Assembly (NCBI GenBank): GCA_937958265.1
Contig: CALGNX010000027.1
Coordinates: 1-55,431 of the forward strand
DNA length: 55,431 nt
Origin: an uncultured Algibacter sp.
GTDB lineage: Bacteria > Bacteroidota > Bacteroidia > Flavobacteriales > Flavobacteriaceae
Direction of reading: 5' to 3'
Shown: positions 1 through 55,431 of the stretch, piece after piece
Position numbering within the stretch: the first letter of the stretch is position 1
How the letters are laid out: each line of letters starts with the position of its first letter
Notes under the pieces: model-generated
What the model was told of the DNA's origin: nothing
The model's database searches: none
What the model saw: the letters and a program-made list of their open reading frames with translations, nothing else
Translations under genes and position numbers: made by a program

Positions 1-60
1 ACAAAACGCAGGGCTTCATACCTAACAACTAATAAAAAGCTATTTAAAATAAAATAAGCA

Positions 61-3036
61 TTGGACGACCTCAACAAAGTCGTTCCAATAATAGATTTTA
101 AAGTAAGTATAAAGCACCATTTCGCCCCCATCGATTTGGTGCTAAATACACCGTATTTTAGTGAGATTAACAATTATTTTTCCGACACTAAAAAACAAGG
201 CGTACCAGTTAAACAACAACTTACTTTAATTAGCTTATTAGAGCGGTTAAATACTATAAAACAAAGGTTAACAAAGCATAACTCTATTGCAATACTTAAA
301 GGGCTTTATAAAGGCGGTACAAGTGGCGCATATTGTTATAAGAGTGCGCCGTTTCTTTTTTTTGATATTGATGTATCTAAAGAGAAAAACGAAAACACGC
401 ACTTACTAGAGACTTTTAACAATGCTGAGGTTTTTACAAAGCTTCAAGCTATTGCGGTTATGGTATGGCGTTCAAATAGCGGCAACGGTATCGCAGGCGT
501 TTTGTATGTTCCACAACTAGCAGAATTAAAAAACAACGAAACAAAAAAACACCTTGCTATTGGCAAAGCGATATGTAACTATTTAAAAAACACGCTTTAC
601 ATTAATGCAGATTTTGACAATGCGCAAAGTAAATATAGGCAAGTCCGTTATTTAGCAAAGCAAACAGAAACTCGAACCATTAATACAACCCCCTATGTAT
701 TTAATTATGATGTTACCGAAGTACACAAAAAATCACAAACAGGCGCTACACAATACCGCTATACGGATAATAGAGCCGTTTCGGGTTCTATTGCAGACCA
801 ATTTAATAGAGATGTTTCTATACATACCGCTTTATTAGATAGTAACTTAAAACAAATAACAGATACTAGATATTTGCACTCAAATACAACGAGTCAAAGT
901 ACTGGCGTTACAAATGGTAATTTGTTTTTTAACCACAGTACAAGTTTTTCACAATACAAAGTTTTCACACCCTTTTGGCTTTACTATACGCAAAAATACG
1001 GGTACGATATAAATAGTTTTTTAAAGGACTTACACGCAAAAGGCTATAAAGATATTAAACCCACAAAAGAAGTCTTTAAACAAGCTAAAAACGAACTGCA
1101 AACCAAAGCAAAAGCCCGAGATACTCAAATTTTTGAAGCGTGTTTTAATTTAGTTAATGCAAACTATAAAGACAAGGTTAAATTTGCAGATGACAACGCA
1201 AAAAACGAAGGCGAAAAAATACTTTTTTATGATTATTTAAAAATCAAACCTTTAAATATTCCTTATGATAAAACGCTAATTATTAAAAAATATGTTAGTG
1301 ATAAATTAAAACAAGTTTTAGAGTATGCAGACCTAAACACAAAAATAATTTTAACGGCTGAAACTGGTATTGGTAAATCAACCGCATTTTTAAGAGATTT
1401 TGCAAAACACCGACCAAACAAAAGGCTTTTACTTTTAGCACCTTTAACCGCTATTGTGGAACAAAATAAAGCCGACTATAATACAATTGTTTCACTTACT
1501 GGCAATAGCACACCCGAAGCCCACAGCAAAGCAAAAAACGCGCCTATTGTTGTAGCTACATACGAGCAAGGATATAAACACCTCAACAGTTCAAATACAT
1601 TTGATTACGTTGTTATTGATGAAATTCATAATTTAATAACATCACACAGCTATAAAAGGGAAACTATTAAAAATTTAACAAGGGTTTTAAAATCTTATAA
1701 TGTAATAGGGCTTACAGGAACACCAAACCTATTATTTAAATCTATTGGTTTTAAGTTAGTCAACGTAAAAAAGGAATTACAAAACAAAGTTAATGTAAGC
1801 TTTATTGTAGATAATAGAGCACCCCTAAAAATAGCATTACAACACTTGCAAAATGTTAAGGGCAAATGTTTACTACGTATTAATAGCAGAAACGTTGCAA
1901 AAGCAATAAAAAACGAAGTTATAAATTTAGGGAACTATACAAAAGATGAGGTTTTATTACTATGCTCAGATGCTCACATAAAAAAAGGCGACGATTTTAA
2001 ATGCCTTATAGGTCAACGCACATTTTCAGAAAAAATAAAGCTAATTATTACAACATCATTAATTGACGAGGGTTTAAGCATACAACAAAACGGCTTTACT
2101 GATGTGGTTTTTATTGAGACTGAATATAAGCCAAACCCCGAACCCGTTAAACAATTCTTTGCCCGTTTTAGAAACGAAGACCCAAACCGCAAAAACTTTT
2201 TGTACTTTAAAGAAACAAAAAACAAAAACATTGTAAGTTATTGCCCGTATTTTACATTTAATGAAACTAGAAAAAAACTTATTGCAGATGCTAAAGATTA
2301 TGATGTAAACGATACCGAAAAAAAAGACATAACAAACACTAAATATTTATATTATTCAGATACAACCGTAAACCTGTACGCCCTAGCCTTTGATGTTTCT
2401 ACTAGCTTTTTTAAGATTATGACAAAGCAGGAATACATACAATTTTTAGAGCTTAATTATAATATTAATGTTTTAGAAAATAAAGACTATACAAAAAACG
2501 ACATTGATACAAAAAACAGTAAAGCGGTTACAGATGCAAATAAAAAACTTATTGCTTTAAGTTGGTTAAATCAAAATGACGATATAAGAGCAGCTCTTTG
2601 CATTATTACTGATAACTTAGATATTAAAAAATCAATAAATGACATAACAGGATTAAACCCCAGTAACGAAATTTATAATCTAGTATCGGATAACTTAAAA
2701 GCCTTTGAGGGTTTACATACCAATACTTTAAAGTTAGAAAAATTAGGTATTGAAGACACAAAAAGTATTTTAATTGATAATCAAAAATTAAAACCTATTG
2801 ATTCAAGAAACGTAAACCGAAGTCTTATAAAATATCAAAACCTAGACACTATAAACAACCCCAAAACGAAAACCGATATAAAGAATAGTGAAAAATTAAA
2901 AGCTTTTATTAAAGATGCTATAAAATTAAAAGACCCTGACAAAACAACACTTTTTAAGTTATGGAATAAACAAAGATGCAACAGTAAAAAGCCCAGTTAT
3001 TACAATTTACTTGACCTAGTAAACCACTATTTATAA
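61..3036 (+). CDS. Primase-helicase: BT4734-type N-terminal domain plus SF2 helicase
   Basis: Probable replication protein of a mobile element. Residues about 20-215 resemble the BT4734/VirE-N primase-like domain found in Bacteroidota mobile elements (an FFDID acidic motif, then a WRSNSGNG segment and a later D..NAQ..RQVRYL segment). A superfamily 2 helicase core follows: Walker A TAETGIGKST at 432-441, DEIH box at 520-523, LTGTP motif III at 551-555 and an arginine-rich motif VI QFFARFR at 698-704. The C-terminal 250 residues are Lys/Asn-rich and unrecognised. The only upstream start is TTG, six bases after an in-frame stop; the first in-frame ATG lies more than 130 residues in and would destroy the primase domain, so the exact start is uncertain. 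No partner replication gene is visible. The gene points towards tRNA-Leu, consistent with the end of an integrated element. The helicase call is firm, the primase call moderate. Confidence 0.75.
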   Translation: MDDLNKVVPIIDFKVSIKHHFAPIDLVLNTPYFSEINNYFSDTKKQGVPVKQQLTLISLLERLNTIKQRLTKHNSIAILKGLYKGGTSGAYCYKSAPFLFFDIDVSKEKNENTHLLETFNNAEVFTKLQAIAVMVWRSNSGNGIAGVLYVPQLAELKNNETKKHLAIGKAICNYLKNTLYINADFDNAQSKYRQVRYLAKQTETRTINTTPYVFNYDVTEVHKKSQTGATQYRYTDNRAVSGSIADQFNRDVSIHTALLDSNLKQITDTRYLHSNTTSQSTGVTNGNLFFNHSTSFSQYKVFTPFWLYYTQKYGYDINSFLKDLHAKGYKDIKPTKEVFKQAKNELQTKAKARDTQIFEACFNLVNANYKDKVKFADDNAKNEGEKILFYDYLKIKPLNIPYDKTLIIKKYVSDKLKQVLEYADLNTKIILTAETGIGKSTAFLRDFAKHRPNKRLLLLAPLTAIVEQNKADYNTIVSLTGNSTPEAHSKAKNAPIVVATYEQGYKHLNSSNTFDYVVIDEIHNLITSHSYKRETIKNLTRVLKSYNVIGLTGTPNLLFKSIGFKLVNVKKELQNKVNVSFIVDNRAPLKIALQHLQNVKGKCLLRINSRNVAKAIKNEVINLGNYTKDEVLLLCSDAHIKKGDDFKCLIGQRTFSEKIKLIITTSLIDEGLSIQQNGFTDVVFIETEYKPNPEPVKQFFARFRNEDPNRKNFLYFKETKNKNIVSYCPYFTFNETRKKLIADAKDYDVNDTEKKDITNTKYLYYSDTTVNLYALAFDVSTSFFKIMTKQEYIQFLELNYNINVLENKDYTKNDIDTKNSKAVTDANKKLIALSWLNQNDDIRAALCIITDNLDIKKSINDITGLNPSNEIYNLVSDNLKAFEGLHTNTLKLEKLGIEDTKSILIDNQKLKPIDSRNVNRSLIKYQNLDTINNPKTKTDIKNSEKLKAFIKDAIKLKDPDKTTLFKLWNKQRCNSKKPSYYNLLDLVNHYL

Positions 3037-3042
3037 TTATTA

Positions 3043-3087
3043 AAACATCTTTATTATATTAAGTAAAATAAAAAGATGTTTTTTTTG
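3043..3087 (+). terminator. Rho-independent terminator after the primase-helicase gene
   Basis: A 9-bp stem (AACATCTTT paired with AAAGATGTT) with an AT-rich loop is followed directly by a run of T. It starts six bases after the stop codon and correctly oriented for the upstream gene. Confidence 0.8.
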
Positions 3088-3413
3088 AGACACCCAGTTT
3101 TTTCAGCACCTCCCAAAGTTTTCTTGCAAAATTTAAAGACACTCAAATTTTGTAAAAAACACGTTATTTTCTGCATAAAAAAACACGTTATTTGAACGTT
3201 TTAGATAATTAAAGACATTGTATGTAAAAGCATTAAAAAAATGATTTACTTTGCCTTTATGCAGGTCTTGATTTATTTTTAATTGAGTATATTTATAACA
3301 TGCGACTATTTAAGAAAAAAGATAAACGTTATAACACAGATTTTGACAACTACACAGACAAGTATAGTGATTACATGAAACTAAGTATTATACACTACTT
3401 ATATTAAATAACG

Positions 3414-3520
3414 CTTTTCGAACGCTAAAAAGACTTAAAAAACATTAGTATTCAGTTGATTTAAGTAAAGTACTTTTAATTGTTTTTCGTACGGTAAAAA
3501 AGACTTAAAAAACATTATTA
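3414..3520. repeat. Imperfect direct repeat pair near tRNA-Leu
   Basis: Two copies (3414-3450 and 3483-3520) share a ttttcg-acg block followed by aaaaagacttaaaaaacatt, separated by about 32 bases. The copies differ by an extra A and a few substitutions. Possible integrase or excisionase arm sites; that role is inference from position only. Confidence 0.6.
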
Positions 3521-3530
3521 TTTTATTCTC

Positions 3531-3551
3531 GTTCGCAAACAGTTCGCAAAC
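3531..3551. repeat. Tandem GTTCGCAAAC direct repeat
   Basis: Two exact 10-bp copies are separated by one base, giving an 11-base period close to one helical turn. This spacing is typical of a site bound cooperatively by a protein. It lies 57 bases from the 3' end of tRNA-Leu. Confidence 0.65.
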
Positions 3552-3572
3552 TTACTTTATAAAATTTGAAAA

Positions 3573-3602
3573 CCCCTTGAAAATCAATCGATTAACAAGG
3601 GG
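3573..3602 (-). terminator. Rho-independent terminator of the tRNA-Gly/tRNA-Leu transcript
   Basis: A CCCCTTG/CAAGGGG 7-bp stem with a 16-base loop lies five bases beyond the tRNA-Leu 3' end. On the minus strand it is followed by TTTTC. Confidence 0.7.
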
Positions 3603-3607
3603 TCTAG

Positions 3608-3691
3608 TACTGAAGACGGGACTTGAACCCGTACGTCCTAATGGACATTGGATTTTAAGTCCAACGTGTCTACCAATTCCACCACTTCAGC
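3608..3691 (-). tRNA. tRNA-Leu (anticodon UAA)
   Basis: An 84-base class II tRNA on the minus strand. The acceptor stem GCTGAAG pairs with CTTCAGT (one G-T pair) and the discriminator is A. The anticodon arm TTGGA-CTTAAAA-TCCAA reads UAA. A long variable arm and a GGTTCAAGTCC T arm are present. CCA is not encoded. The 3' end faces the repeat region and primase-helicase gene, so it could serve as an integration target. Confidence 0.95.
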
Positions 3692-3743
3692 AAATTAGAT
3701 ATGTATATACATATCAATTGGTATATTTTTAAAAAAGTTTCAG

Positions 3744-3815
3744 AGCGAAAGACGGGATTTGAACCCGCGACCCCCACCTTGGCAAGGTGATGCTCTACCC
3801 CTGAGCTACTTTCGC
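3744..3815 (-). tRNA. tRNA-Gly (anticodon GCC)
   Basis: A 72-base tRNA. The acceptor stem GCGAAAG pairs with CTTTCGC and the discriminator is T. The anticodon loop TTGCCAA gives GCC, and the T arm GCGGGTTCAAATCCCGT is canonical. CCA is not encoded. It lies 52 bases upstream of tRNA-Leu on the same strand, probably cotranscribed. Confidence 0.95.
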
Positions 3816-3918
3816 AGTTTTTAAATGAACAAACAATATCGCTATTGCGGATGCAAATTTAACACATTTTTAGAAACTACAAAGCTTTTTGATAAAAAAT
3901 TTAAATTTATTTTTAAAT

Positions 3919-6525
3919 TTATGTTTTTTTTACGAGCATTCGCTTAATTTCATTTAACTTCATAAGCGCTTCTACCGGTGTAAGTGTATCAATATCAATA
4001 TGTAATATTTCTTCTTTAATATTTTCCAACAAAGGGTCGTCCAAATTAAAAAAACTTAGTTGCATATCATCATTCAGTGTTTTCACTTTATCTGTTAGTT
4101 CTTCGCTTGAATGAGATCGTTCTAGTTTTTTTAAAATGGCATTAGCACGATGTAATACTTGCTTAGGCATTCCTGCCATTTTTGCAACATGAATACCAAA
4201 GCTATGGGCACTTCCTCCTTGCACTAATTTTCTTAGAAAAAGCACATTATTTTTCAACTCCTTTACAGACACGTTATAATTTTTAATTCGCCCAAAGGTT
4301 TCACTCATTTCATTCAACTCATGGTAATGCGTTGCAAACAATGTTTTAGGTTTTGTCGGGTGTTCATGCAGGTATTCGCTTATGGCCCAAGCAATCGAAA
4401 TACCATCGTAGGTACTTGTACCTCTTCCTATTTCATCTAGCAATACTAAACTTCTATCGGATATATTATTTAAAATAGATGCTGTTTCATTCATTTCTAC
4501 CATAAACGTAGATTCTCCCATGGAAATATTATCGCTAGCACCTACTCTAGTAAAAATTTTATCTACTAAACCTATCCTAGCTTCTTTAGCTGGCACGAAA
4601 CTTCCTATTTGTGCTAGTAACACAATTAAAGCTGTTTGTCTTAATATAGCAGATTTACCAGACATATTTGGTCCCGTAATCATAATAATTTGTTGGCTTG
4701 CCCTATCTAAAAATAAATCGTTAGCAATATACGCCTCCCCAATAGGTAATTGTTTTTCTATAACCGGATGCCGTCCTTCTTTAATTTCTAAACCAAAGGA
4801 ATCGTCTAGTATTGGGTAAGTGTATTCATTATCTGTAGCAAGCTGTGCAAAACCACACAAACAATCCAACTGCCCTATTAAAAATGCATTTTGTTGTACC
4901 GGTTTAATATATTGGTTTAACCACGTTACTAATTCTGCAAACAACTGCTGCTCTATAACTTGTATTTTATCTTCTGCGCCTAAAATTTTAGTTTCATATT
5001 CTTTAAGCTCTTCAGTAATGTAGCGCTCGGCATTTACTAAAGTCTGCTTACGTATCCATTCTTCTGGAACTTTATCTTTATGAGTATTTCTAACTTCTAT
5101 ATAATAGCCATAAACGTTATTTGATGCTATTTTGAGCGATGTAATGCCTGTACGCTCACTCTCGCGTTCTAGCATTTTATCAAGATAATCTGTACCCGAT
5201 TTGGATAAGCCTCTTAATGCATCCAATTCCTGCGAGAAGCCAGCTGCAATAGTTTGGCCTTTTAAAACATTTACTGGTGCTTCTTCATTTAAGGTCTCTT
5301 TAACTTTTTCTCTTAGCACATCGCAACCTTGCAGGTTATCGCCAATAATTTTAAGCGATTCATTTTGGCAGGTTGACGCTAAGGCTTTTATAGGCACAAT
5401 GGCTTCCAACGAATTTTTAAGCTGAATAACCTCTCTAGGATTAACCTTTCCTGTGGCAATTTTAGAAATTAAACGTTCCAAATCGCCAATATGCTTAATT
5501 TGGTTTTGTGTTTTTTGAAGCGTTGTATTTTCTTCGGTTAAAAAACGAACTACCTCATGCCGTTGTTTTATTTTATCAACATTTTTTAATGGTAGTGCTA
5601 ACCATCGTTTTAACAACCTACCACCCATTGGAGAAATGGTTTTATCAATAACATTTAATAGCGTTACCGCATTATAATTTGTAGAATTGTAAAGTTCTAA
5701 ATTACGAATAGTAAATTTATCCATCCACACATAATCATCTTCAGCAATTCTAGAAACGGCTGTTATATGCTGCAATTTATGGTGCTGGGTTTCACCTAAA
5801 TAATGAAGTATAGACCCTGCAGAGATTATACCTTCATGCAAATCTTCAACTCCAAAACCCTTTAATGTTTTAGTATCAAAATGTTTAATTAAAGTTTCGT
5901 TGGCATAATCGGTTTGATAGACCCACTCTTCCAAATAGTACGTATGAAAATCGTCTCCAAAAGTTTCATTAAAAAGCGTACGTTTTTGTTTGGAGACCAA
6001 AACCTCACTAGGGCTAAAATTCTGCAATAATTTATCGATATACTCCGCATTACCTTGCGCGGTTAAAAACTCTCCTGTAGAAATATCTAAAAATGAAATT
6101 CCAATAGCACGTTTCCCAAAATAAACCGAACACAAAAAATTATTCGATTTGGATACTAAAACCTCATCGTTTAAAGCTACCCCTGGCGTAATTAATTCTG
6201 TAACGCCACGTTTTACAATAGTTTTAGTTTGTTTTGGGTCTTCCAATTGGTCGCAAATAGCAACACGCTCGCCAGCTTTAACCAACTTTGGCAAATACGT
6301 ATTAATAGAATGGTGCGGAAATCCTGCTAATGCTGTTTCACCCTCACTCCCAGCCCCTCGCTTAGTTAAAATAATACCTAAAATACCCGCAGCCTTTACG
6401 GCATCGCTACCAAAAGTCTCATAAAAATCGCCCACACGAAACAACAGCAACGCGTCTGGGTATTTTGCTTTAATAGCATTGTACTGTTTCATTAACGGCG
6501 TTACTTTTTTTACTTTTTTAACCAA
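3919..6525 (-). CDS. mutS: DNA mismatch repair protein MutS
   Basis: Mismatch-recognition ATPase that binds base mismatches as a dimer and recruits MutL. Full length (868 residues from the chosen start). The N-terminal mismatch-binding domain carries the GDFYETFG motif (Phe-x-Glu wedge). The C-terminal ABC-type ATPase has Walker A GPNMSGKS at 618-625 and Walker [15 protein letters not shown]. Serine replaces glycine in the Walker A middle, which I recall as common in Bacteroidota MutS. The start chosen is TTG at 6525, giving [16 protein letters not shown], which fits relatives; an in-frame TTG at 6573 would add 16 residues. It is transcribed towards the two tRNA genes and ends about 100 bases from tRNA-Gly. 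Nothing suggests it is broken. Confidence 0.95.
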
Positions 6526-6653
6526 TGTGAAGTTATTTTTTAATGTTATTTTTACCAAAATTATAACACGCAATGTAACACAATTTTAAAGTGTTAGCCC
6601 TTTCACTTGGCATAAGTTATTTACAATTAGAACGAGATTTCAACAAATAAGAC

Positions 6654-6669
6654 TTCCGCTTTCGCGGAA
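6654..6669. repeat. Small palindrome TTCCGC-TTTC-GCGGAA
   Basis: A 6-bp stem with a 4-base loop lies in the divergent gap between mutS and the RNA methyltransferase gene. Related words containing TTCCGCG or CGCGGAA also occur inside coding DNA near 42320 and 45640, so it may belong to a dispersed palindromic family. It is too short to be certain. Confidence 0.4.
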
Positions 6670-6686
6670 ATATAAAACTATTATTA

Positions 6687-7220
6687 ATGCGTAAATTAAA
6701 AAATAGCGAACTAGACAGATTAACCGTAAATGGTTTTAAGGAAGCTAAGAAAACACCTATAATAATTATATTAGATAATGTTAGAAGCTTAAACAACATT
6801 GGCTCCATATTTAGAACTAGCGATGCCTTTTTGATTGAAAAAATTTACCTGTGTGGCATTACAGCAACACCACCACATAAAGACATACATAAAACCGCAC
6901 TAGGCAGTACAGATACTGTAGCTTGGGAATACATTGAAAACACCACGGATTTAATTAAAACTTTAAAGCTTAAAGATGTAAAAATTTGCGCAATTGAACA
7001 AGCTGAAAATGCGACCATGCTTAGCGATTTTAAACCAGAACAAAACAGCACATACGCTTTGGTTTTTGGTAACGAAGTAAAAGGCGTAAACCAGGACGTA
7101 GTTAATGCTTGTGATGCCGTTATAGAAATACCTCAATTTGGCACGAAACACTCGCTAAATATTGCCATAAGTTGCGGCGTTGTAATTTGGGATATGCATT
7201 GCAAATTAATAGCGGAATAA
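6687..7220 (+). CDS. TrmH/SpoU-family RNA 2'-O-methyltransferase
   Basis: SPOUT-class methyltransferase that transfers a methyl group from SAM to a ribose 2'-OH of RNA. All three SpoU motifs are visible: NVRSLNNIGSIFRTSDA near residues 27-43, LVFGNEVKGV near 128-137 and IPQFGTKHSLNIAISCGV near 150-167. At 177 residues it is a compact form without the N-terminal substrate-binding domain of RlmB. The substrate cannot be told from sequence; tRNA position 18 (TrmH) or a related site is most likely. The ATG start is clear. The next gene starts four bases after its stop codon, so the two are probably cotranscribed. mutS is divergent upstream. Confidence 0.9.
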   Translation: MRKLKNSELDRLTVNGFKEAKKTPIIIILDNVRSLNNIGSIFRTSDAFLIEKIYLCGITATPPHKDIHKTALGSTDTVAWEYIENTTDLIKTLKLKDVKICAIEQAENATMLSDFKPEQNSTYALVFGNEVKGVNQDVVNACDAVIEIPQFGTKHSLNIAISCGVVIWDMHCKLIAE

Positions 7221-7224
7221 CCTG

Positions 7225-7878
7225 GTGAAAAAAAAGAAAACGCCTTGGCCCACAAAAGCTGTAATGGACCAAATATACGAGCAAAAACTTTGGGGCGGCA
7301 AAAGCTTCGATTTTTATTCCGGATCTGGATCGCATAACCCTGAAATTATATCACCATACATTGCGCATATTAGCCAGTTTTTAAAAACTCATAGTAACCT
7401 CGTAGTTTGCGACTTGGGCTGCGGTGATTTTAATATTGGAAAACATTTTACACAATACACTTACCAATACCATGCTATTGATATTGTTGAAACCCTTATT
7501 AACAGAAATAAAAAAATATACCATAAAGACAATTTGGAATTTTATTGTTTAGACATCTCTAAAGACGAATTACCTCCTGGAGACTGTGTTTTAATTAGAC
7601 AAGTGCTACAACATATTTCAAATGCAGAAATAAAACGTGTTTTAAAAAAAATAGTAACTTATAAATATATTATTGTTACCGAACACCTACCTACAGGAAA
7701 TTTTACAGCTAATAAAGATATTATTTCTAGCCAAGGCATTAGACTTAAAAAAAACAGCGGCATAAACTTACAAAAAGAACCGTTTAATCTGAAACCAAAG
7801 ACCACACGCAACATTGATAAGCACATTTTAAAACAAGACAAAGGCATAATACAAACTACATTATACACCATGTTTTAA
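7225..7878 (+). CDS. Class I SAM-dependent methyltransferase, substrate unknown
   Basis: A 217-residue Rossmann-fold methyltransferase. Motif I VCDLGCGDFNIG lies near residues 65-76, followed by an acidic turn (YHAIDIVE) and a VLIRQVLQHIS motif IV-like segment near 120-130. An N-terminal SGSGSHNPEI segment precedes the fold. No signal peptide is present, so it is cytoplasmic. It starts with GTG four bases after the SpoU methyltransferase stop codon, consistent with an operon. The substrate could be RNA, protein or a small molecule; I do not recognise a specific subfamily. Confidence 0.8.
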   Translation: MKKKKTPWPTKAVMDQIYEQKLWGGKSFDFYSGSGSHNPEIISPYIAHISQFLKTHSNLVVCDLGCGDFNIGKHFTQYTYQYHAIDIVETLINRNKKIYHKDNLEFYCLDISKDELPPGDCVLIRQVLQHISNAEIKRVLKKIVTYKYIIVTEHLPTGNFTANKDIISSQGIRLKKNSGINLQKEPFNLKPKTTRNIDKHILKQDKGIIQTTLYTMF

Positions 7879-8084
7879 CACACCAACAGCGCCATTGTTT
7901 TGGATATTCTAAGTTAAAACAACAAATTCAATAAATAACACGTCTCTTTTTTAAAAACCTATTAAAAGATCGTGCACAAAAATTTAAAAAAAGTAATACT
8001 TAAAAATTCAAACAATAGCCTAGCACTAAAATTGTTAATTTTATGTATATTACGAACTAGTAATACTTTATTACATTTTAATGC

Positions 8085-10709
8085 ATGGCAAATAAAAATC
8101 CGGAGACAGACCGCTTAGCAGTTTTAAATAATTTTAAAAACTGGAAAAAATGGGGTCCATATTTAGCCGAAAGACAATGGGGTACCGTAAGGGAAGATTA
8201 TAGTACTTACGGTCACTCATGGGACTTTGTAACCCACGAAATGGGACGAAGCAACGCCTATAGATGGGGCGAGGAAGGCATAGGAGGATTTTGCGATGCT
8301 AGAGAAATACTGTGCATGGCACCTGCATTTTGGAATGGGAAAGATACTATTTTAAAAGAACGCCTTTTTGGACTAACAAATAACCAAGGCAACCATGGTG
8401 AAGATGTTAAAGAGCTTTATTTTCATCAAGTATCAACTCCAACACATACCTACAACAAATATTTATATAAATACCCACATAATAAATTTCCTTATAGCGA
8501 TTTAGTAAACGAAAACAAAAAAAGAAATAGAGCTGAACCTGAATACGAAATATTAGATACTGGCTGCTTTAAAGACAATGCTTATTTTGACTGTTTTATT
8601 GAATATGCTAAAGCCGATATTGATGATATATTGATGCAGGTTACCATAGTAAATAGAGGATCTAAAGCAGCAGATATACACGTACTACCACACGTATGGT
8701 TTAGAAACTTCTGGAAACACAACAAGAAACATAACAGACCCGCCATAACAAGTTTAGATACCAACAGCGCCATATCTAGTTCGCCTAGAAATGGCACCTA
8801 CTACATTTATAACGAAAACGGAAAACAATTATATTGCGATAACGAAACCAACAATTACAAAATACATAACACAGAAAATGAAGTGCCATACGTTAAAGAC
8901 GGTATACATGAGCATGTTGTAAACCAAAACAATACGGTAAACCCAAAAAATGAGGGTTCAAAAATGGCCATTTGGCATAAATTTAACCTAGGTCCTGGTG
9001 AAGAAAAAAGTGTAAAAATTCGCTTAAGTAAAGCGCCTTTAGAAACCCCTTGGAAAGATTTTGATAGCATTTTTAATGAAAGAAAAAAAGAATGCGAAAC
9101 CTTTTACAGTGACATAATAAAAAAAGATATTGCAGAAGCCCACCAAGAGCTTGCAAGAAAAGCTTTTTCAGGCTTATTATGGACTAAACAATTCTACTAT
9201 TACGATGTCCATAAATGGCTGTTTGGCGGACCTGGCGAAAACAAACCTTACCGGATCGATAAAAGAAATTATAACTGGCAACATCTTAACAACAGGCATA
9301 TAATATCCATGCCCGACAAATGGGAATACCCGTGGTACGCAGCTTGGGATTTAGCCTTTCACATGGCTTCCTTTGTTGAAATAGACCCTTATTTTGCAAA
9401 AGAACAATTATTATTAGTTTTACAAGAAAATTACATGCACCCTAACGGGCAAATTCCAGCTTACGAGTGGAATTTTAGCGATGTAAACCCCCCCGTACAT
9501 TCCTATGCCGTTTGGAAAGTTTATGAAAAAGATAAAGAAAAGACAGGTAAAGGGGATATCCCATATCTAGAAAAAGCATTTCAAAAATTACTCATAAATT
9601 ATACCTGGTGGGTAAATCAAAAAGACAAAAGTGGCACAAGCCTTTTTGAAGGCGGCTTTTTAGGCTTAGATAATATTGGCGTTTTTGATAGAAACCACAT
9701 GCCAGAGGGCATTACAAAGATGCAGCAAGCAGATGCCACAAGTTGGATGGCCATGTTTTCTATAAACATGTTACGCATGTCTTTGGAGCTTGCCGAAACA
9801 AATAAAATTTACGAAGAATCTGCAGCTAATTTTTTCAGACACTTTTTAAATATTGCATGGGCGATGCATCATATTGGCAAAAAAAACATTTCGCTTTGGG
9901 ATGATGATGACAATTTTTATTATGATGTGGTTGAATTATCCAACGGTAATACAGAGCGATTAAAAGTCCGCTCTTTAGTAGGCGTAATACCCATGTTTGC
10001 TGTAGAGATTATCAATCAAGATTTATTTAAAAATTTAAAAGAATTTAAAAGGCGTACAAATAATATTATTAAAACACGACCCGATCTAGCTTCATTGATT
10101 TCCAGCTTAGAAAAAACCAATAACAACGGGAACTACATGTTTTCTATTATGCGTGGTTTTAGGCTAGATCACTTACTAAAACGATTATTAGACGAAGACG
10201 AATTCCTTTCCGATTACGGTATTCGATCACTCTCAAAATACCATGAAAAACACCCTTTTGTTTTTAACCATAACGGACTGCACCAAATTCAATACGAGCC
10301 AGGCGAAAGTCAATCCAATATGTTTGGCGGAAACTCTAATTGGCGCGGCCCTATTTGGATGCCATTAAATTACATGATCATACAATCTTTGCGTAAATAC
10401 TATATGTTTTATGGCGACAAGTACACGTATGAATTCCCTACAGGATCTAAAAACAGACTTAATTTAAAGCAAATCGCTAATGAACTAACCAAAAGGCTTA
10501 CTAAACTTTTTGAAGCTAACACCACTGGCAAATACCAATACCATACAGACGATGCCGAGAAGTTTTTCACTACAGACGAGCACGCGAAGAAGGAACACTT
10601 TTTCTATGAATTTTTCGATGGCGATAACGGTCGTGGACTAGGTGCTTCTCACCAAACCGGATGGACTGCTTTAATTGCAAACTTAATAATAGAAATGGAC
10701 AAAGATTAA
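8085..10709 (+). CDS. GH63-like glucosidase (MGH1-type glycoside hydrolase)
   Basis: A large (874-residue) probable (alpha/alpha)6-barrel glycosidase of the GH63/MGH1-like group, which releases glucose or related sugars from oligosaccharides or glucosyl conjugates. Family-like segments are EDYSTYGHSWDFVTHEMGRS and RWGEEGIGGFCDAREI at the N-terminus, the beta-rich insertion up to about 340, PWYAAWDLAFHMASF near 423, GGNSNWRGPIWMPLNYM near 750 and RGLGASHQTGWTALIAN at the C-terminus. No signal peptide is visible, so it is likely cytoplasmic. It stands alone, not in a polysaccharide utilisation locus. Family assignment is firm; the exact substrate is not known. Confidence 0.85.
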   Translation: MANKNPETDRLAVLNNFKNWKKWGPYLAERQWGTVREDYSTYGHSWDFVTHEMGRSNAYRWGEEGIGGFCDAREILCMAPAFWNGKDTILKERLFGLTNNQGNHGEDVKELYFHQVSTPTHTYNKYLYKYPHNKFPYSDLVNENKKRNRAEPEYEILDTGCFKDNAYFDCFIEYAKADIDDILMQVTIVNRGSKAADIHVLPHVWFRNFWKHNKKHNRPAITSLDTNSAISSSPRNGTYYIYNENGKQLYCDNETNNYKIHNTENEVPYVKDGIHEHVVNQNNTVNPKNEGSKMAIWHKFNLGPGEEKSVKIRLSKAPLETPWKDFDSIFNERKKECETFYSDIIKKDIAEAHQELARKAFSGLLWTKQFYYYDVHKWLFGGPGENKPYRIDKRNYNWQHLNNRHIISMPDKWEYPWYAAWDLAFHMASFVEIDPYFAKEQLLLVLQENYMHPNGQIPAYEWNFSDVNPPVHSYAVWKVYEKDKEKTGKGDIPYLEKAFQKLLINYTWWVNQKDKSGTSLFEGGFLGLDNIGVFDRNHMPEGITKMQQADATSWMAMFSINMLRMSLELAETNKIYEESAANFFRHFLNIAWAMHHIGKKNISLWDDDDNFYYDVVELSNGNTERLKVRSLVGVIPMFAVEIINQDLFKNLKEFKRRTNNIIKTRPDLASLISSLEKTNNNGNYMFSIMRGFRLDHLLKRLLDEDEFLSDYGIRSLSKYHEKHPFVFNHNGLHQIQYEPGESQSNMFGGNSNWRGPIWMPLNYMIIQSLRKYYMFYGDKYTYEFPTGSKNRLNLKQIANELTKRLTKLFEANTTGKYQYHTDDAEKFFTTDEHAKKEHFFYEFFDGDNGRGLGASHQTGWTALIANLIIEMDKD

Positions 10710-10949
10710 GCCTTCTAATCTTAATTAATAAAAAGCACCCCAATAGTAAATTTTGTAAACAAGTTATGCCACATTAAAATAGACATAGCGGTAAAAAATG
10801 GACTGATCATCAAAAATCGGGAAATGTGAAAGTTGAAACCGAAGTAAAATAAAAAGCAAACTGAGTTACGAAAATCAAAAAAGTAGAAACAAACTAATTA
10901 ATCTTGGAAAAAATCAATAAAAATATATTTCTCGATAAAAATTAAAATC

Positions 10950-11481
10950 ATGAAACACATTTTAAAATTAACATTTTCAATATTATTAACACTTTCATTC
11001 ATTACATCCTGTACTCTGATGACTTAAGTACAAATGGCGCATTAACGGAATCCCAAAAATTAGAACAATTTGCTAAATCAACTTCAGATTTTATTTCCTT
11101 TAATAGTAATTTTGAAAATTATTCTAAAAATCTCAATTGGAATACTGCTTTTAAATTTCTAAAAGAAGAAACAGGTTCTTGGGTTATCCAAATTGAAAAC
11201 AAAGAGAAAAAAGGTAATTTATTTTTAATGAGTAATGGAATTTTTTTTTACCAAGATTTATCAAATATTAAAACGGAAATTATAAATTATTCATAAATTC
11301 TAAAGAAATCATGAGAATTGATATGCTGAATGGTTCTGTAAAAGAAACTAATCTAATGGCTAAAGCCAGTGAACCTTGTTCTATGGACTATGGGGCAGGT
11401 TGTGCTGCTATGGGAATTTTAGTAGGTGGAGGACCTGAAGAATTGATAAAATTTGGAGCATGTATGTTAACCTGTGATTAA
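10950..11481 (+). pseudogene. Frameshifted lipoprotein gene with a Cys-rich C-terminus
   Basis: Three consecutive reading frames make one protein if two single bases are restored. Frame one (10950-11027) encodes a lipoprotein signal peptide ending LSFITSC and stops early. A missing T near 11015 would continue it into DDLSTNGALTESQKLEQF (frame two, to 11296). A missing A near 11270 would join that to NGNYKLFINSKEIMRIDM (frame three), which ends with four cysteines in EPCSMDYGAGC and FGACMLTCD. The repaired product would be roughly 175 residues, exported and lipid-anchored. The function is unknown. Two separate indels argue for a true pseudogene, but sequencing errors cannot be excluded. The Cys-rich tail recalls the lipoprotein at 44369. 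Confidence 0.7.
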
Positions 11482-11485
11482 TATC

Positions 11486-11650
11486 ATGAAAAAAACGTTA
11501 AATAAACTACGAATTGCTGCCCTTATGCTATCTTTATGCTTTGCGTTAACAAATCTTTTTTTTGCAAATACCGCGTATAAAGAAATTCTAAATAGTATAA
11601 TTTTTATTTTATTATTTTTTGTTATATTCATTGAATATTATAGAAAATAA
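11486..11650 (+). CDS. Small membrane protein, 54 residues, two predicted helices
   Basis: The frame starts with ATG five bases after the broken lipoprotein gene. It encodes a Lys/Arg start (MKKTLNKLR), a first hydrophobic segment (about 10-30), a polar turn NTAYKEI and a second hydrophobic helix (about 35-50) ending EYYRK. The pattern is a two-helix hairpin with a positive N-terminus in the cytoplasm. I do not recognise the family. Tight spacing suggests it was cotranscribed with the lipoprotein gene, perhaps as an accessory membrane partner. Too short for strong statistical support; the strand, spacing and hydrophobic pattern carry the call. Confidence 0.5.
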   Translation: MKKTLNKLRIAALMLSLCFALTNLFFANTAYKEILNSIIFILLFFVIFIEYYRK

Positions 11651-11672
11651 CGCAACAAAACACGGTATATAA

Positions 11673-11724
11673 AAAAATAGCAGTTAAGTGCAAACTATAA
11701 AGCTTGTGTATTTCTGCTATTTTT
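11673..11724. terminator. Hairpin after the small membrane protein gene
   Basis: An 11-bp perfect stem (aaaaatagcag with ctgctattttt) and a 30-base loop start 23 bases after the stop codon. The 3' arm ends in T5, so it can act as a terminator on the plus strand. Confidence 0.5.
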
Positions 11725-11813
11725 ACTCTTAAACTAAAAGTAATAGCATTTTCATTCTGCTACTTTTCATATACCCAACCGATAGTATTGGGGTGTTTTA
11801 TACAACAAAACTA

Positions 11814-12953
11814 TTACACAAACAAAACATCTAAAAGCCAGAGATAATCGCTTCTATTTTGCACAAAATCTCTGTTAGAAACATCTATAATCTTCACCTG
11901 CATTTCCGTTTGTGTTTTTAAAAAATTTAAATAACCAGCGTTAATTTCATCTAAGTAATCATTAGTAATATTTTGCTCGAAGTCGCGTCCTCGTTTTTTT
12001 ATATTTTCTTGCAAACGCGCTGTGTTTTGGTATAAATAAACAAATAGATCTGGCTTAACGACATCTTTAAACAAAATATCGAAAAACTTTTGATACAAAT
12101 TAACCTCATCATCATTTAAAGTTATTCTCGAAAAAACTAAAGATTTTACAACATCATAATCACAAACTATAAAATCTGTTAACACATCTAATTGTCCTAA
12201 ATCGTCTGAGATTTGTTTGTAACGATCGGCTAGAAAAGACATCTCTAAAGTAAAAGCATGACGTTTAGTATCTTCATAAAATTTAGGTAAAAATGGATTT
12301 TCAGCAAACTGCTCTAAAATTAATTTCGCATTAAAATCTTGTGATATTTTAGTTGCTAAACTTGTTTTTCCTGCACCAATATTTCCTTCAACAGCAATAT
12401 AATTATACTTAGCAAAATCATAAACCACACAAGGGTTGATCAATACCCCATTAAAAGCTTCCAAAATTGAATTATCGCTACATTCCGCTAACAAAAGTGC
12501 AACATCTTTATTTAGTTTTGGGTGTTTAATATGCGGTGCTACATCATTTAAAGGCAATAATACAAACTTACGTTTATGCATTTCTGGGTGTGGCACTTGT
12601 AATGTTTCCGTATTAATTGTGTTATTATCCACAAAAATAACATCCAAATCTATCACTCTTGCTTCGTATGTATGTAACAAGGTTCGTGTTCTGCCTAAAG
12701 CAGTTTCAATAGCTAATAACTCATCCAACACAACTTGAGGTTCCAAAGCACTTTCTAATACCAAACAACAATTTAAAAAGTCTTCTATAGGCACTTTTGT
12801 ATTAAAACCTAAAGCTGGTGATATATAAATTGAAGAAATTAATTTTATCGCGCCAATGCGTTTATAAATAGCATCAACAGCATTTTGGAGGTTTATAAAC
12901 CTATAACCTTTATTACTTCCTAAAGCGATATAATATGTTTTTAATTTCATCAT
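11814..12953 (-). CDS. folK: Fusion: 6-hydroxymethylpterin pyrophosphokinase (FolK) plus deoxynucleoside kinase
   Basis: A two-domain enzyme of 379 residues. Residues 1-165 are FolK, which transfers pyrophosphate from ATP to 6-hydroxymethyl-dihydropterin in folate synthesis. They show YYIALGSNKG, ALGRTRTLLHTYEARVIDLD and VPHPEMHKRKFVLLPL. Residues 185-379 are a deoxynucleoside kinase of the dCK/dGK fold, with the P-loop EGNIGAGKT at 189-197, a FLADRYKQ segment and a C-terminal ARLQENIKKRGRDFE lid-like region. The join falls in a short linker without a stop. The kinase salvages deoxynucleosides, so one protein links folate synthesis with dNTP salvage. I recall this fusion as recurrent in Bacteroidota. 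The gene is divergent from the queuosine transporter gene. Confidence 0.9.
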   Translation of the reverse strand: MMKLKTYYIALGSNKGYRFINLQNAVDAIYKRIGAIKLISSIYISPALGFNTKVPIEDFLNCCLVLESALEPQVVLDELLAIETALGRTRTLLHTYEARVIDLDVIFVDNNTINTETLQVPHPEMHKRKFVLLPLNDVAPHIKHPKLNKDVALLLAECSDNSILEAFNGVLINPCVVYDFAKYNYIAVEGNIGAGKTSLATKISQDFNAKLILEQFAENPFLPKFYEDTKRHAFTLEMSFLADRYKQISDDLGQLDVLTDFIVCDYDVVKSLVFSRITLNDDEVNLYQKFFDILFKDVVKPDLFVYLYQNTARLQENIKKRGRDFEQNITNDYLDEINAGYLNFLKTQTEMQVKIIDVSNRDFVQNRSDYLWLLDVLFV

Positions 12954-13023
12954 AATAAAGCAAAATAACTAAAACAATTTTTATTACTTTATATTTACAG
13001 AACGTATTTATTCACAATCGTAA

Positions 13024-13728
13024 ATGACTTTAAGAGACAAATTTGCAGCGCAACGTATTTACTTTCTTTTAGCCGCATTATTTATTACATCCTTAGTAGT
13101 TTCAAACCTTATTTTTCAAAAATTCTTTTACTGGCACCCCTTTAACATTACGCTTTTTGGAAGCAAACTTTTTGAAATTTCAGTTGGTATACTACCCTAC
13201 CCGATTACATTTTTAATAACAGATTTAATAAGCGAAATTTATGGCAAAAAACGCGCTAATGATGTTGTTGTTTTTGGCATTTTCGCCTCCCTTTTTTCGC
13301 TTTTAATTATTTATATAGCAAATGTAGTACCAGCAACCTCATGGTCTTACGTGAACAACAAAACATTTACAACCGTTTTTGGAAACTCACTAATCGCAGT
13401 TTTTTCTAGCATGCTCACTTATTTATGCGCACAGTTTGTAGATATTCAAATTTATCATTTTTGGAAAAAACGAACTAAAGGCAAACACCTATGGCTTCGA
13501 AACAATTTCTCAACCTGGTTTTCGCAATTTACAGATACGCTTACCATTCTACTCTTATTATGTTTTTTTGGTATTGTAGAATGGGTAAATTTTAAAGGTC
13601 TTTTAATTAGCGGGTTTTTATTTAAAGTTTTAATTGCTTTTATAGATACACCATTTTTATATCTAGGCGTTTATTTATTTAAAAAACGCTTTAAACTTAA
13701 AGTAAATGAAGAAATCAATTTACTTTAA
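13024..13728 (+). CDS. Queuosine precursor transporter (YhhQ/DUF165 family)
   Basis: Inner membrane protein of 234 residues with about six hydrophobic helices. It resembles the YhhQ family, which imports preQ0/preQ1 for queuosine modification of tRNA. Family-like features are the N-terminal FITSLVVSNLIFQK, LPYPITFLITDLISEIYGKKRA (the conserved YP..DLI.E.YG signature near residues 58-80) and WLRNNFSTWFSQFTDTLTI near 159-177. Start ATG at 13024; it is divergent from folK with a gap of 70 bases, so both promoters must lie there. No other queuosine gene is in the window. Confidence 0.9.
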   Translation: MTLRDKFAAQRIYFLLAALFITSLVVSNLIFQKFFYWHPFNITLFGSKLFEISVGILPYPITFLITDLISEIYGKKRANDVVVFGIFASLFSLLIIYIANVVPATSWSYVNNKTFTTVFGNSLIAVFSSMLTYLCAQFVDIQIYHFWKKRTKGKHLWLRNNFSTWFSQFTDTLTILLLLCFFGIVEWVNFKGLLISGFLFKVLIAFIDTPFLYLGVYLFKKRFKLKVNEEINLL

Positions 13729-13886
13729 GTAACTTACAATTTTTAATATATTAAGCCTATGCACAACACTATAGCGCTAACAAATGCGTTAAAATTTTAT
13801 GCACTTAGGTTAATAGTATATCAAATTTTTTATTTACTTAGCTTACCATATAACATTACGCGTATATTTCTTTAAACCGTTTACTC

Positions 13887-16553
13887 ATGAAAAAAGTTTT
13901 TAAAATTATTGGAATAACCTTGCTAATCATATTAGCGCTTTTAATTGCTATTCCGTTTGCTTTCCAAGGTCAAATTAAAGACATGGTAAAAGGCTTTATA
14001 AATCAAAACCTAAATGCCAAAGTTGCATTTTCAGATGTTTCATTAAGCCTTATTCGAAGCTTCCCGCAAGCACATGTGAGTATAAATGATTTGGTTATTA
14101 CAAATTTTGAACCGTTTAAGGACGAAACCTTGGCTACTGCTCAGGAAATTTCGTTTACCATGAATATTAACGAGTTATTTAAAACAGCATCTACAGACCC
14201 TATTATGGTTAACTCCATTTATGTTAACGAGGCGCTAATAAATATAAAAACAGACAAACTAGGAAATAGCAACTACAACATAACAAAAGAGACTACAACA
14301 AGTACACCTACAAAAAACGAAACCAGTAGTTTTGCTTTTAGTATTGAAGATTACCAAATAAAAAATAGTGCTTTTTCTTTTATTGATGAAGCTACAACGC
14401 TAGCCGTACAAATTACAGAACTTAACCACGAAGGCCATGGCACATTTTCCGCCGAAACTTCGCAATTAGATACTAACACAGAAGCTAACATTACCTTTGC
14501 AATGGATAGCACTAAATATTTATCCAGCATCCCTATAAAACTAGATGCCTTAATCGATTTAGATTTAGCAGCGAGTAAGTACACCTTTAAAAACAACAAA
14601 GTTTTTATTAACAATTTACCATTAGAATTTCAAGGCTACGTACAATTACTTGAAAATGGACAACAAATGGACATGACTTTTGAAAGCCCTGGATCGGATT
14701 TCAAAAATTTCTTAGCCGTTATCCCTAAAGCATATTCAAAAGACATAGCCAATGTTAAAACCTCGGGGAATTTTAAAATAAAAGGTATGGTAAAAGGTTT
14801 AAACTCCGATACTACAATACCAAAATTAGATGTTAGTATAACCTCCAATAATGCCTATTTTAAATATCCCGACTTACCTAAAGCAGTAGAAGATATAGTA
14901 ATAGATACCCAAATAAAAAATACAACCGGAAATTTAGACGATACCTATGTGGACATAAAAACACTAAATTTTAAAATTGATAACGATGTTTTTAACTCTT
15001 CTGCTTCCATAAAAAACCTAACAAAAAACATGCTAGTAAACGCTAATTTTAATGGTGTTATAAACTTAGCTAATATTACAAAAGCATACCCTATAGAACT
15101 AGAGAACACCCTTACTGGTATTTTAAAAGCAAAGCTTAATACTAGTTTTGATATGGATGCTATTGAAACTAATGCCTACCAGCGCATAAAAAATAACGGC
15201 TCTGCAAGTATAAGCGATTTTGTTTTCACATCAAACGAACTTGCAAACCCCTTCCATATTACAAACGCCAACATAAGTTTTAACCCAGGTACTGTAACCC
15301 TAGATAATTTTAATGCCAAAACAGGAGCTAGCGACATAGAAGCCTCAGGAACTATTAATAATTTGCTAGGCTTTTTATTAAGCGACAACACACTAAAAGG
15401 TAACTTTAATGTAAACTCCAACCTTTTTAAATTAAGCGATTTCATGTCTGAAAGCACTACAGAAACCGCTTCTACAGAAACAGCAAAAACCACTAACACT
15501 GAAGCGCTAAAAATCCCAGCCTTTCTAGACTGTACTATAAATGCCATTGCTAAAACCGTTGTTTATGATAATTTAAACCTTAACAACATGACAGGAACAC
15601 TCTTTATAAAAGACCAGCAAGCAAGGCTACAAAACCTAACCTCTAATATTTTTAACGGCGCACTTAGCGTATCTGGAAATGTTTCTACTAAAGCAAAAAC
15701 ACCAACATTTAATTTAAATTTAAATGCTAAGAATTTTGATATTTCCGAATCTTTTAAAAGTTTAGAACTCCTTCAAAATATTGCTCCAATAGCCAAAGTA
15801 ATACAGGGTAAAATAAATACAACACTAAACTTAACTGGCGCTTTAGATAATGAATTCTCACCTATTATGAATTCTATTTCGGGAGATGCTCTAGCAGAAT
15901 TACTAGACTCGCAGGTTAAAACTAAAGATGGTCTTTTAAGCAAACTAGAAGGCTCTTTAAGCTTTATAGATTTTAGCAAACTAAACTTAAAAGATTTAAA
16001 AACCAAACTAACATTTGCAGATGGTAAAGTAAATGTAAAACCCTTCGATTTAACATATAATGATATTGCTGTTACCGTTGCCGGATCGCACGCATTCGAT
16101 CAATCTATGGATTACGACGCCATTTTTAACGTACCAGCCAAATATTTGGGTAGTGAAGTAAATAGACTCATAGGCCAAATAAACGACACTAACGTTAATA
16201 GCATGACTGTACCCATTACTGCAAATATTGGCGGAAATTTCGCAAACCCTAGCGTTAAAACAAACTTAACAAGCGGTGTAACTAGCCTAACTAAACAGCT
16301 AGTTGAAATTCAAAAACAAAAATTACTAAATCAAGGCAAAGACAAAGTTAAAAACTTAATTAGCAATGCCATAGGTGGCAATAAAACAAATACCAAACCT
16401 GGGGAGCAAACACAAAACAATACCGTAAAAGATGTACTTGGTGGTATTATTAAAAATAACACAGCCACAGATACCACCAAAGCACCAACAAAAACGACTA
16501 AAAAAGTAATAAAAAATGTTTTAGGAGGACTTTTAGGTGGTAAAAAAAAGTAA
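13887..16553 (+). CDS. AsmA-like envelope protein
   Basis: An 888-residue member of the AsmA/TamB-like group, thought to bridge the periplasm and move lipids or aid outer membrane assembly. One N-terminal membrane segment (about residues 5-27) is followed by a long, beta-rich periplasmic region with repeated hydrophobic strands. Typical AsmA words are FINQNLNAKVAFSDVSLSLI near the start, and the C-terminal AsmA region around KTKDGLLSKLEGSLSFIDF and INDTNVNSMTVPITANIGG. The tail is low complexity (Thr/Lys/Asn-rich with GGLLGGKKK). No neighbour shares its strand closely, so it is probably monocistronic. Confidence 0.85.
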   Translation: MKKVFKIIGITLLIILALLIAIPFAFQGQIKDMVKGFINQNLNAKVAFSDVSLSLIRSFPQAHVSINDLVITNFEPFKDETLATAQEISFTMNINELFKTASTDPIMVNSIYVNEALINIKTDKLGNSNYNITKETTTSTPTKNETSSFAFSIEDYQIKNSAFSFIDEATTLAVQITELNHEGHGTFSAETSQLDTNTEANITFAMDSTKYLSSIPIKLDALIDLDLAASKYTFKNNKVFINNLPLEFQGYVQLLENGQQMDMTFESPGSDFKNFLAVIPKAYSKDIANVKTSGNFKIKGMVKGLNSDTTIPKLDVSITSNNAYFKYPDLPKAVEDIVIDTQIKNTTGNLDDTYVDIKTLNFKIDNDVFNSSASIKNLTKNMLVNANFNGVINLANITKAYPIELENTLTGILKAKLNTSFDMDAIETNAYQRIKNNGSASISDFVFTSNELANPFHITNANISFNPGTVTLDNFNAKTGASDIEASGTINNLLGFLLSDNTLKGNFNVNSNLFKLSDFMSESTTETASTETAKTTNTEALKIPAFLDCTINAIAKTVVYDNLNLNNMTGTLFIKDQQARLQNLTSNIFNGALSVSGNVSTKAKTPTFNLNLNAKNFDISESFKSLELLQNIAPIAKVIQGKINTTLNLTGALDNEFSPIMNSISGDALAELLDSQVKTKDGLLSKLEGSLSFIDFSKLNLKDLKTKLTFADGKVNVKPFDLTYNDIAVTVAGSHAFDQSMDYDAIFNVPAKYLGSEVNRLIGQINDTNVNSMTVPITANIGGNFANPSVKTNLTSGVTSLTKQLVEIQKQKLLNQGKDKVKNLISNAIGGNKTNTKPGEQTQNNTVKDVLGGIIKNNTATDTTKAPTKTTKKVIKNVLGGLLGGKKK

Positions 16554-16620
16554 TAATACAGTAGTTCGTTTATTTTAAAACTACAGATATTATTATGTTA
16601 CCACCAATTAAAACCCAACG

Positions 16621-17604
16621 ATGAAAATAACGTTTTTTGTAGTTATTTTAATTTTTTCAGTTATAGTCAAAATACTTGCTGAAAAAAATAAACAAAAATC
16701 CGATTCTAATAGAAAAAGAATGGAACAAAAAGCTATTAAAGTAGAATATGACAAGCAGATTGGTATAATTAACTCAAAAGAAAAAATAGAAATATTTTTC
16801 AATCAATTTAATTTAGCAAAACATTGGAATAATTTCGAACCTAAAATAAAGAGTGAGATAAATATAGAAACATTTGAAAACAGCAATATTGAATTAGGAA
16901 AATCAAAATTTGGAGGAGTGCCTGACTTACCTAAAAATGTAGAGTGGTTTAAAGAAAAAAATGGAAAGTCATTATCTTTTATTGCTCAATTAAATTTGAG
17001 CGAAATTAAAAATTTGGAAAGTTCTATAAGTTTACCAAAAAAAGGTATTATTTATTTTTTTTATTCTTCAGAGCAAGAATCTTGGGGCTCAGATTATAAT
17101 GACAAAGATAAAATCAAAGTATATTATTCAAATGACTTGAATAATCTTGAAAAAAAACAAATTCCATCAGATTTTAGTGAATTTGGAATTTATAAGTCCT
17201 GTGAATTAACTTTTTCAAATTCATACAGCTTACCAAGTGGGGATAATGATTTTGTTTCAAAAGAATTAAATCGGGAGGAAAAAGATATATATGACCTTAT
17301 AACTTATCCTCAAGTTAACCATAAAATTTTTGGATATTCTAATAATATTCAAGGGGCAATGGAGCAAGAATGTGAATTAGTATCTAAAGGACTTCATTAT
17401 GAAGACTACAGAGCTTTTGATTCTCAAAAAAAAGAGGAATTCGAAAGAAAAGAAAAAGAGTGGAAACTTCTTTTACAAATTGATTCAGATAACAAAACAG
17501 AAATGATGTGGGGAGATTCTGGAAGATTATATTTTTGGATTAAACAGAAAGATTTAGAAAATTTAGATTTTGACAAAGCTTGGTTTATTTTACAATGCTA
17601 TTAA
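16621..17604 (+). CDS. DUF1963 (YwqG-like) protein with an N-terminal membrane anchor
   Basis: A 327-residue protein with a hydrophobic N-terminal helix (about 3-20), a charged linker and a C-terminal YwqG/DUF1963 domain. The domain is recognised by GKSKFGGVPDLPKNVEWF, LSFIAQLNLSEI, KGIIYFFYSSEQ, MMWGDSGRLYFWIKQKDL and the acidic C-terminal FDKAWFILQCY. The family has no settled function and is frequent among accessory genes and antitoxin-like or immunity-like loci. No toxin or partner lies beside it. Its stop codon is followed by a taacaccgtata motif also seen behind the gene at 11486. Confidence 0.8.
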   Translation: MKITFFVVILIFSVIVKILAEKNKQKSDSNRKRMEQKAIKVEYDKQIGIINSKEKIEIFFNQFNLAKHWNNFEPKIKSEINIETFENSNIELGKSKFGGVPDLPKNVEWFKEKNGKSLSFIAQLNLSEIKNLESSISLPKKGIIYFFYSSEQESWGSDYNDKDKIKVYYSNDLNNLEKKQIPSDFSEFGIYKSCELTFSNSYSLPSGDNDFVSKELNREEKDIYDLITYPQVNHKIFGYSNNIQGAMEQECELVSKGLHYEDYRAFDSQKKEEFERKEKEWKLLLQIDSDNKTEMMWGDSGRLYFWIKQKDLENLDFDKAWFILQCY

Positions 17605-18370
17605 AAACTCGCGGTAACACCGTATAAAGTTTATTGTTACTTGTGGCTTATTTGGGAAAGATTTCCGCTAAATTCAACGCAACAAAGCCTATACAATTAC
17701 GATAACATCACAACATTAAGAATTGAAGAACAATCAAAATTAAATAAGAATTATCCAAACAGTTAATGTTATCAAAAATTGTTAAAAGTTCCAAATGAAT
17801 TTCTAAAGCTTACAAAATAACCCAATTAAAAAAAGACAAAGAACTAACCCCGTAAAATAATCTCATCTTGGGCGTTACCCAAAAAAGGGTCGCGCTTTCC
17901 GCTACAAGTCCGCGCACCTCCTAAAGTCGGGCTGTGGGCTTTTCACTGCAATCGCTAACGCATGTATTAACTAGCTTAAAGCCTAAACATCGAGGTTTAT
18001 ATTCTTTAAATACGTCTAGCCACAATAATTTTACTTCCTCCAAAAAATTATAACCACCACTACTCTTTTATTTAAAATTAAATAAAACCAATGTCGTCTG
18101 GGCTTAAAAAATTAGGTAGTGTCACCAAAACTCACAACAACAAATACATACAAAAACACCATTAAATGCATATAAAATTCGACAAAGAGTGCTTTAATAG
18201 CATAAATAATCTTCAATATAAAAGTCTAAAAACAACCAAAAACAGACAAAAACGTTGATTTTTAGCCAAAATTGATCGTTTTACAAGTAAAAACACCTTT
18301 TTTACTAGGTTTTATGGTTTTTTAGGCTATATTAAAATGTGTTTAATCTTTAAAAATTTTTCTAGTAGAT
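17605..18370. other. Non-coding gap upstream of rpoD
   Basis: 766 bases without a supported gene. It begins with a motif shared with another gene end (taacaccgtata), and a short open stretch to 17765 ends KLNKNYPNS and looks like a degraded C-terminus. It also contains one copy of an intergenic repeat (17870-17963). The rest is AT-rich leader DNA before rpoD with no recognisable RNA gene. Confidence 0.5.
17870..17963 (+). repeat. Bacteroidota-type intergenic repeat, copy A
   Basis: Reads gggcgttaccc, then aaaaaagggtcgcgctttccgc, a variable core, and ends with actgcaatcgctaacgca. The outer blocks match copy B (23066-23180, opposite strand) almost base for base, while the core differs. Family role is unknown. 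Confidence 0.75.
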
Positions 18371-19234
18371 ATGAGGCAATTAAAAATCACCAAACAAGTT
18401 ACCAACAGAGAATCAAAATCATTAGACAAATATTTACAAGATATAAGTAAAATAGCGCTAATTACTGCCGAAGAAGAGGTAGAATTAGCACAGCGCATAA
18501 AAAAAGGTGACCAAAAGGCACTGGACACACTTACAACCTCGAATTTAAGGTTTGTAGTTTCCGTAGCAAAACAATATCAAAACCAAGGTTTAAAATTACC
18601 AGATTTAATTAACGAGGGTAACGCCGGTTTAGTTAAAGCAGCAAAACGTTTTGATGAAACCCGAGGATTTAAATTTATATCATACGCCGTTTGGTGGATT
18701 CGCCAGGCCATTTTATCGGCCTTAGCAAAGCAATCGCGCATTGTACGCCTACCGCTAAATAAAATTGGGTCTATTAGTAAAATCAATAAAGCCTATTCTT
18801 ATTTAGAGCAAGAAAACCAACGTCCACCAAGCCCACAAGAAATAGCTAATAATCTCGATTTAACGGTAGACGATGTAAAACAATCCATGAGCGCTTCGGG
18901 TAAGCACGTATCCATGGACGCCCCTTTTAAAGAAGGAGAAGACTCGAATTTATACGATGTAGTACAAGGCAAAGAATCACCTAAACCAGACGCGAGCTTA
19001 ATGCAAGAATCCCTAAACCTAGAAGTTAATCGCGTTTTAGAAACATTATCTGAAAAGGAAGCCGAAGTTATCCGGCATTATTTTGGTATAAGCGTTAAAT
19101 CATCAAAAAGTCTGCAAGAAATTGGAGATGCCTTTGGTTTAACACGCGAGCGCGTAAGGCAAATTAGAGAAAAAGGAATACGAAAACTTAGGCAAACCTC
19201 AAAAAACAAGGTTTTAAGAACATATTTAGGCTAA
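18371..19234 (+). CDS. rpoD: Primary sigma factor RpoD (SigA), short Bacteroidota type
   Basis: Group 1 sigma-70 factor of 287 residues that directs RNA polymerase to housekeeping promoters. Region 1.2 is [19 protein letters not shown] (from about 20). Region 2 has [36 protein letters not shown] and the -7 recognition helix [13 protein letters not shown]. Region 3 includes [13 protein letters not shown]. Region 4 has the helix-turn-helix [21 protein letters not shown]. Region 1.1 is missing, normal for this phylum, whose promoters differ (TTTG and TAnnTTTG). ATG start; the neighbour downstream is rpsU, 98 bases away. Confidence 0.95.
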
Positions 19235-19276
19235 TTTTGAAATAAAGTTTTATAAATTAGGTTATTATTTCTAAAA

Positions 19277-19292
19277 TTTGCAAATTTGCAAA
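19277..19292. promoter_or_regulatory. 16-bp perfect palindrome in the rpsU leader
   Basis: TTTGCAAATTTGCAAA reads the same on both strands and ends 40 bases before the rpsU start. It could be an operator or part of a promoter; nothing in the sequence decides which. Confidence 0.4.
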
Positions 19293-19332
19293 CCATTTTG
19301 GATTTTCAGAAAAAGCACAAAAATAAAAGCAT

Positions 19333-19527
19333 ATGTTAAAAATTATTGTTAAAGATGGTGAAAACATCGAGAGAGCTTTAAAACGCTACAAAAGAAAGCA
19401 CAGAAACATTAAAGTAATGCAAAATTTGAGAGAAGGGCAGTTCTTTACAAAACCATCTGTAAAAAGACGTCGTCAAGTTCAAAAAGCAGCTTATATTCAA
19501 AACTTAAGAGATCAGGAAGATATTTAG
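19333..19527 (+). CDS. rpsU: Small ribosomal subunit protein bS21
   Basis: A 64-residue basic protein of the 30S subunit. It begins MLKIIVKDGENIERALKRYK, and continues with FFTKPSVKRRRQVQKAAYIQ, both typical of Bacteroidota bS21. In this phylum bS21 helps hide the 3' tail of 16S rRNA, which explains why Shine-Dalgarno signals are rarely used. Published work on Flavobacterium johnsoniae describes an extended Shine-Dalgarno in front of rpsU as part of autoregulation; here the 40 bases before the ATG show none. The gene ends at its own terminator and follows rpoD. Confidence 0.95.
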   Translation: MLKIIVKDGENIERALKRYKRKHRNIKVMQNLREGQFFTKPSVKRRRQVQKAAYIQNLRDQEDI

Positions 19528-19551
19528 TAGTAACTCCCTGTTTAAAATTTA

Positions 19552-19588
19552 AAAAACCATGAACTTATAACAAGATCGTGGTTTTTTT
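19552..19588 (+). terminator. Rho-independent terminator of rpsU
   Basis: Stem AAACCATGA with TCGTGGTTT (one G-U pair) followed by seven T, 24 bases after the rpsU stop codon. Confidence 0.85.
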
Positions 19589-19773
19589 ATGCTTAAAAAT
19601 TAAGATTATTGGAAATTTAAGCCAGATGCAGTATAATATAGTAAATTAAATTTATAAGGTAGCCCTGCACACAAGATAATAATATTAAAAAACAGATGCA
19701 AGCAAGCAACTAATAAGAGTTAGAAAAAATTAAGTTCATATTTATTCAATTTCACTTTAAACGCACTAGTTTG

Positions 19774-20340
19774 TTAATTATTATTTTTATAAAGTTCTAT
19801 AGCACGTAAAAATTTTATTCCACCAGCCTCCGTTAAATCGTGTATAAAACCATTTAAATTCGGGTTATTTTTATCAATCCAAGTTAATAATCCAGTTTTA
19901 TTTCGTTGCCAAACAGCTTCATTAAAATTTAGATACTTAGTTTCTACGGAAATTATTTTTTCATTTTGAAATTCTATAATTTGGTGTGTTAAGAATGGCT
20001 TTTCATGAAGAAAAGAAATTCTCTCATCCATTTTAGAAATTTTAGCAACTACAACATCGTTTGTTAGTTTAATATCTAAAATCTTATAATTAGGATTAAA
20101 AATAGCATCCCATTCCAAAAATTCTAAAAATTCATTTTTTGAATAGATCTGTTTATAAACACCTTCAATGGTTACTAAACTATCCGAAAACCAGTCTGCA
20201 GCCTCAAAATACCGAGGATTATTAAGCGTCTCAAAGTATTTTTTAGTGATTTCTATTTTGTCAATTTCCGCGCTCGAATTTTTGCAAGATATAAATAATA
20301 CTACTGCTAATAATAGCACTAAAACTGTTGTTTTGTTCAT
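19774..20340 (-). CDS. Lipoprotein of unknown function
   Basis: Secreted lipoprotein of 188 residues. The signal peptide MNKTTVLVLLLAVVLFISC ends in a lipobox cysteine at residue 19. The mature part (EIDKIEITKKYFETLNNPRY) has a predicted alpha/beta pattern that recalls SnoaL/NTF2-like folds (WFSDSLVTIEGVYKQIYSKNEFLEFLEW), but no motif is decisive. An earlier in-frame start (20412) would place 24 extra residues before the signal peptide and is rejected. It lies alone between rpsU and the DUF2797 gene. Confidence 0.65.
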   Translation of the reverse strand: MNKTTVLVLLLAVVLFISCKNSSAEIDKIEITKKYFETLNNPRYFEAADWFSDSLVTIEGVYKQIYSKNEFLEFLEWDAIFNPNYKILDIKLTNDVVVAKISKMDERISFLHEKPFLTHQIIEFQNEKIISVETKYLNFNEAVWQRNKTGLLTWIDKNNPNLNGFIHDLTEAGGIKFLRAIELYKNNN

Positions 20341-20598
20341 CTGTATTTGTAAAAATAAAATGTCTTTAGCTCTTAATATAAGAATTATAAGCCCGAGAAT
20401 AAACCACCTCAAGATTAAATAAAAAATAATGAATTAAATTTTATGGTTCCTAAGAGAACACATACTATAAACAATAGATTTTAGTTTTTTTTATTCTCCC
20501 AATAACATATTTAGCATTTACTATTTTAATAGTTTCAACAGTATAAAAAATCGTTTAATTCAACCTATTTTAAAACAGATAAAACCGAAGGGTTCAAA

Positions 20599-21393
20599 TT
20601 AATCTATTGTTATTTTTACGACAAGCCCTTCGTTGGAACGCACATTAAAAACAGTATCATCATCAAAAATAAGATACTGGCCTTTAATACCCGCCAGCTT
20701 TCCTTTGTACTGTAATTCCTTTTTAATATTTAAGCTTTTGGGCTTTTCAGGATACCTAGATACAGGAAAGTTTATATTAGTCTCAATTTTATTATCCATA
20801 AAATAATCCATGGCTTCCTCTGGTATGTATTGCTTTAAACGTGTGCGCCAAGTCGCCAAACTTTCGTCTTCAATATCATTTTTAAGCATTTTGCGCCAGT
20901 TGGTTTTATCGGCTACATGTTTTTTTAAAGCAACCTCGGTAATGCCCGCTAAGTATCTATTAGGTACCTCTACTATTTCTATAGCCTCGTGCGCACCCTG
21001 GTCTATCCAACGTGTAGGCACTTGGGTTTTTCGTGTTACGCCCACCTTAACATTACTAGAATTTGCCAAGTATACAATATGCGGTTTTAATTGCACCGCT
21101 TTTTCATACTCTAAATCGCGATCTTCCTTATCTAAATGCGCTGTGCTTAACTCGGGTCTCATAATCCAAGCTGCAGCTTGTGGAATTTCAAAAAAACAAT
21201 TTTTACAAAAGCCTTGGCGGTAAATAGGTTTATCCAATTTACAATTTAAGCATTGGTATTTAACAAATTGTAATGTTATGGTTTTACCTAGTAATTGGTT
21301 CATATTCAAAAAGTCATCCTCAAAAACTAAATAGTACTGAATAGGACTTTCAAACTCTGTTCCCATTTTTGTTAAAACACCTTGGTAGGTCAT
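20599..21393 (-). CDS. DUF2797 protein with a Zn-ribbon-like motif
   Basis: A 264-residue cytoplasmic protein. The N-terminal third contains four cysteines in YQCLNCKLDKPIYRQGFCKNC (about residues 46-67, split here by a 12-residue spacer), a likely zinc knuckle. The following core reads HIVYLANSSNVKVGVTRKTQ, TRWIDQGAHEAIEI and VPNRYLAGITEVALKKHVADK. The family's role is unknown; the KVGVT and TRWIDQGA pattern resembles GIY-YIG-like nuclease folds, which is a weak suggestion only. It is divergent from the GH3 gene with a 42-base gap. Confidence 0.8.
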   Translation of the reverse strand: MTYQGVLTKMGTEFESPIQYYLVFEDDFLNMNQLLGKTITLQFVKYQCLNCKLDKPIYRQGFCKNCFFEIPQAAAWIMRPELSTAHLDKEDRDLEYEKAVQLKPHIVYLANSSNVKVGVTRKTQVPTRWIDQGAHEAIEIVEVPNRYLAGITEVALKKHVADKTNWRKMLKNDIEDESLATWRTRLKQYIPEEAMDYFMDNKIETNINFPVSRYPEKPKSLNIKKELQYKGKLAGIKGQYLIFDDDTVFNVRSNEGLVVKITID

Positions 21394-21435
21394 AAAAAAA
21401 AGTATTATTTTTAAAAAAATAAAGATAGAATAAAT

Positions 21436-22950
21436 ATGTCAATTCCCTTAGTGAATTCTATTGCATCCTGGTTTTTAAAGAAGCGATTTCATCAAATTGA
21501 TTTATTTTTAAAATACCCCAATGAAGTACAAAACGAGCTACTTTTAAACTTAATAAAGTTTGCAAAACACACAGAATTTGGCAAAGCACATGACTTTGGC
21601 AGTATAAATAATTATAAAACATTTGCAGAACGTGTACCTATAAAAAACTATGAAGGTTGGCAAACAGCTATAGAACGCTCAAGGCGAGGAGAACATAACA
21701 TCTTTTGGCCAACACCTATTAAATGGTTTGCAAAATCTAGTGGCACCACAACCTCTAAGAGTAAATTTATACCAGTTAGTGAAGAATCTTTGGAAGATTG
21801 CCATTATGCTGCTAGTAAAGATTTGCTGTGTATGTATTTAAATAATAACGAAAACGCCCAACTATTTAATGGCAAAAGTTTACGCTTAGGCGGAAGTAAG
21901 CAATTGTATAAAAAAAACGGTACTGCTTTTGGCGATTTATCTGCTATACTTATAGAAAATATGCCATTTTGGGCCGAATTTAGTAGTACGCCTAGCAGTA
22001 AAGTTTCTTTAATGGATAATTGGGAACATAAAATGCAAGCCATAGTTAACGAAACTATTAACGAAAACGTTACGAGTTTAGCCGGTGTACCCTCATGGAT
22101 GTTGGTTTTGCTAAATAATGTTTTGGAAACCACAGGAAAGGAAAGCTTGCTTGAGATATGGCCCAATTTAGAAGTCTATTTTCATGGTGGCGTAAGCTTT
22201 ACGCCATATAGAGATCAATATAAAAAAATACTCCCAAAAACAGATTTTAGATATTATGAAACGTATAATGCTTCGGAAGGTTTTTTTGCCATTCAAGACC
22301 AAAACGACTCATCGGAACTTCTTTTAATGCTGGATTATGGTATTTTTTATGAATTTATACCTATGGATATTTATGCCTCCTCAGCCGAAAAAGCTATACC
22401 GCTTAGCGATGTACAATTACATAAAAATTATGCTGTAATTATTACTACAAATGCTGGGTTATGGCGTTATAAAATTGGAGATACCGTAAGGTTTACATCC
22501 ATAAACCCTTACCGCATAAAAATATCGGGCAGAACGAAACACCATATTAATGTATTTGGCGAAGAACTTATAATTGAAAATGCCGAACAGGCTTTAAGAA
22601 AAGCATGCAAGCGTACTAAAGCGGAAATTGTAGACTTTACGGCTGCTCCAATTTTCATGGCAGGTAAAGAAAAAGGCGCACACGAATGGCTAATAGAATT
22701 TAAAACACCTCCTGAAGATATAGACTATTTTAATGCGTTATTTGACAATGCTTTAAAGTCATTAAATTCTGATTATGAGGCAAAACGATATAATAACATT
22801 ACATTAAACAAACCAAAAATACACGTAGCACGCCACAGATTGTTTCATGACTGGTTAAAGGAAAATGATAAACTAGGTGGGCAACATAAAGTACCAAGAC
22901 TCTCGAACACACGTGATTATTTAGATGCTTTGCTAGACCTAAACAAATAA
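21436..22950 (+). CDS. GH3-family acyl-adenylating protein
   Basis: A 504-residue protein of the GH3 (auxin-responsive) family, part of the ANL adenylate-forming superfamily. These enzymes activate a carboxylate with ATP and join it to an amine such as an amino acid. The ATP-binding P-loop-like segment FAKSSGTTTSKSKFIPVS lies near 97-114, YETYNASEGFFAIQD near 275-289 (A5-like), then GLWRYKIGDTVRF near 344-356 and the hinge region ISGRTKHHINVFGEEL near 364-379. GH3 proteins are common in Bacteroidota. The substrate is unknown. The ATG start at 21436 gives the usual N-terminus. Confidence 0.85.
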   Translation: MSIPLVNSIASWFLKKRFHQIDLFLKYPNEVQNELLLNLIKFAKHTEFGKAHDFGSINNYKTFAERVPIKNYEGWQTAIERSRRGEHNIFWPTPIKWFAKSSGTTTSKSKFIPVSEESLEDCHYAASKDLLCMYLNNNENAQLFNGKSLRLGGSKQLYKKNGTAFGDLSAILIENMPFWAEFSSTPSSKVSLMDNWEHKMQAIVNETINENVTSLAGVPSWMLVLLNNVLETTGKESLLEIWPNLEVYFHGGVSFTPYRDQYKKILPKTDFRYYETYNASEGFFAIQDQNDSSELLLMLDYGIFYEFIPMDIYASSAEKAIPLSDVQLHKNYAVIITTNAGLWRYKIGDTVRFTSINPYRIKISGRTKHHINVFGEELIIENAEQALRKACKRTKAEIVDFTAAPIFMAGKEKGAHEWLIEFKTPPEDIDYFNALFDNALKSLNSDYEAKRYNNITLNKPKIHVARHRLFHDWLKENDKLGGQHKVPRLSNTRDYLDALLDLNK

Positions 22951-23065
22951 TTTTTTGTTTCGAAATACATTATTTTGTTATCCAGAATTTAAAGTTATTA
23001 ATGACTGCTTAATAATTTATCAGTCTATATAATTTATTTTATGAAGGTTAACCGCTGCTGATTAC

Positions 23066-23180
23066 TGCGTTAGCGATTGTAACGGCATCCTTTTTAAAAC
23101 AAAAACCCTGAAACACAGTTTCAGGGTTTTTGTTTTAAAAAGATATAGTGAAAAGCGCGACCCTTTTCGGGTAACGCCCT
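23066..23180 (-). repeat. Bacteroidota-type intergenic repeat, copy B
   Basis: On the minus strand it reads gggcgttacccgaaaagggtcgcgc, then a long hairpin core (23090-23142) and ends caatcgctaacgca. Outer blocks match copy A at 17870-17963. The pair lies in opposite orientation about 5 kb apart, both between genes. Confidence 0.75.
23090..23142. terminator. 25-bp perfect hairpin inside repeat copy B
   Basis: The arms 23090-23114 and 23118-23142 are exact reverse complements with only a 3-base loop (aca). The inner part AAAAACCCTGAAAC/GTTTCAGGGTTTTT looks like a bidirectional terminator. It sits between the convergent GH3 and clpX genes. Confidence 0.75.
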
Positions 23181-23271
23181 AATAATTATTCACCTATGTA
23201 ACGTTACTATAAACAGCTCCTTTTTAGTTAATTTTAACTAATTTTAAAAGACAACGTGCTTTTACCTACAT

Positions 23272-24504
23272 TTAAGATACTACTTTTAGCTTTTTAATAG
23301 CTGTTTTAGTAAGCTTTGTTTCTGCATAGGCTCTAGTTACGTTTAACGTTTTTTCATCGCTGCTTGGTAGCTCAAACATAGCATCGGTTAAAATTTCCTC
23401 GCAAAGAGAACGTAAACCTCTAGCGCCTAATTTATACTCTATGGCTTTACCTACTATAAAATTTAAAGCACCATCTGTAATGGAAAAATCAATATCATCC
23501 ATTTCAAACAATTTTTTATATTGTTTAATAATAGCGTTTTTAGGCTCTGTTAAAATGGCTCTTAGTGTTTCTGCATCCAAAGGATTCATATAGGTTAATA
23601 CGGGTAAACGCCCTATAATCTCTGGTATTAAACCAAAATCTTTTAAATCTTTTGGAATAATGTACTGCAGTAAATGCTCTTGATCCACAACGTCTTCTGA
23701 CATTGATGCACTATAACCAACAGCTTGCATATTTAAACGCTTAGAGATTACCCTATCAATACCATCAAAAGCACCACCTGCTATAAATAATATATTTTCG
23801 GTATTTACTTCTATAAACTTTTGATCGGGATGCTTACGCCCCCCTTTTGGTGGTACATTAACAACGGTACCCTCCAACAGTTTTAATAAAGCTTGCTGTA
23901 CCCCCTCGCCCGAAACGTCTCGGGTTATGGATGGGTTATCGCTTTTACGTGCAATTTTATCAATTTCATCTATAAAAACAATACCTTTTTGCGCCTTATC
24001 CAAATTGTAATCTGCGGCTTGCAGCAAGCGCGTTAAAATACTTTCAACATCCTCGCCCACGTAACCTGCTTCGGTTAAAACGGTAGCATCTACAATAGCT
24101 AACGGCACATTTAACATGCGTGCTATTGTTTTTGCTATTAAAGTTTTTCCTGTACCTGTTTGCCCTACCATTATGATATTACTTTTTTGAATATCAATAT
24201 CGTCGTTTGTTGCAGGTTGCAGTAAGCGTTTATAGTGGTTATATACAGCTACAGACATAACTTTTTTAGTGGTGTCTTGACCAATAATATAACCATCTAA
24301 AAATTCTTTTATTTTTAACGGTTTACGTAGTTTTAATTCTGCAGATAAATCACCTTCTTCAATTTGTTTAGATTCTTCTACTACAATACCATGCGCTTGC
24401 TCAATACATCTATCGCATATGTGCGCATCTAGTCCTGCTATTAATAAGCTTGTTTCTGGTTTTTTACGACCACAAAACGAACATTCTAATTCTTCCTTTG
24501 CCAT
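23272..24504 (-). CDS. clpX: ATP-dependent Clp protease ATP-binding subunit ClpX
   Basis: AAA+ unfoldase that recognises tagged proteins and feeds them to ClpP. The N-terminal zinc-binding domain has four cysteines (C8, C11, C30, C33). The AAA+ core shows Walker [13 protein letters not shown], Walker [14 protein letters not shown] and the arginine-finger region, with the pore loop AGYVGEDVE and GRLPVLTYM. An [10 protein letters not shown] motif precedes the core. The length of 410 residues is normal. It lies 69 bases downstream of clpP on the same strand, a usual pair, forming the ClpXP machine with trigger factor upstream. Confidence 0.97.
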
Positions 24505-24573
24505 TAATCTTTTTTATTTAAAGATTTTATTACGTTAGCTAAAGTAGCGCAATAATATAAATTCTATTGCTTT

Positions 24574-25248
24574 CTATTTACGTGCTAATATTTCGTCTAT
24601 CATACCGTATTCTTTCGCTTTATCAGACTTCATCCAATAATCTCTATCGCTGTCTTGGTATACTTTGTCATAATCTTGCCCAGAATGCTTACTTATAATT
24701 TTGTATAGCTCTTCTTTTAAAATTAAGATTTCTCTAGCTGTAATTTCTATATCACTTGCCTGGCCTTGTGCACCGCCTAATGGTTGGTGTATCATAACGC
24801 GAGAATGTGTTAAACCACTACGTTTACCTTTAGCTCCTGCACATAATAATACGGCCCCCATTGAAGCTGCCATACCTGTACAAATGGTAGCTACATCTGG
24901 TTTAATAAATTGCATAGTATCGTAAATACCTAAACCTGCATAAACACTTCCTCCTGGTGAGTTTATGTAAATTTGAATATCCTTGTTGGCATCGGTACTT
25001 TCCAAAAACAACAGTTGTGCTTGAACGATGTTTGCAACCTGATCATTAATACCTGTTCCTAAAAAAATAATTCTATCCATCATTAAACGAGAGAATACAT
25101 CAAAAACAGCGATATTCATCTGGCGCTCTTCTATAATGTTAGGAGTTAAGTTTGTAGGATACATACTACTAATTATTTTATTGTAATATGTACTGCTAAT
25201 GCCCTGATCTTTTATGGCAAATTTTTCAAATTCTTTTGCGTAATCCAT
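24574..25248 (-). CDS. clpP: ATP-dependent Clp protease proteolytic subunit ClpP
   Basis: Serine protease that forms a double heptameric chamber and degrades proteins delivered by ClpX. The catalytic triad is visible: S129 in [10 protein letters not shown]154 in MIHQPLGGA and D203 in SDRDYWM. The hydrophobic-patch and substrate strand [18 protein letters not shown] is intact. The length of 224 residues is slightly longer than usual because of an N-terminal extension (propeptide-like). Downstream of tig and upstream of clpX on the same strand, but separated from tig by a terminator, so it probably has its own promoter. Confidence 0.97.
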
Positions 25249-25338
25249 GGTGTTTATTTGTTTTTCCTTGTGTTAAGCTTTTCAAACACAACGATTTGGG
25301 TTAAATATTTGCCTTTAAAAGCTTTGTTTAGTGTAAAA

Positions 25339-25369
25339 AAGCGCTTAAATCTAGTAGACTTAAGCGCTT
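25339..25369 (-). terminator. Rho-independent terminator of tig
   Basis: A perfect 10-bp stem (AAGCGCTTAA/TTAAGCGCTT) with an 11-base loop is followed on the minus strand by a run of T. It ends the tig transcript before clpP. Confidence 0.85.
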
Positions 25370-25392
25370 AAAGATAAACATTTAATATTTAT

Positions 25393-26721
25393 TTAATTGT
25401 CGCCATAAACTTCTTTAACAAAGTTTTCGTAACTTAACTCTTTAATTTCAAGATTGACTTTTTCTTTATAAACTTCTAATAATTTATGACTTATTAGTTG
25501 TTCTGATATTTTACGCGCTTCATCTTGATTTCCTAATACACGCGCTGCAATATCATCCAATTCTTTATCTGAAGGGTTCATTTGACCAAATTGAGCCATT
25601 TGCCCTTTAATCATTTCTTTGGCGTGGTTCTTAATATCGTCCATAGTTACTTGAACGTTGTTAGCTTCAATTAACTTTCCTTCTATAAGTTGATAACGTA
25701 AGCTTTTTTCAGACTTCTCGTACTCTTCCTTAGCTTGCTCTGCATCTATCTCTTTTTCACCAGCTGTTTGCATCCATTTTGTTAAAAAGGCTGCTGGTAA
25801 ATCGAATTTTGTGTTTTCAACTAAACGCTCAGTTACATCATTTAAAAACTTTTGATCGGCTTGTTGTGCAAATTGCTTTTCTGCATCTTCTTTTATTTTA
25901 GCTTTCAATTCTTCAACAGAGGTTACAGAACCGTCTGCAAATAATTTGCTGAATAACTCTTGATCTAGATCTGCTAGTTCACGCTTATTAATTTCAGAGA
26001 TAGTAAAATTAACTTCAATTTCTAGACCCGAAACATCTTCTTGACTTAATTTTAAAGCATGCATTAAATCGTTGTCGTTTTCAAAAAGATCTTTAGTTTT
26101 TAAGGCTATTACATCTCCTACTTTAGCACCTAAAAATTGTTTAGCAGTTGCCTCTCCTTTAAACTTATCTAAGGTAAGCGTTACTGTATTATCAATTTCC
26201 TTTTCTTCGTTAGTGTAAGTTCCTGCTATTTCACTATCTTTTTCAACCGTATCTTGAGATACTAATTTTCCGTATTGCTTTTGGATGCGCTCAATTTGCT
26301 CATCAATCATCTTATCGTCGGCAATAATATTATATTTAATTATAGCCTTTTCATTTTTTAAATCTACATCAAATGCTGGCGCAAGCCCTAATTCAAATTC
26401 AAATGAAAATTGATCGCCATCCCAATTTATATCGTCTTGTTTTTTTGGTAAAGGCTGGCCTAAAACATCTAATTTTTCTTCTGTTAAATATTTGTTTAAA
26501 GCGTCTTGCAATAACTTGTTAACCTCATCCACCAAAACGGCTTTACCGTACTGTTTTTTCACCATTCCCATTGGCACATGACCTTTTCTAAAACCAGGAA
26601 TATTTGCTGTTTTACGATAATCTGTTAAAATTTTTTCAACCTTATCGCTATAATCTTCTTTTGCTATATCTACTTTTACTACAGCATTTAGTGCATCAAC
26701 GTTTTCTCTTGTAATATTCAT
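25393..26721 (-). CDS. tig: Trigger factor (ribosome-bound chaperone)
   Basis: Chaperone that binds the ribosome at uL23 and meets nascent chains. The N-terminal ribosome-binding domain contains the signature GFRKGHVPMGMVKKQYG near residues 43-59. The central domain (about 150-245) is a degenerate FKBP-like PPIase, and the C-terminal arms follow (ELADLDQELFSKLFAD onward). The length of 442 residues matches Bacteroidota trigger factors. ATG start. A clear -33/-7 promoter lies 88-118 bases upstream. It heads the group tig, clpP, clpX. Confidence 0.95.
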   Translation of the reverse strand: MNITRENVDALNAVVKVDIAKEDYSDKVEKILTDYRKTANIPGFRKGHVPMGMVKKQYGKAVLVDEVNKLLQDALNKYLTEEKLDVLGQPLPKKQDDINWDGDQFSFEFELGLAPAFDVDLKNEKAIIKYNIIADDKMIDEQIERIQKQYGKLVSQDTVEKDSEIAGTYTNEEKEIDNTVTLTLDKFKGEATAKQFLGAKVGDVIALKTKDLFENDNDLMHALKLSQEDVSGLEIEVNFTISEINKRELADLDQELFSKLFADGSVTSVEELKAKIKEDAEKQFAQQADQKFLNDVTERLVENTKFDLPAAFLTKWMQTAGEKEIDAEQAKEEYEKSEKSLRYQLIEGKLIEANNVQVTMDDIKNHAKEMIKGQMAQFGQMNPSDKELDDIAARVLGNQDEARKISEQLISHKLLEVYKEKVNLEIKELSYENFVKEVYGDN

Positions 26722-26809
26722 TTTAAATGATATAAAGCCTTAAATTAGGCATTTAACAATATGTTTTTTTTTAAAAAAACTTGGAATTTATGTGTTTAAA
26801 ATAAGGACG

Positions 26810-26840
26810 CAAAAATAATGTATTTTTAAATCTCTACAAA
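26810..26840 (-). promoter_or_regulatory. Bacteroidota-type promoter of tig
   Basis: On the minus strand a TTTG (-33) is followed by exactly 19 bases and TATTTTTG, matching the consensus TTTG-N19-TAnnTTTG. Transcription would start a few bases below 26810, leaving a leader of about 85 bases before the tig ATG. Confidence 0.7.
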
Positions 26841-26969
26841 GTTTTTAATTCCCTGATTTATGGTAAGCTCTTCACGCTAAACAAACGTAAGAAACCTATA
26901 ATACATTGTTGTTTATTTATTAAAAATAATTAGCAACTAAACTGTAAAAAAATTAATTATAACTACTAC

Positions 26970-27314
26970 TTATTTACCTGATTTTAAAAAGGATTGCAAA
27001 AGAGACTGTAGCAGGGATAATAAAATGCTAAAAAGAATAGCCCACCATATATTTAAAACCGAAAAACCATTTATAAAGGCATCTGCTAAAAGTATAATAA
27101 ACCCGTTAACTACAAGTAAAAACAAACCTAACGTAAAAACTGTTACAGGTAGCGTTAATAGCACTAAAATAGGTTTTATTAGTAAATTTAGAATTGATAA
27201 TACCAAGGCAACAACAATTGCTGAAACATAACTAGATACACTAACACCTGCTAAAATATTGGCTAAAGCAAACACTGCCAAAGCGTTTAATAATAATTTA
27301 AAAACTATATTCAT
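26970..27314 (-). CDS. Small membrane protein of the phage holin IV-like (DUF2721/YvlD-type) family
   Basis: A 114-residue protein made of about four hydrophobic helices, beginning MNIVFKLLLNALAVFALA. The motif LNLLIKPILVLLTLPVTVFTLGLF is characteristic of the YvlD-like group often auto-annotated as phage holin family. There is no phage DNA here, so it is a chromosomal membrane protein of unknown role. It lies 17 bases downstream of the alpha/beta hydrolase gene on the same strand and is probably cotranscribed with it. Confidence 0.75.
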   Translation of the reverse strand: MNIVFKLLLNALAVFALANILAGVSVSSYVSAIVVALVLSILNLLIKPILVLLTLPVTVFTLGLFLLVVNGFIILLADAFINGFSVLNIWWAILFSILLSLLQSLLQSFLKSGK

Positions 27315-27330
27315 TTTAACTGTTTTTTTA

Positions 27331-28140
27331 TTAAGAATTCACGAAAACTTTTACGGCTTCATAAAAATCTTTAGGGTTTTCGGCATGCAACCAATGGCCA
27401 GCATTAGCAATAGTTACAATGACAGCTTTTGAAAAATGATTGTTTATAATATGCTCATCACCTACTCCTACGTATTCGGATCGGTCTCCGCGTAAAAACA
27501 ACGTATCTTTTCCAAACGTTGCATAACTGGGTAAAGCCTCTCCAACTTCCTCCACTTCATTTTTTAACACCTCTATATTTATACGCAATGCTAAAATTCC
27601 TTTTTCAATCCAATATAAATTTTTAAGTAAAAACATACGTGTTCCTACATCAGAAACATATTTGCTTAACGCAGTATCTGCCTGACCTCTGCTTTTAATG
27701 ACATTAAAATCCAATGCATATAATCCGTTTAAAATAGCATCATGATGCACAGGATAGAAACGTGGTGAAATATCGGCTATTATAAGCTTTGAAACTAGCT
27801 CTGGATATTCCGTTGCGAACAACATCGCTGTTTTTCCTCCCATGGAATGGCCCAATAACACAATATCTTTTAGGCCGTAACTATTACAATAGTCTTTTAA
27901 ATCCTCTGCCAACACTTCATAATTAAACACTGGATCATGAAAACTTCTACCATGGTTACGCTGGTCTATTAAATGGACTTGAAAACCAAGTTCTGTGAAC
28001 TGAGTGCCTAAGGTTTTCCAATTATCACTCATTCCTAAAAATCCATGTAAAATAACAAATGGTTTTCCTTCTCCTATAATATTTGAATGTAAACGCCTAT
28101 TTAGTTCTGAAGACGCAACATCATTTGTTTGATTACTCAT
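27331..28140 (-). CDS. Alpha/beta hydrolase (YbfF-like esterase)
   Basis: A 269-residue cytoplasmic hydrolase. The nucleophile elbow is GHSMGGK with S99; the oxyanion-hole segment is ILHGFLGMSDNW near 30-41; the HGRS motif after DQRN lies near 60-66; and the catalytic His lies in NAGHWLHAENP near the C-terminus. It resembles YbfF-type esterases acting on short acyl esters or acyl-CoA. It is followed by pdxJ upstream (45 bases away) and the small membrane protein downstream, all on the minus strand. The physiological substrate is unknown. Confidence 0.85.
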   Translation of the reverse strand: MSNQTNDVASSELNRRLHSNIIGEGKPFVILHGFLGMSDNWKTLGTQFTELGFQVHLIDQRNHGRSFHDPVFNYEVLAEDLKDYCNSYGLKDIVLLGHSMGGKTAMLFATEYPELVSKLIIADISPRFYPVHHDAILNGLYALDFNVIKSRGQADTALSKYVSDVGTRMFLLKNLYWIEKGILALRINIEVLKNEVEEVGEALPSYATFGKDTLFLRGDRSEYVGVGDEHIINNHFSKAVIVTIANAGHWLHAENPKDFYEAVKVFVNS

Positions 28141-28184
28141 GAGACTTTACTTGTTTTCTTACCTTAATTTTTATAACGAACTGC

Positions 28185-28898
28185 TTACTTAAGTTTATGT
28201 AAATACATCTGAATAACATTTTCAACACCTAAATACAAACTCTCTGCAATTAATGCGTGCCCAATGGAAACTTCGAGTAAACCAGGAATATGATCCTTAA
28301 AAAACTTAATATTATCTAAAGATAAGTCGTGACCAGCATTTACTCCTAAACCTAAGCTATTGGCTAACTCTGCACTTTCTGTATACGGCTTAATAGCAAC
28401 CGTATTACCTAAACTATATTGGTGAGCAAAAGCCTCTGTATACAATTCAATCCTATCTGCACCAATAGCCTTCGCACCTTCAATTTGTTTTAAAATTGGG
28501 TCTACAAAAATGGATGTTCTAATACCGTTGCTCTGAAATGTTGTTATAACATCTGTTAAAAAATCTTTATGCTTAATAGTATCCCAGCCTGCATTGCTTG
28601 TTATAGCATCTACCGCATCTGGAACTAAAGTAACCTGTGTAGGTTTAACTTCTAAAACTAAATCCATAAAAGAGGCTACCGGATTGCCCTCTATGTTATA
28701 TTCTGTATAGACTTCCGGTTTTAAATCTCGTGCATCTTGGTACCGAATGTGCCTCTCGTCTGGCCTAGGGTGAATCGTAACACCTTCAGCACCAAAACGC
28801 TGCACATCTTTTGCAAATTCCACCACGTTTGGAACATCGCCACCTCTAGAATTCCTTAAAGTCGCTATTTTATTAATATTAACGCTTAATTTAGTCAT
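28185..28898 (-). CDS. pdxJ: Pyridoxine 5'-phosphate synthase PdxJ
   Basis: TIM-barrel enzyme that condenses 1-deoxyxylulose 5-phosphate with 3-amino-2-oxopropyl phosphate to give pyridoxine 5'-phosphate in the DXP-dependent vitamin B6 pathway. Conserved segments are SVNINKIATLRNSRGGDVPN near 5-24, GAEGVTIHPRPDERHIRYQD near 34-53, QVTLVPDA near 84-91, ELYTEAFA and VNAGHDLSLDNI near 192-203. Length of 237 residues is normal. It is divergent from the CBS-domain gene with a gap of 87 bases. A TATTTTTG -7-like box lies at 28916-28923. Confidence 0.95.
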   Translation of the reverse strand: MTKLSVNINKIATLRNSRGGDVPNVVEFAKDVQRFGAEGVTIHPRPDERHIRYQDARDLKPEVYTEYNIEGNPVASFMDLVLEVKPTQVTLVPDAVDAITSNAGWDTIKHKDFLTDVITTFQSNGIRTSIFVDPILKQIEGAKAIGADRIELYTEAFAHQYSLGNTVAIKPYTESAELANSLGLGVNAGHDLSLDNIKFFKDHIPGLLEVSIGHALIAESLYLGVENVIQMYLHKLK

Positions 28899-28985
28899 AA
28901 AACACCATTTTAATACAAAAATACAAAGTAGAAACCCTATAAATACTATTTTTTTGATTAATTTGCATTACTATTAATAAGCAAG

Positions 28986-29645
28986 ATGACACTTCCCGAA
29001 TTTATTATAAACGACATCAAACCGCTTGATAACACAAGTAAAATAAGCGATGTACAGCACCTATTCAATCAACTTACATTTTCCCATATACCCATTAAAA
29101 ATGACCTTGGAGCATATTTAGGATGTTTTTGCGAGACAGATGCCCATTGCTTTGATTCTGATAAAACAATTAACGAATACCTTTACGCTCTAGAAGTTTT
29201 TTTTGTTAGACAAAGTACACCTTGGCTAGACGTTTTAGAGGCTTTTGCTGTAAATTCGGCCAATATTATGCCTGTTTTAAACGATCAAAATGAGTATTTA
29301 GGGTATTACGAACTTAACGACGTAATAAGCTTATTTAGTGAATCTCCATTTTTCTCGGAAGCGGGAGGTATTTTGGTAGTGGAAAAAGGTATAAACGACT
29401 ATTCTTTTAGTGAAATAAGCCAAATTGTGGAATCTAATAATGGTAAAATTCTTGGCGCATTCATTTCTAAAATGAATACCGATTTAATACAAGTAACGTT
29501 AAAAATTGGCAATACAGGTCTTAATAATATCATTCAAACCTTCCGAAGGTATAGCTATAGCATTATTTCAGGCCATGAAGAAGATAGCTATATTGAAAGT
29601 CTTAAGGAACGCTCGGACTACTTGAAGAAATATTTAAATATGTAA
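28986..29645 (+). CDS. CBS-domain protein
   Basis: A 219-residue protein with a CBS pair in the N-terminal 130 residues (FINDIKPLDNTSKISDVQHL, then ANIMPVLNDQNEYLGYYELNDVI) that may bind an adenosyl ligand. The remainder (GGILVVEKGINDYSFSEIS) resembles an ACT-like fold: a regulatory protein with no enzyme domain. It sits nine bases before nadK on the same strand, and I recall this pair as conserved in Flavobacteriaceae. Its role beside nadK is unproven but a link to nucleotide sensing is plausible. Confidence 0.8.
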   Translation: MTLPEFIINDIKPLDNTSKISDVQHLFNQLTFSHIPIKNDLGAYLGCFCETDAHCFDSDKTINEYLYALEVFFVRQSTPWLDVLEAFAVNSANIMPVLNDQNEYLGYYELNDVISLFSESPFFSEAGGILVVEKGINDYSFSEISQIVESNNGKILGAFISKMNTDLIQVTLKIGNTGLNNIIQTFRRYSYSIISGHEEDSYIESLKERSDYLKKYLNM

Positions 29646-29654
29646 TACTAACTT

Positions 29655-30542
29655 ATGAAGGTTGCTATTTTTGGAAGATATTTTAATGTTACAACACCAA
29701 AATCTGTTGAAACGCTTTTTAATTACCTTGAAAATCAAGGCATAGAGGCTTATATCGAAACTGAGTTTCATAACTTAATAGATATAGAATCGCACAATAT
29801 AAAAAATTTTGAAACATACAAAACCTTTTCTGAGCTTGACACGAGTTTTGATTTCTTGGTAAGTATTGGTGGTGATGGTACGATATTAAGAGCCACTATG
29901 TTTGTTAAAGATCTAGGCATACCAATTATTGGAATTAACACAGGAAGGCTTGGTTTTTTAGCTACCATACAAGTAAATGCTATAGAAAAAGCAATACAAA
30001 ATATTATTGAAGGTAAGTATAGAATATCCGAACGTACTATTTTAACTGTAGAAACAGAAACAGAAAATAAAGATATAGAATCCATGAATTTCGCTTTAAA
30101 CGAAATTACTGTAAGTCGAAAAAACACTACAGCCATGATTACTATTGACACCTACCTGGATGACGAATTTCTTAACTCTTATTGGAGCGACGGCCTTATT
30201 GTATCTACACCTACAGGCTCTACAGGTTATTCACTAAGCTGTGGAGGACCTGTAATTACACCTGGCTCGAGTAGCATTGTATTGACACCTATAGCACCTC
30301 ATAATTTAAGCGCAAGACCGCTTGTAGTACCAGACACAACAGAAATACAATTACGCGTTCATGGGCGCGAAAAACAACATTTAATCTCCTTAGACTCTAG
30401 AATAGCGACACTAGAAAATGGGACGTTAATAAAAATTAAAAAAGCTAATTTTAAAATAAAAATGATTGATTTACTAGATGAAAGCTTTTTAAAAACATTA
30501 AGAAATAAGTTGCTTTGGGGTGAAGATAAACGGAATACTTAA
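29655..30542 (+). CDS. nadK: NAD kinase
   Basis: Phosphorylates NAD to NADP with ATP or polyphosphate. The diacylglycerol kinase-like core has the GGDGT signature at 72-76, NTGRLGFLA near 95-103, and the conserved WSDGLIVSTPTGSTGYSLSCGG near 176-197 (shown as two blocks), followed by a PHNLSARPLV motif. Length of 295 residues is normal. It follows the CBS gene by nine bases and is convergent with murI. In other Flavobacteriaceae I recall the next gene being the DUF6089 gene. Confidence 0.95.
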   Translation: MKVAIFGRYFNVTTPKSVETLFNYLENQGIEAYIETEFHNLIDIESHNIKNFETYKTFSELDTSFDFLVSIGGDGTILRATMFVKDLGIPIIGINTGRLGFLATIQVNAIEKAIQNIIEGKYRISERTILTVETETENKDIESMNFALNEITVSRKNTTAMITIDTYLDDEFLNSYWSDGLIVSTPTGSTGYSLSCGGPVITPGSSSIVLTPIAPHNLSARPLVVPDTTEIQLRVHGREKQHLISLDSRIATLENGTLIKIKKANFKIKMIDLLDESFLKTLRNKLLWGEDKRNT

Positions 30543-30697
30543 TTTGATTTTTTTTACTATTTTAAAACTAAATTAATACACTACAAAAACGCATATATTT
30601 AAAAAAAACTTCAAAGTAAACTTAGTTATTACAGTAAAACGCATTACAAGCTAATCTTTATAATTACTAAGGTTTTTATATAAAATATGTTTTTAAT

Positions 30698-31477
30698 TTA
30701 AAAATTCAAATATTCAACATCAAATCTATTTCCTAAAAGGGACAACATAACTTCCTTACGGCCATTAGTAAAAAATTGAGCTTTACTTTTGGTTATTTCC
30801 GTATTCAAGAGATTATATTTAGATAAAACAATTTCAGTCTGCCGTGCTACAGCCGCTCCAGAATCTATAACCTTAACATGCTTAGGAAGTAATTCCAACA
30901 GTATTGGTATTAAATATGGGTAATGGGTACAACCCAAAACTAAATAGTCAATATTAGCTTTTATCATAGGCTTTAAATAATGCTTTAGTAGTGCTTTCAT
31001 TTCATTACTAAACAATTCACCACTTTCTATAAGCTCTACTATACCTTCCCCAACTTGTTCAACTATTTTAATATTACCAGCAAAAAGCATAGCTGTTTTT
31101 GAAAACAATTGACTGCTTAACGTTCCCTTAGTCGCCAAAATACCAATAGCCTGTGTTTTAGTATTTAATGCCGCCGGCTTTATGGCTGGCTCTATGCCTA
31201 TAAACGGAATATCGTAATGTGCCCTTAAATAGCTTATAGCATTCGTAGTAGCTGTATTACAAGCTACTACAATAAGTTTGCAATTATTATTAAGTAGAAG
31301 TTCGGTATTTTTAATACTTAAACTAGTAATTGCATCTTTTCCTTTTGGACCATAAGGCGCATTTACACTATCTGCTAAATAAATGGTATTTTCGTTAGGT
31401 AATAAGGCATGTACTTCATTAAAAATAGAAGTACCACCAACACCTGAATCAAAAATACCAATAGAAGCTTTACACAT
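30698..31477 (-). CDS. murI: Glutamate racemase
   Basis: Converts L-glutamate to D-glutamate for peptidoglycan. The two catalytic cysteines are visible, C73 in VVACNTATTNA and C183 in LGCTHYPYLIP. The N-terminus begins with GIFDSGVGGTS and LADSVNAPYGPK. Length of 259 residues is normal. It is the last gene of the envelope operon on the minus strand, but a hairpin terminator separates it from ompH, so it may be partly independent. It converges with nadK. Confidence 0.95.
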   Translation of the reverse strand: MCKASIGIFDSGVGGTSIFNEVHALLPNENTIYLADSVNAPYGPKGKDAITSLSIKNTELLLNNNCKLIVVACNTATTNAISYLRAHYDIPFIGIEPAIKPAALNTKTQAIGILATKGTLSSQLFSKTAMLFAGNIKIVEQVGEGIVELIESGELFSNEMKALLKHYLKPMIKANIDYLVLGCTHYPYLIPILLELLPKHVKVIDSGAAVARQTEIVLSKYNLLNTEITKSKAQFFTNGRKEVMLSLLGNRFDVEYLNF

Positions 31478-31502
31478 AATAGAAGTAAATATATAAAAAT
31501 AA

Positions 31503-31532
31503 AAAAGCCACCTTTATAAAAAGGTAGCTTTA
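31503..31532 (-). terminator. Terminator between ompH and murI
   Basis: An 11-bp stem (aaagccacctt with aaggtagcttt, one wobble pair) and 6-base loop is followed on the minus strand by a run of T. Placed after ompH. Confidence 0.75.
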
Positions 31533-31556
31533 AACATATTTATGGATTAGGAAATA

Positions 31557-32057
31557 CTAAATTCCCATTTGTTTTTTAACATCGGCAAGAATATCTGTAC
31601 CATTAGCTACAATTAAAGTTGCTCTATCAATTACATACTCGTAACCTTTAGCCTTTGCAACCTCGTTAATTGCTTTTATTGCAGCCTCCTGAATAGGCTT
31701 AAATAATTGTGCTTCTTTTTCAGCTAGATCCTTTTGTGCATCGGTTCTAAATTGCTGAATACGCTGTTGCTTTTCCTGCAATTCAACCATTCGCTTTTGG
31801 TTTTCCTCAGCTGTTTTTGTACTCGCCTCGGCATCGTATTGCTTTACTGTATTTTGGTACTCTGTAATAGAAGCCTGAATGTCTGTTTGGTAAGTTTTAC
31901 CAAGCGCTTCAATTTCCGCCTGAGCCGTTTTTGTAGCTGGCATTGATCCTATTAATTCCTGTGTATTTATGTGTGCAACTTTACCTTGTGCCTGTGTGAA
32001 GCTTATTGATGCTAAACATAAAACAGTTGCTAATAATAAAGATTTAAATTGTTTCAT
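31557..32057 (-). CDS. OmpH/Skp-family periplasmic chaperone
   Basis: A 166-residue periplasmic chaperone that protects unfolded outer membrane proteins. The signal peptide MKQFKSLLLATVLCLASISFTQAQ is followed by KVAHINTQELIGSMP and a coiled coil (about 35-110) made of Lys/Glu/Gln-rich heptads. The C-terminal LFKPIQEAAIKAINEVAKAKGYEYVIDR closes the Skp body. It is the second of two tandem OmpH genes downstream of bamA. Confidence 0.9.
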   Translation of the reverse strand: MKQFKSLLLATVLCLASISFTQAQGKVAHINTQELIGSMPATKTAQAEIEALGKTYQTDIQASITEYQNTVKQYDAEASTKTAEENQKRMVELQEKQQRIQQFRTDAQKDLAEKEAQLFKPIQEAAIKAINEVAKAKGYEYVIDRATLIVANGTDILADVKKQMGI

Positions 32058-32095
32058 TTTTAAAAGTATTAAATGTGTTATAAATTTATTTATTG

Positions 32096-33106
32096 TTATT
32101 GATTATTTTTTTTACCAACACTATCCTTAAGCTTTTGTCGATCCTGTAAAAGTTGTTTTTTTCTAGCCTCCAACTCTTTCTTTCGTTGCTCGCGCGCCGC
32201 TATTTTTTTAAGCCTATTAGCCTCAATAAGTTCTTCTCTTGTTTTTGTACTTGAACTTGGTTTGGTAGTCTTATCATCTTCCGTAGTTTCATCATTTTCC
32301 GTACTACTATCTTCTTTTGTATTATTTCTAAGTCCTAGTTTTGTTTGTTTTGCCTTTTCACGTTCATCTAATATTTTCTGACGTCTTTCTTCTGCTTCCT
32401 TCTTCTTGGCCTCACGCGCCTCTAGCATTTCATTTCTACGCTTTTCTACAGCAAGTTCTCGTTCTTTCTTTTTTGCTTCAAGTGCTTTCTGTCTTGCATC
32501 TAAATCCTTGTTTATTTCTGGTAACAATTCTTCCTCCTTAGCCGCTTTACGCTCTGCTTTCGTACCTGCTTGTTTCCGTTTTGATGTTCTAGTAATACTT
32601 CTTAATACTTGCTCACTAATATCAAACTGCGTGGCCGAATATAACATTACAGCATCTGATGATTTATCAAAAATAAAATCATACTTTCTACTCTCAGCCA
32701 TATCTTGCACCGCTGCAAATATTTGATCTTGAATAGGCTGCATTAACTGTTTTTTCTGGATAAACAAATCGCCATTAGGGCCAAAACGCTTTTGCTGATA
32801 ATCTAAAATTTCGTTTTCCTCAAACGTTAGATCCTCCTCACGCTCATCAATTAACTCTTTAGTTAGTAAAGCTTTTTCATTACTTAAATCTTTACGATTT
32901 TGCTCTACCGTTGTTAATTTTGATTGAATCTCATTTTTCCATTTTTGAGCTTTATCTTCCAATTGCCTAGTAGCCTCTTGGTATTCTGGCACATTCTCTA
33001 AAATATATTCCGTATCTATGTAAGCAATCCTTACCCCGCGCTGTGCATGGGAATAAAAACTTAACGTAAACACTAATAGCAGTAAAAAAAGAACGTTATA
33101 CCTCAT
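32096..33106 (-). CDS. OmpH/Skp-family protein with a long charged C-terminal region
   Basis: A 336-residue Skp-like protein. The signal peptide ends near SHAQ; the Skp region follows (GVRIAYIDTEYILENVPEY, then QPIQDQIFAAVQDMAESRKYDFIFD). The last 150 residues form a Lys/Glu/Arg-rich predicted coiled coil (repeated KK, RRNEMLEAREAKKKEAEERR), making it twice the usual Skp length. It is the first of two tandem OmpH genes and follows bamA by 170 bases on the same strand, the usual Bacteroidota arrangement. Confidence 0.85.
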   Translation of the reverse strand: MRYNVLFLLLLVFTLSFYSHAQRGVRIAYIDTEYILENVPEYQEATRQLEDKAQKWKNEIQSKLTTVEQNRKDLSNEKALLTKELIDEREEDLTFEENEILDYQQKRFGPNGDLFIQKKQLMQPIQDQIFAAVQDMAESRKYDFIFDKSSDAVMLYSATQFDISEQVLRSITRTSKRKQAGTKAERKAAKEEELLPEINKDLDARQKALEAKKKERELAVEKRRNEMLEAREAKKKEAEERRQKILDEREKAKQTKLGLRNNTKEDSSTENDETTEDDKTTKPSSSTKTREELIEANRLKKIAAREQRKKELEARKKQLLQDRQKLKDSVGKKNNQ

Positions 33107-33275
33107 CTGTTTAATATTTTCTTAGTTATGGCCTATATTTTTAAAATCAAAACGATAATTTTCTACATTTCAGATTTTCTTTCAAAATTAACAAAATTTA
33201 CTCTTAAAAATTAAATTTTCCCCTTATTTCCTTAATGCTGTTAGTGAAAATATCGTGCCAAAGATTTTATGACTC

Positions 33276-35879
33276 CTAAAATTGTTGACCAATAATAAAA
33301 TGCGTTTCCCAGTTATTTGCGCTTCCTGGCTGCCCAGGTATATCATCGAACCTACGCCCAAAATCGATTCCTAACAAACCAAAAGCTGGCATAAAAATAC
33401 GCAAACCTGCTCCTGCAGACCGCTGAATATTAAACGGACTAAAATCTTGAAAACTATTTTGAGAAGAACCACCTTCCAAAAAGCTTAAGGCATAAATTTT
33501 AGCAGATGCTTTTAAAGTAATTGGGTAACGCAGCTCCAAAGAAAATTTATTATAAATAGAACCCCCGTCTTGGTCTGAAAGTGATTGATTTGGATACCCT
33601 CGTAATTGAATTACCTCTCGACCATCTAAAGCAAAATTAGCTAAACCATCGCCCCCTAAATAAAAACGCTCAAAAGGAATAATACCTCTTTCATTGCTAT
33701 AAGCTCCTAGAAAGCCAAATTCTACCTTAGGCCTTAAAACTAAATTTTTAGCAAGTTGTGTATACCATTCTCCAGAGAATTTCACCTTATAAAACTCCAG
33801 CCAATTAAAACGTTCTTGATCTATTTCTGAAATTCTAGCAGATGCATCTGCCCTATTTTGAGGCGTTTCATCAGGATTCGATCGTGTTAAGTCATTCGCT
33901 TCACGCTCCGTTTGCAGCGCCTTATAATCTACCCCATTAAATAAAGAATAGGGAAGCGAAAATTTACCACTTACAGCAAAATTAGAACCTCCTGTTGGAA
34001 AAATAGGATCTACATTAGTATTATTTCTAGTTAATCCAACAGTATAAGAGAGATTGTTAGAAAAACCATCACCAAAAGTAAATAACCCTGTATTGTAATT
34101 ATTTAAATCGTAACGTTGGTAACTAATAGCTTGAGATAATGTAAAATAATCGTCTGGAACAGACAGACGTTTGGCTAAACCAAAAGTAATTCCGGTTATA
34201 TTAAAACTTTTACTTCTATCTGGTCTTCGAGTATTTTGATCAAACAAAAATTGTTTAGTATGCGATAATGAAGTTGAAAATTGAACAGGACGCTGACCAC
34301 CTAACCAAGGCTCTGAAAATGAAAAGCTATAGGTTTGAAAAAACTGACTAGCCTGTAAACGTAAAGCTAGCTTTTGACCGTCGCCCATAGGAATAGGCCT
34401 GTATGCTTCCTTTTTAAACATATCTTTAATAGAAAAGTTATTAAAAGATAAACCAAGCGTACCAATAAAACCGCCGCCACCGTAACCACCTTGTAGCTCA
34501 ATTTGACTAGAACCTGTTTCTTTTACAGCGTACTCCATATCGATAGTGCCCTCAGCAGGGTTAGGGTTAATAAAGTTAGGAGAAATCTCTTGCGCATCGA
34601 AAAAACCTAATTGACCTAATTCTCTTACCGTACGTACTACATTAGCTTTACTATAAAGCTGTCCTGGTCGTGTACGCAATTCTCTATACACAACATGATC
34701 ATTGGTCTTATCGTTACCAATAACAGATACGGTGTTAAAATATGCTGGCTTACCCTCAGAAATTCGTATTTCAATATCGATAACATTTTCATCTGCACTT
34801 ACCTCCACCGGGTTTATACTTGAAAATAAATATCCATTATTTTGATATTGATTTGTAATATCTTGAGCGTCTGGCTTACTATTGTCTGCGATGCGTTCTT
34901 GCAATAAAATACCATTATAAGTATCGCCTTTTTTAATACGTATTAAACGGCTTAATTGCTCGTTAGAGTAAACCGTATTTCCTATAAAATTAATATTCCC
35001 AAAAGTATATGGTTCACCTTCCTTAACATCTATTTGAAGCGATATGGTTTTATCATCGTTATAAATAATACTATCGCTTAAAATTCTAGCATCTCTATAA
35101 CCGTTCTCTTTATAGGTATCTACAATATGCCCTAAATCTGCTTGATAGGATGAGTCTATAAATTTTGAGCGCTTTAATATTCTAAAATGGTTAATTTGCT
35201 TAGTACCTTTCATGCTTTTCCTTAGCCTCTTGTCGTTTAAAACATCGTTGCCATTAAAAGCTATATTTCTAATCTTTACTTTTTCACCTTTATCTATATT
35301 AAGTACCATATTAACCCGAGCAGTCTCGGTGGAATCCTTAACCTCAATAGTATTAATGTGTACTTTAGTATTTATAAACCCGTCCTTCTTATATTTTTTG
35401 GTTAAGAAGTTTTTAGTAGTAGTTATTAAATTTTCAGTAACCTTAACACCCTTTTTTAATTTATTATCATTAATTACACTTTCCTTCTTACCTTTTCTTA
35501 TACCGTTTATTTTCAACTCATTAAGCTGTGGTAAATCTGCTAATTTAATTTGAAGATAAACAACATCGCCTTCAACTTTAAGTACATAAACTTCAATATC
35601 GCTAAAAAGTTTGGAGTTCCATAATTTTTTAATGGCTTTACCAATATCCTCACCAGGAATGGTTATTTCATCCCCTTTACGCAAACCTGAGTACGTAATT
35701 ATAGTTTGTTCGCTAAAGGTGGTATTTCCCGCTACCGTAACTTCTGCTAGCGTGTATTTTTTACCTTTATCAATATTTGCACTTTGCGCTCCAGAAAGTA
35801 ATCCACTAACAAAAAGTAGAAGTGTGAGGCAATATTTTAAATAATTAGATTTATATGAAATTTTAGCTAAGTTGCTCAC
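33276..35879 (-). CDS. bamA: Outer membrane protein assembly factor BamA
   Basis: Inserts beta-barrel proteins into the outer membrane. After a signal peptide (YCLTLLLFVSGLLSGAQS), about five POTRA domains fill residues 50-440 (KYTLAEVTVAGNTTFSEQ starts the first, and YFNTVSVIGNDKTNDHVV the last), then a 16-strand Omp85 barrel ends GLLGIDFGRRFDDIPG and FIIGQQF. The TPxGG-like GG..QRPVQF region is seen. I chose the GTG start at 35879, giving a 17-base overlap with uppS and a sensible signal peptide. An ATG at 35930 would add 17 residues and a 68-base overlap. Confidence 0.95.
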   Translation of the reverse strand: MSNLAKISYKSNYLKYCLTLLLFVSGLLSGAQSANIDKGKKYTLAEVTVAGNTTFSEQTIITYSGLRKGDEITIPGEDIGKAIKKLWNSKLFSDIEVYVLKVEGDVVYLQIKLADLPQLNELKINGIRKGKKESVINDNKLKKGVKVTENLITTTKNFLTKKYKKDGFINTKVHINTIEVKDSTETARVNMVLNIDKGEKVKIRNIAFNGNDVLNDKRLRKSMKGTKQINHFRILKRSKFIDSSYQADLGHIVDTYKENGYRDARILSDSIIYNDDKTISLQIDVKEGEPYTFGNINFIGNTVYSNEQLSRLIRIKKGDTYNGILLQERIADNSKPDAQDITNQYQNNGYLFSSINPVEVSADENVIDIEIRISEGKPAYFNTVSVIGNDKTNDHVVYRELRTRPGQLYSKANVVRTVRELGQLGFFDAQEISPNFINPNPAEGTIDMEYAVKETGSSQIELQGGYGGGGFIGTLGLSFNNFSIKDMFKKEAYRPIPMGDGQKLALRLQASQFFQTYSFSFSEPWLGGQRPVQFSTSLSHTKQFLFDQNTRRPDRSKSFNITGITFGLAKRLSVPDDYFTLSQAISYQRYDLNNYNTGLFTFGDGFSNNLSYTVGLTRNNTNVDPIFPTGGSNFAVSGKFSLPYSLFNGVDYKALQTEREANDLTRSNPDETPQNRADASARISEIDQERFNWLEFYKVKFSGEWYTQLAKNLVLRPKVEFGFLGAYSNERGIIPFERFYLGGDGLANFALDGREVIQLRGYPNQSLSDQDGGSIYNKFSLELRYPITLKASAKIYALSFLEGGSSQNSFQDFSPFNIQRSAGAGLRIFMPAFGLLGIDFGRRFDDIPGQPGSANNWETHFIIGQQF

Positions 35880-36603
35880 TTGTTTTCCCAAATCGTCGTT
35901 CTCTTTTTTGATATTCAATAATAGCTTCATATAAATGTTGCTTGGTAAAATCTGGCCATAAAACGCTTGTGAAATACAATTCAGCGTAAGCGATTTGCCA
36001 TAATAAAAAGTTACTTATGCGTTGTTCTCCACTTGTTCGGATAAGCAAATCTACATCTAATAAATTTCGCGTGTAAAGATGCTCATTTATAATTGATTCA
36101 TCTATATTTTCACTAGAAATTATATTATTTTTAACTTTATTACTAATTTCCTTAACAGTATTTATAATTTCTTCTCTTGACCCATAACTAAGGGCTAGAG
36201 TTAATGTCATTCTTGTATTTTCCTTTGTTGTTTCTATAACTTCAAACAACTCACTGTAAACTTTTTTAGGAAGTGTATTTAAATTACCTATTGCAGTTAA
36301 TTTAATATTATTGTCTTGTAGTGTTTTTACTTCATTTTTTAATGAGGACACCAAAAGTTTCATTAGTGTTTTTACTTCTAATTTAGGTCTATTCCAATTT
36401 TCAGTAGAGAAGGCATACAACGTTAAATTTTCCACACCCAACTCGGCGCAAGCCTCTACGGTTTGTTTTACAGATTTCGTGCCATTTTCGTGTCCAAAAG
36501 CCCGCAACAAGCCCTGCTGCTTAGCCCATCGCCCATTACCATCCATAATAACGGCTATATGCTTGGGTAATGTGTTTTTATTTATTTCGTTTTTTAAATC
36601 CAT
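35863..36603 (-). CDS. uppS: Isoprenyl transferase (undecaprenyl diphosphate synthase)
   Basis: Adds isopentenyl units in cis to make undecaprenyl diphosphate, the lipid carrier for peptidoglycan and other glycans. The signature HIAVIMDGNGRWAKQQG contains D21, the catalytic Asp. Further motifs are LTLYAFSTENWNRP near 60-73, ALSYGSREEI near 147, and the C-terminal DLLIRTSGEQRISNFLLWQIAYAELYF (in two blocks). Length of 246 residues is normal. It starts one base from the end of the DUF6089 gene and overlaps bamA, so translational coupling is likely. Confidence 0.95.
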   Translation of the reverse strand: MDLKNEINKNTLPKHIAVIMDGNGRWAKQQGLLRAFGHENGTKSVKQTVEACAELGVENLTLYAFSTENWNRPKLEVKTLMKLLVSSLKNEVKTLQDNNIKLTAIGNLNTLPKKVYSELFEVIETTKENTRMTLTLALSYGSREEIINTVKEISNKVKNNIISSENIDESIINEHLYTRNLLDVDLLIRTSGEQRISNFLLWQIAYAELYFTSVLWPDFTKQHLYEAIIEYQKRERRFGKTSEQLS

Positions 36604-36604
36604 G

Positions 36605-37291
36605 TTATTCTACACAATAGCAAGGGTTTTCCCCGAAAGTATAAGTAAGTGTAATACCAGAAAACACATACCAATCGTTATTATTTACATTACCAAAATT
36701 AAATTGACTTAAATCTGATGATGATGCCACACTACCGTCAAGCTCGTCTGAAAAGGTGTAACGTGCTCCTACCTCAAAACCTAATATAAAATTCCCTAAA
36801 ACATTAGTTTTAAAACCTAAAGCCATTGGAATTCCAAAGGCCCAACTAGAATTATTCTCTGCTGTTTGAGATCCTCCTGAAAAATAATAATTATCATGCG
36901 AGGCAGCTGTTATTCCTGTAAACAAGTAGGGCGTACCTAACTTTTCTCCAGAGTGTAAATTAAAATCCATAAAAGTAAATTCCATACCTAAGCCTAATTC
37001 TACAATTTGTGTTGAAAACTCATAATCTCGTTGAATACGTCTAGGGTCTTCTGATTTATTATCAAACCCCTCTAGATCGGTAAATAATAATGAAGCTCGG
37101 TAAGAATGTCTTTTACTTCTGTTCCATTTATAAATACCCCCAATAGCCAATTGGTTTGGTGCAATATAATTGGTTGCACCAACATCTCCTACAAAATTAC
37201 TACCTCCTAAAAAAACACCTATTTCGTTAATTTGTGCACCAATAAATTGGGTGCTAAAAATACTTATTACTAAAATGATTAAATACTTCAT
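36605..37291 (-). CDS. DUF6089 outer membrane beta-barrel protein (PorG-like)
   Basis: A 228-residue outer membrane protein with a signal peptide ending STQFIGAQ, followed by alternating hydrophobic beta strands: INEIGVFLGGSNFVGDVG, FTDLEGFDNKS and WAFGIPMALGFKTNVLG. DUF6089 is the family of PorG, a component of the type IX secretion outer complex in Porphyromonas; the flavobacterial homologues may share that role. It leads the operon into uppS and bamA. A -7-like box (TATATTTG) is upstream at 37309-37316. Confidence 0.8.
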   Translation of the reverse strand: MKYLIILVISIFSTQFIGAQINEIGVFLGGSNFVGDVGATNYIAPNQLAIGGIYKWNRSKRHSYRASLLFTDLEGFDNKSEDPRRIQRDYEFSTQIVELGLGMEFTFMDFNLHSGEKLGTPYLFTGITAASHDNYYFSGGSQTAENNSSWAFGIPMALGFKTNVLGNFILGFEVGARYTFSDELDGSVASSSDLSQFNFGNVNNNDWYVFSGITLTYTFGENPCYCVE

Positions 37292-37777
37292 AGGTCTTTA
37301 AAAGTTTGCAAATATAATTAAATATGATTACACGAAAATAATTTGAGTTGAATTGTATATTTTCAAAACAGTTTTATTTCTTTATTATTGTTGGTTTTTA
37401 ATTTGGGTTAAAAATTTAAGAAATACGAAACAACTCATCTTGGTTTCAAATTATAAAAATTTTAAATTAAGTTATGCCAATAACGCTTTATTTATTTACT
37501 CATTAAATGAGATTCAACTAATTTATTAATAGTATTATTAAATTGTTATAATGCATTAGGAAGTTGAATCTGCGCTTAAGTTCGCCACAGTTTTAAAAGC
37601 ACTACCAATGAAACATATATATTCTTAACACCGTTAACTAATTTAAAAACTTAGAAATAAAACCAAACTTAATAGCATAAATCCCAAAAAACTTTTGGAT
37701 GTGTGAGCAATATCTAACCACAAACAAACTAAACGGCTCCTAATAACAAGTATTTCAATTAGATTAAATAATTACCA
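37292..37777. other. Non-coding gap between the envelope operon and the carbonic anhydrase-like gene
   Basis: 486 bases, very AT-rich, without a supported gene. It contains the candidate -7 box above and a 9-bp inverted repeat (gattcaact at 37511-37519, agttgaatc at 37562-37570). No RNA gene or long repeat was seen. Confidence 0.4.
37309..37316 (-). promoter_or_regulatory. Candidate -7 box of the DUF6089-uppS-bamA operon
   Basis: On the minus strand TATATTTG matches the -7 consensus TAnnTTTG and lies 18 bases before the start codon. A TTTT in the -33 position fits only 3 of 4 bases, so support is moderate. Confidence 0.45.
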
Positions 37778-38293
37778 TTATTCTTTAAACCAACTCGAAT
37801 AGGTTGTGTATGCATTAGCAATACGATCAATCTCCCCTGAAATTAACGCCTTACTAATATCCTTAACTTTTTTTGCAGGAACTCCTGCATAGATACTACC
37901 CGACTCTACTATGGTATTTTGGGTAATAACAGCACCTGCTGCAATAATGCTATTACTCTGTATTACGGCACCATCCATTATAATACTACCCATACCTACC
38001 AAAACATTGTTATGAATTGTACAACCATGTACCAATGCATTATGCCCAATTGATACGTTGTCGCCTATAGTTGTACCCGATTTTTGATAGGTACCATGTA
38101 CAACTGCTCCATCTTGTATATTTACTTTATTGCCTATTTTAATAAAATTCACATCACCTCTTATCACGGCACTAAACCATATACTACATTGTTCGCCTAG
38201 AGTAACCTCCCCTACTATGGTTGCGTTATCTGCTACAAAACAATCACTTGGTATTATTGGGGCATTCCCCCTTACTGCTTTTATTACTGGCAT
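37778..38293 (-). CDS. Gamma carbonic anhydrase-like protein (PaaY/YrdA type)
   Basis: A 171-residue left-handed beta-helix protein with hexapeptide repeats. The three zinc ligands typical of the gamma class are present: H66 (VVHGTY), H84 (SIGHNA) and H89 (LVHGCTIH). The family signature GNALVHG is replaced by HNALVHG. Such proteins are trimers with a metal at the subunit interface, but many have no proven carbonic anhydrase activity. ATG at 38293. A function in CO2/bicarbonate balance is the family's default inference. No neighbour links it to a pathway. Confidence 0.85.
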   Translation of the reverse strand: MPVIKAVRGNAPIIPSDCFVADNATIVGEVTLGEQCSIWFSAVIRGDVNFIKIGNKVNIQDGAVVHGTYQKSGTTIGDNVSIGHNALVHGCTIHNNVLVGMGSIIMDGAVIQSNSIIAAGAVITQNTIVESGSIYAGVPAKKVKDISKALISGEIDRIANAYTTYSSWFKE

Positions 38294-38430
38294 ATATTAT
38301 ATATTTTTTTACAATAACGATTTTTTAAAAGAATATTTTCAAAACACCTCCCCCTCTTAACATGCGTATTTTTCCATATTATATATTTACCCCCTTACGT
38401 ATATTTTAATTAAAGTTTATAATAGGGATA

Positions 38431-38460
38431 AAAAAAATCCTACTGTGAGGCAGGATTTTA
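38431..38460 (-). terminator. Rho-independent terminator of the porP-like gene
   Basis: An 8-bp stem AAAATCCT/AGGATTTT with a 10-base loop is followed on the minus strand by T7. It lies 25 bases past the stop codon of the porP-like gene. Confidence 0.85.
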
Positions 38461-38484
38461 ATTTATATTTTATTTTATAATCAA

Positions 38485-39495
38485 TTAGTTTACTGCAGGG
38501 CAATTGCAAGCATACTTTTTTGTACTACAATTAAAATTATACCCTAATGTAATTTGATGAAAACCACCACTAGTAAATACCACGTCGTTTAATTGGTAAG
38601 TATAGTTATAAGCAAACATAAACGCATTATAATCTACTCCTAAAACTGGTGTAAGTTGTTGTAGTTTTTGATCGCTAACTGCATTTGTATTTGTCCTAAA
38701 TTCTGCACTATCAAAACTTTGCCTGTAAGACAAACCACCCCATACCTTACCAAAATCCATTTGCTTATAAACCTTTGCATTAACATCCAAGGCAGATTCT
38801 TTTGTAAGGTCTCTATATTGATATAATACAGACGGCTCGTAACTCCACGTACTACCATATTTATTAAATACATATCCAACGGAAATTAAATAACGCCTTA
38901 AATTACTTGTAATTTGAGTGTTTGTATTTACACCTGAGTTTTCTAATAAATTTTTAACTGTACCGTGCGCATAAAAATTAAGAAAATTATAAGAAAACCC
39001 AAAATCCACATTAAAATTTGTTTCATTTTCCACAATACCACTTATAATAGGGTCTGGCGTAGGCGAACCGTTTAAAAAAGAAGTTTCATCTAATTGGTAC
39101 TGCACAAAACCTGCACTTAAACCAAAAGACAGCATATTCAAGTCTGCCTCGCTTCTAGAAAACATTAAATGATGTGCATATGTAAAATAAGCACCTCTCT
39201 GCGAATTAAATCCGTTTTCATCTGCATATAAAATAGCACCAATACCAGATTGCGATTCTCCTATTCTTCCATTAACACTCATGGTTAATAATTTAGGCGC
39301 ATCGTCCTGACCAAACCACTGCTGCCGGCCGGTTAATCTTACCTTAGCACAATTTGCAGCACCCGCCATAGATGGATGGATTAAATAGTAGTTATCAGTT
39401 AAATAATCCGTATATATGGGAAGACCCTCTTGAGCATTTGATATGTTAAAAAATGCAAGGGTTACAACTACAAGAATAATGTTTTTAATTTTCAT
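38485..39495 (-). CDS. PorP/SprF-family outer membrane protein
   Basis: A 336-residue outer membrane beta-barrel of the PorP/SprF family, linked to type IX secretion and gliding adhesin export in Bacteroidota. The signal peptide MKIKNIILVVVTLAFFNISNAQ is cleaved before EGLPIYTDY, then LIHPSMAGAANCAKVRLTGR, GIGAILYADENGF and a C-terminal FHQITLGYNFNC complete the family pattern. The start is ATG at 39495; an in-frame GTG at 39507 is possible. It stands alone, without a neighbouring giant adhesin (SprB-like) gene. Confidence 0.85.
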   Translation of the reverse strand: MKIKNIILVVVTLAFFNISNAQEGLPIYTDYLTDNYYLIHPSMAGAANCAKVRLTGRQQWFGQDDAPKLLTMSVNGRIGESQSGIGAILYADENGFNSQRGAYFTYAHHLMFSRSEADLNMLSFGLSAGFVQYQLDETSFLNGSPTPDPIISGIVENETNFNVDFGFSYNFLNFYAHGTVKNLLENSGVNTNTQITSNLRRYLISVGYVFNKYGSTWSYEPSVLYQYRDLTKESALDVNAKVYKQMDFGKVWGGLSYRQSFDSAEFRTNTNAVSDQKLQQLTPVLGVDYNAFMFAYNYTYQLNDVVFTSGGFHQITLGYNFNCSTKKYACNCPAVN

Positions 39496-39668
39496 ATGCT
39501 TTATCACAAATTGCTTTGGTATTTAATTAACGTATTAACCAATAAAGTATTATATAAAACAAAAAATAAAATACGCTTTAGTAATACAGCATTGCTAAAA
39601 GTTAACAATAACCAAATATATGGATATCTGTAGTTTTCTTTTACTATTTTTGTTTAAAATTAGCTAAA

Positions 39669-40571
39669 ATGAATACTTTCAAGATTTCCATACAAGAAAC
39701 TTCCAATAAATCAATTGTAAAATTTGAAGTAAATCAATTTATAACAAAACATCAAAGTTTTGAATTTAATAATATTGACGACGCCAAAAATTCTCCTTTA
39801 GCACAACAATTATTCTATTTACCTTTTGTAAAAAAAGTATATATATCAGGAAATTTTGTTGCTGTAGAGCGTTACGATATTGTTGAATGGGATGATGTGC
39901 AAAACGAAGTTGCAGAGCAAATTGAAGCTTATTTAAACGGTGGCGGTGTTGTAGTAGAAGCATCTGCTGAGGCGAAAAAAGTACCCGTTACCGTATATGC
40001 CGAAAGCACACCAAACCCTTCGGTAATAAAATTTGTAGCCAACAAAAAAATTGTAACCGCTCTTTTTGAGTTTACCTCTATTGAAGAAGCAAAATTATCC
40101 CCTCTAGCCACAGAATTATTTCACTTCCCGTTTGTAAAAAGTGTATTTATTGAGGAAAATTATGTCTCTATAACCAAATACGACATTACGGAGTGGCAGG
40201 ATATAACCATTCAACTTCGGGATTTCATAAAAAACTATATTGAAAACGGAAAGAACATTGTACTTCCCGAAGCATTAGAAACCCTAAAAAAAACAACCAA
40301 ACAAGTAGATAGCCATTTTGATAGTTTAGACGATGTTTCCAAAGAAATTATAAATATTCTTGAGGAATATGTAAAACCCGCTGTTGCTAGCGATGGTGGT
40401 AATATTCAATTTATTTCTTACGATGCCGAAACTAAAAACGTAAGCGTTATGCTACAAGGTGCTTGTAGTGGCTGCCCATCTTCTACATACACCCTTAAAA
40501 GTGGTATCGAAAACACATTAAAAGAATTATTACCAGGTAAAATACTTAGTGTTGAAGCTATAAACGGATAA
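39669..40571 (+). CDS. Nfu-type iron-sulfur cluster carrier with duplicated N-terminal domain
   Basis: A 300-residue Fe-S cluster carrier. Two Nfu N-terminal domains lie in tandem (about 5-90 and 105-195; both contain AKxSPLAxxLFxxPFVK). The C-terminal NifU-like domain begins VSKEIINILEEYVKPAVASDGG and has the cluster ligands C266 and C269 in ACSGCPSST. It delivers [4Fe-4S] clusters to client proteins. The duplicated N-terminal domain is longer than single-domain Nfu proteins elsewhere. It is followed by the dodecin gene on the same strand. Confidence 0.9.
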   Translation: MNTFKISIQETSNKSIVKFEVNQFITKHQSFEFNNIDDAKNSPLAQQLFYLPFVKKVYISGNFVAVERYDIVEWDDVQNEVAEQIEAYLNGGGVVVEASAEAKKVPVTVYAESTPNPSVIKFVANKKIVTALFEFTSIEEAKLSPLATELFHFPFVKSVFIEENYVSITKYDITEWQDITIQLRDFIKNYIENGKNIVLPEALETLKKTTKQVDSHFDSLDDVSKEIINILEEYVKPAVASDGGNIQFISYDAETKNVSVMLQGACSGCPSSTYTLKSGIENTLKELLPGKILSVEAING

Positions 40572-40645
40572 ACTTGTAATAAAATACGTATGTTTTAAGA
40601 AAAAAAAATTATATTTAAAATATTAAACTTAAAACATAAAATAAA

Positions 40646-40846
40646 ATGGCAGTATTAAAAGTTATTGAGGTGTTATCAAATTCAGAAAAAAGTTGGGAAG
40701 ACGCTACTAAAAAAGCAGTTAAACACGCTTCAAAAAGTGTGAAAAATATTCGCTCTGTTTACGTACAAGACCAAAGCGCAAGCGTAAAAGATGGCGAAGT
40801 TTCAGACTTTAGAGTCAACTTAAAAATTACTTTCGAAGTAAATTAA
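40646..40846 (+). CDS. Dodecin (flavin-binding)
   Basis: A 66-residue dodecamer-forming protein that stores riboflavin or FMN. The beta-alpha-beta-beta pattern is clear: MAVLKVIEVLSNSEKSWED, then the helix ATKKAVKHASKSVKNIRSV, YVQDQSASVKDGEVSDFRV and NLKITFEV. The Trp (W17 region, KSW) is the usual flavin-stacking residue. It follows the Nfu gene by 74 bases and has its own terminator. Confidence 0.9.
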   Translation: MAVLKVIEVLSNSEKSWEDATKKAVKHASKSVKNIRSVYVQDQSASVKDGEVSDFRVNLKITFEVN

Positions 40847-40870
40847 GGCCATTATCTTAGTAAAATATTA

Positions 40871-40897
40871 AGCGTTCAGTTTCTGGACGCTTTTTTT
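40871..40897 (+). terminator. Terminator of the dodecin gene
   Basis: Stem AGCGTTCA/TGGACGCT (one G-U pair), loop GTTTC, followed by seven T, beginning 24 bases after the stop codon. Confidence 0.85.
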
Positions 40898-40924
40898 ATA
40901 CCCCATTTTCATTAACTTTGATTT

Positions 40925-43027
40925 ATGAAATACACAGCATTATTTTTTATTATCGTTTTAATGGGCTGCAAGAGTAAAAACCCAAAAACGGAACCCCATA
41001 AATTCACTAATGCACTGGTTAACGAAACTAGCCCTTACCTTTTACAACACGCCCATAACCCTGTAAACTGGAACCCTTGGAATAAAAACACCTTACAGCA
41101 GGCCAAAACAGAAAATAAACTACTACTTATTAGTGTTGGCTATGCCGCATGCCATTGGTGCCACGTTATGGAACACGAAAGTTTTGAGGACAGCCTGGTA
41201 GCACAAGTCATGAATAAAAATTTTATAAACATAAAAGTTGACAGGGAAGAACGCCCAGACGTAGACCAAGTGTATATGAATGCTGTACAGCTTATGACGG
41301 GCAGCGGCGGCTGGCCCTTAAATGTTATTGCATTACCAGATGGCAGACCTGTTTGGGGTGGTACATATTTTAAAAAAGAGCAATGGATGGATGTTTTAAA
41401 TAAACTCGCTAAAGTATATATAAAAAACCCAGAGAAATTAAAAGCTCATGCTACCAAACTCGAAGCTGGCATAAAATCCATAGACGTAGTTAAATTAAAT
41501 AATAACGAGCCTGTTTTTAAAAAACAATTTATTACAAATGCAGTAACAAATTGGGCTAAACAATTTGACTATAAATTTGGCGGCATACAAAACGCACCTA
41601 AATTTATGATGCCCAATAATTATCATTTCCTACTAAGGTATGCCCACCAAAACAATAATAAAGCATTACTAGATTTTGTAAATTTAACCTTAGAAAAAAT
41701 AGCTTATGGTGGTGTTTTTGATCAAATTGGTGGCGGGTTTTCAAGATACTCGGTGGACAACAAATGGCACGTACCCCATTTTGAAAAAATGCTTTATGAT
41801 AATGCCCAATTAGTAAGCCTATATGCCGATGCATATCTTTTAACTAAAAATGAATTATATAAAAATGTTGTTACCGAAACACTCACATACATTAAAAATG
41901 AAATGACTGCGGCAAACAGTGCCTTCTATTCTTCGCTAGATGCAGATAGTAAAAATTACAATGGCACACTTGAAGAAGGTGCTTTTTACGTTTGGACTAA
42001 AACGGAGCTAAAACAAATACTAAAAGCTGATTTTAACATATTCGCAGACTATTACAACGTAAATACTTATGGGCATTGGGAACATGATAATTATGTGCTT
42101 ATTAGAAAAGATAATGATGCAACAATAATTAAAAAACACAACATAACGCCAGACCTTTTATTAGAGAAAAAGACTAATTGGAAAAAGTTACTATTAATAG
42201 CCCGTAATAAAAGAATAAAACCAAGACTAGACGATAAAACTTTAACCTCTTGGAATGCTATTATGATTAAAGGTTATGTAGATGCCTATCGTGTTTTTGG
42301 AAATAATGCATATCTCGCTTCCGCGGAAAGAAACGCTACATTTATACTTAATAATCAACTTAAAAAAGACGGTAGTTTATATCATAACTATAAAAGCGGA
42401 AAAAGCACTATTAATGGCTATTTAGAAGATTATGCAGCAACCATAGAAGCTTTTATAGCACTTTACGAAAACAATTTAGATGAAAAATGGCTTAATGCAG
42501 CAAAAGACCTAACCAACTACACTTTTGAATATTTTTTCGATAATACCAATAAAATGTTCTACTTCACATCAAAAAACGATGCCGCTTTAGTCTCCAGAAG
42601 TATTGAATATCGCGATAATGTTATACCAGCAAGTAATTCTATGATGGCAAAAAACCTGTTTAAACTATCGCATTATTTTGATGACAACCATTATAGTGAT
42701 ACAGCCATGAGTATGCTGAATAATGTAAAACCTGAAATGCAAGATTACCCATCTGGTTATTCCAATTGGTTCGATTTAATGCTAAATTACACACACCCCT
42801 ACTACGAAGTCGCTATTGTAGGCAAAAATGCAAAACAAAAAATAACAACGTTAAACAAAACCTATATTCCAAACAAACTTATTGCGGGTAGCACTTACGA
42901 AAATAATATGCCCTTATTACAAAACAGATTCAACCCTACCCATACACTTATTTACGTTTGTGTAAATAAATCTTGTAAACTTCCTGTTACAACAACTAAA
43001 GATGCCATACGGCTTTTAAAAAAGTAA
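40925..43027 (+). CDS. YyaL/DUF255 thioredoxin-domain lipoprotein
   Basis: A 700-residue protein of the YyaL/spermatogenesis-associated-20 group. The N-terminal lipoprotein signal peptide ends at C15 (VLMGC). The thioredoxin-like domain has C76 and C79 in [15 protein letters not shown]. An (alpha/alpha)6 barrel follows ([55 protein letters not shown]), as in glycosidase-fold proteins. The function is unknown in bacteria. Lipid anchoring makes it an envelope protein. Located between dodecin and mscS. Confidence 0.85.
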
Positions 43028-43183
43028 TAAGCTAAAATTACCTCAACACTAAACTGGAATAGCAGAACTTAAAATAAAACACCCTTATTAAACACCTAAT
43101 TTGGTAGTCCTATTTTAATTATTTAAACACCTATAAACTAATATTAAATTTATATTTTAGCGTAATAATTAAACTACAAAATT

Positions 43184-43999
43184 ATGAATTTAGAAAACAT
43201 TGATGTGGAAAAGTGGATTACACTAGGATTAGATTATGGACTTAAAATATTGAGCGCCATAATTATTTGGGTTGTTGGTTCTTGGATTGTAAAAAAGCTA
43301 TTAAAAGCTACAAAATCTTTAATGCTAAAAAGATCTTACGATGAAAGCTTACAAAAATTTTTATTAAACCTTTTAGGTTGGGTATTTAAAATAATACTAA
43401 TTGTTGTGGTTTTAGGAACCTTAGGTGTAGAAACCACATCGTTTGCTGCCATTATAGCTGCCGCTGGTTTAGCCATTGGCTTAGCACTGCAAGGCTCTCT
43501 TGGTAATTTTGCAGGTGGTGTTTTATTAATGATTTTTAAACCTATTAAAATTGGAGATTTAATTGAAGCACAAGGTGAAGTTGGTGTTGTTAAAGAAATT
43601 GAAATTTTCACTACCAAATTAACAGGACTTTCTAATAGGGAAATTATTATTCCTAACGGCGCATTATCCAATGGCAATATTATTAATTTTTCTACGGAGG
43701 GTACCCGTCGTGTAGATTTAGTTTTTGGTGTAGGTTACGAGTCTGATATTAAGAAAACAAAAGAGGTTATACTAAATGTATTAACATCTCACCCTAAAGT
43801 ACTACAAACACCAGCGCCTAGCGTAAATGTTATGGAATTAGCAGATAGCTCTATAAATTTTGCAGTAAGACCATGGAGTACTGCTGATGATTATTGGGAT
43901 GTTTATTTTGGTATTACAGAAAATGTAAAAGAAGCCTTGGATGCTGCTGGTATTGAAATTCCTTACCCACACCAAGTTGAAATACAAAAGCAAAGTTAA
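43184..43999 (+). CDS. Mechanosensitive ion channel (MscS family)
   Basis: A 271-residue small-conductance mechanosensitive channel that releases solutes under hypo-osmotic shock. Three membrane helices fill the first 115 residues; the pore-lining TM3 is FAAIIAAAGLAIGLALQGSL followed by GNFAGGVLLMIFKPIKIGD. The C-terminal beta and alpha/beta vestibule (IEIFTTKLTGLSNREIIIPNG and later VFGVGYESDI) is present, so the protein is complete. ATG start. A terminator follows at 44033. Confidence 0.95.
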   Translation: MNLENIDVEKWITLGLDYGLKILSAIIIWVVGSWIVKKLLKATKSLMLKRSYDESLQKFLLNLLGWVFKIILIVVVLGTLGVETTSFAAIIAAAGLAIGLALQGSLGNFAGGVLLMIFKPIKIGDLIEAQGEVGVVKEIEIFTTKLTGLSNREIIIPNGALSNGNIINFSTEGTRRVDLVFGVGYESDIKKTKEVILNVLTSHPKVLQTPAPSVNVMELADSSINFAVRPWSTADDYWDVYFGITENVKEALDAAGIEIPYPHQVEIQKQS

Positions 44000-44032
44000 A
44001 ACATTTAAAGTATTAAAAATTTAATATCAAAC

Positions 44033-44067
44033 CCATCCGATTTTAAAAGTCAGATGGTTTTTTTTTA
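44033..44067 (+). terminator. Terminator of the mscS gene
   Basis: Stem CCATCCGA with TCAGATGG (one wobble pair), loop ttttaaaag, followed by T9, 33 bases after the stop codon. Confidence 0.8.
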
Positions 44068-44120
44068 GGCCCGTATTGCTAAAAAACATCTAAAAATTAC
44101 CAAATAGCATTACCTTCTTT

Positions 44121-44151
44121 TTTGTAATACTATGTTACAAACAGTTACAAA
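44121..44151. promoter_or_regulatory. Operator-like inverted and direct repeat upstream of the Cys-rich lipoprotein
   Basis: TTTGTAA and TTACAAA form an inverted repeat, and GTTACAAA occurs twice (44134-44141 and 44144-44151) with a 10-base period. Such arrangement suggests a regulator site about 220 bases before the gene at 44369. Confidence 0.35.
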
Positions 44152-44368
44152 AATGTGTTTGAATAAAATATATTTCAAATTTGTATAGGTATGGGCTTCA
44201 TTTATATTATACTTATTTAAAAGAACAACATAAATTAAACTGTTACATATTCATTCTACTAGAATTTGTATTACCTAATTTTATTTCTCCAAAAGAAAGA
44301 AAAACAAACCAATAAATTTAGTAATTTATCTTAATTTGTCTTAATTTTTAACAACCAAATAAATTCAA

Positions 44369-44953
44369 ATGATGCAAAACAAAACCCGACTTATGTGGCG
44401 AATTTTAATATTAGTGCTTATTCTAGGTATAGGTACTACAGCCTGTACTAAACAAGATAAAGTAGAAGAAACAGAAAACCTTGTATTTAAAAACACATAC
44501 CACGATATGGACGCGCTTGTACAAAGTTTAAACAGCAAGTACAACGAACAGGAAGCTGTAGTTCACATTACCTATAAACATGAAGAAAATGCCGAAATTA
44601 AATTTAAGATAATAAATGAAGATGAATTAGATATAGTTTCGTCTTTAGTACTTTTAAAGGAGGTTGGCTATCAAACTGAAAATCATTTAAGCGGTAAAAA
44701 CCAAAAGAAATTGGGAGATAAAGAATACAAACTAACTTGTACCTCTGGCGGAACTACTACAACAAAAACCTGTTCTGGTGTATTTTCTTGTAAAAAATTT
44801 GCAAGTAACTGTTTAGATAATGATGGATGCTTAACAGTTTGTCCTATTAGAGATATGGTTTACATACCATCCCAAACTATTAAAAACCCAATAACAAAGG
44901 AAACTGTGCGCACACTTCCAGAAATTATTTTAATGCCTATACAAAACAACTAA
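44369..44953 (+). CDS. Cys-rich lipoprotein of unknown function
   Basis: A 194-residue exported protein. The N-terminal signal RILILVLILGIGTTAC ends with a cysteine at residue 26 (atypical lipobox, -3 Thr). The central part is charged (LVFKNTYHDMDALVQSL). Six cysteines in the C-terminal third (LTC, KTC, FSC, SNC, DGC, TVC) could form three disulfides; a Thr-rich stretch TSGGTTTTKT sits among them. It does not match a family I know. The Cys-rich tail recalls the broken lipoprotein at 10950, and both are surrounded by housekeeping genes, so these may be lineage-specific accessory genes. Confidence 0.6.
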   Translation: MMQNKTRLMWRILILVLILGIGTTACTKQDKVEETENLVFKNTYHDMDALVQSLNSKYNEQEAVVHITYKHEENAEIKFKIINEDELDIVSSLVLLKEVGYQTENHLSGKNQKKLGDKEYKLTCTSGGTTTTKTCSGVFSCKKFASNCLDNDGCLTVCPIRDMVYIPSQTIKNPITKETVRTLPEIILMPIQNN

Positions 44954-44984
44954 TAACTATACCATTAAGAGGTAGAATTAACAA

Positions 44985-45026
44985 TAAAAAAACCGTCGGA
45001 CATGTGGATCCAACGGTTTTTTTTAG
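44985..45026. terminator. Bidirectional terminator between the lipoprotein and tsaB
   Basis: AACCGT/ACGGTT stem with inner GGA/TCC pairing, flanked by A6 and T8, suitable for both convergent genes; it overlaps the last codons of tsaB. Confidence 0.7.
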
Positions 45027-45703
45027 GTCTTAATTTTTGGCTTTAAAGCCACAAAATCTTTTAAATAATACGGTTCAAAATATGCAACATCTTCAAAATT
45101 ACCTGCATTATATTTGTTGTAAGCCAAGATATCCATTTCTTTTGCTGAAGGTAATCTATCTTCAACAAAAATAGCGTTGGCGTGCCGTATAAGCGCTTTG
45201 GTTTTCTCAACACCATTACCAATAAAATAAACGTTTCCTTGCTCTAAGTAATGCTTAAAAGAAGTTTCATCTAAAATCTGAGCTTCCGTATCCCGTATTT
45301 GGTTGTAATCTGAATTATAAATTGCAGAATACACTTCCATGCGCCTGGCATCTAACATACTCACAATAACACCATGATCCATTTCAACTTGATGCGCAAG
45401 GCTATCTAGGGTTGGAATAGAAATTAAAGGCTTATCAAGCGCAAAACATAAACCCTTGGCCGCAGAAACACCAATACGTAAACCCGTATAAGACCCAGGC
45501 CCTTTACTTACTGCTATCGCAGCCAAATCATCAGCTTTTATTTTGGCTTCCTTTAAAACATCGCTAATATAAACATGAAGTCGTTCGGCATGCGAATAAC
45601 TTTTATCGTTATCTTCCTTTAGTACAATGGTTTCCCCATTCCGCGAAAGCGACACAGAGCAATTGGTTGTTGTAGTTTCTAAGTTAAGAATATAGGTACT
45701 CAT
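45023..45703 (-). CDS. tsaB: tRNA threonylcarbamoyladenosine biosynthesis protein TsaB
   Basis: Partner of TsaD in making t6A at position 37 of ANN-decoding tRNAs. Typical N-terminus MSTYILNLETTTTNCSVSLS; then SHAERLHVYISDVLKEA and the signature AIAVSKGPGSYTGLRIGVS near 74-92, AKGLCFALDKPLISIPTLDSLA. The chosen ATG at 45703 removes 17 residues of an upstream in-frame stretch (45754) that has no homologous look. 226 residues. No tsaD or tsaE nearby. Convergent with the Cys-rich lipoprotein. Confidence 0.9.
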   Translation of the reverse strand: MSTYILNLETTTTNCSVSLSRNGETIVLKEDNDKSYSHAERLHVYISDVLKEAKIKADDLAAIAVSKGPGSYTGLRIGVSAAKGLCFALDKPLISIPTLDSLAHQVEMDHGVIVSMLDARRMEVYSAIYNSDYNQIRDTEAQILDETSFKHYLEQGNVYFIGNGVEKTKALIRHANAIFVEDRLPSAKEMDILAYNKYNAGNFEDVAYFEPYYLKDFVALKPKIKT

Positions 45704-45820
45704 ATTTAAATTTTGGTAATCATTATAATTTATCGTTTTAAACAGATAAACCATTTAAGTATATTCTGTTTTAAACCCACTAAGTGAATTGTGTAAACAG
45801 ACGCAAAATTATTATAAAAT

Positions 45821-47155
45821 TTACTCGGTTAGCGGTTTACCCATATAAAAATCTAAGATTTTTATTTTGAATATAAAATCGTACTTAGCATTAATTAAAG
45901 ACGATTCCGCATTTATTAATTGTACTCTAGATTGTTCTAAATCGAAAGCTGTAAGCACACCAATATCATACCTTTCTTTTGCATTAGTAAATGCTAATGT
46001 TTGCGATTTTAAAGACTGCTTAGCAGCATCGAAAGCTTTAAAAGCGGCCTGTGCATCTGTAAAAGCGCGCTGAATATTTGCTTCCAAATTTAATTTGGTT
46101 TGCTGTAAATTAAGCTTACTATTATCTTCCTGTATTCTAGATTTAGCTACTGCTGTTTTATTTTGAAACCTTGAGAAAATAGGAATATTTAAATTTAAAC
46201 CAAAACGCTGCCCTTTTTGCTGATTAAGCTGATCGAAAAAGGCCTGCTCCGTATCTGTTAAATTTGTAAAAAACACGTTGGAGCCAAAGCCATAATTTGC
46301 GGTAACCGTAGGGTAAAATCCACTTTTAGAGATTTCGGTTCCTAAAGCAGCATTTTCCATATTTTTTTCAGCAACTTTAATTTCCACCCTATTTTCCATA
46401 GCGAAGTTTAAAATAGCATTTACATTATCGTATAATAAGGCTGTAGAAGGTTTATCTATATTTATAATTTCCACACTAAAGCCACTATAGGCGACCTGTA
46501 ATAATTGAGACAATGTAAGAAGTGCTAAATTATAATTATTTTCTGCTACTGTTACCTGTTGTGCATCTCGACTTAAAGTGGCTTCCGCGTCATACAAGTT
46601 AGCTTTAGGTTGGGCACCTGCCTTAACTAGTTCCTGTACTTGGCCCAATTGTTTTTCACTAAACGCATATTGCGCCTTGGCAATACCTAAACGCTCCTTA
46701 TTAAAAAGTACGTTTAAATAATTATTTACAACATTAAGCGCTATATCGTCTTTAATGCGCTGCAATTCTAATTGATTTGCCTCTAAGGTTAATTGCGATT
46801 GCTTATATAAATTAGTTAACCTAAACCCATCAAAAATAGTTTGATTAATCCCGATACCTATGTTTGTACTGTTATCCGCTCTATCTACAAATTGCCCAGG
46901 AAACAGCTCTCTGTTACCTAAAGATAAATTATGTGATGCTGTAATACCTAATGATGGTAAAAAAGAACCTTTGGAAGCAATAATATCCTGGTTATTACTA
47001 AGCAGTGTATTCTCGCCCTGTTTTACAGTAATATTATTTTCAATGGCATAATTAACACATTCCTTTAGCGTCCATTTTTTTTGTTGCCCAAAAGAGTAGC
47101 TGCCATACAAAAGCCCTAGTGCTAAAATAATTAGTTTGCTATTCATCATCTTCAT
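45821..47155 (-). CDS. TolC-family outer membrane efflux channel
   Basis: Outer membrane channel for the ABC efflux system upstream. The signal peptide ILALGLLYGSYSFGQ is followed by WTLKECVNYAIENNITVKQG (the usual OEP start). Two helical repeats show QVQELVKAGAQPKANLYDAEA (near 180) and KERYDIGVLTAFDLEQSRVQ (near 405). From the start ATG at 47155 the protein has 444 residues. The gene overlaps the adaptor gene by 17 bases, so it is in the operon's last position and translationally coupled. Confidence 0.9.
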   Translation of the reverse strand: MKMMNSKLIILALGLLYGSYSFGQQKKWTLKECVNYAIENNITVKQGENTLLSNNQDIIASKGSFLPSLGITASHNLSLGNRELFPGQFVDRADNSTNIGIGINQTIFDGFRLTNLYKQSQLTLEANQLELQRIKDDIALNVVNNYLNVLFNKERLGIAKAQYAFSEKQLGQVQELVKAGAQPKANLYDAEATLSRDAQQVTVAENNYNLALLTLSQLLQVAYSGFSVEIINIDKPSTALLYDNVNAILNFAMENRVEIKVAEKNMENAALGTEISKSGFYPTVTANYGFGSNVFFTNLTDTEQAFFDQLNQQKGQRFGLNLNIPIFSRFQNKTAVAKSRIQEDNSKLNLQQTKLNLEANIQRAFTDAQAAFKAFDAAKQSLKSQTLAFTNAKERYDIGVLTAFDLEQSRVQLINAESSLINAKYDFIFKIKILDFYMGKPLTE

Positions 47156-48251
47156 TATCTTTTGCTGCTTTGTTCCAAACTTTAATTTCATCGCCTTCTT
47201 TAATACCTTCTAAAATTTCTACATTTATACCATCGGACAAGCCTAGCTCTACATTTTCTTTTTTAAATTTATTATCGCCCTCTGAAATTTCTACATACGG
47301 TTTTTCGGTAATTCTATTGTATTGCAACAGTGCTTCCCTAATAACTAAAACGCTATCCTTACTTTCTATTTCAATTTCCGCATTAGCGCTATAACCTGCC
47401 CTAATATTAGTTAACGAATCGATGGTTACATTGGCTTTAATTGTAAATTGCACCGCACCATTTTCCTCGATACCTTTTGGAGCCACAAATGTTAATTTTG
47501 CTGGAAACTCTTTCCCTCTAATAGCACCTAAAATAACTTTTATAGCTTTACCTTCTTGCACCTTACCAACTTCGGCTTCGTCCAACTTACCTTCAAAAAT
47601 CATAGCACTCATATCTGCAATTGTAGCAATGGTTGTTCCTGCATTAAAGCTATTACTCTCGATAACCTGATCGCCCTCGCGCACAGGAATTTCTAAAATA
47701 GTTCCTGCTATTTGGGCTATAATATTCGTGTTAGCAGAACTACCGCCAGAAATTGAGCCGCGCTTAATAATTTGATAATCGTTTTGCGCTTGCTTTAACG
47801 TTTCGTTGGTTTGATTGAAAGACAACTCGCTATTTTCAAAATCCTGCTGCGATATTACCCCTTTTTCAAATAACGTTTTGTTTCTAGAATAAAGCACTTT
47901 AGCATTATCGTACGCTAATTTTGCCGTGCTTATCCTGCCTTTTGAGGCTACTAAATTCTGCTCGTTAGGTACCACCCTAATAGTTGCTATTAAATCGCCT
48001 TTTTTAACTTTATCGCCTTCTTCAACAAGAATTTTATCGACAATACCTGCTATTTGCGGTTTTAATTCAATTTCCTCTTCTGGGTTTAATTTACCTGTTG
48101 CCACTGCTTTAGTATCTATTGAACTATAAAAGGGCGTTTCCACTTTATAATCTACAACATCTTTAGAATTGGCATCTTTAAAATACTTTAAAACAAATGC
48201 TAATGCTATAATAGCTACAATTACTAAAATAATTTTTACTGTTTTGTTCAT
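47139..48251 (-). CDS. Efflux periplasmic adaptor (HlyD/MacA type)
   Basis: Membrane fusion protein linking the ABC permeases with TolC. N-terminal membrane anchor (VKIILVIVAIIALAFVLKY), lipoyl/biotinyl-like domain (NPEEEIELKPQIAGIVDKIL, VEEGDKVKKGDLIATI), a coiled-coil hairpin (about 105-165) and C-terminal barrel domains (QFTIKANVTIDSLTNIRAGY). The chosen ATG at 48251 fits the anchor; 370 residues. Between the permease and tolC in the minus-strand operon. A MacA-like role is inferred. Confidence 0.9.
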   Translation of the reverse strand: MNKTVKIILVIVAIIALAFVLKYFKDANSKDVVDYKVETPFYSSIDTKAVATGKLNPEEEIELKPQIAGIVDKILVEEGDKVKKGDLIATIRVVPNEQNLVASKGRISTAKLAYDNAKVLYSRNKTLFEKGVISQQDFENSELSFNQTNETLKQAQNDYQIIKRGSISGGSSANTNIIAQIAGTILEIPVREGDQVIESNSFNAGTTIATIADMSAMIFEGKLDEAEVGKVQEGKAIKVILGAIRGKEFPAKLTFVAPKGIEENGAVQFTIKANVTIDSLTNIRAGYSANAEIEIESKDSVLVIREALLQYNRITEKPYVEISEGDNKFKKENVELGLSDGINVEILEGIKEGDEIKVWNKAAKDNEDDE

Positions 48252-48329
48252 TTGGTTGTTCTTATTATTTATCACTTGGTTGCCATAACATGCCATGCAT
48301 AAAACAAATACACATGTTCTTATTATTTT

Positions 48330-49574
48330 TTACTCTTCTCTTAATGCCTCTATGGGCTTTATACTGGTTGCTTTATTAGCAGGAATTAACCCTATTAAAG
48401 TGCCTAAAACCACTAAAATGATTAAGGCAATAAAAACCACACCAATGGATACAGATGCATTTACTATAGCGGCATCTTCACCCTGACCAAAAAAATGATC
48501 CAACAGAATTAAAATCCAACCGCCTGATATAATACCAAACAAACCTGCTACAATGGTTAAAAAAACAGCCTCGACTACAATTTGCCTTTTAATCTCGAAT
48601 GGTGTGGCGCCTAACGCCCTACGCACTCCAATTTCTTTTGTACGCTCCTTTACAGTAATTAATAAAATATTACCAATGGCAAATACACCTGCAAACAAAG
48701 TGGCTATACCTACAAACCAGGTTAAAAATTGCATCCCGGTTAAAAAGCCTGTAATTTTTGCAAACTCCTTACCTAGATTAAAACTTCCAAAAGCGCGCTT
48801 ATCTTTTGGGTGAATTTTATTTAAATTTTTAAGTAATAATTTAGAGTCTTCCTCTATTTGTTTAATGTCGTATTCGGGTTTACCGGTAATCATTATCCAA
48901 CCTATATTGTCACCCTGATTGTATATTTGTTGAAATGTTGTAAATGGTATATGCATATCTGATGTGGGGCCCATGTTTTGGTTCCCGTTTTCAAACATAC
49001 CAACCACTTTAAAGTTAATTTTATTAATCTCGATATATTCCCCAATAGGCATGTCGTTTTTTTCGAAAAGCTGCTTGTACACATCTTCGGAGATAACAAC
49101 AACTTTTTTATTGTCGTTTATATCATTCTGATTAATAAATCTGCCATAAATTAATTTTTTCTTTTGTACTTGATCCAGCAAAGGGTAATCGCCATTTACA
49201 CCAAAATTACCAGACAAAAAATTACGAACTACTGTAGATTGATTTTGGTTTCGTGGTACTACAAACTCAATACCATCTACATTTTCGGCAACCTTTTTGG
49301 CATCGGTTAAGGATAATTTTATACGCCTACCTTCTTGAAATCCTTTAAATGGCTTACTTGTACTTTGGCCCCAAACAAAAACACTATTGGTGGCAAAACT
49401 CCCAAATAGCCGGTTAAAAGAATTCTCTAAACCGCGTGCTGAGCCTAATAAGCCAATAAGTAGTAAAACGCCCCACCAGACGCCCACCATAGTAAGAATA
49501 GACCGTAGTTTGTTTTTGCTAAAGCTATCAAAAACCTCTTGCCATGTATCTCTTTCAAATAAAAATTTAAACAT
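48330..49574 (-). CDS. MacB-type ABC transporter permease (second copy)
   Basis: A 414-residue FtsX/MacB-like permease. One N-terminal helix (LRSILTMVGVWWGVLLLIGLLG), a large periplasmic MacB_PCD domain (about 50-270), and a C-terminal FtsX domain of three helices (TWFVGIATLFAGVFAIGNILLI, then KERTKEIGVRRALGATPFEIK, and VGVFIALIILVVLGTLIGLIPA near the end, spelled approximately in the membrane parts). No ATPase domain is fused, so it relies on the separate ATPase gene. It is two bases from the neighbouring permease gene. Confidence 0.9.
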   Translation of the reverse strand: MFKFLFERDTWQEVFDSFSKNKLRSILTMVGVWWGVLLLIGLLGSARGLENSFNRLFGSFATNSVFVWGQSTSKPFKGFQEGRRIKLSLTDAKKVAENVDGIEFVVPRNQNQSTVVRNFLSGNFGVNGDYPLLDQVQKKKLIYGRFINQNDINDNKKVVVISEDVYKQLFEKNDMPIGEYIEINKINFKVVGMFENGNQNMGPTSDMHIPFTTFQQIYNQGDNIGWIMITGKPEYDIKQIEEDSKLLLKNLNKIHPKDKRAFGSFNLGKEFAKITGFLTGMQFLTWFVGIATLFAGVFAIGNILLITVKERTKEIGVRRALGATPFEIKRQIVVEAVFLTIVAGLFGIISGGWILILLDHFFGQGEDAAIVNASVSIGVVFIALIILVVLGTLIGLIPANKATSIKPIEALREE

Positions 49575-49576
49575 GC

Positions 49577-50806
49577 TTAATCATTTCTTAATGCTATAAT
49601 AGGTTTAATTTGCGATGCTTTTTTAGCTGGTAAATACCCAGCTATAGCACCTGCTATAATTAGTGTTAGTGTGGCTCCAAAAACAAGACCATTACTAACT
49701 CCAGGATCTTTTATAAAATAATCGACCAAGTAAGGCTTTACAATTTCTAATACGCCAACGCCTATTAATAAACCAACATAACCTGCAATAGCTGTTATTA
49801 AAATAGATTCTATTAAAATAATAGAAACAATGGATTTGGGCGATGCACCTAATGCTTTACGTATACCAATTTCCTTAGTACGCTCTTTTACTATAAATAT
49901 CATAATATTACTAATACCCACTATACCGGCTATTAAAGTACCAAAGCCAATAATTAAAATAATAAAGGTTAAACCAACCGTCATTTGGCTTACCGCTTTT
50001 GTGCCTTGCGCCATATTACGCACCCGAATAGCACGCTGATCGCTTCTGGCTACTGAAAACCGATTTTTCATTTTTTTGGTAAGCAGTGTGCTAAACGCTA
50101 AGGCCTCGTCGTAATCCATTTCTGGATTGTAGGTTAAATTAATTTGATCGATATAATCGTTACTACCATATAAATATTGCGCTGTGGTTACGGGCATATA
50201 AATTAATCGTTCCTCATTATCGCCGCCATCATCTGTAAAAACACCTACCACTTTAAATTGTACGCCGCCTACATTAAGGTACTTACCCAAAGCTTTTGTT
50301 TTTACAAACAAATCCGCTTCTACAAGGCGCCCAATAACAATGGTTTTTGTTTTATTATTTAAATCGTTTTGATTTATATAGCGCCCTTCTTTTATAATCG
50401 TTTTTTCTAAGAATTGATGATCGGGATGTACAGCTCTTAAACTGTAATTATTTTGCTCGCCTTGGTAGGATACTTGAAAATTTTTATAAATTCTAGCTGT
50501 AATAAACTCGACTTTATTTTTAAAATCTTCTTTTACGTAATCGAGATCTTCATTTTTAAATTGAATTCGTCTTCCTGCCTGTAACCCTTTATTGGCTTTG
50601 GTTGTTTTACCAGATCTTATGGTAATAGCGTTATTGGCATCATCAATAAAAGCATCGGAAAACGTGTTTTGGAGGCCGTTTGCAATACCAAAAAGCACTG
50701 TAAATAACAAAATGGCAAATGCCACAGTAAAACCAGATAGTAAGCTTCTGGTTCTGTTCATGTTAATACTTTGAAATATTTCGCGCCAAAGGTCAATATC
50801 AAACAT
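49577..50806 (-). CDS. MacB-type ABC transporter permease (first copy)
   Basis: A 409-residue paralogue of the previous permease with the same layout: an N-terminal helix (SLLSGFTVAFAILLFTVLFGI), a MacB_PCD periplasmic domain and a C-terminal FtsX domain carrying IVKERTKEIGIRKALGASPKS and LPAKKASQIKPIIALRND. The two permeases probably form a heterodimer with the ATPase. It overlaps the ATPase gene by eight bases, so the pair is translationally coupled. All are transcribed from the ATPase end. Confidence 0.9.
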   Translation of the reverse strand: MFDIDLWREIFQSINMNRTRSLLSGFTVAFAILLFTVLFGIANGLQNTFSDAFIDDANNAITIRSGKTTKANKGLQAGRRIQFKNEDLDYVKEDFKNKVEFITARIYKNFQVSYQGEQNNYSLRAVHPDHQFLEKTIIKEGRYINQNDLNNKTKTIVIGRLVEADLFVKTKALGKYLNVGGVQFKVVGVFTDDGGDNEERLIYMPVTTAQYLYGSNDYIDQINLTYNPEMDYDEALAFSTLLTKKMKNRFSVARSDQRAIRVRNMAQGTKAVSQMTVGLTFIILIIGFGTLIAGIVGISNIMIFIVKERTKEIGIRKALGASPKSIVSIILIESILITAIAGYVGLLIGVGVLEIVKPYLVDYFIKDPGVSNGLVFGATLTLIIAGAIAGYLPAKKASQIKPIIALRND

Positions 50807-51503
50807 ATTGCGAAGCTCTATCCTGTTTTACTTTAACATCTTCCATAATAACGCCATCTTTTAAGCGTATAATGCGTTTACACATATTGGCAATATCCTC
50901 CTCATGCGTTACCATTAAAATAGTTTTACCTTCATCGTTTAATTGCTGAATAAAAGCCATAATTTCATGAGAGGTTTTAGTATCCAGAGCTCCTGTTGGC
51001 TCATCTGCTAACAATAATTTAGGATCTGCTGCTAGTGCTCGTGCTATAGCAACACGCTGTTTTTGCCCCCCAGATAGTTCTTTAGGTAAATGCCCTGCCC
51101 AATCTGCAAGCCCAACCTTACCTAAATGAAACATGGCCATTTCTTGGCGCTCCTTGCGTTTAATACCTTGGTAATACAAAGGAAGAGCAACATTTTCGGC
51201 TGCATTTTTATAATTTATTAGGTTGAAAGACTGAAAAATGAAACCTAAAAATTTGTTTCTGTAAACTGCTGCTTTTTTTTCGGTTAGGTTACTAATAGGA
51301 AGGCCATCTAGAATATATTCGCCAGAATCGGCCTCGTCCAGCATACCAATAATATTAAGTAATGTGGATTTGCCTGAACCTGAAGAGCCCATTATAGCAA
51401 CCATTTCACCTTCTTCTACAGCAAGGTCTATGCCTTTTAAAACATGTAAGCTTGAATCTCCAATAGGATAAGATTTGTTAAGCTGATTGATTTTTAACAT
51501 CAT
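50799..51503 (-). CDS. ABC transporter ATP-binding protein (LolD/MacB type)
   Basis: A 234-residue cytoplasmic ATPase of the LolD/MacB family. Walker A GSSGSGKST lies at 39-47, Q-loop FQSFNL near 90-95, signature LSGGQKQR at 143-150, Walker B LLLADEPTGALD near 163-174 and H-loop VTHEE near 198. It powers the two permeases downstream. It is the first gene of the efflux operon (ATPase, permease, permease, adaptor, TolC), whose closest model is a MacAB-TolC-like exporter, and the substrate is unknown. Confidence 0.95.
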   Translation of the reverse strand: MMLKINQLNKSYPIGDSSLHVLKGIDLAVEEGEMVAIMGSSGSGKSTLLNIIGMLDEADSGEYILDGLPISNLTEKKAAVYRNKFLGFIFQSFNLINYKNAAENVALPLYYQGIKRKERQEMAMFHLGKVGLADWAGHLPKELSGGQKQRVAIARALAADPKLLLADEPTGALDTKTSHEIMAFIQQLNDEGKTILMVTHEEDIANMCKRIIRLKDGVIMEDVKVKQDRASQYV

Positions 51504-51586
51504 TTAATTTGTTTAATTAAGCTAATCTGTTTTTTTTTGAAAGACTTACAATGCAGCAAAATGTTACCTAGCCTAATGCCTTTATT

Positions 51587-51811
51587 TTATTGTTTTTTTA
51601 ATGTGCTATATTTTCTGTAAATAAAATAACCAATACCTCCAATAAGAATATACGGAATGGCCATTAAATAAACTATACCGTCGTTTATACCTTTTGCTGT
51701 AGCCTGGCCCGCCTCGCTTTCTAGCACGGCACGGCACATAGCACATTGTGCCCTACTGGTTACAGAGAAAAAGATTGTAAAAATGAGTAGGATGGCTTTT
51801 TGTTTCATCAA
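51587..51811 (-). CDS. Small CxxC membrane protein
   Basis: A 74-residue protein: signal peptide MMKQKAILLIFTIFFSVTSRAQ, then CAMC (C23, C26) with CRAVLESEAGQ, and a C-terminal hydrophobic helix GIVYLMAIPYILIGGIGYFIY followed by a basic end. It is anchored in the inner membrane with the CxxC outside, so it could bind a metal or take part in thiol exchange. I recall it as conserved across Flavobacteriaceae without a known function. It lies 84 bases upstream of the ABC ATPase gene on the same strand, so it may share that transcript. Confidence 0.7.
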   Translation of the reverse strand: MMKQKAILLIFTIFFSVTSRAQCAMCRAVLESEAGQATAKGINDGIVYLMAIPYILIGGIGYFIYRKYSTLKKQ

Positions 51812-51929
51812 TAAACACGTTTTATCTTAAACAAATTTAAACTATTCTATTAAAATCAATTATAAATTTATCTTAAAAGGTTGTTTCAAAATGGACTATA
51901 AAAATTATGCGTTTCCATTAATTTGCTAT

Positions 51930-51972
51930 GGCTTCCATTGGTGTTGGAATTTTTACAACACCAATGGAAGCC
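51930..51972. repeat. 17-bp perfect inverted repeat
   Basis: ggcttccattggtgttg and its exact complement are separated by 9 bases (gaattttta), giving a strong 43-base hairpin without a following T-run. It lies between the end of the methyltransferase gene and the small CxxC gene. Confidence 0.7.
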
Positions 51973-52080
51973 TTTGTTTGCTTTTCCCTTTTTTAATCTG
52001 ACTTAAATTAATGGTTACTAATTTTAAATAATACCTTTATTTATTTTAACAAAATTAAGCACTACCCTATTTTATTTGTT

Positions 52081-55000
52081 TTAAGAGGCTTCTACAATAG
52101 CGATTTCCTCGTCGGTTAGCTCGTATAATTTGTAGACCATTTGGTCTATTTCTTTGTCGGTTTGCTGTATTTGTGCTTGTAAGGCTTGTGCCTCGGCTTT
52201 TTTGGTTTCAAACACATCCATCCAATCCATTTCTTGGGTTTTGGTTAGTGTGGCAAGGGGCTCAAGCCCATTGTCCCTGCGGGGCTTGTTCTCTTTTTTT
52301 ATGGCTTTGTTTAGCTCTTTTATAAATTCGCCAAATGCTAACTCGTGCCAGTTTTGTAGCTTTTTGGGTAGTTTTTGTATAGGGTATTGGGATTGGAGGT
52401 ATTTTTGGAATTTGTTTGAAGAAACTATAAGTTCATTGATAACTTTAATTATAAAATTAACCTTATTAATTAATTTAACTTTTTCTTCTTCATCACACAT
52501 TACAATTGGTAATTGCTTTAATAATCTTGAGTTAAAACTAGGATAACTTTTATTATTACTTTTAGGGGATTGCTCATTTACATAATATGTAAACAAATTC
52601 GAATTAAGTAAAGCTAGCAAAAATTTAATAGGATAACTTTCCTTTTTTTCTGTAATTACAGCTGCAATATTCTTAACCACAGCTGGTTTTTCTATATATG
52701 TAGCAAATATCCTTGGATTAATTATCTCACGAATAACTAGCTTAGGTTTATCAAAAAATTCCTTCTTTCTAGGTTCTGCTAACCATTCTCCATAAGATAT
52801 GTATTCACCTTGTGATTGATATGAATATCGGTTTATTCCCTGAGAAACATAGGGATAATTAAATACGGAACTAAAAATATTTGAAATAAATATATCTTCT
52901 TTTTTTTCATAATCAGTTTGCTTAGGTTTACCTTTTCCTTTTTGATAAGTTTTAACCCCCATTACTTGATTATAAACTTCAATTAAAGGGACTGTATTAT
53001 TAGATTTTATAATACTATCAATTACTATAAAAGTTTCTTCAACTTTTGGTTTGTTGATTATAAATTTATTTTTGTCTATTAAGCAGTTTGGCTTTTCAAC
53101 AGCATTAGTGTTTGATAAATCAAGAAAAAAATATTCACTAGCAGAATAGCCTTTATTATTTAATAAAATAATTGATGTTGGAAGATTTACTTCTTCAAAT
53201 ACATCATCACCCATTTTTATATTAATTATGCATTTAAAGTTTTCTGAAGTAAATATTCTTAAGTCTTTAAAATATTCTTTTTCTAAGTAGGAATCGGGCA
53301 TTATATATCCTAAAACTCCATTTTTCTTAACCAGTTGAGTGCCCAATTGAATAAAATATTTATAAGAATCAATATTTCCAAAACTCGTTGCTTTATAATG
53401 CTTTTTTAACCAGGTTTTATTATCCAATTTGGCCCCATAAGGCGGATTCCCAATCACCACATCAAAGCCACCTTTGTTTTGAATGGCAGTTTCAAAAGGC
53501 ACACAAAGGGTGTTGTTTAGTGCAGCAATGGGCTTAAGCCCATTGTCTACAATGGTTTTGCCCCAGCGTTCGCTATGTTTAGGTACGTTTTTGGTAATAT
53601 AATCTACCACATTAGTAACCTGTGTAGCCTCGGCAGGCACAGTTTTGCGGTGAAATTTTTGCGCCCAAACTTTATGTTCGCCTTTGTTCCATTTTTTGTA
53701 GCGCTGAAACTCGTAAGATGTAAAACCTTTTAGCTTTCTAATTTGCTCGTTAAGTTCGGTTTCGTTATTGGCAGTACAAAGCAAATGCACATGGTCTGGC
53801 AATACGGTAAAACTAACCGTAGGGATGTTGTACTTGCTAATGCCTTCGCCCATTAAGGCAATCATTTTGGTATAATCGTCGTCTTTAAACGCAAAAGGCT
53901 GTAAATCTTTAATAAATTCTGGCGGGTTAAAAGCCACCATCCTGTCGGATATTCTAGAATTATGCGTTACAAAAGTGACTAAAAAAAGCTGTTTGGGTGC
54001 TTTGTTAAACACCTTAGGAAACTGGGTTTCCCAATGAAACGCTTTATCGCCCGCAACCGCTTTACTATCTATTAAGCTGTTACCACATTTAATATTATTG
54101 TTTAGGCTGTTTAGTTTACGGCGGGGTTGGGCAGTACGCAACCACAGGGAGAGTTTGGCAATTTCTACAGATTCCTCGTTAAGGTCTACCCCAAAAATAT
54201 TGTTTTCTAAAACCGTATTTTCTATGTTAGGAAACACCAAACCACCGCCTAATAAATTGGTTTGTAGCTCATCTACATAACGGTGTTCTTTAATTAAAAA
54301 ATCTAAGGCTTGGTTTAAAAAAGCACCCGAGCCACAGGCAGGGTCGCAAATGGTAAGTTGCAATAGCCACTCGCGGTAGCTTTCTAGCGCGGTAAGTAGT
54401 TTCTTTTTGGTTTCCTTTTGGCGTTTGGGGTTAAAATCGGCTTCAATAATAGCAAGCTCGGTTTTCTTTTCTTCACATAATTTACCTATTGTATTATCTA
54501 CAATGTATTTGGTAATGTATTTTGGGGTGTAAAATACGCCGTCTTTTTTACGTTTTGTTTTCTGCTTATCAAAAGCAACGCCTTCAATTTCGGCGTTTAC
54601 ACTTTCAATTTCGTTTAACGAATTTTCGAAAATATGCCCTAAAATATTTACATCTACTTGGCTTTCAAAATCGTAATCGGATAATGTTTTGGTGTGTTTG
54701 TAAAGTAACGCGTCGGTTAAAATTAAAGAATCTAAAATCGGGTCGGGTTTAAACAAACCGCCATTATAGGCAAATATTTCGGCTTTTTTATCGGTGCCTT
54801 TTCTACCTTCGTCTAAATATTTAAAATAGAGTTTAAAGCGGTTGTATAGTGGGATATCGGTATCTAAATCTTTTAGCTTGTCCCAATCTTGTAGAATACG
54901 TACGGTGGAGTTTGGGGGCAGTAAACCTCTGTCTTCGGCAAAGAAAATAAATAAGAAACGGTCTATTAATTTCTGCGATTTTTTAAACAGATGCTGTTTT

Positions 55001-55254
55001 ATGTTTTTGTTGGCACGCTCGCTGTCTTCCTTTTGTAATTCGCTTCTAAACACATCGTTTTTCATGTTTAGTTTTACCAAATCGCGAAACAGCTCGCGTT
55101 TAAACACCGAATAATCGTTGTAAAAGGTTTTGGTAATTTTTTCTTCTTCAACAACCGAATCGGTTTTTATAGTAAGCGGTATATTGTTAAGTACATTGTC
55201 TTTTTGCAAACACAAATACAGCAATTCAAATTGTGGTTTGGTAAGAGTAAACAA
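52081..55254 (-). CDS. Eco57I-like type IIG DNA methyltransferase with an inserted Y1/HUH transposase domain, N-terminally truncated
   Basis: A 1057-residue protein related to type IIG restriction-modification enzymes (adenine methylation). The helical connector runs from residue 1 to about 250 (RFLFIFFAEDRGLLPPN, DVNILGHIFENSLNEIE, KDGVFYTPKYITKYIV). The SAM motif I is DPACGSGAFL at 304-313 and the catalytic NPPY is at 603-606. Between them, residues about 418-590 form a Y1-type transposase domain: FLVTFVTHNSRISDRM, DHVHLL at 487-492 (HUH residues H488 and H490) and Y552 in VVDYITKN. The C-terminal part is the target recognition region. The start is TTG; the frame runs open back to a stop at 55306, where an IS982-like remnant begins. 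The expected N-terminal nuclease part is missing, probably lost to that insertion. Confidence 0.8.
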   Translation of the reverse strand: MFTLTKPQFELLYLCLQKDNVLNNIPLTIKTDSVVEEEKITKTFYNDYSVFKRELFRDLVKLNMKNDVFRSELQKEDSERANKNIKQHLFKKSQKLIDRFLFIFFAEDRGLLPPNSTVRILQDWDKLKDLDTDIPLYNRFKLYFKYLDEGRKGTDKKAEIFAYNGGLFKPDPILDSLILTDALLYKHTKTLSDYDFESQVDVNILGHIFENSLNEIESVNAEIEGVAFDKQKTKRKKDGVFYTPKYITKYIVDNTIGKLCEEKKTELAIIEADFNPKRQKETKKKLLTALESYREWLLQLTICDPACGSGAFLNQALDFLIKEHRYVDELQTNLLGGGLVFPNIENTVLENNIFGVDLNEESVEIAKLSLWLRTAQPRRKLNSLNNNIKCGNSLIDSKAVAGDKAFHWETQFPKVFNKAPKQLFLVTFVTHNSRISDRMVAFNPPEFIKDLQPFAFKDDDYTKMIALMGEGISKYNIPTVSFTVLPDHVHLLCTANNETELNEQIRKLKGFTSYEFQRYKKWNKGEHKVWAQKFHRKTVPAEATQVTNVVDYITKNVPKHSERWGKTIVDNGLKPIAALNNTLCVPFETAIQNKGGFDVVIGNPPYGAKLDNKTWLKKHYKATSFGNIDSYKYFIQLGTQLVKKNGVLGYIMPDSYLEKEYFKDLRIFTSENFKCIINIKMGDDVFEEVNLPTSIILLNNKGYSASEYFFLDLSNTNAVEKPNCLIDKNKFIINKPKVEETFIVIDSIIKSNNTVPLIEVYNQVMGVKTYQKGKGKPKQTDYEKKEDIFISNIFSSVFNYPYVSQGINRYSYQSQGEYISYGEWLAEPRKKEFFDKPKLVIREIINPRIFATYIEKPAVVKNIAAVITEKKESYPIKFLLALLNSNLFTYYVNEQSPKSNNKSYPSFNSRLLKQLPIVMCDEEEKVKLINKVNFIIKVINELIVSSNKFQKYLQSQYPIQKLPKKLQNWHELAFGEFIKELNKAIKKENKPRRDNGLEPLATLTKTQEMDWMDVFETKKAEAQALQAQIQQTDKEIDQMVYKLYELTDEEIAIVEAS
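52254..52273. repeat. REP-like palindrome, imperfect copy
   Basis: Matches the perfect palindrome at 53526-53545 in 18 of 20 bases, within the 3' part of the same coding region (protein DNGLEPLATL). Confidence 0.65.
53526..53545. repeat. REP-like palindrome, perfect 20 bp
   Basis: caatgggcttaagcccattg is its own reverse complement. It is translated as part of DNGLKPIAAL directly after the inserted Y1 transposase domain, the place where REP elements sit next to RAYT genes. Confidence 0.75.
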
Positions 55255-55305
55255 ATTAAACTCTTCAAAATCGACCGCATTATTTATGTAAAAACCTGAG
55301 TTCGA

Positions 55306-55431
55306 TTAATACAAAGTAAGTTGGTTTTTATTAACGGTTCGATATTTTATAGATGGTTTTTTAGGCAAAAAGCTATAAGCAATAAGACCTGCCACGATAT
55401 TTGATAAGAAGTTAGTAAAGCTTCTATGTCT
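55306..55431 (-). mobile_element. IS982-like transposase, C-terminal fragment (cut by the window edge)
   Basis: The last 41 codons of a DDE-type transposase: RHRSFTNFLSNIVAGLIAYS, FLPKKPSIKYRTVNKNQLTL and Y before the stop. This ending is typical of IS982-like transposases of Bacteroidota as I recall them; other DDE families are possible. The stop (55306-55308) is followed on the minus strand by TCGAACTCAGGT, likely the IS end near 55294, and by coding sequence of the methyltransferase in the same frame. Confidence 0.65.

Follow-up and report, generated by a model that had tools for sequence, protein, structure and literature searches.

The window, meaning the whole 55,431-nucleotide stretch of uncultured Algibacter DNA analysed here, carries at 52081-55254 on the minus strand an open reading frame with a TTG start that stays open for 1057 amino acids. 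It encodes a Type IIG (Eco57I-type) N6-adenine methyltransferase, is truncated at its 5′ end and contains an embedded Y1 domain. Pfam assigns Eco57I (E 2e-35), N6_Mtase and TaqI_C to the product, with Y1_Tnp amid the methyltransferase halves, and the PADLOC Type IIG model PDLC03609 matches it at E 1.5e-195, the best stretch running from model position 154. Motif I (DPACGSG, residues 304-310; 54325-54345) and motif IV (NPPY, residues 603-606; 53437-53448) of a gamma-type N6A methyltransferase are both present, as is the specificity domain that Pfam identifies as TaqI_C (residues 806-917; 52504-52839), all on the minus strand.

Between motif I and NPPY sits a RAYT-like Y1/HUH domain of 177 amino acids (residues 417-593; 53476-54006, minus strand), bounded by FPKVF and KGGFDVVIGNPPY. 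Pfam Y1_Tnp (PF01797) matches residues 456-555 with E 1e-10 and 42.2 bits (cut-off 23), which is the one PF01797 match in the window genome; NCBIfam REP_Tyr_transpos matches residues 472-560 at 49.4 bits, under its cut-off of 80. The HUH motif D487-H488-V489-H490 lies at 53785-53796 and the predicted nucleophile Tyr552 at 53599-53601, both on the minus strand, with 62 residues from H490 to Y552. The letters AACAAAG occur at the left (54000-54006) and right (53472-53478) guest junctions on the same strand, an agreement that may be due to chance. The sequence-only reading had proposed just such an in-frame domain, and its residue assignments (H488, H490 and Y552 with their spacing, motif I, and NPPY at 603-606) are correct; the Y1_Tnp and Eco57I profiles that it suggested searching both match.

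The structure prediction that it also suggested bears the assignment out. The isolated domain was modelled with a mean pLDDT of 93.7 and a pTM of 0.87, and its best solved Foldseek match is 4er8 (E 4e-6, TM about 0.5), a REP-associated tyrosine transposase with a bound REP hairpin, followed by ISDra2 and IS608 TnpA. A profile search of the domain returned the same families, with ISDra2 first and 4er8 last of nine. The guest is thus predicted to fold as a separate domain, and its putative catalytic side chains were assigned by alignment. The full-length model is moderate (pLDDT 76.8, pTM 0.44), with BrxX/PglX, CamA, BseCI, MmeI and TaqI as structural matches.

Domain relatives were scanned in one genome per species, and the best 80 of 85 loci were kept. 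The window protein was aligned with 36 embedded relatives, drawn from 42 long embedded ORFs prefiltered for the DHxH motif, and motif I, NPPY, D-H-x-H, W530 and Y552 show no variation among them. All 83 domain rows (the window, three copies from the window family and all but one of the 80 loci) have HxH, 79 times by the pattern and four times as DHAH, and Tyr stands within its motif in 74 of 80 open frames; because the scan patterns included both catalytic motifs, this conservation is partly ascertained. Frames end before Tyr or are broken at L058, L061, L104, L106 and L113, and Cys replaces Tyr at L121. In the family copies, which were located by their host gene and independently of the domain, HxH is likewise present in six of six long inserts.

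The 5′ end of the host gene is incomplete. An N-terminal segment carrying a near-invariant VIELKGT is typical of full-length relatives, and the window frame begins downstream, without it; the N-terminal nuclease domain of the relatives is absent from the window protein. In place of the 5′ part stands the end of a repeated element (55284-55431, no strand assigned), which reaches the contig end at 55431. Long copies of this repeat lie on six other contigs (five at 98-100% identity, one at 87%), a 42-base match lies on a seventh, and two of the contigs with copies start with it. Judged by its repetition, the element appears insertion-sequence-like; a 41-aa frame inside it has no Pfam match. When the relatives' N-termini were searched in the genome (one query, E up to 10, in a possibly incomplete assembly), the stump was found here and nothing elsewhere. 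The missing segment, the repeat and the lone stump identify the window copy as a truncated Type IIG gene. This host allele, having lost its nuclease domain, may be in decay, and the two active sites that remain still have their motifs.

Occupied and empty sites in related genes

In empty relatives, two residues (e.g. EK, KK or AN) separate FPxxF from GGFDVVIGNPPY, and a few relatives carry another short insert at the guest site. Most relatives thus do not have a long linker such as the charged one that the sequence-only reading expected at this position. Within the window family, 397 genomes were searched and 55 have the host gene, in 61 copies (E up to 1e-40). The Y1 domain is present in six of these copies and absent from 55, none of which has an insert longer than about 20 residues. 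Three of the 55 have a short palindromic insert of the SLRGTKQS type exactly at the guest site. Perfect hairpins of another kind, found in three genes out of the 55 without Y1 and in one of the six with it, were left out of the REP count.

In the scan of one genome per species, motif I and GGFDxxxGNPP flank the domain in one frame at 52 of the best 80 of 85 loci; ten have one flank, owing to a contig end or frame break, and 18 have neither. The 62 flanked loci of this set belong to Bacteroidota (54) and Chlorobiota (2), with one each from Omnitrophota, Balneolota, Fidelibacterota, Ignavibacteriota, Pseudomonadota and Melainabacteria. By these counts the arrangement is recurrent and widespread, and the earlier idea of a single new arrangement is not supported. 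Phages gave no match for the window Y1, and plasmids none for a main-clade Y1.

That the chimera is an assembly or annotation artefact might be suspected of a gene that sits at a contig end and adjoins a repeat, but the guest and both its flanks lie inside the contig, and the same one-frame architecture recurs at the 52 doubly flanked loci, some of which come from isolates, for instance Algibacter pectinivorans (L074). This explanation was rejected as scarcely credible.

REP-like palindromes in and around the guest

The window gene holds two REP-like palindromes, both in frame on the minus strand: CAATGGGCTTAAGCCCATTG (53526-53545, read as NGLKPI) right after the Y1 core, and the imperfect CAATGGGCTTGAGCCCCTTG (52254-52273, read as NGLEPL) in the C-terminal part. 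Across the 2.9 Mb of the window genome, CAAKGG-N8-CCMTTG, used as the strict pattern, occurs twice, each time in ORF 52081-55254, so by this pattern no dispersal in high copy was found. In one family genome (G072), the four strict matches all surround its Y1, in a span of 6.2 kb. Matches to this pattern occur in 246 of the 397 family genomes, with up to 13 per genome, and most of those listed are not full palindromes. Within family host genes it occurs in six of six with Y1 and in none of 55 without (Fisher's test about 2e-8, on related genomes). A looser pattern allowing two mismatches gave 14 matches in the window genome and 14 in the reversed control; without an excess there, strict palindromes alone were counted thereafter.

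Across the best 80 of 85 loci, 164 palindromes were counted: 57 inside Y1, 70 elsewhere in its frame, 29 no more than 1 kb away and eight farther off. Their density per kb falls from 1.59 in Y1 to 0.38 in the remaining ORF, 0.21 up to 1 kb away and 0.018 farther out, and mononucleotide-shuffled loci have none. The Y1 frame contains a palindrome at 70 loci and lacks one at ten. An 18-nt core was found in 123 of the 127 in-frame palindromes, at codon positions in the numbers 51, 2 and 70. The consensus is (A)AC-AAGGGG-N6-CCCCTT-G(TT), and 102 of 156 cores are perfect palindromes. The GT[AG]G guide was considered and rejected, as it lies near eight of the 156 palindromes of the 80 loci.

Cores vary among loci and agree inside one locus. 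Within-locus pairs are identical in 60 of 142 cases against an expectation of 6.5 (none of 5000 shuffles gave more than 19), counted over 40 loci with the tandem-like L114 excluded; with L114 included the figure is 73 of 170 against 8.2 expected. Outside the frame, 19 of 36 palindromes have the core of an in-frame copy. The hairpin repeats in the host gene probably belong to the guest transposase. The sequence-only reading had spoken of a RAYT-like methyltransferase/Y1 chimera involving REP-like DNA, and this description stands, with both sets of catalytic residues kept and palindromes in frame. It had mentioned neither these in-frame palindromes, nor the 5′ truncation, nor the related fusions in other genes.

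Origins, selection and other host genes

The domain tree places the window Y1 with CobB-fused Y1s (99/96), away from the main IIG clade. A single origin of the window and main-clade inserts was rejected, a clade uniting them having a p-AU of 4e-5, with the tested clade chosen after tree inspection. These comparisons indicate that the window domain was gained independently of the main lineage. On a quick tree of the hosts, with 118 rows, Y1 switches between present and absent 19 times, at least 14 of them by starred branches; three rows of this tree have very long branches, and the change counts are blind to gain versus loss. Pairwise identities show domain and host differing in age, either one being the older: L088 and L108 share 88% in Y1 (dS 0.43) and 69% in the host N-half (dS saturated), L082 and L116 share 80% versus 59%, and L088 and L115 show the reverse, 77% versus 96%. 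On these sequence figures, the domain has moved among diverged hosts.

Embedded Y1 domains have dN/dS ratios of 0.06-0.31 (Nei-Gojobori; the 60 most similar pairs with dS defined, which are non-independent). The domain is therefore kept as a protein and is more than a spacer, and the ratios indicate that it is under purifying selection. This bears on the idea that the inserts are harmless old passengers, retained only since frameshifts would kill the host. The site does tolerate insertions, as the other palindromic repeat found there in three Y1-less copies illustrates, but the low ratios and retained motifs, the agreement of REP cores within a locus and their difference between loci, and the evidence for more than one origin make such inertness improbable.

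The host family is strongly mosaic at NPPY whether Y1 is present or absent. Where two copies are at least 84% identical in the N-half, the stretch of 67 residues that follows NPPY falls below 60% identity in 35 of 41 Y1 pairs and in 278 of 285 Y1-less pairs, the 285 including two pairs that are one gene fetched twice. A role for Y1 as driver of the swapping of specificity halves was rejected, since swapping does not require it. Because this mosaicism occurs regardless of Y1, homologous recombination is a likely vehicle for spreading established guests; recombination alone leaves the different Y1 lineages at one site unexplained.

Y1 domains also occur in other genes. Three of the 18 unflanked loci are C-terminal fusions to CobB-like CbiA/GATase_3 proteins (L044 assigned by Pfam, L045 and L047 by likeness); CobB is a cobalamin enzyme. 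L046 has Y1 within the specificity domain of a Type ISP gene, IIG pieces lie on either side of Y1 at L058 with the frame broken, and 13 loci appear stand-alone. One of the stand-alone-looking loci, L066, lies directly behind a frame that we name threonine-dehydratase-like.

A phylum sample of 395 genomes yields, among the matches listed, 14 Y1 domains in frames of 400 aa or more. Six are IIG genes with Y1 at the guest site (G000, G416, G420, G439, G446 and G581), as expected from a query built mostly from IIG inserts. The other eight lie in three HsdR genes, three DUF1156-type methylases (one of them, L260, assigned solely by likeness to L261), one N6_N4 methylase and one RecG. These eight are other RAYT types, six with NHVH and two with DHVH, all with YIxxNP. 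A second alignment revealed one further case, G654, an Eco57I gene with Y1 before motif I; for this RAYT type, most of the matches listed are in short, stand-alone-sized frames. Embedding is a minority fate for the G654 type, and the embedded cases observed are in genes for R-M or DNA processing; this survey covers one phylum, and the exceptions to such hosts are the CobB fusions of the 80-locus set.

The R-M and DNA-processing hosts give some support to domestication, in which Y1 would be a working R-M module that might, for example, nick or bind hairpins of phage or plasmid DNA in single-stranded form, with the REPs as its signals or as leftovers. Purifying selection and the retained motifs agree with such a role, as does the retention of the main clade across many Bacteroidota lineages, and all 14 long-frame Y1s among the matches listed in the phylum sample are in R-M, methylase or RecG genes. 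Against it, most family copies manage without Y1, differing Y1 lineages occupy one site, Y1 is fused to CobB as well, and REPs pile up in the gene itself. Domestication is accordingly unlikely, though it merits serious weight.

Interpretation and known systems

The preferred reading, to which we give a probability of about 0.6, is that a RAYT-like Y1 transposase with its REP-like hairpins lives as an in-frame guest inside the Type IIG methyltransferase gene. Of the two possibilities that the sequence-only reading had raised, a domesticated RAYT and a mobile element that leaves the gene open, the mobile guest fits best because of independent acquisition, the many host copies without it, exchange between diverged hosts and the several unrelated hosts. 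The guest's anatomy, the motifs of both enzymes, selection, repeated acquisition at one site and REP concentration are all read from the genomes themselves; transposase activity of the guest domain is predicted.

The guest would occupy a turn that separates NPPY from the first half of the methyltransferase fold, and be read as part of the host protein. By analogy with its solved TnpA-REP and IS608 relatives, Y1 would nick and rejoin its own hairpins on single-stranded DNA, so that REPs, and rarely Y1 itself, spread to nearby DNA. Survivors would be those products alone that keep the frame in tolerant loops. Residence in an R-M gene would provide expression and shelter, and established copies probably spread too through recombining alleles of this much-shuffled family.

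Several observations weigh against this guest reading. Recombination at the site, frequent with or without Y1, could explain much of the patchiness without transposition. Most of the palindromes lack GT[AG]G, the foot that known RAYT substrates carry, ten loci have no REP in the Y1 ORF, and the looser palindrome search in the window genome equalled its control. The motif conservation is partly ascertained, and the full-length model is moderate.

More broadly, the findings suggest a RAYT/REP lifestyle, undescribed in the literature searched, in which transposons persist as unspliced in-frame guests in working enzymes, mainly R-M and DNA methylase genes, repeatedly acquired and with their REPs mainly in cis; the case for this generalisation is evenly balanced. 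Repeated acquisition would here cover several Y1 types, several host families and more than one lineage at the Type IIG site. If it is true, one protein would be a methyltransferase and a transposase at once, and the chimera is possibly bifunctional in intact relatives, to judge from their motifs. Such an architecture means that one polypeptide could both modify and rearrange DNA. RAYTs pose a puzzle, since to our knowledge the gene itself is rarely seen to jump and what it offers the host is obscure. The defined empty site, the hairpins in the same gene and the two retained active sites allow a direct test of RAYT movement, cutting and use in R-M.

Like RAYT/TnpA-REP systems, the guest has the Y1 fold, HUH and Tyr, 4er8 as best structural match, and palindromes beside and inside its gene, but it is embedded in another enzyme. 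It further differs in falling under the curated REP_Tyr_transpos cut-off, in a hairpin foot of (A)AC/G(TT) where known substrates have GT[AG]G, and in REPs that the strict pattern does not find in high copy across the window genome; its Y motif, YIxxN..KH, is none of the subclass signatures in the available part of PMC6006769. That part of the survey reports REPs lying in frame within tnpA-REP genes of subclass 2.4 and states that unexpectedly long proteins were discarded, a filter that the present chimeras suggest should be used with caution. Among the papers listed from the literature searched, which mostly excludes subscription journals, titles and opening abstract lines report no Y1 domain inside an R-M gene.

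With IS200/IS605 TnpA (IS608, ISDra2) the guest shares the Y1 fold and catalytic residues, but it is a single PF01797 copy in frame in a host gene and not a multi-copy stand-alone unit. The host shares motif I, NPPY and TaqI_C with Type IIG enzymes of the PDLC03609/Eco57I kind, and differs in its guest between motif I and NPPY and in its lost nuclease domain. Inteins are likewise in-frame guests at catalytic stretches with a patchy distribution; here, in contrast, Pfam finds no splicing domain, and the guest would remain in the protein. A close parallel for the hairpins is in-frame intragenic palindromes, as the available part of PMC3733652 describes for Rickettsia RPE and for GTAG and CGTC REPs, many of them in replication and repair genes. 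What differs from those elements is that here the probable transposase also lies in frame in the same gene.

Shuffled specificity halves and the Y1 site

In pairs of the Type IIG methyltransferase (host) family, such as L149/L159 and L092/L180, the N-halves are 98-99% identical and the C-halves unrelated. The switch point is the NPPY motif, both with and without the RAYT-like Y1 domain, and specificity halves are strongly shuffled in this family. The site that the Y1 domain occupies is an insertion hot spot: in three host copies lacking Y1 (L152, L153 and L155) another palindromic repeat, of SLRGTKQS type, lies in frame exactly there.

Y1 domains in other settings

Two stand-alone Y1 frames begin with a host-like left flank, KTFDWYKEFRQIF in L110 (3687-4451) and IPQVF in L105 (5699-6361), and tblastn with two host proteins as queries found no host gene in either locus. 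This flank may be either carried along or a relic. In the Subsaximicrobium Y1 domain (L114), eight consecutive in-frame palindromes of REHAPL type lie between HUH and Tyr.

Contig ends

The contig breaks at the window end because a repeated IS-like end lies there (55284-55431), with long copies on six other contigs, two of which start with it. Also at a contig end, L257 (3-1556) has the C-terminal part of a RecG helicase preceded, in the same frame, by a RAYT of a different type.
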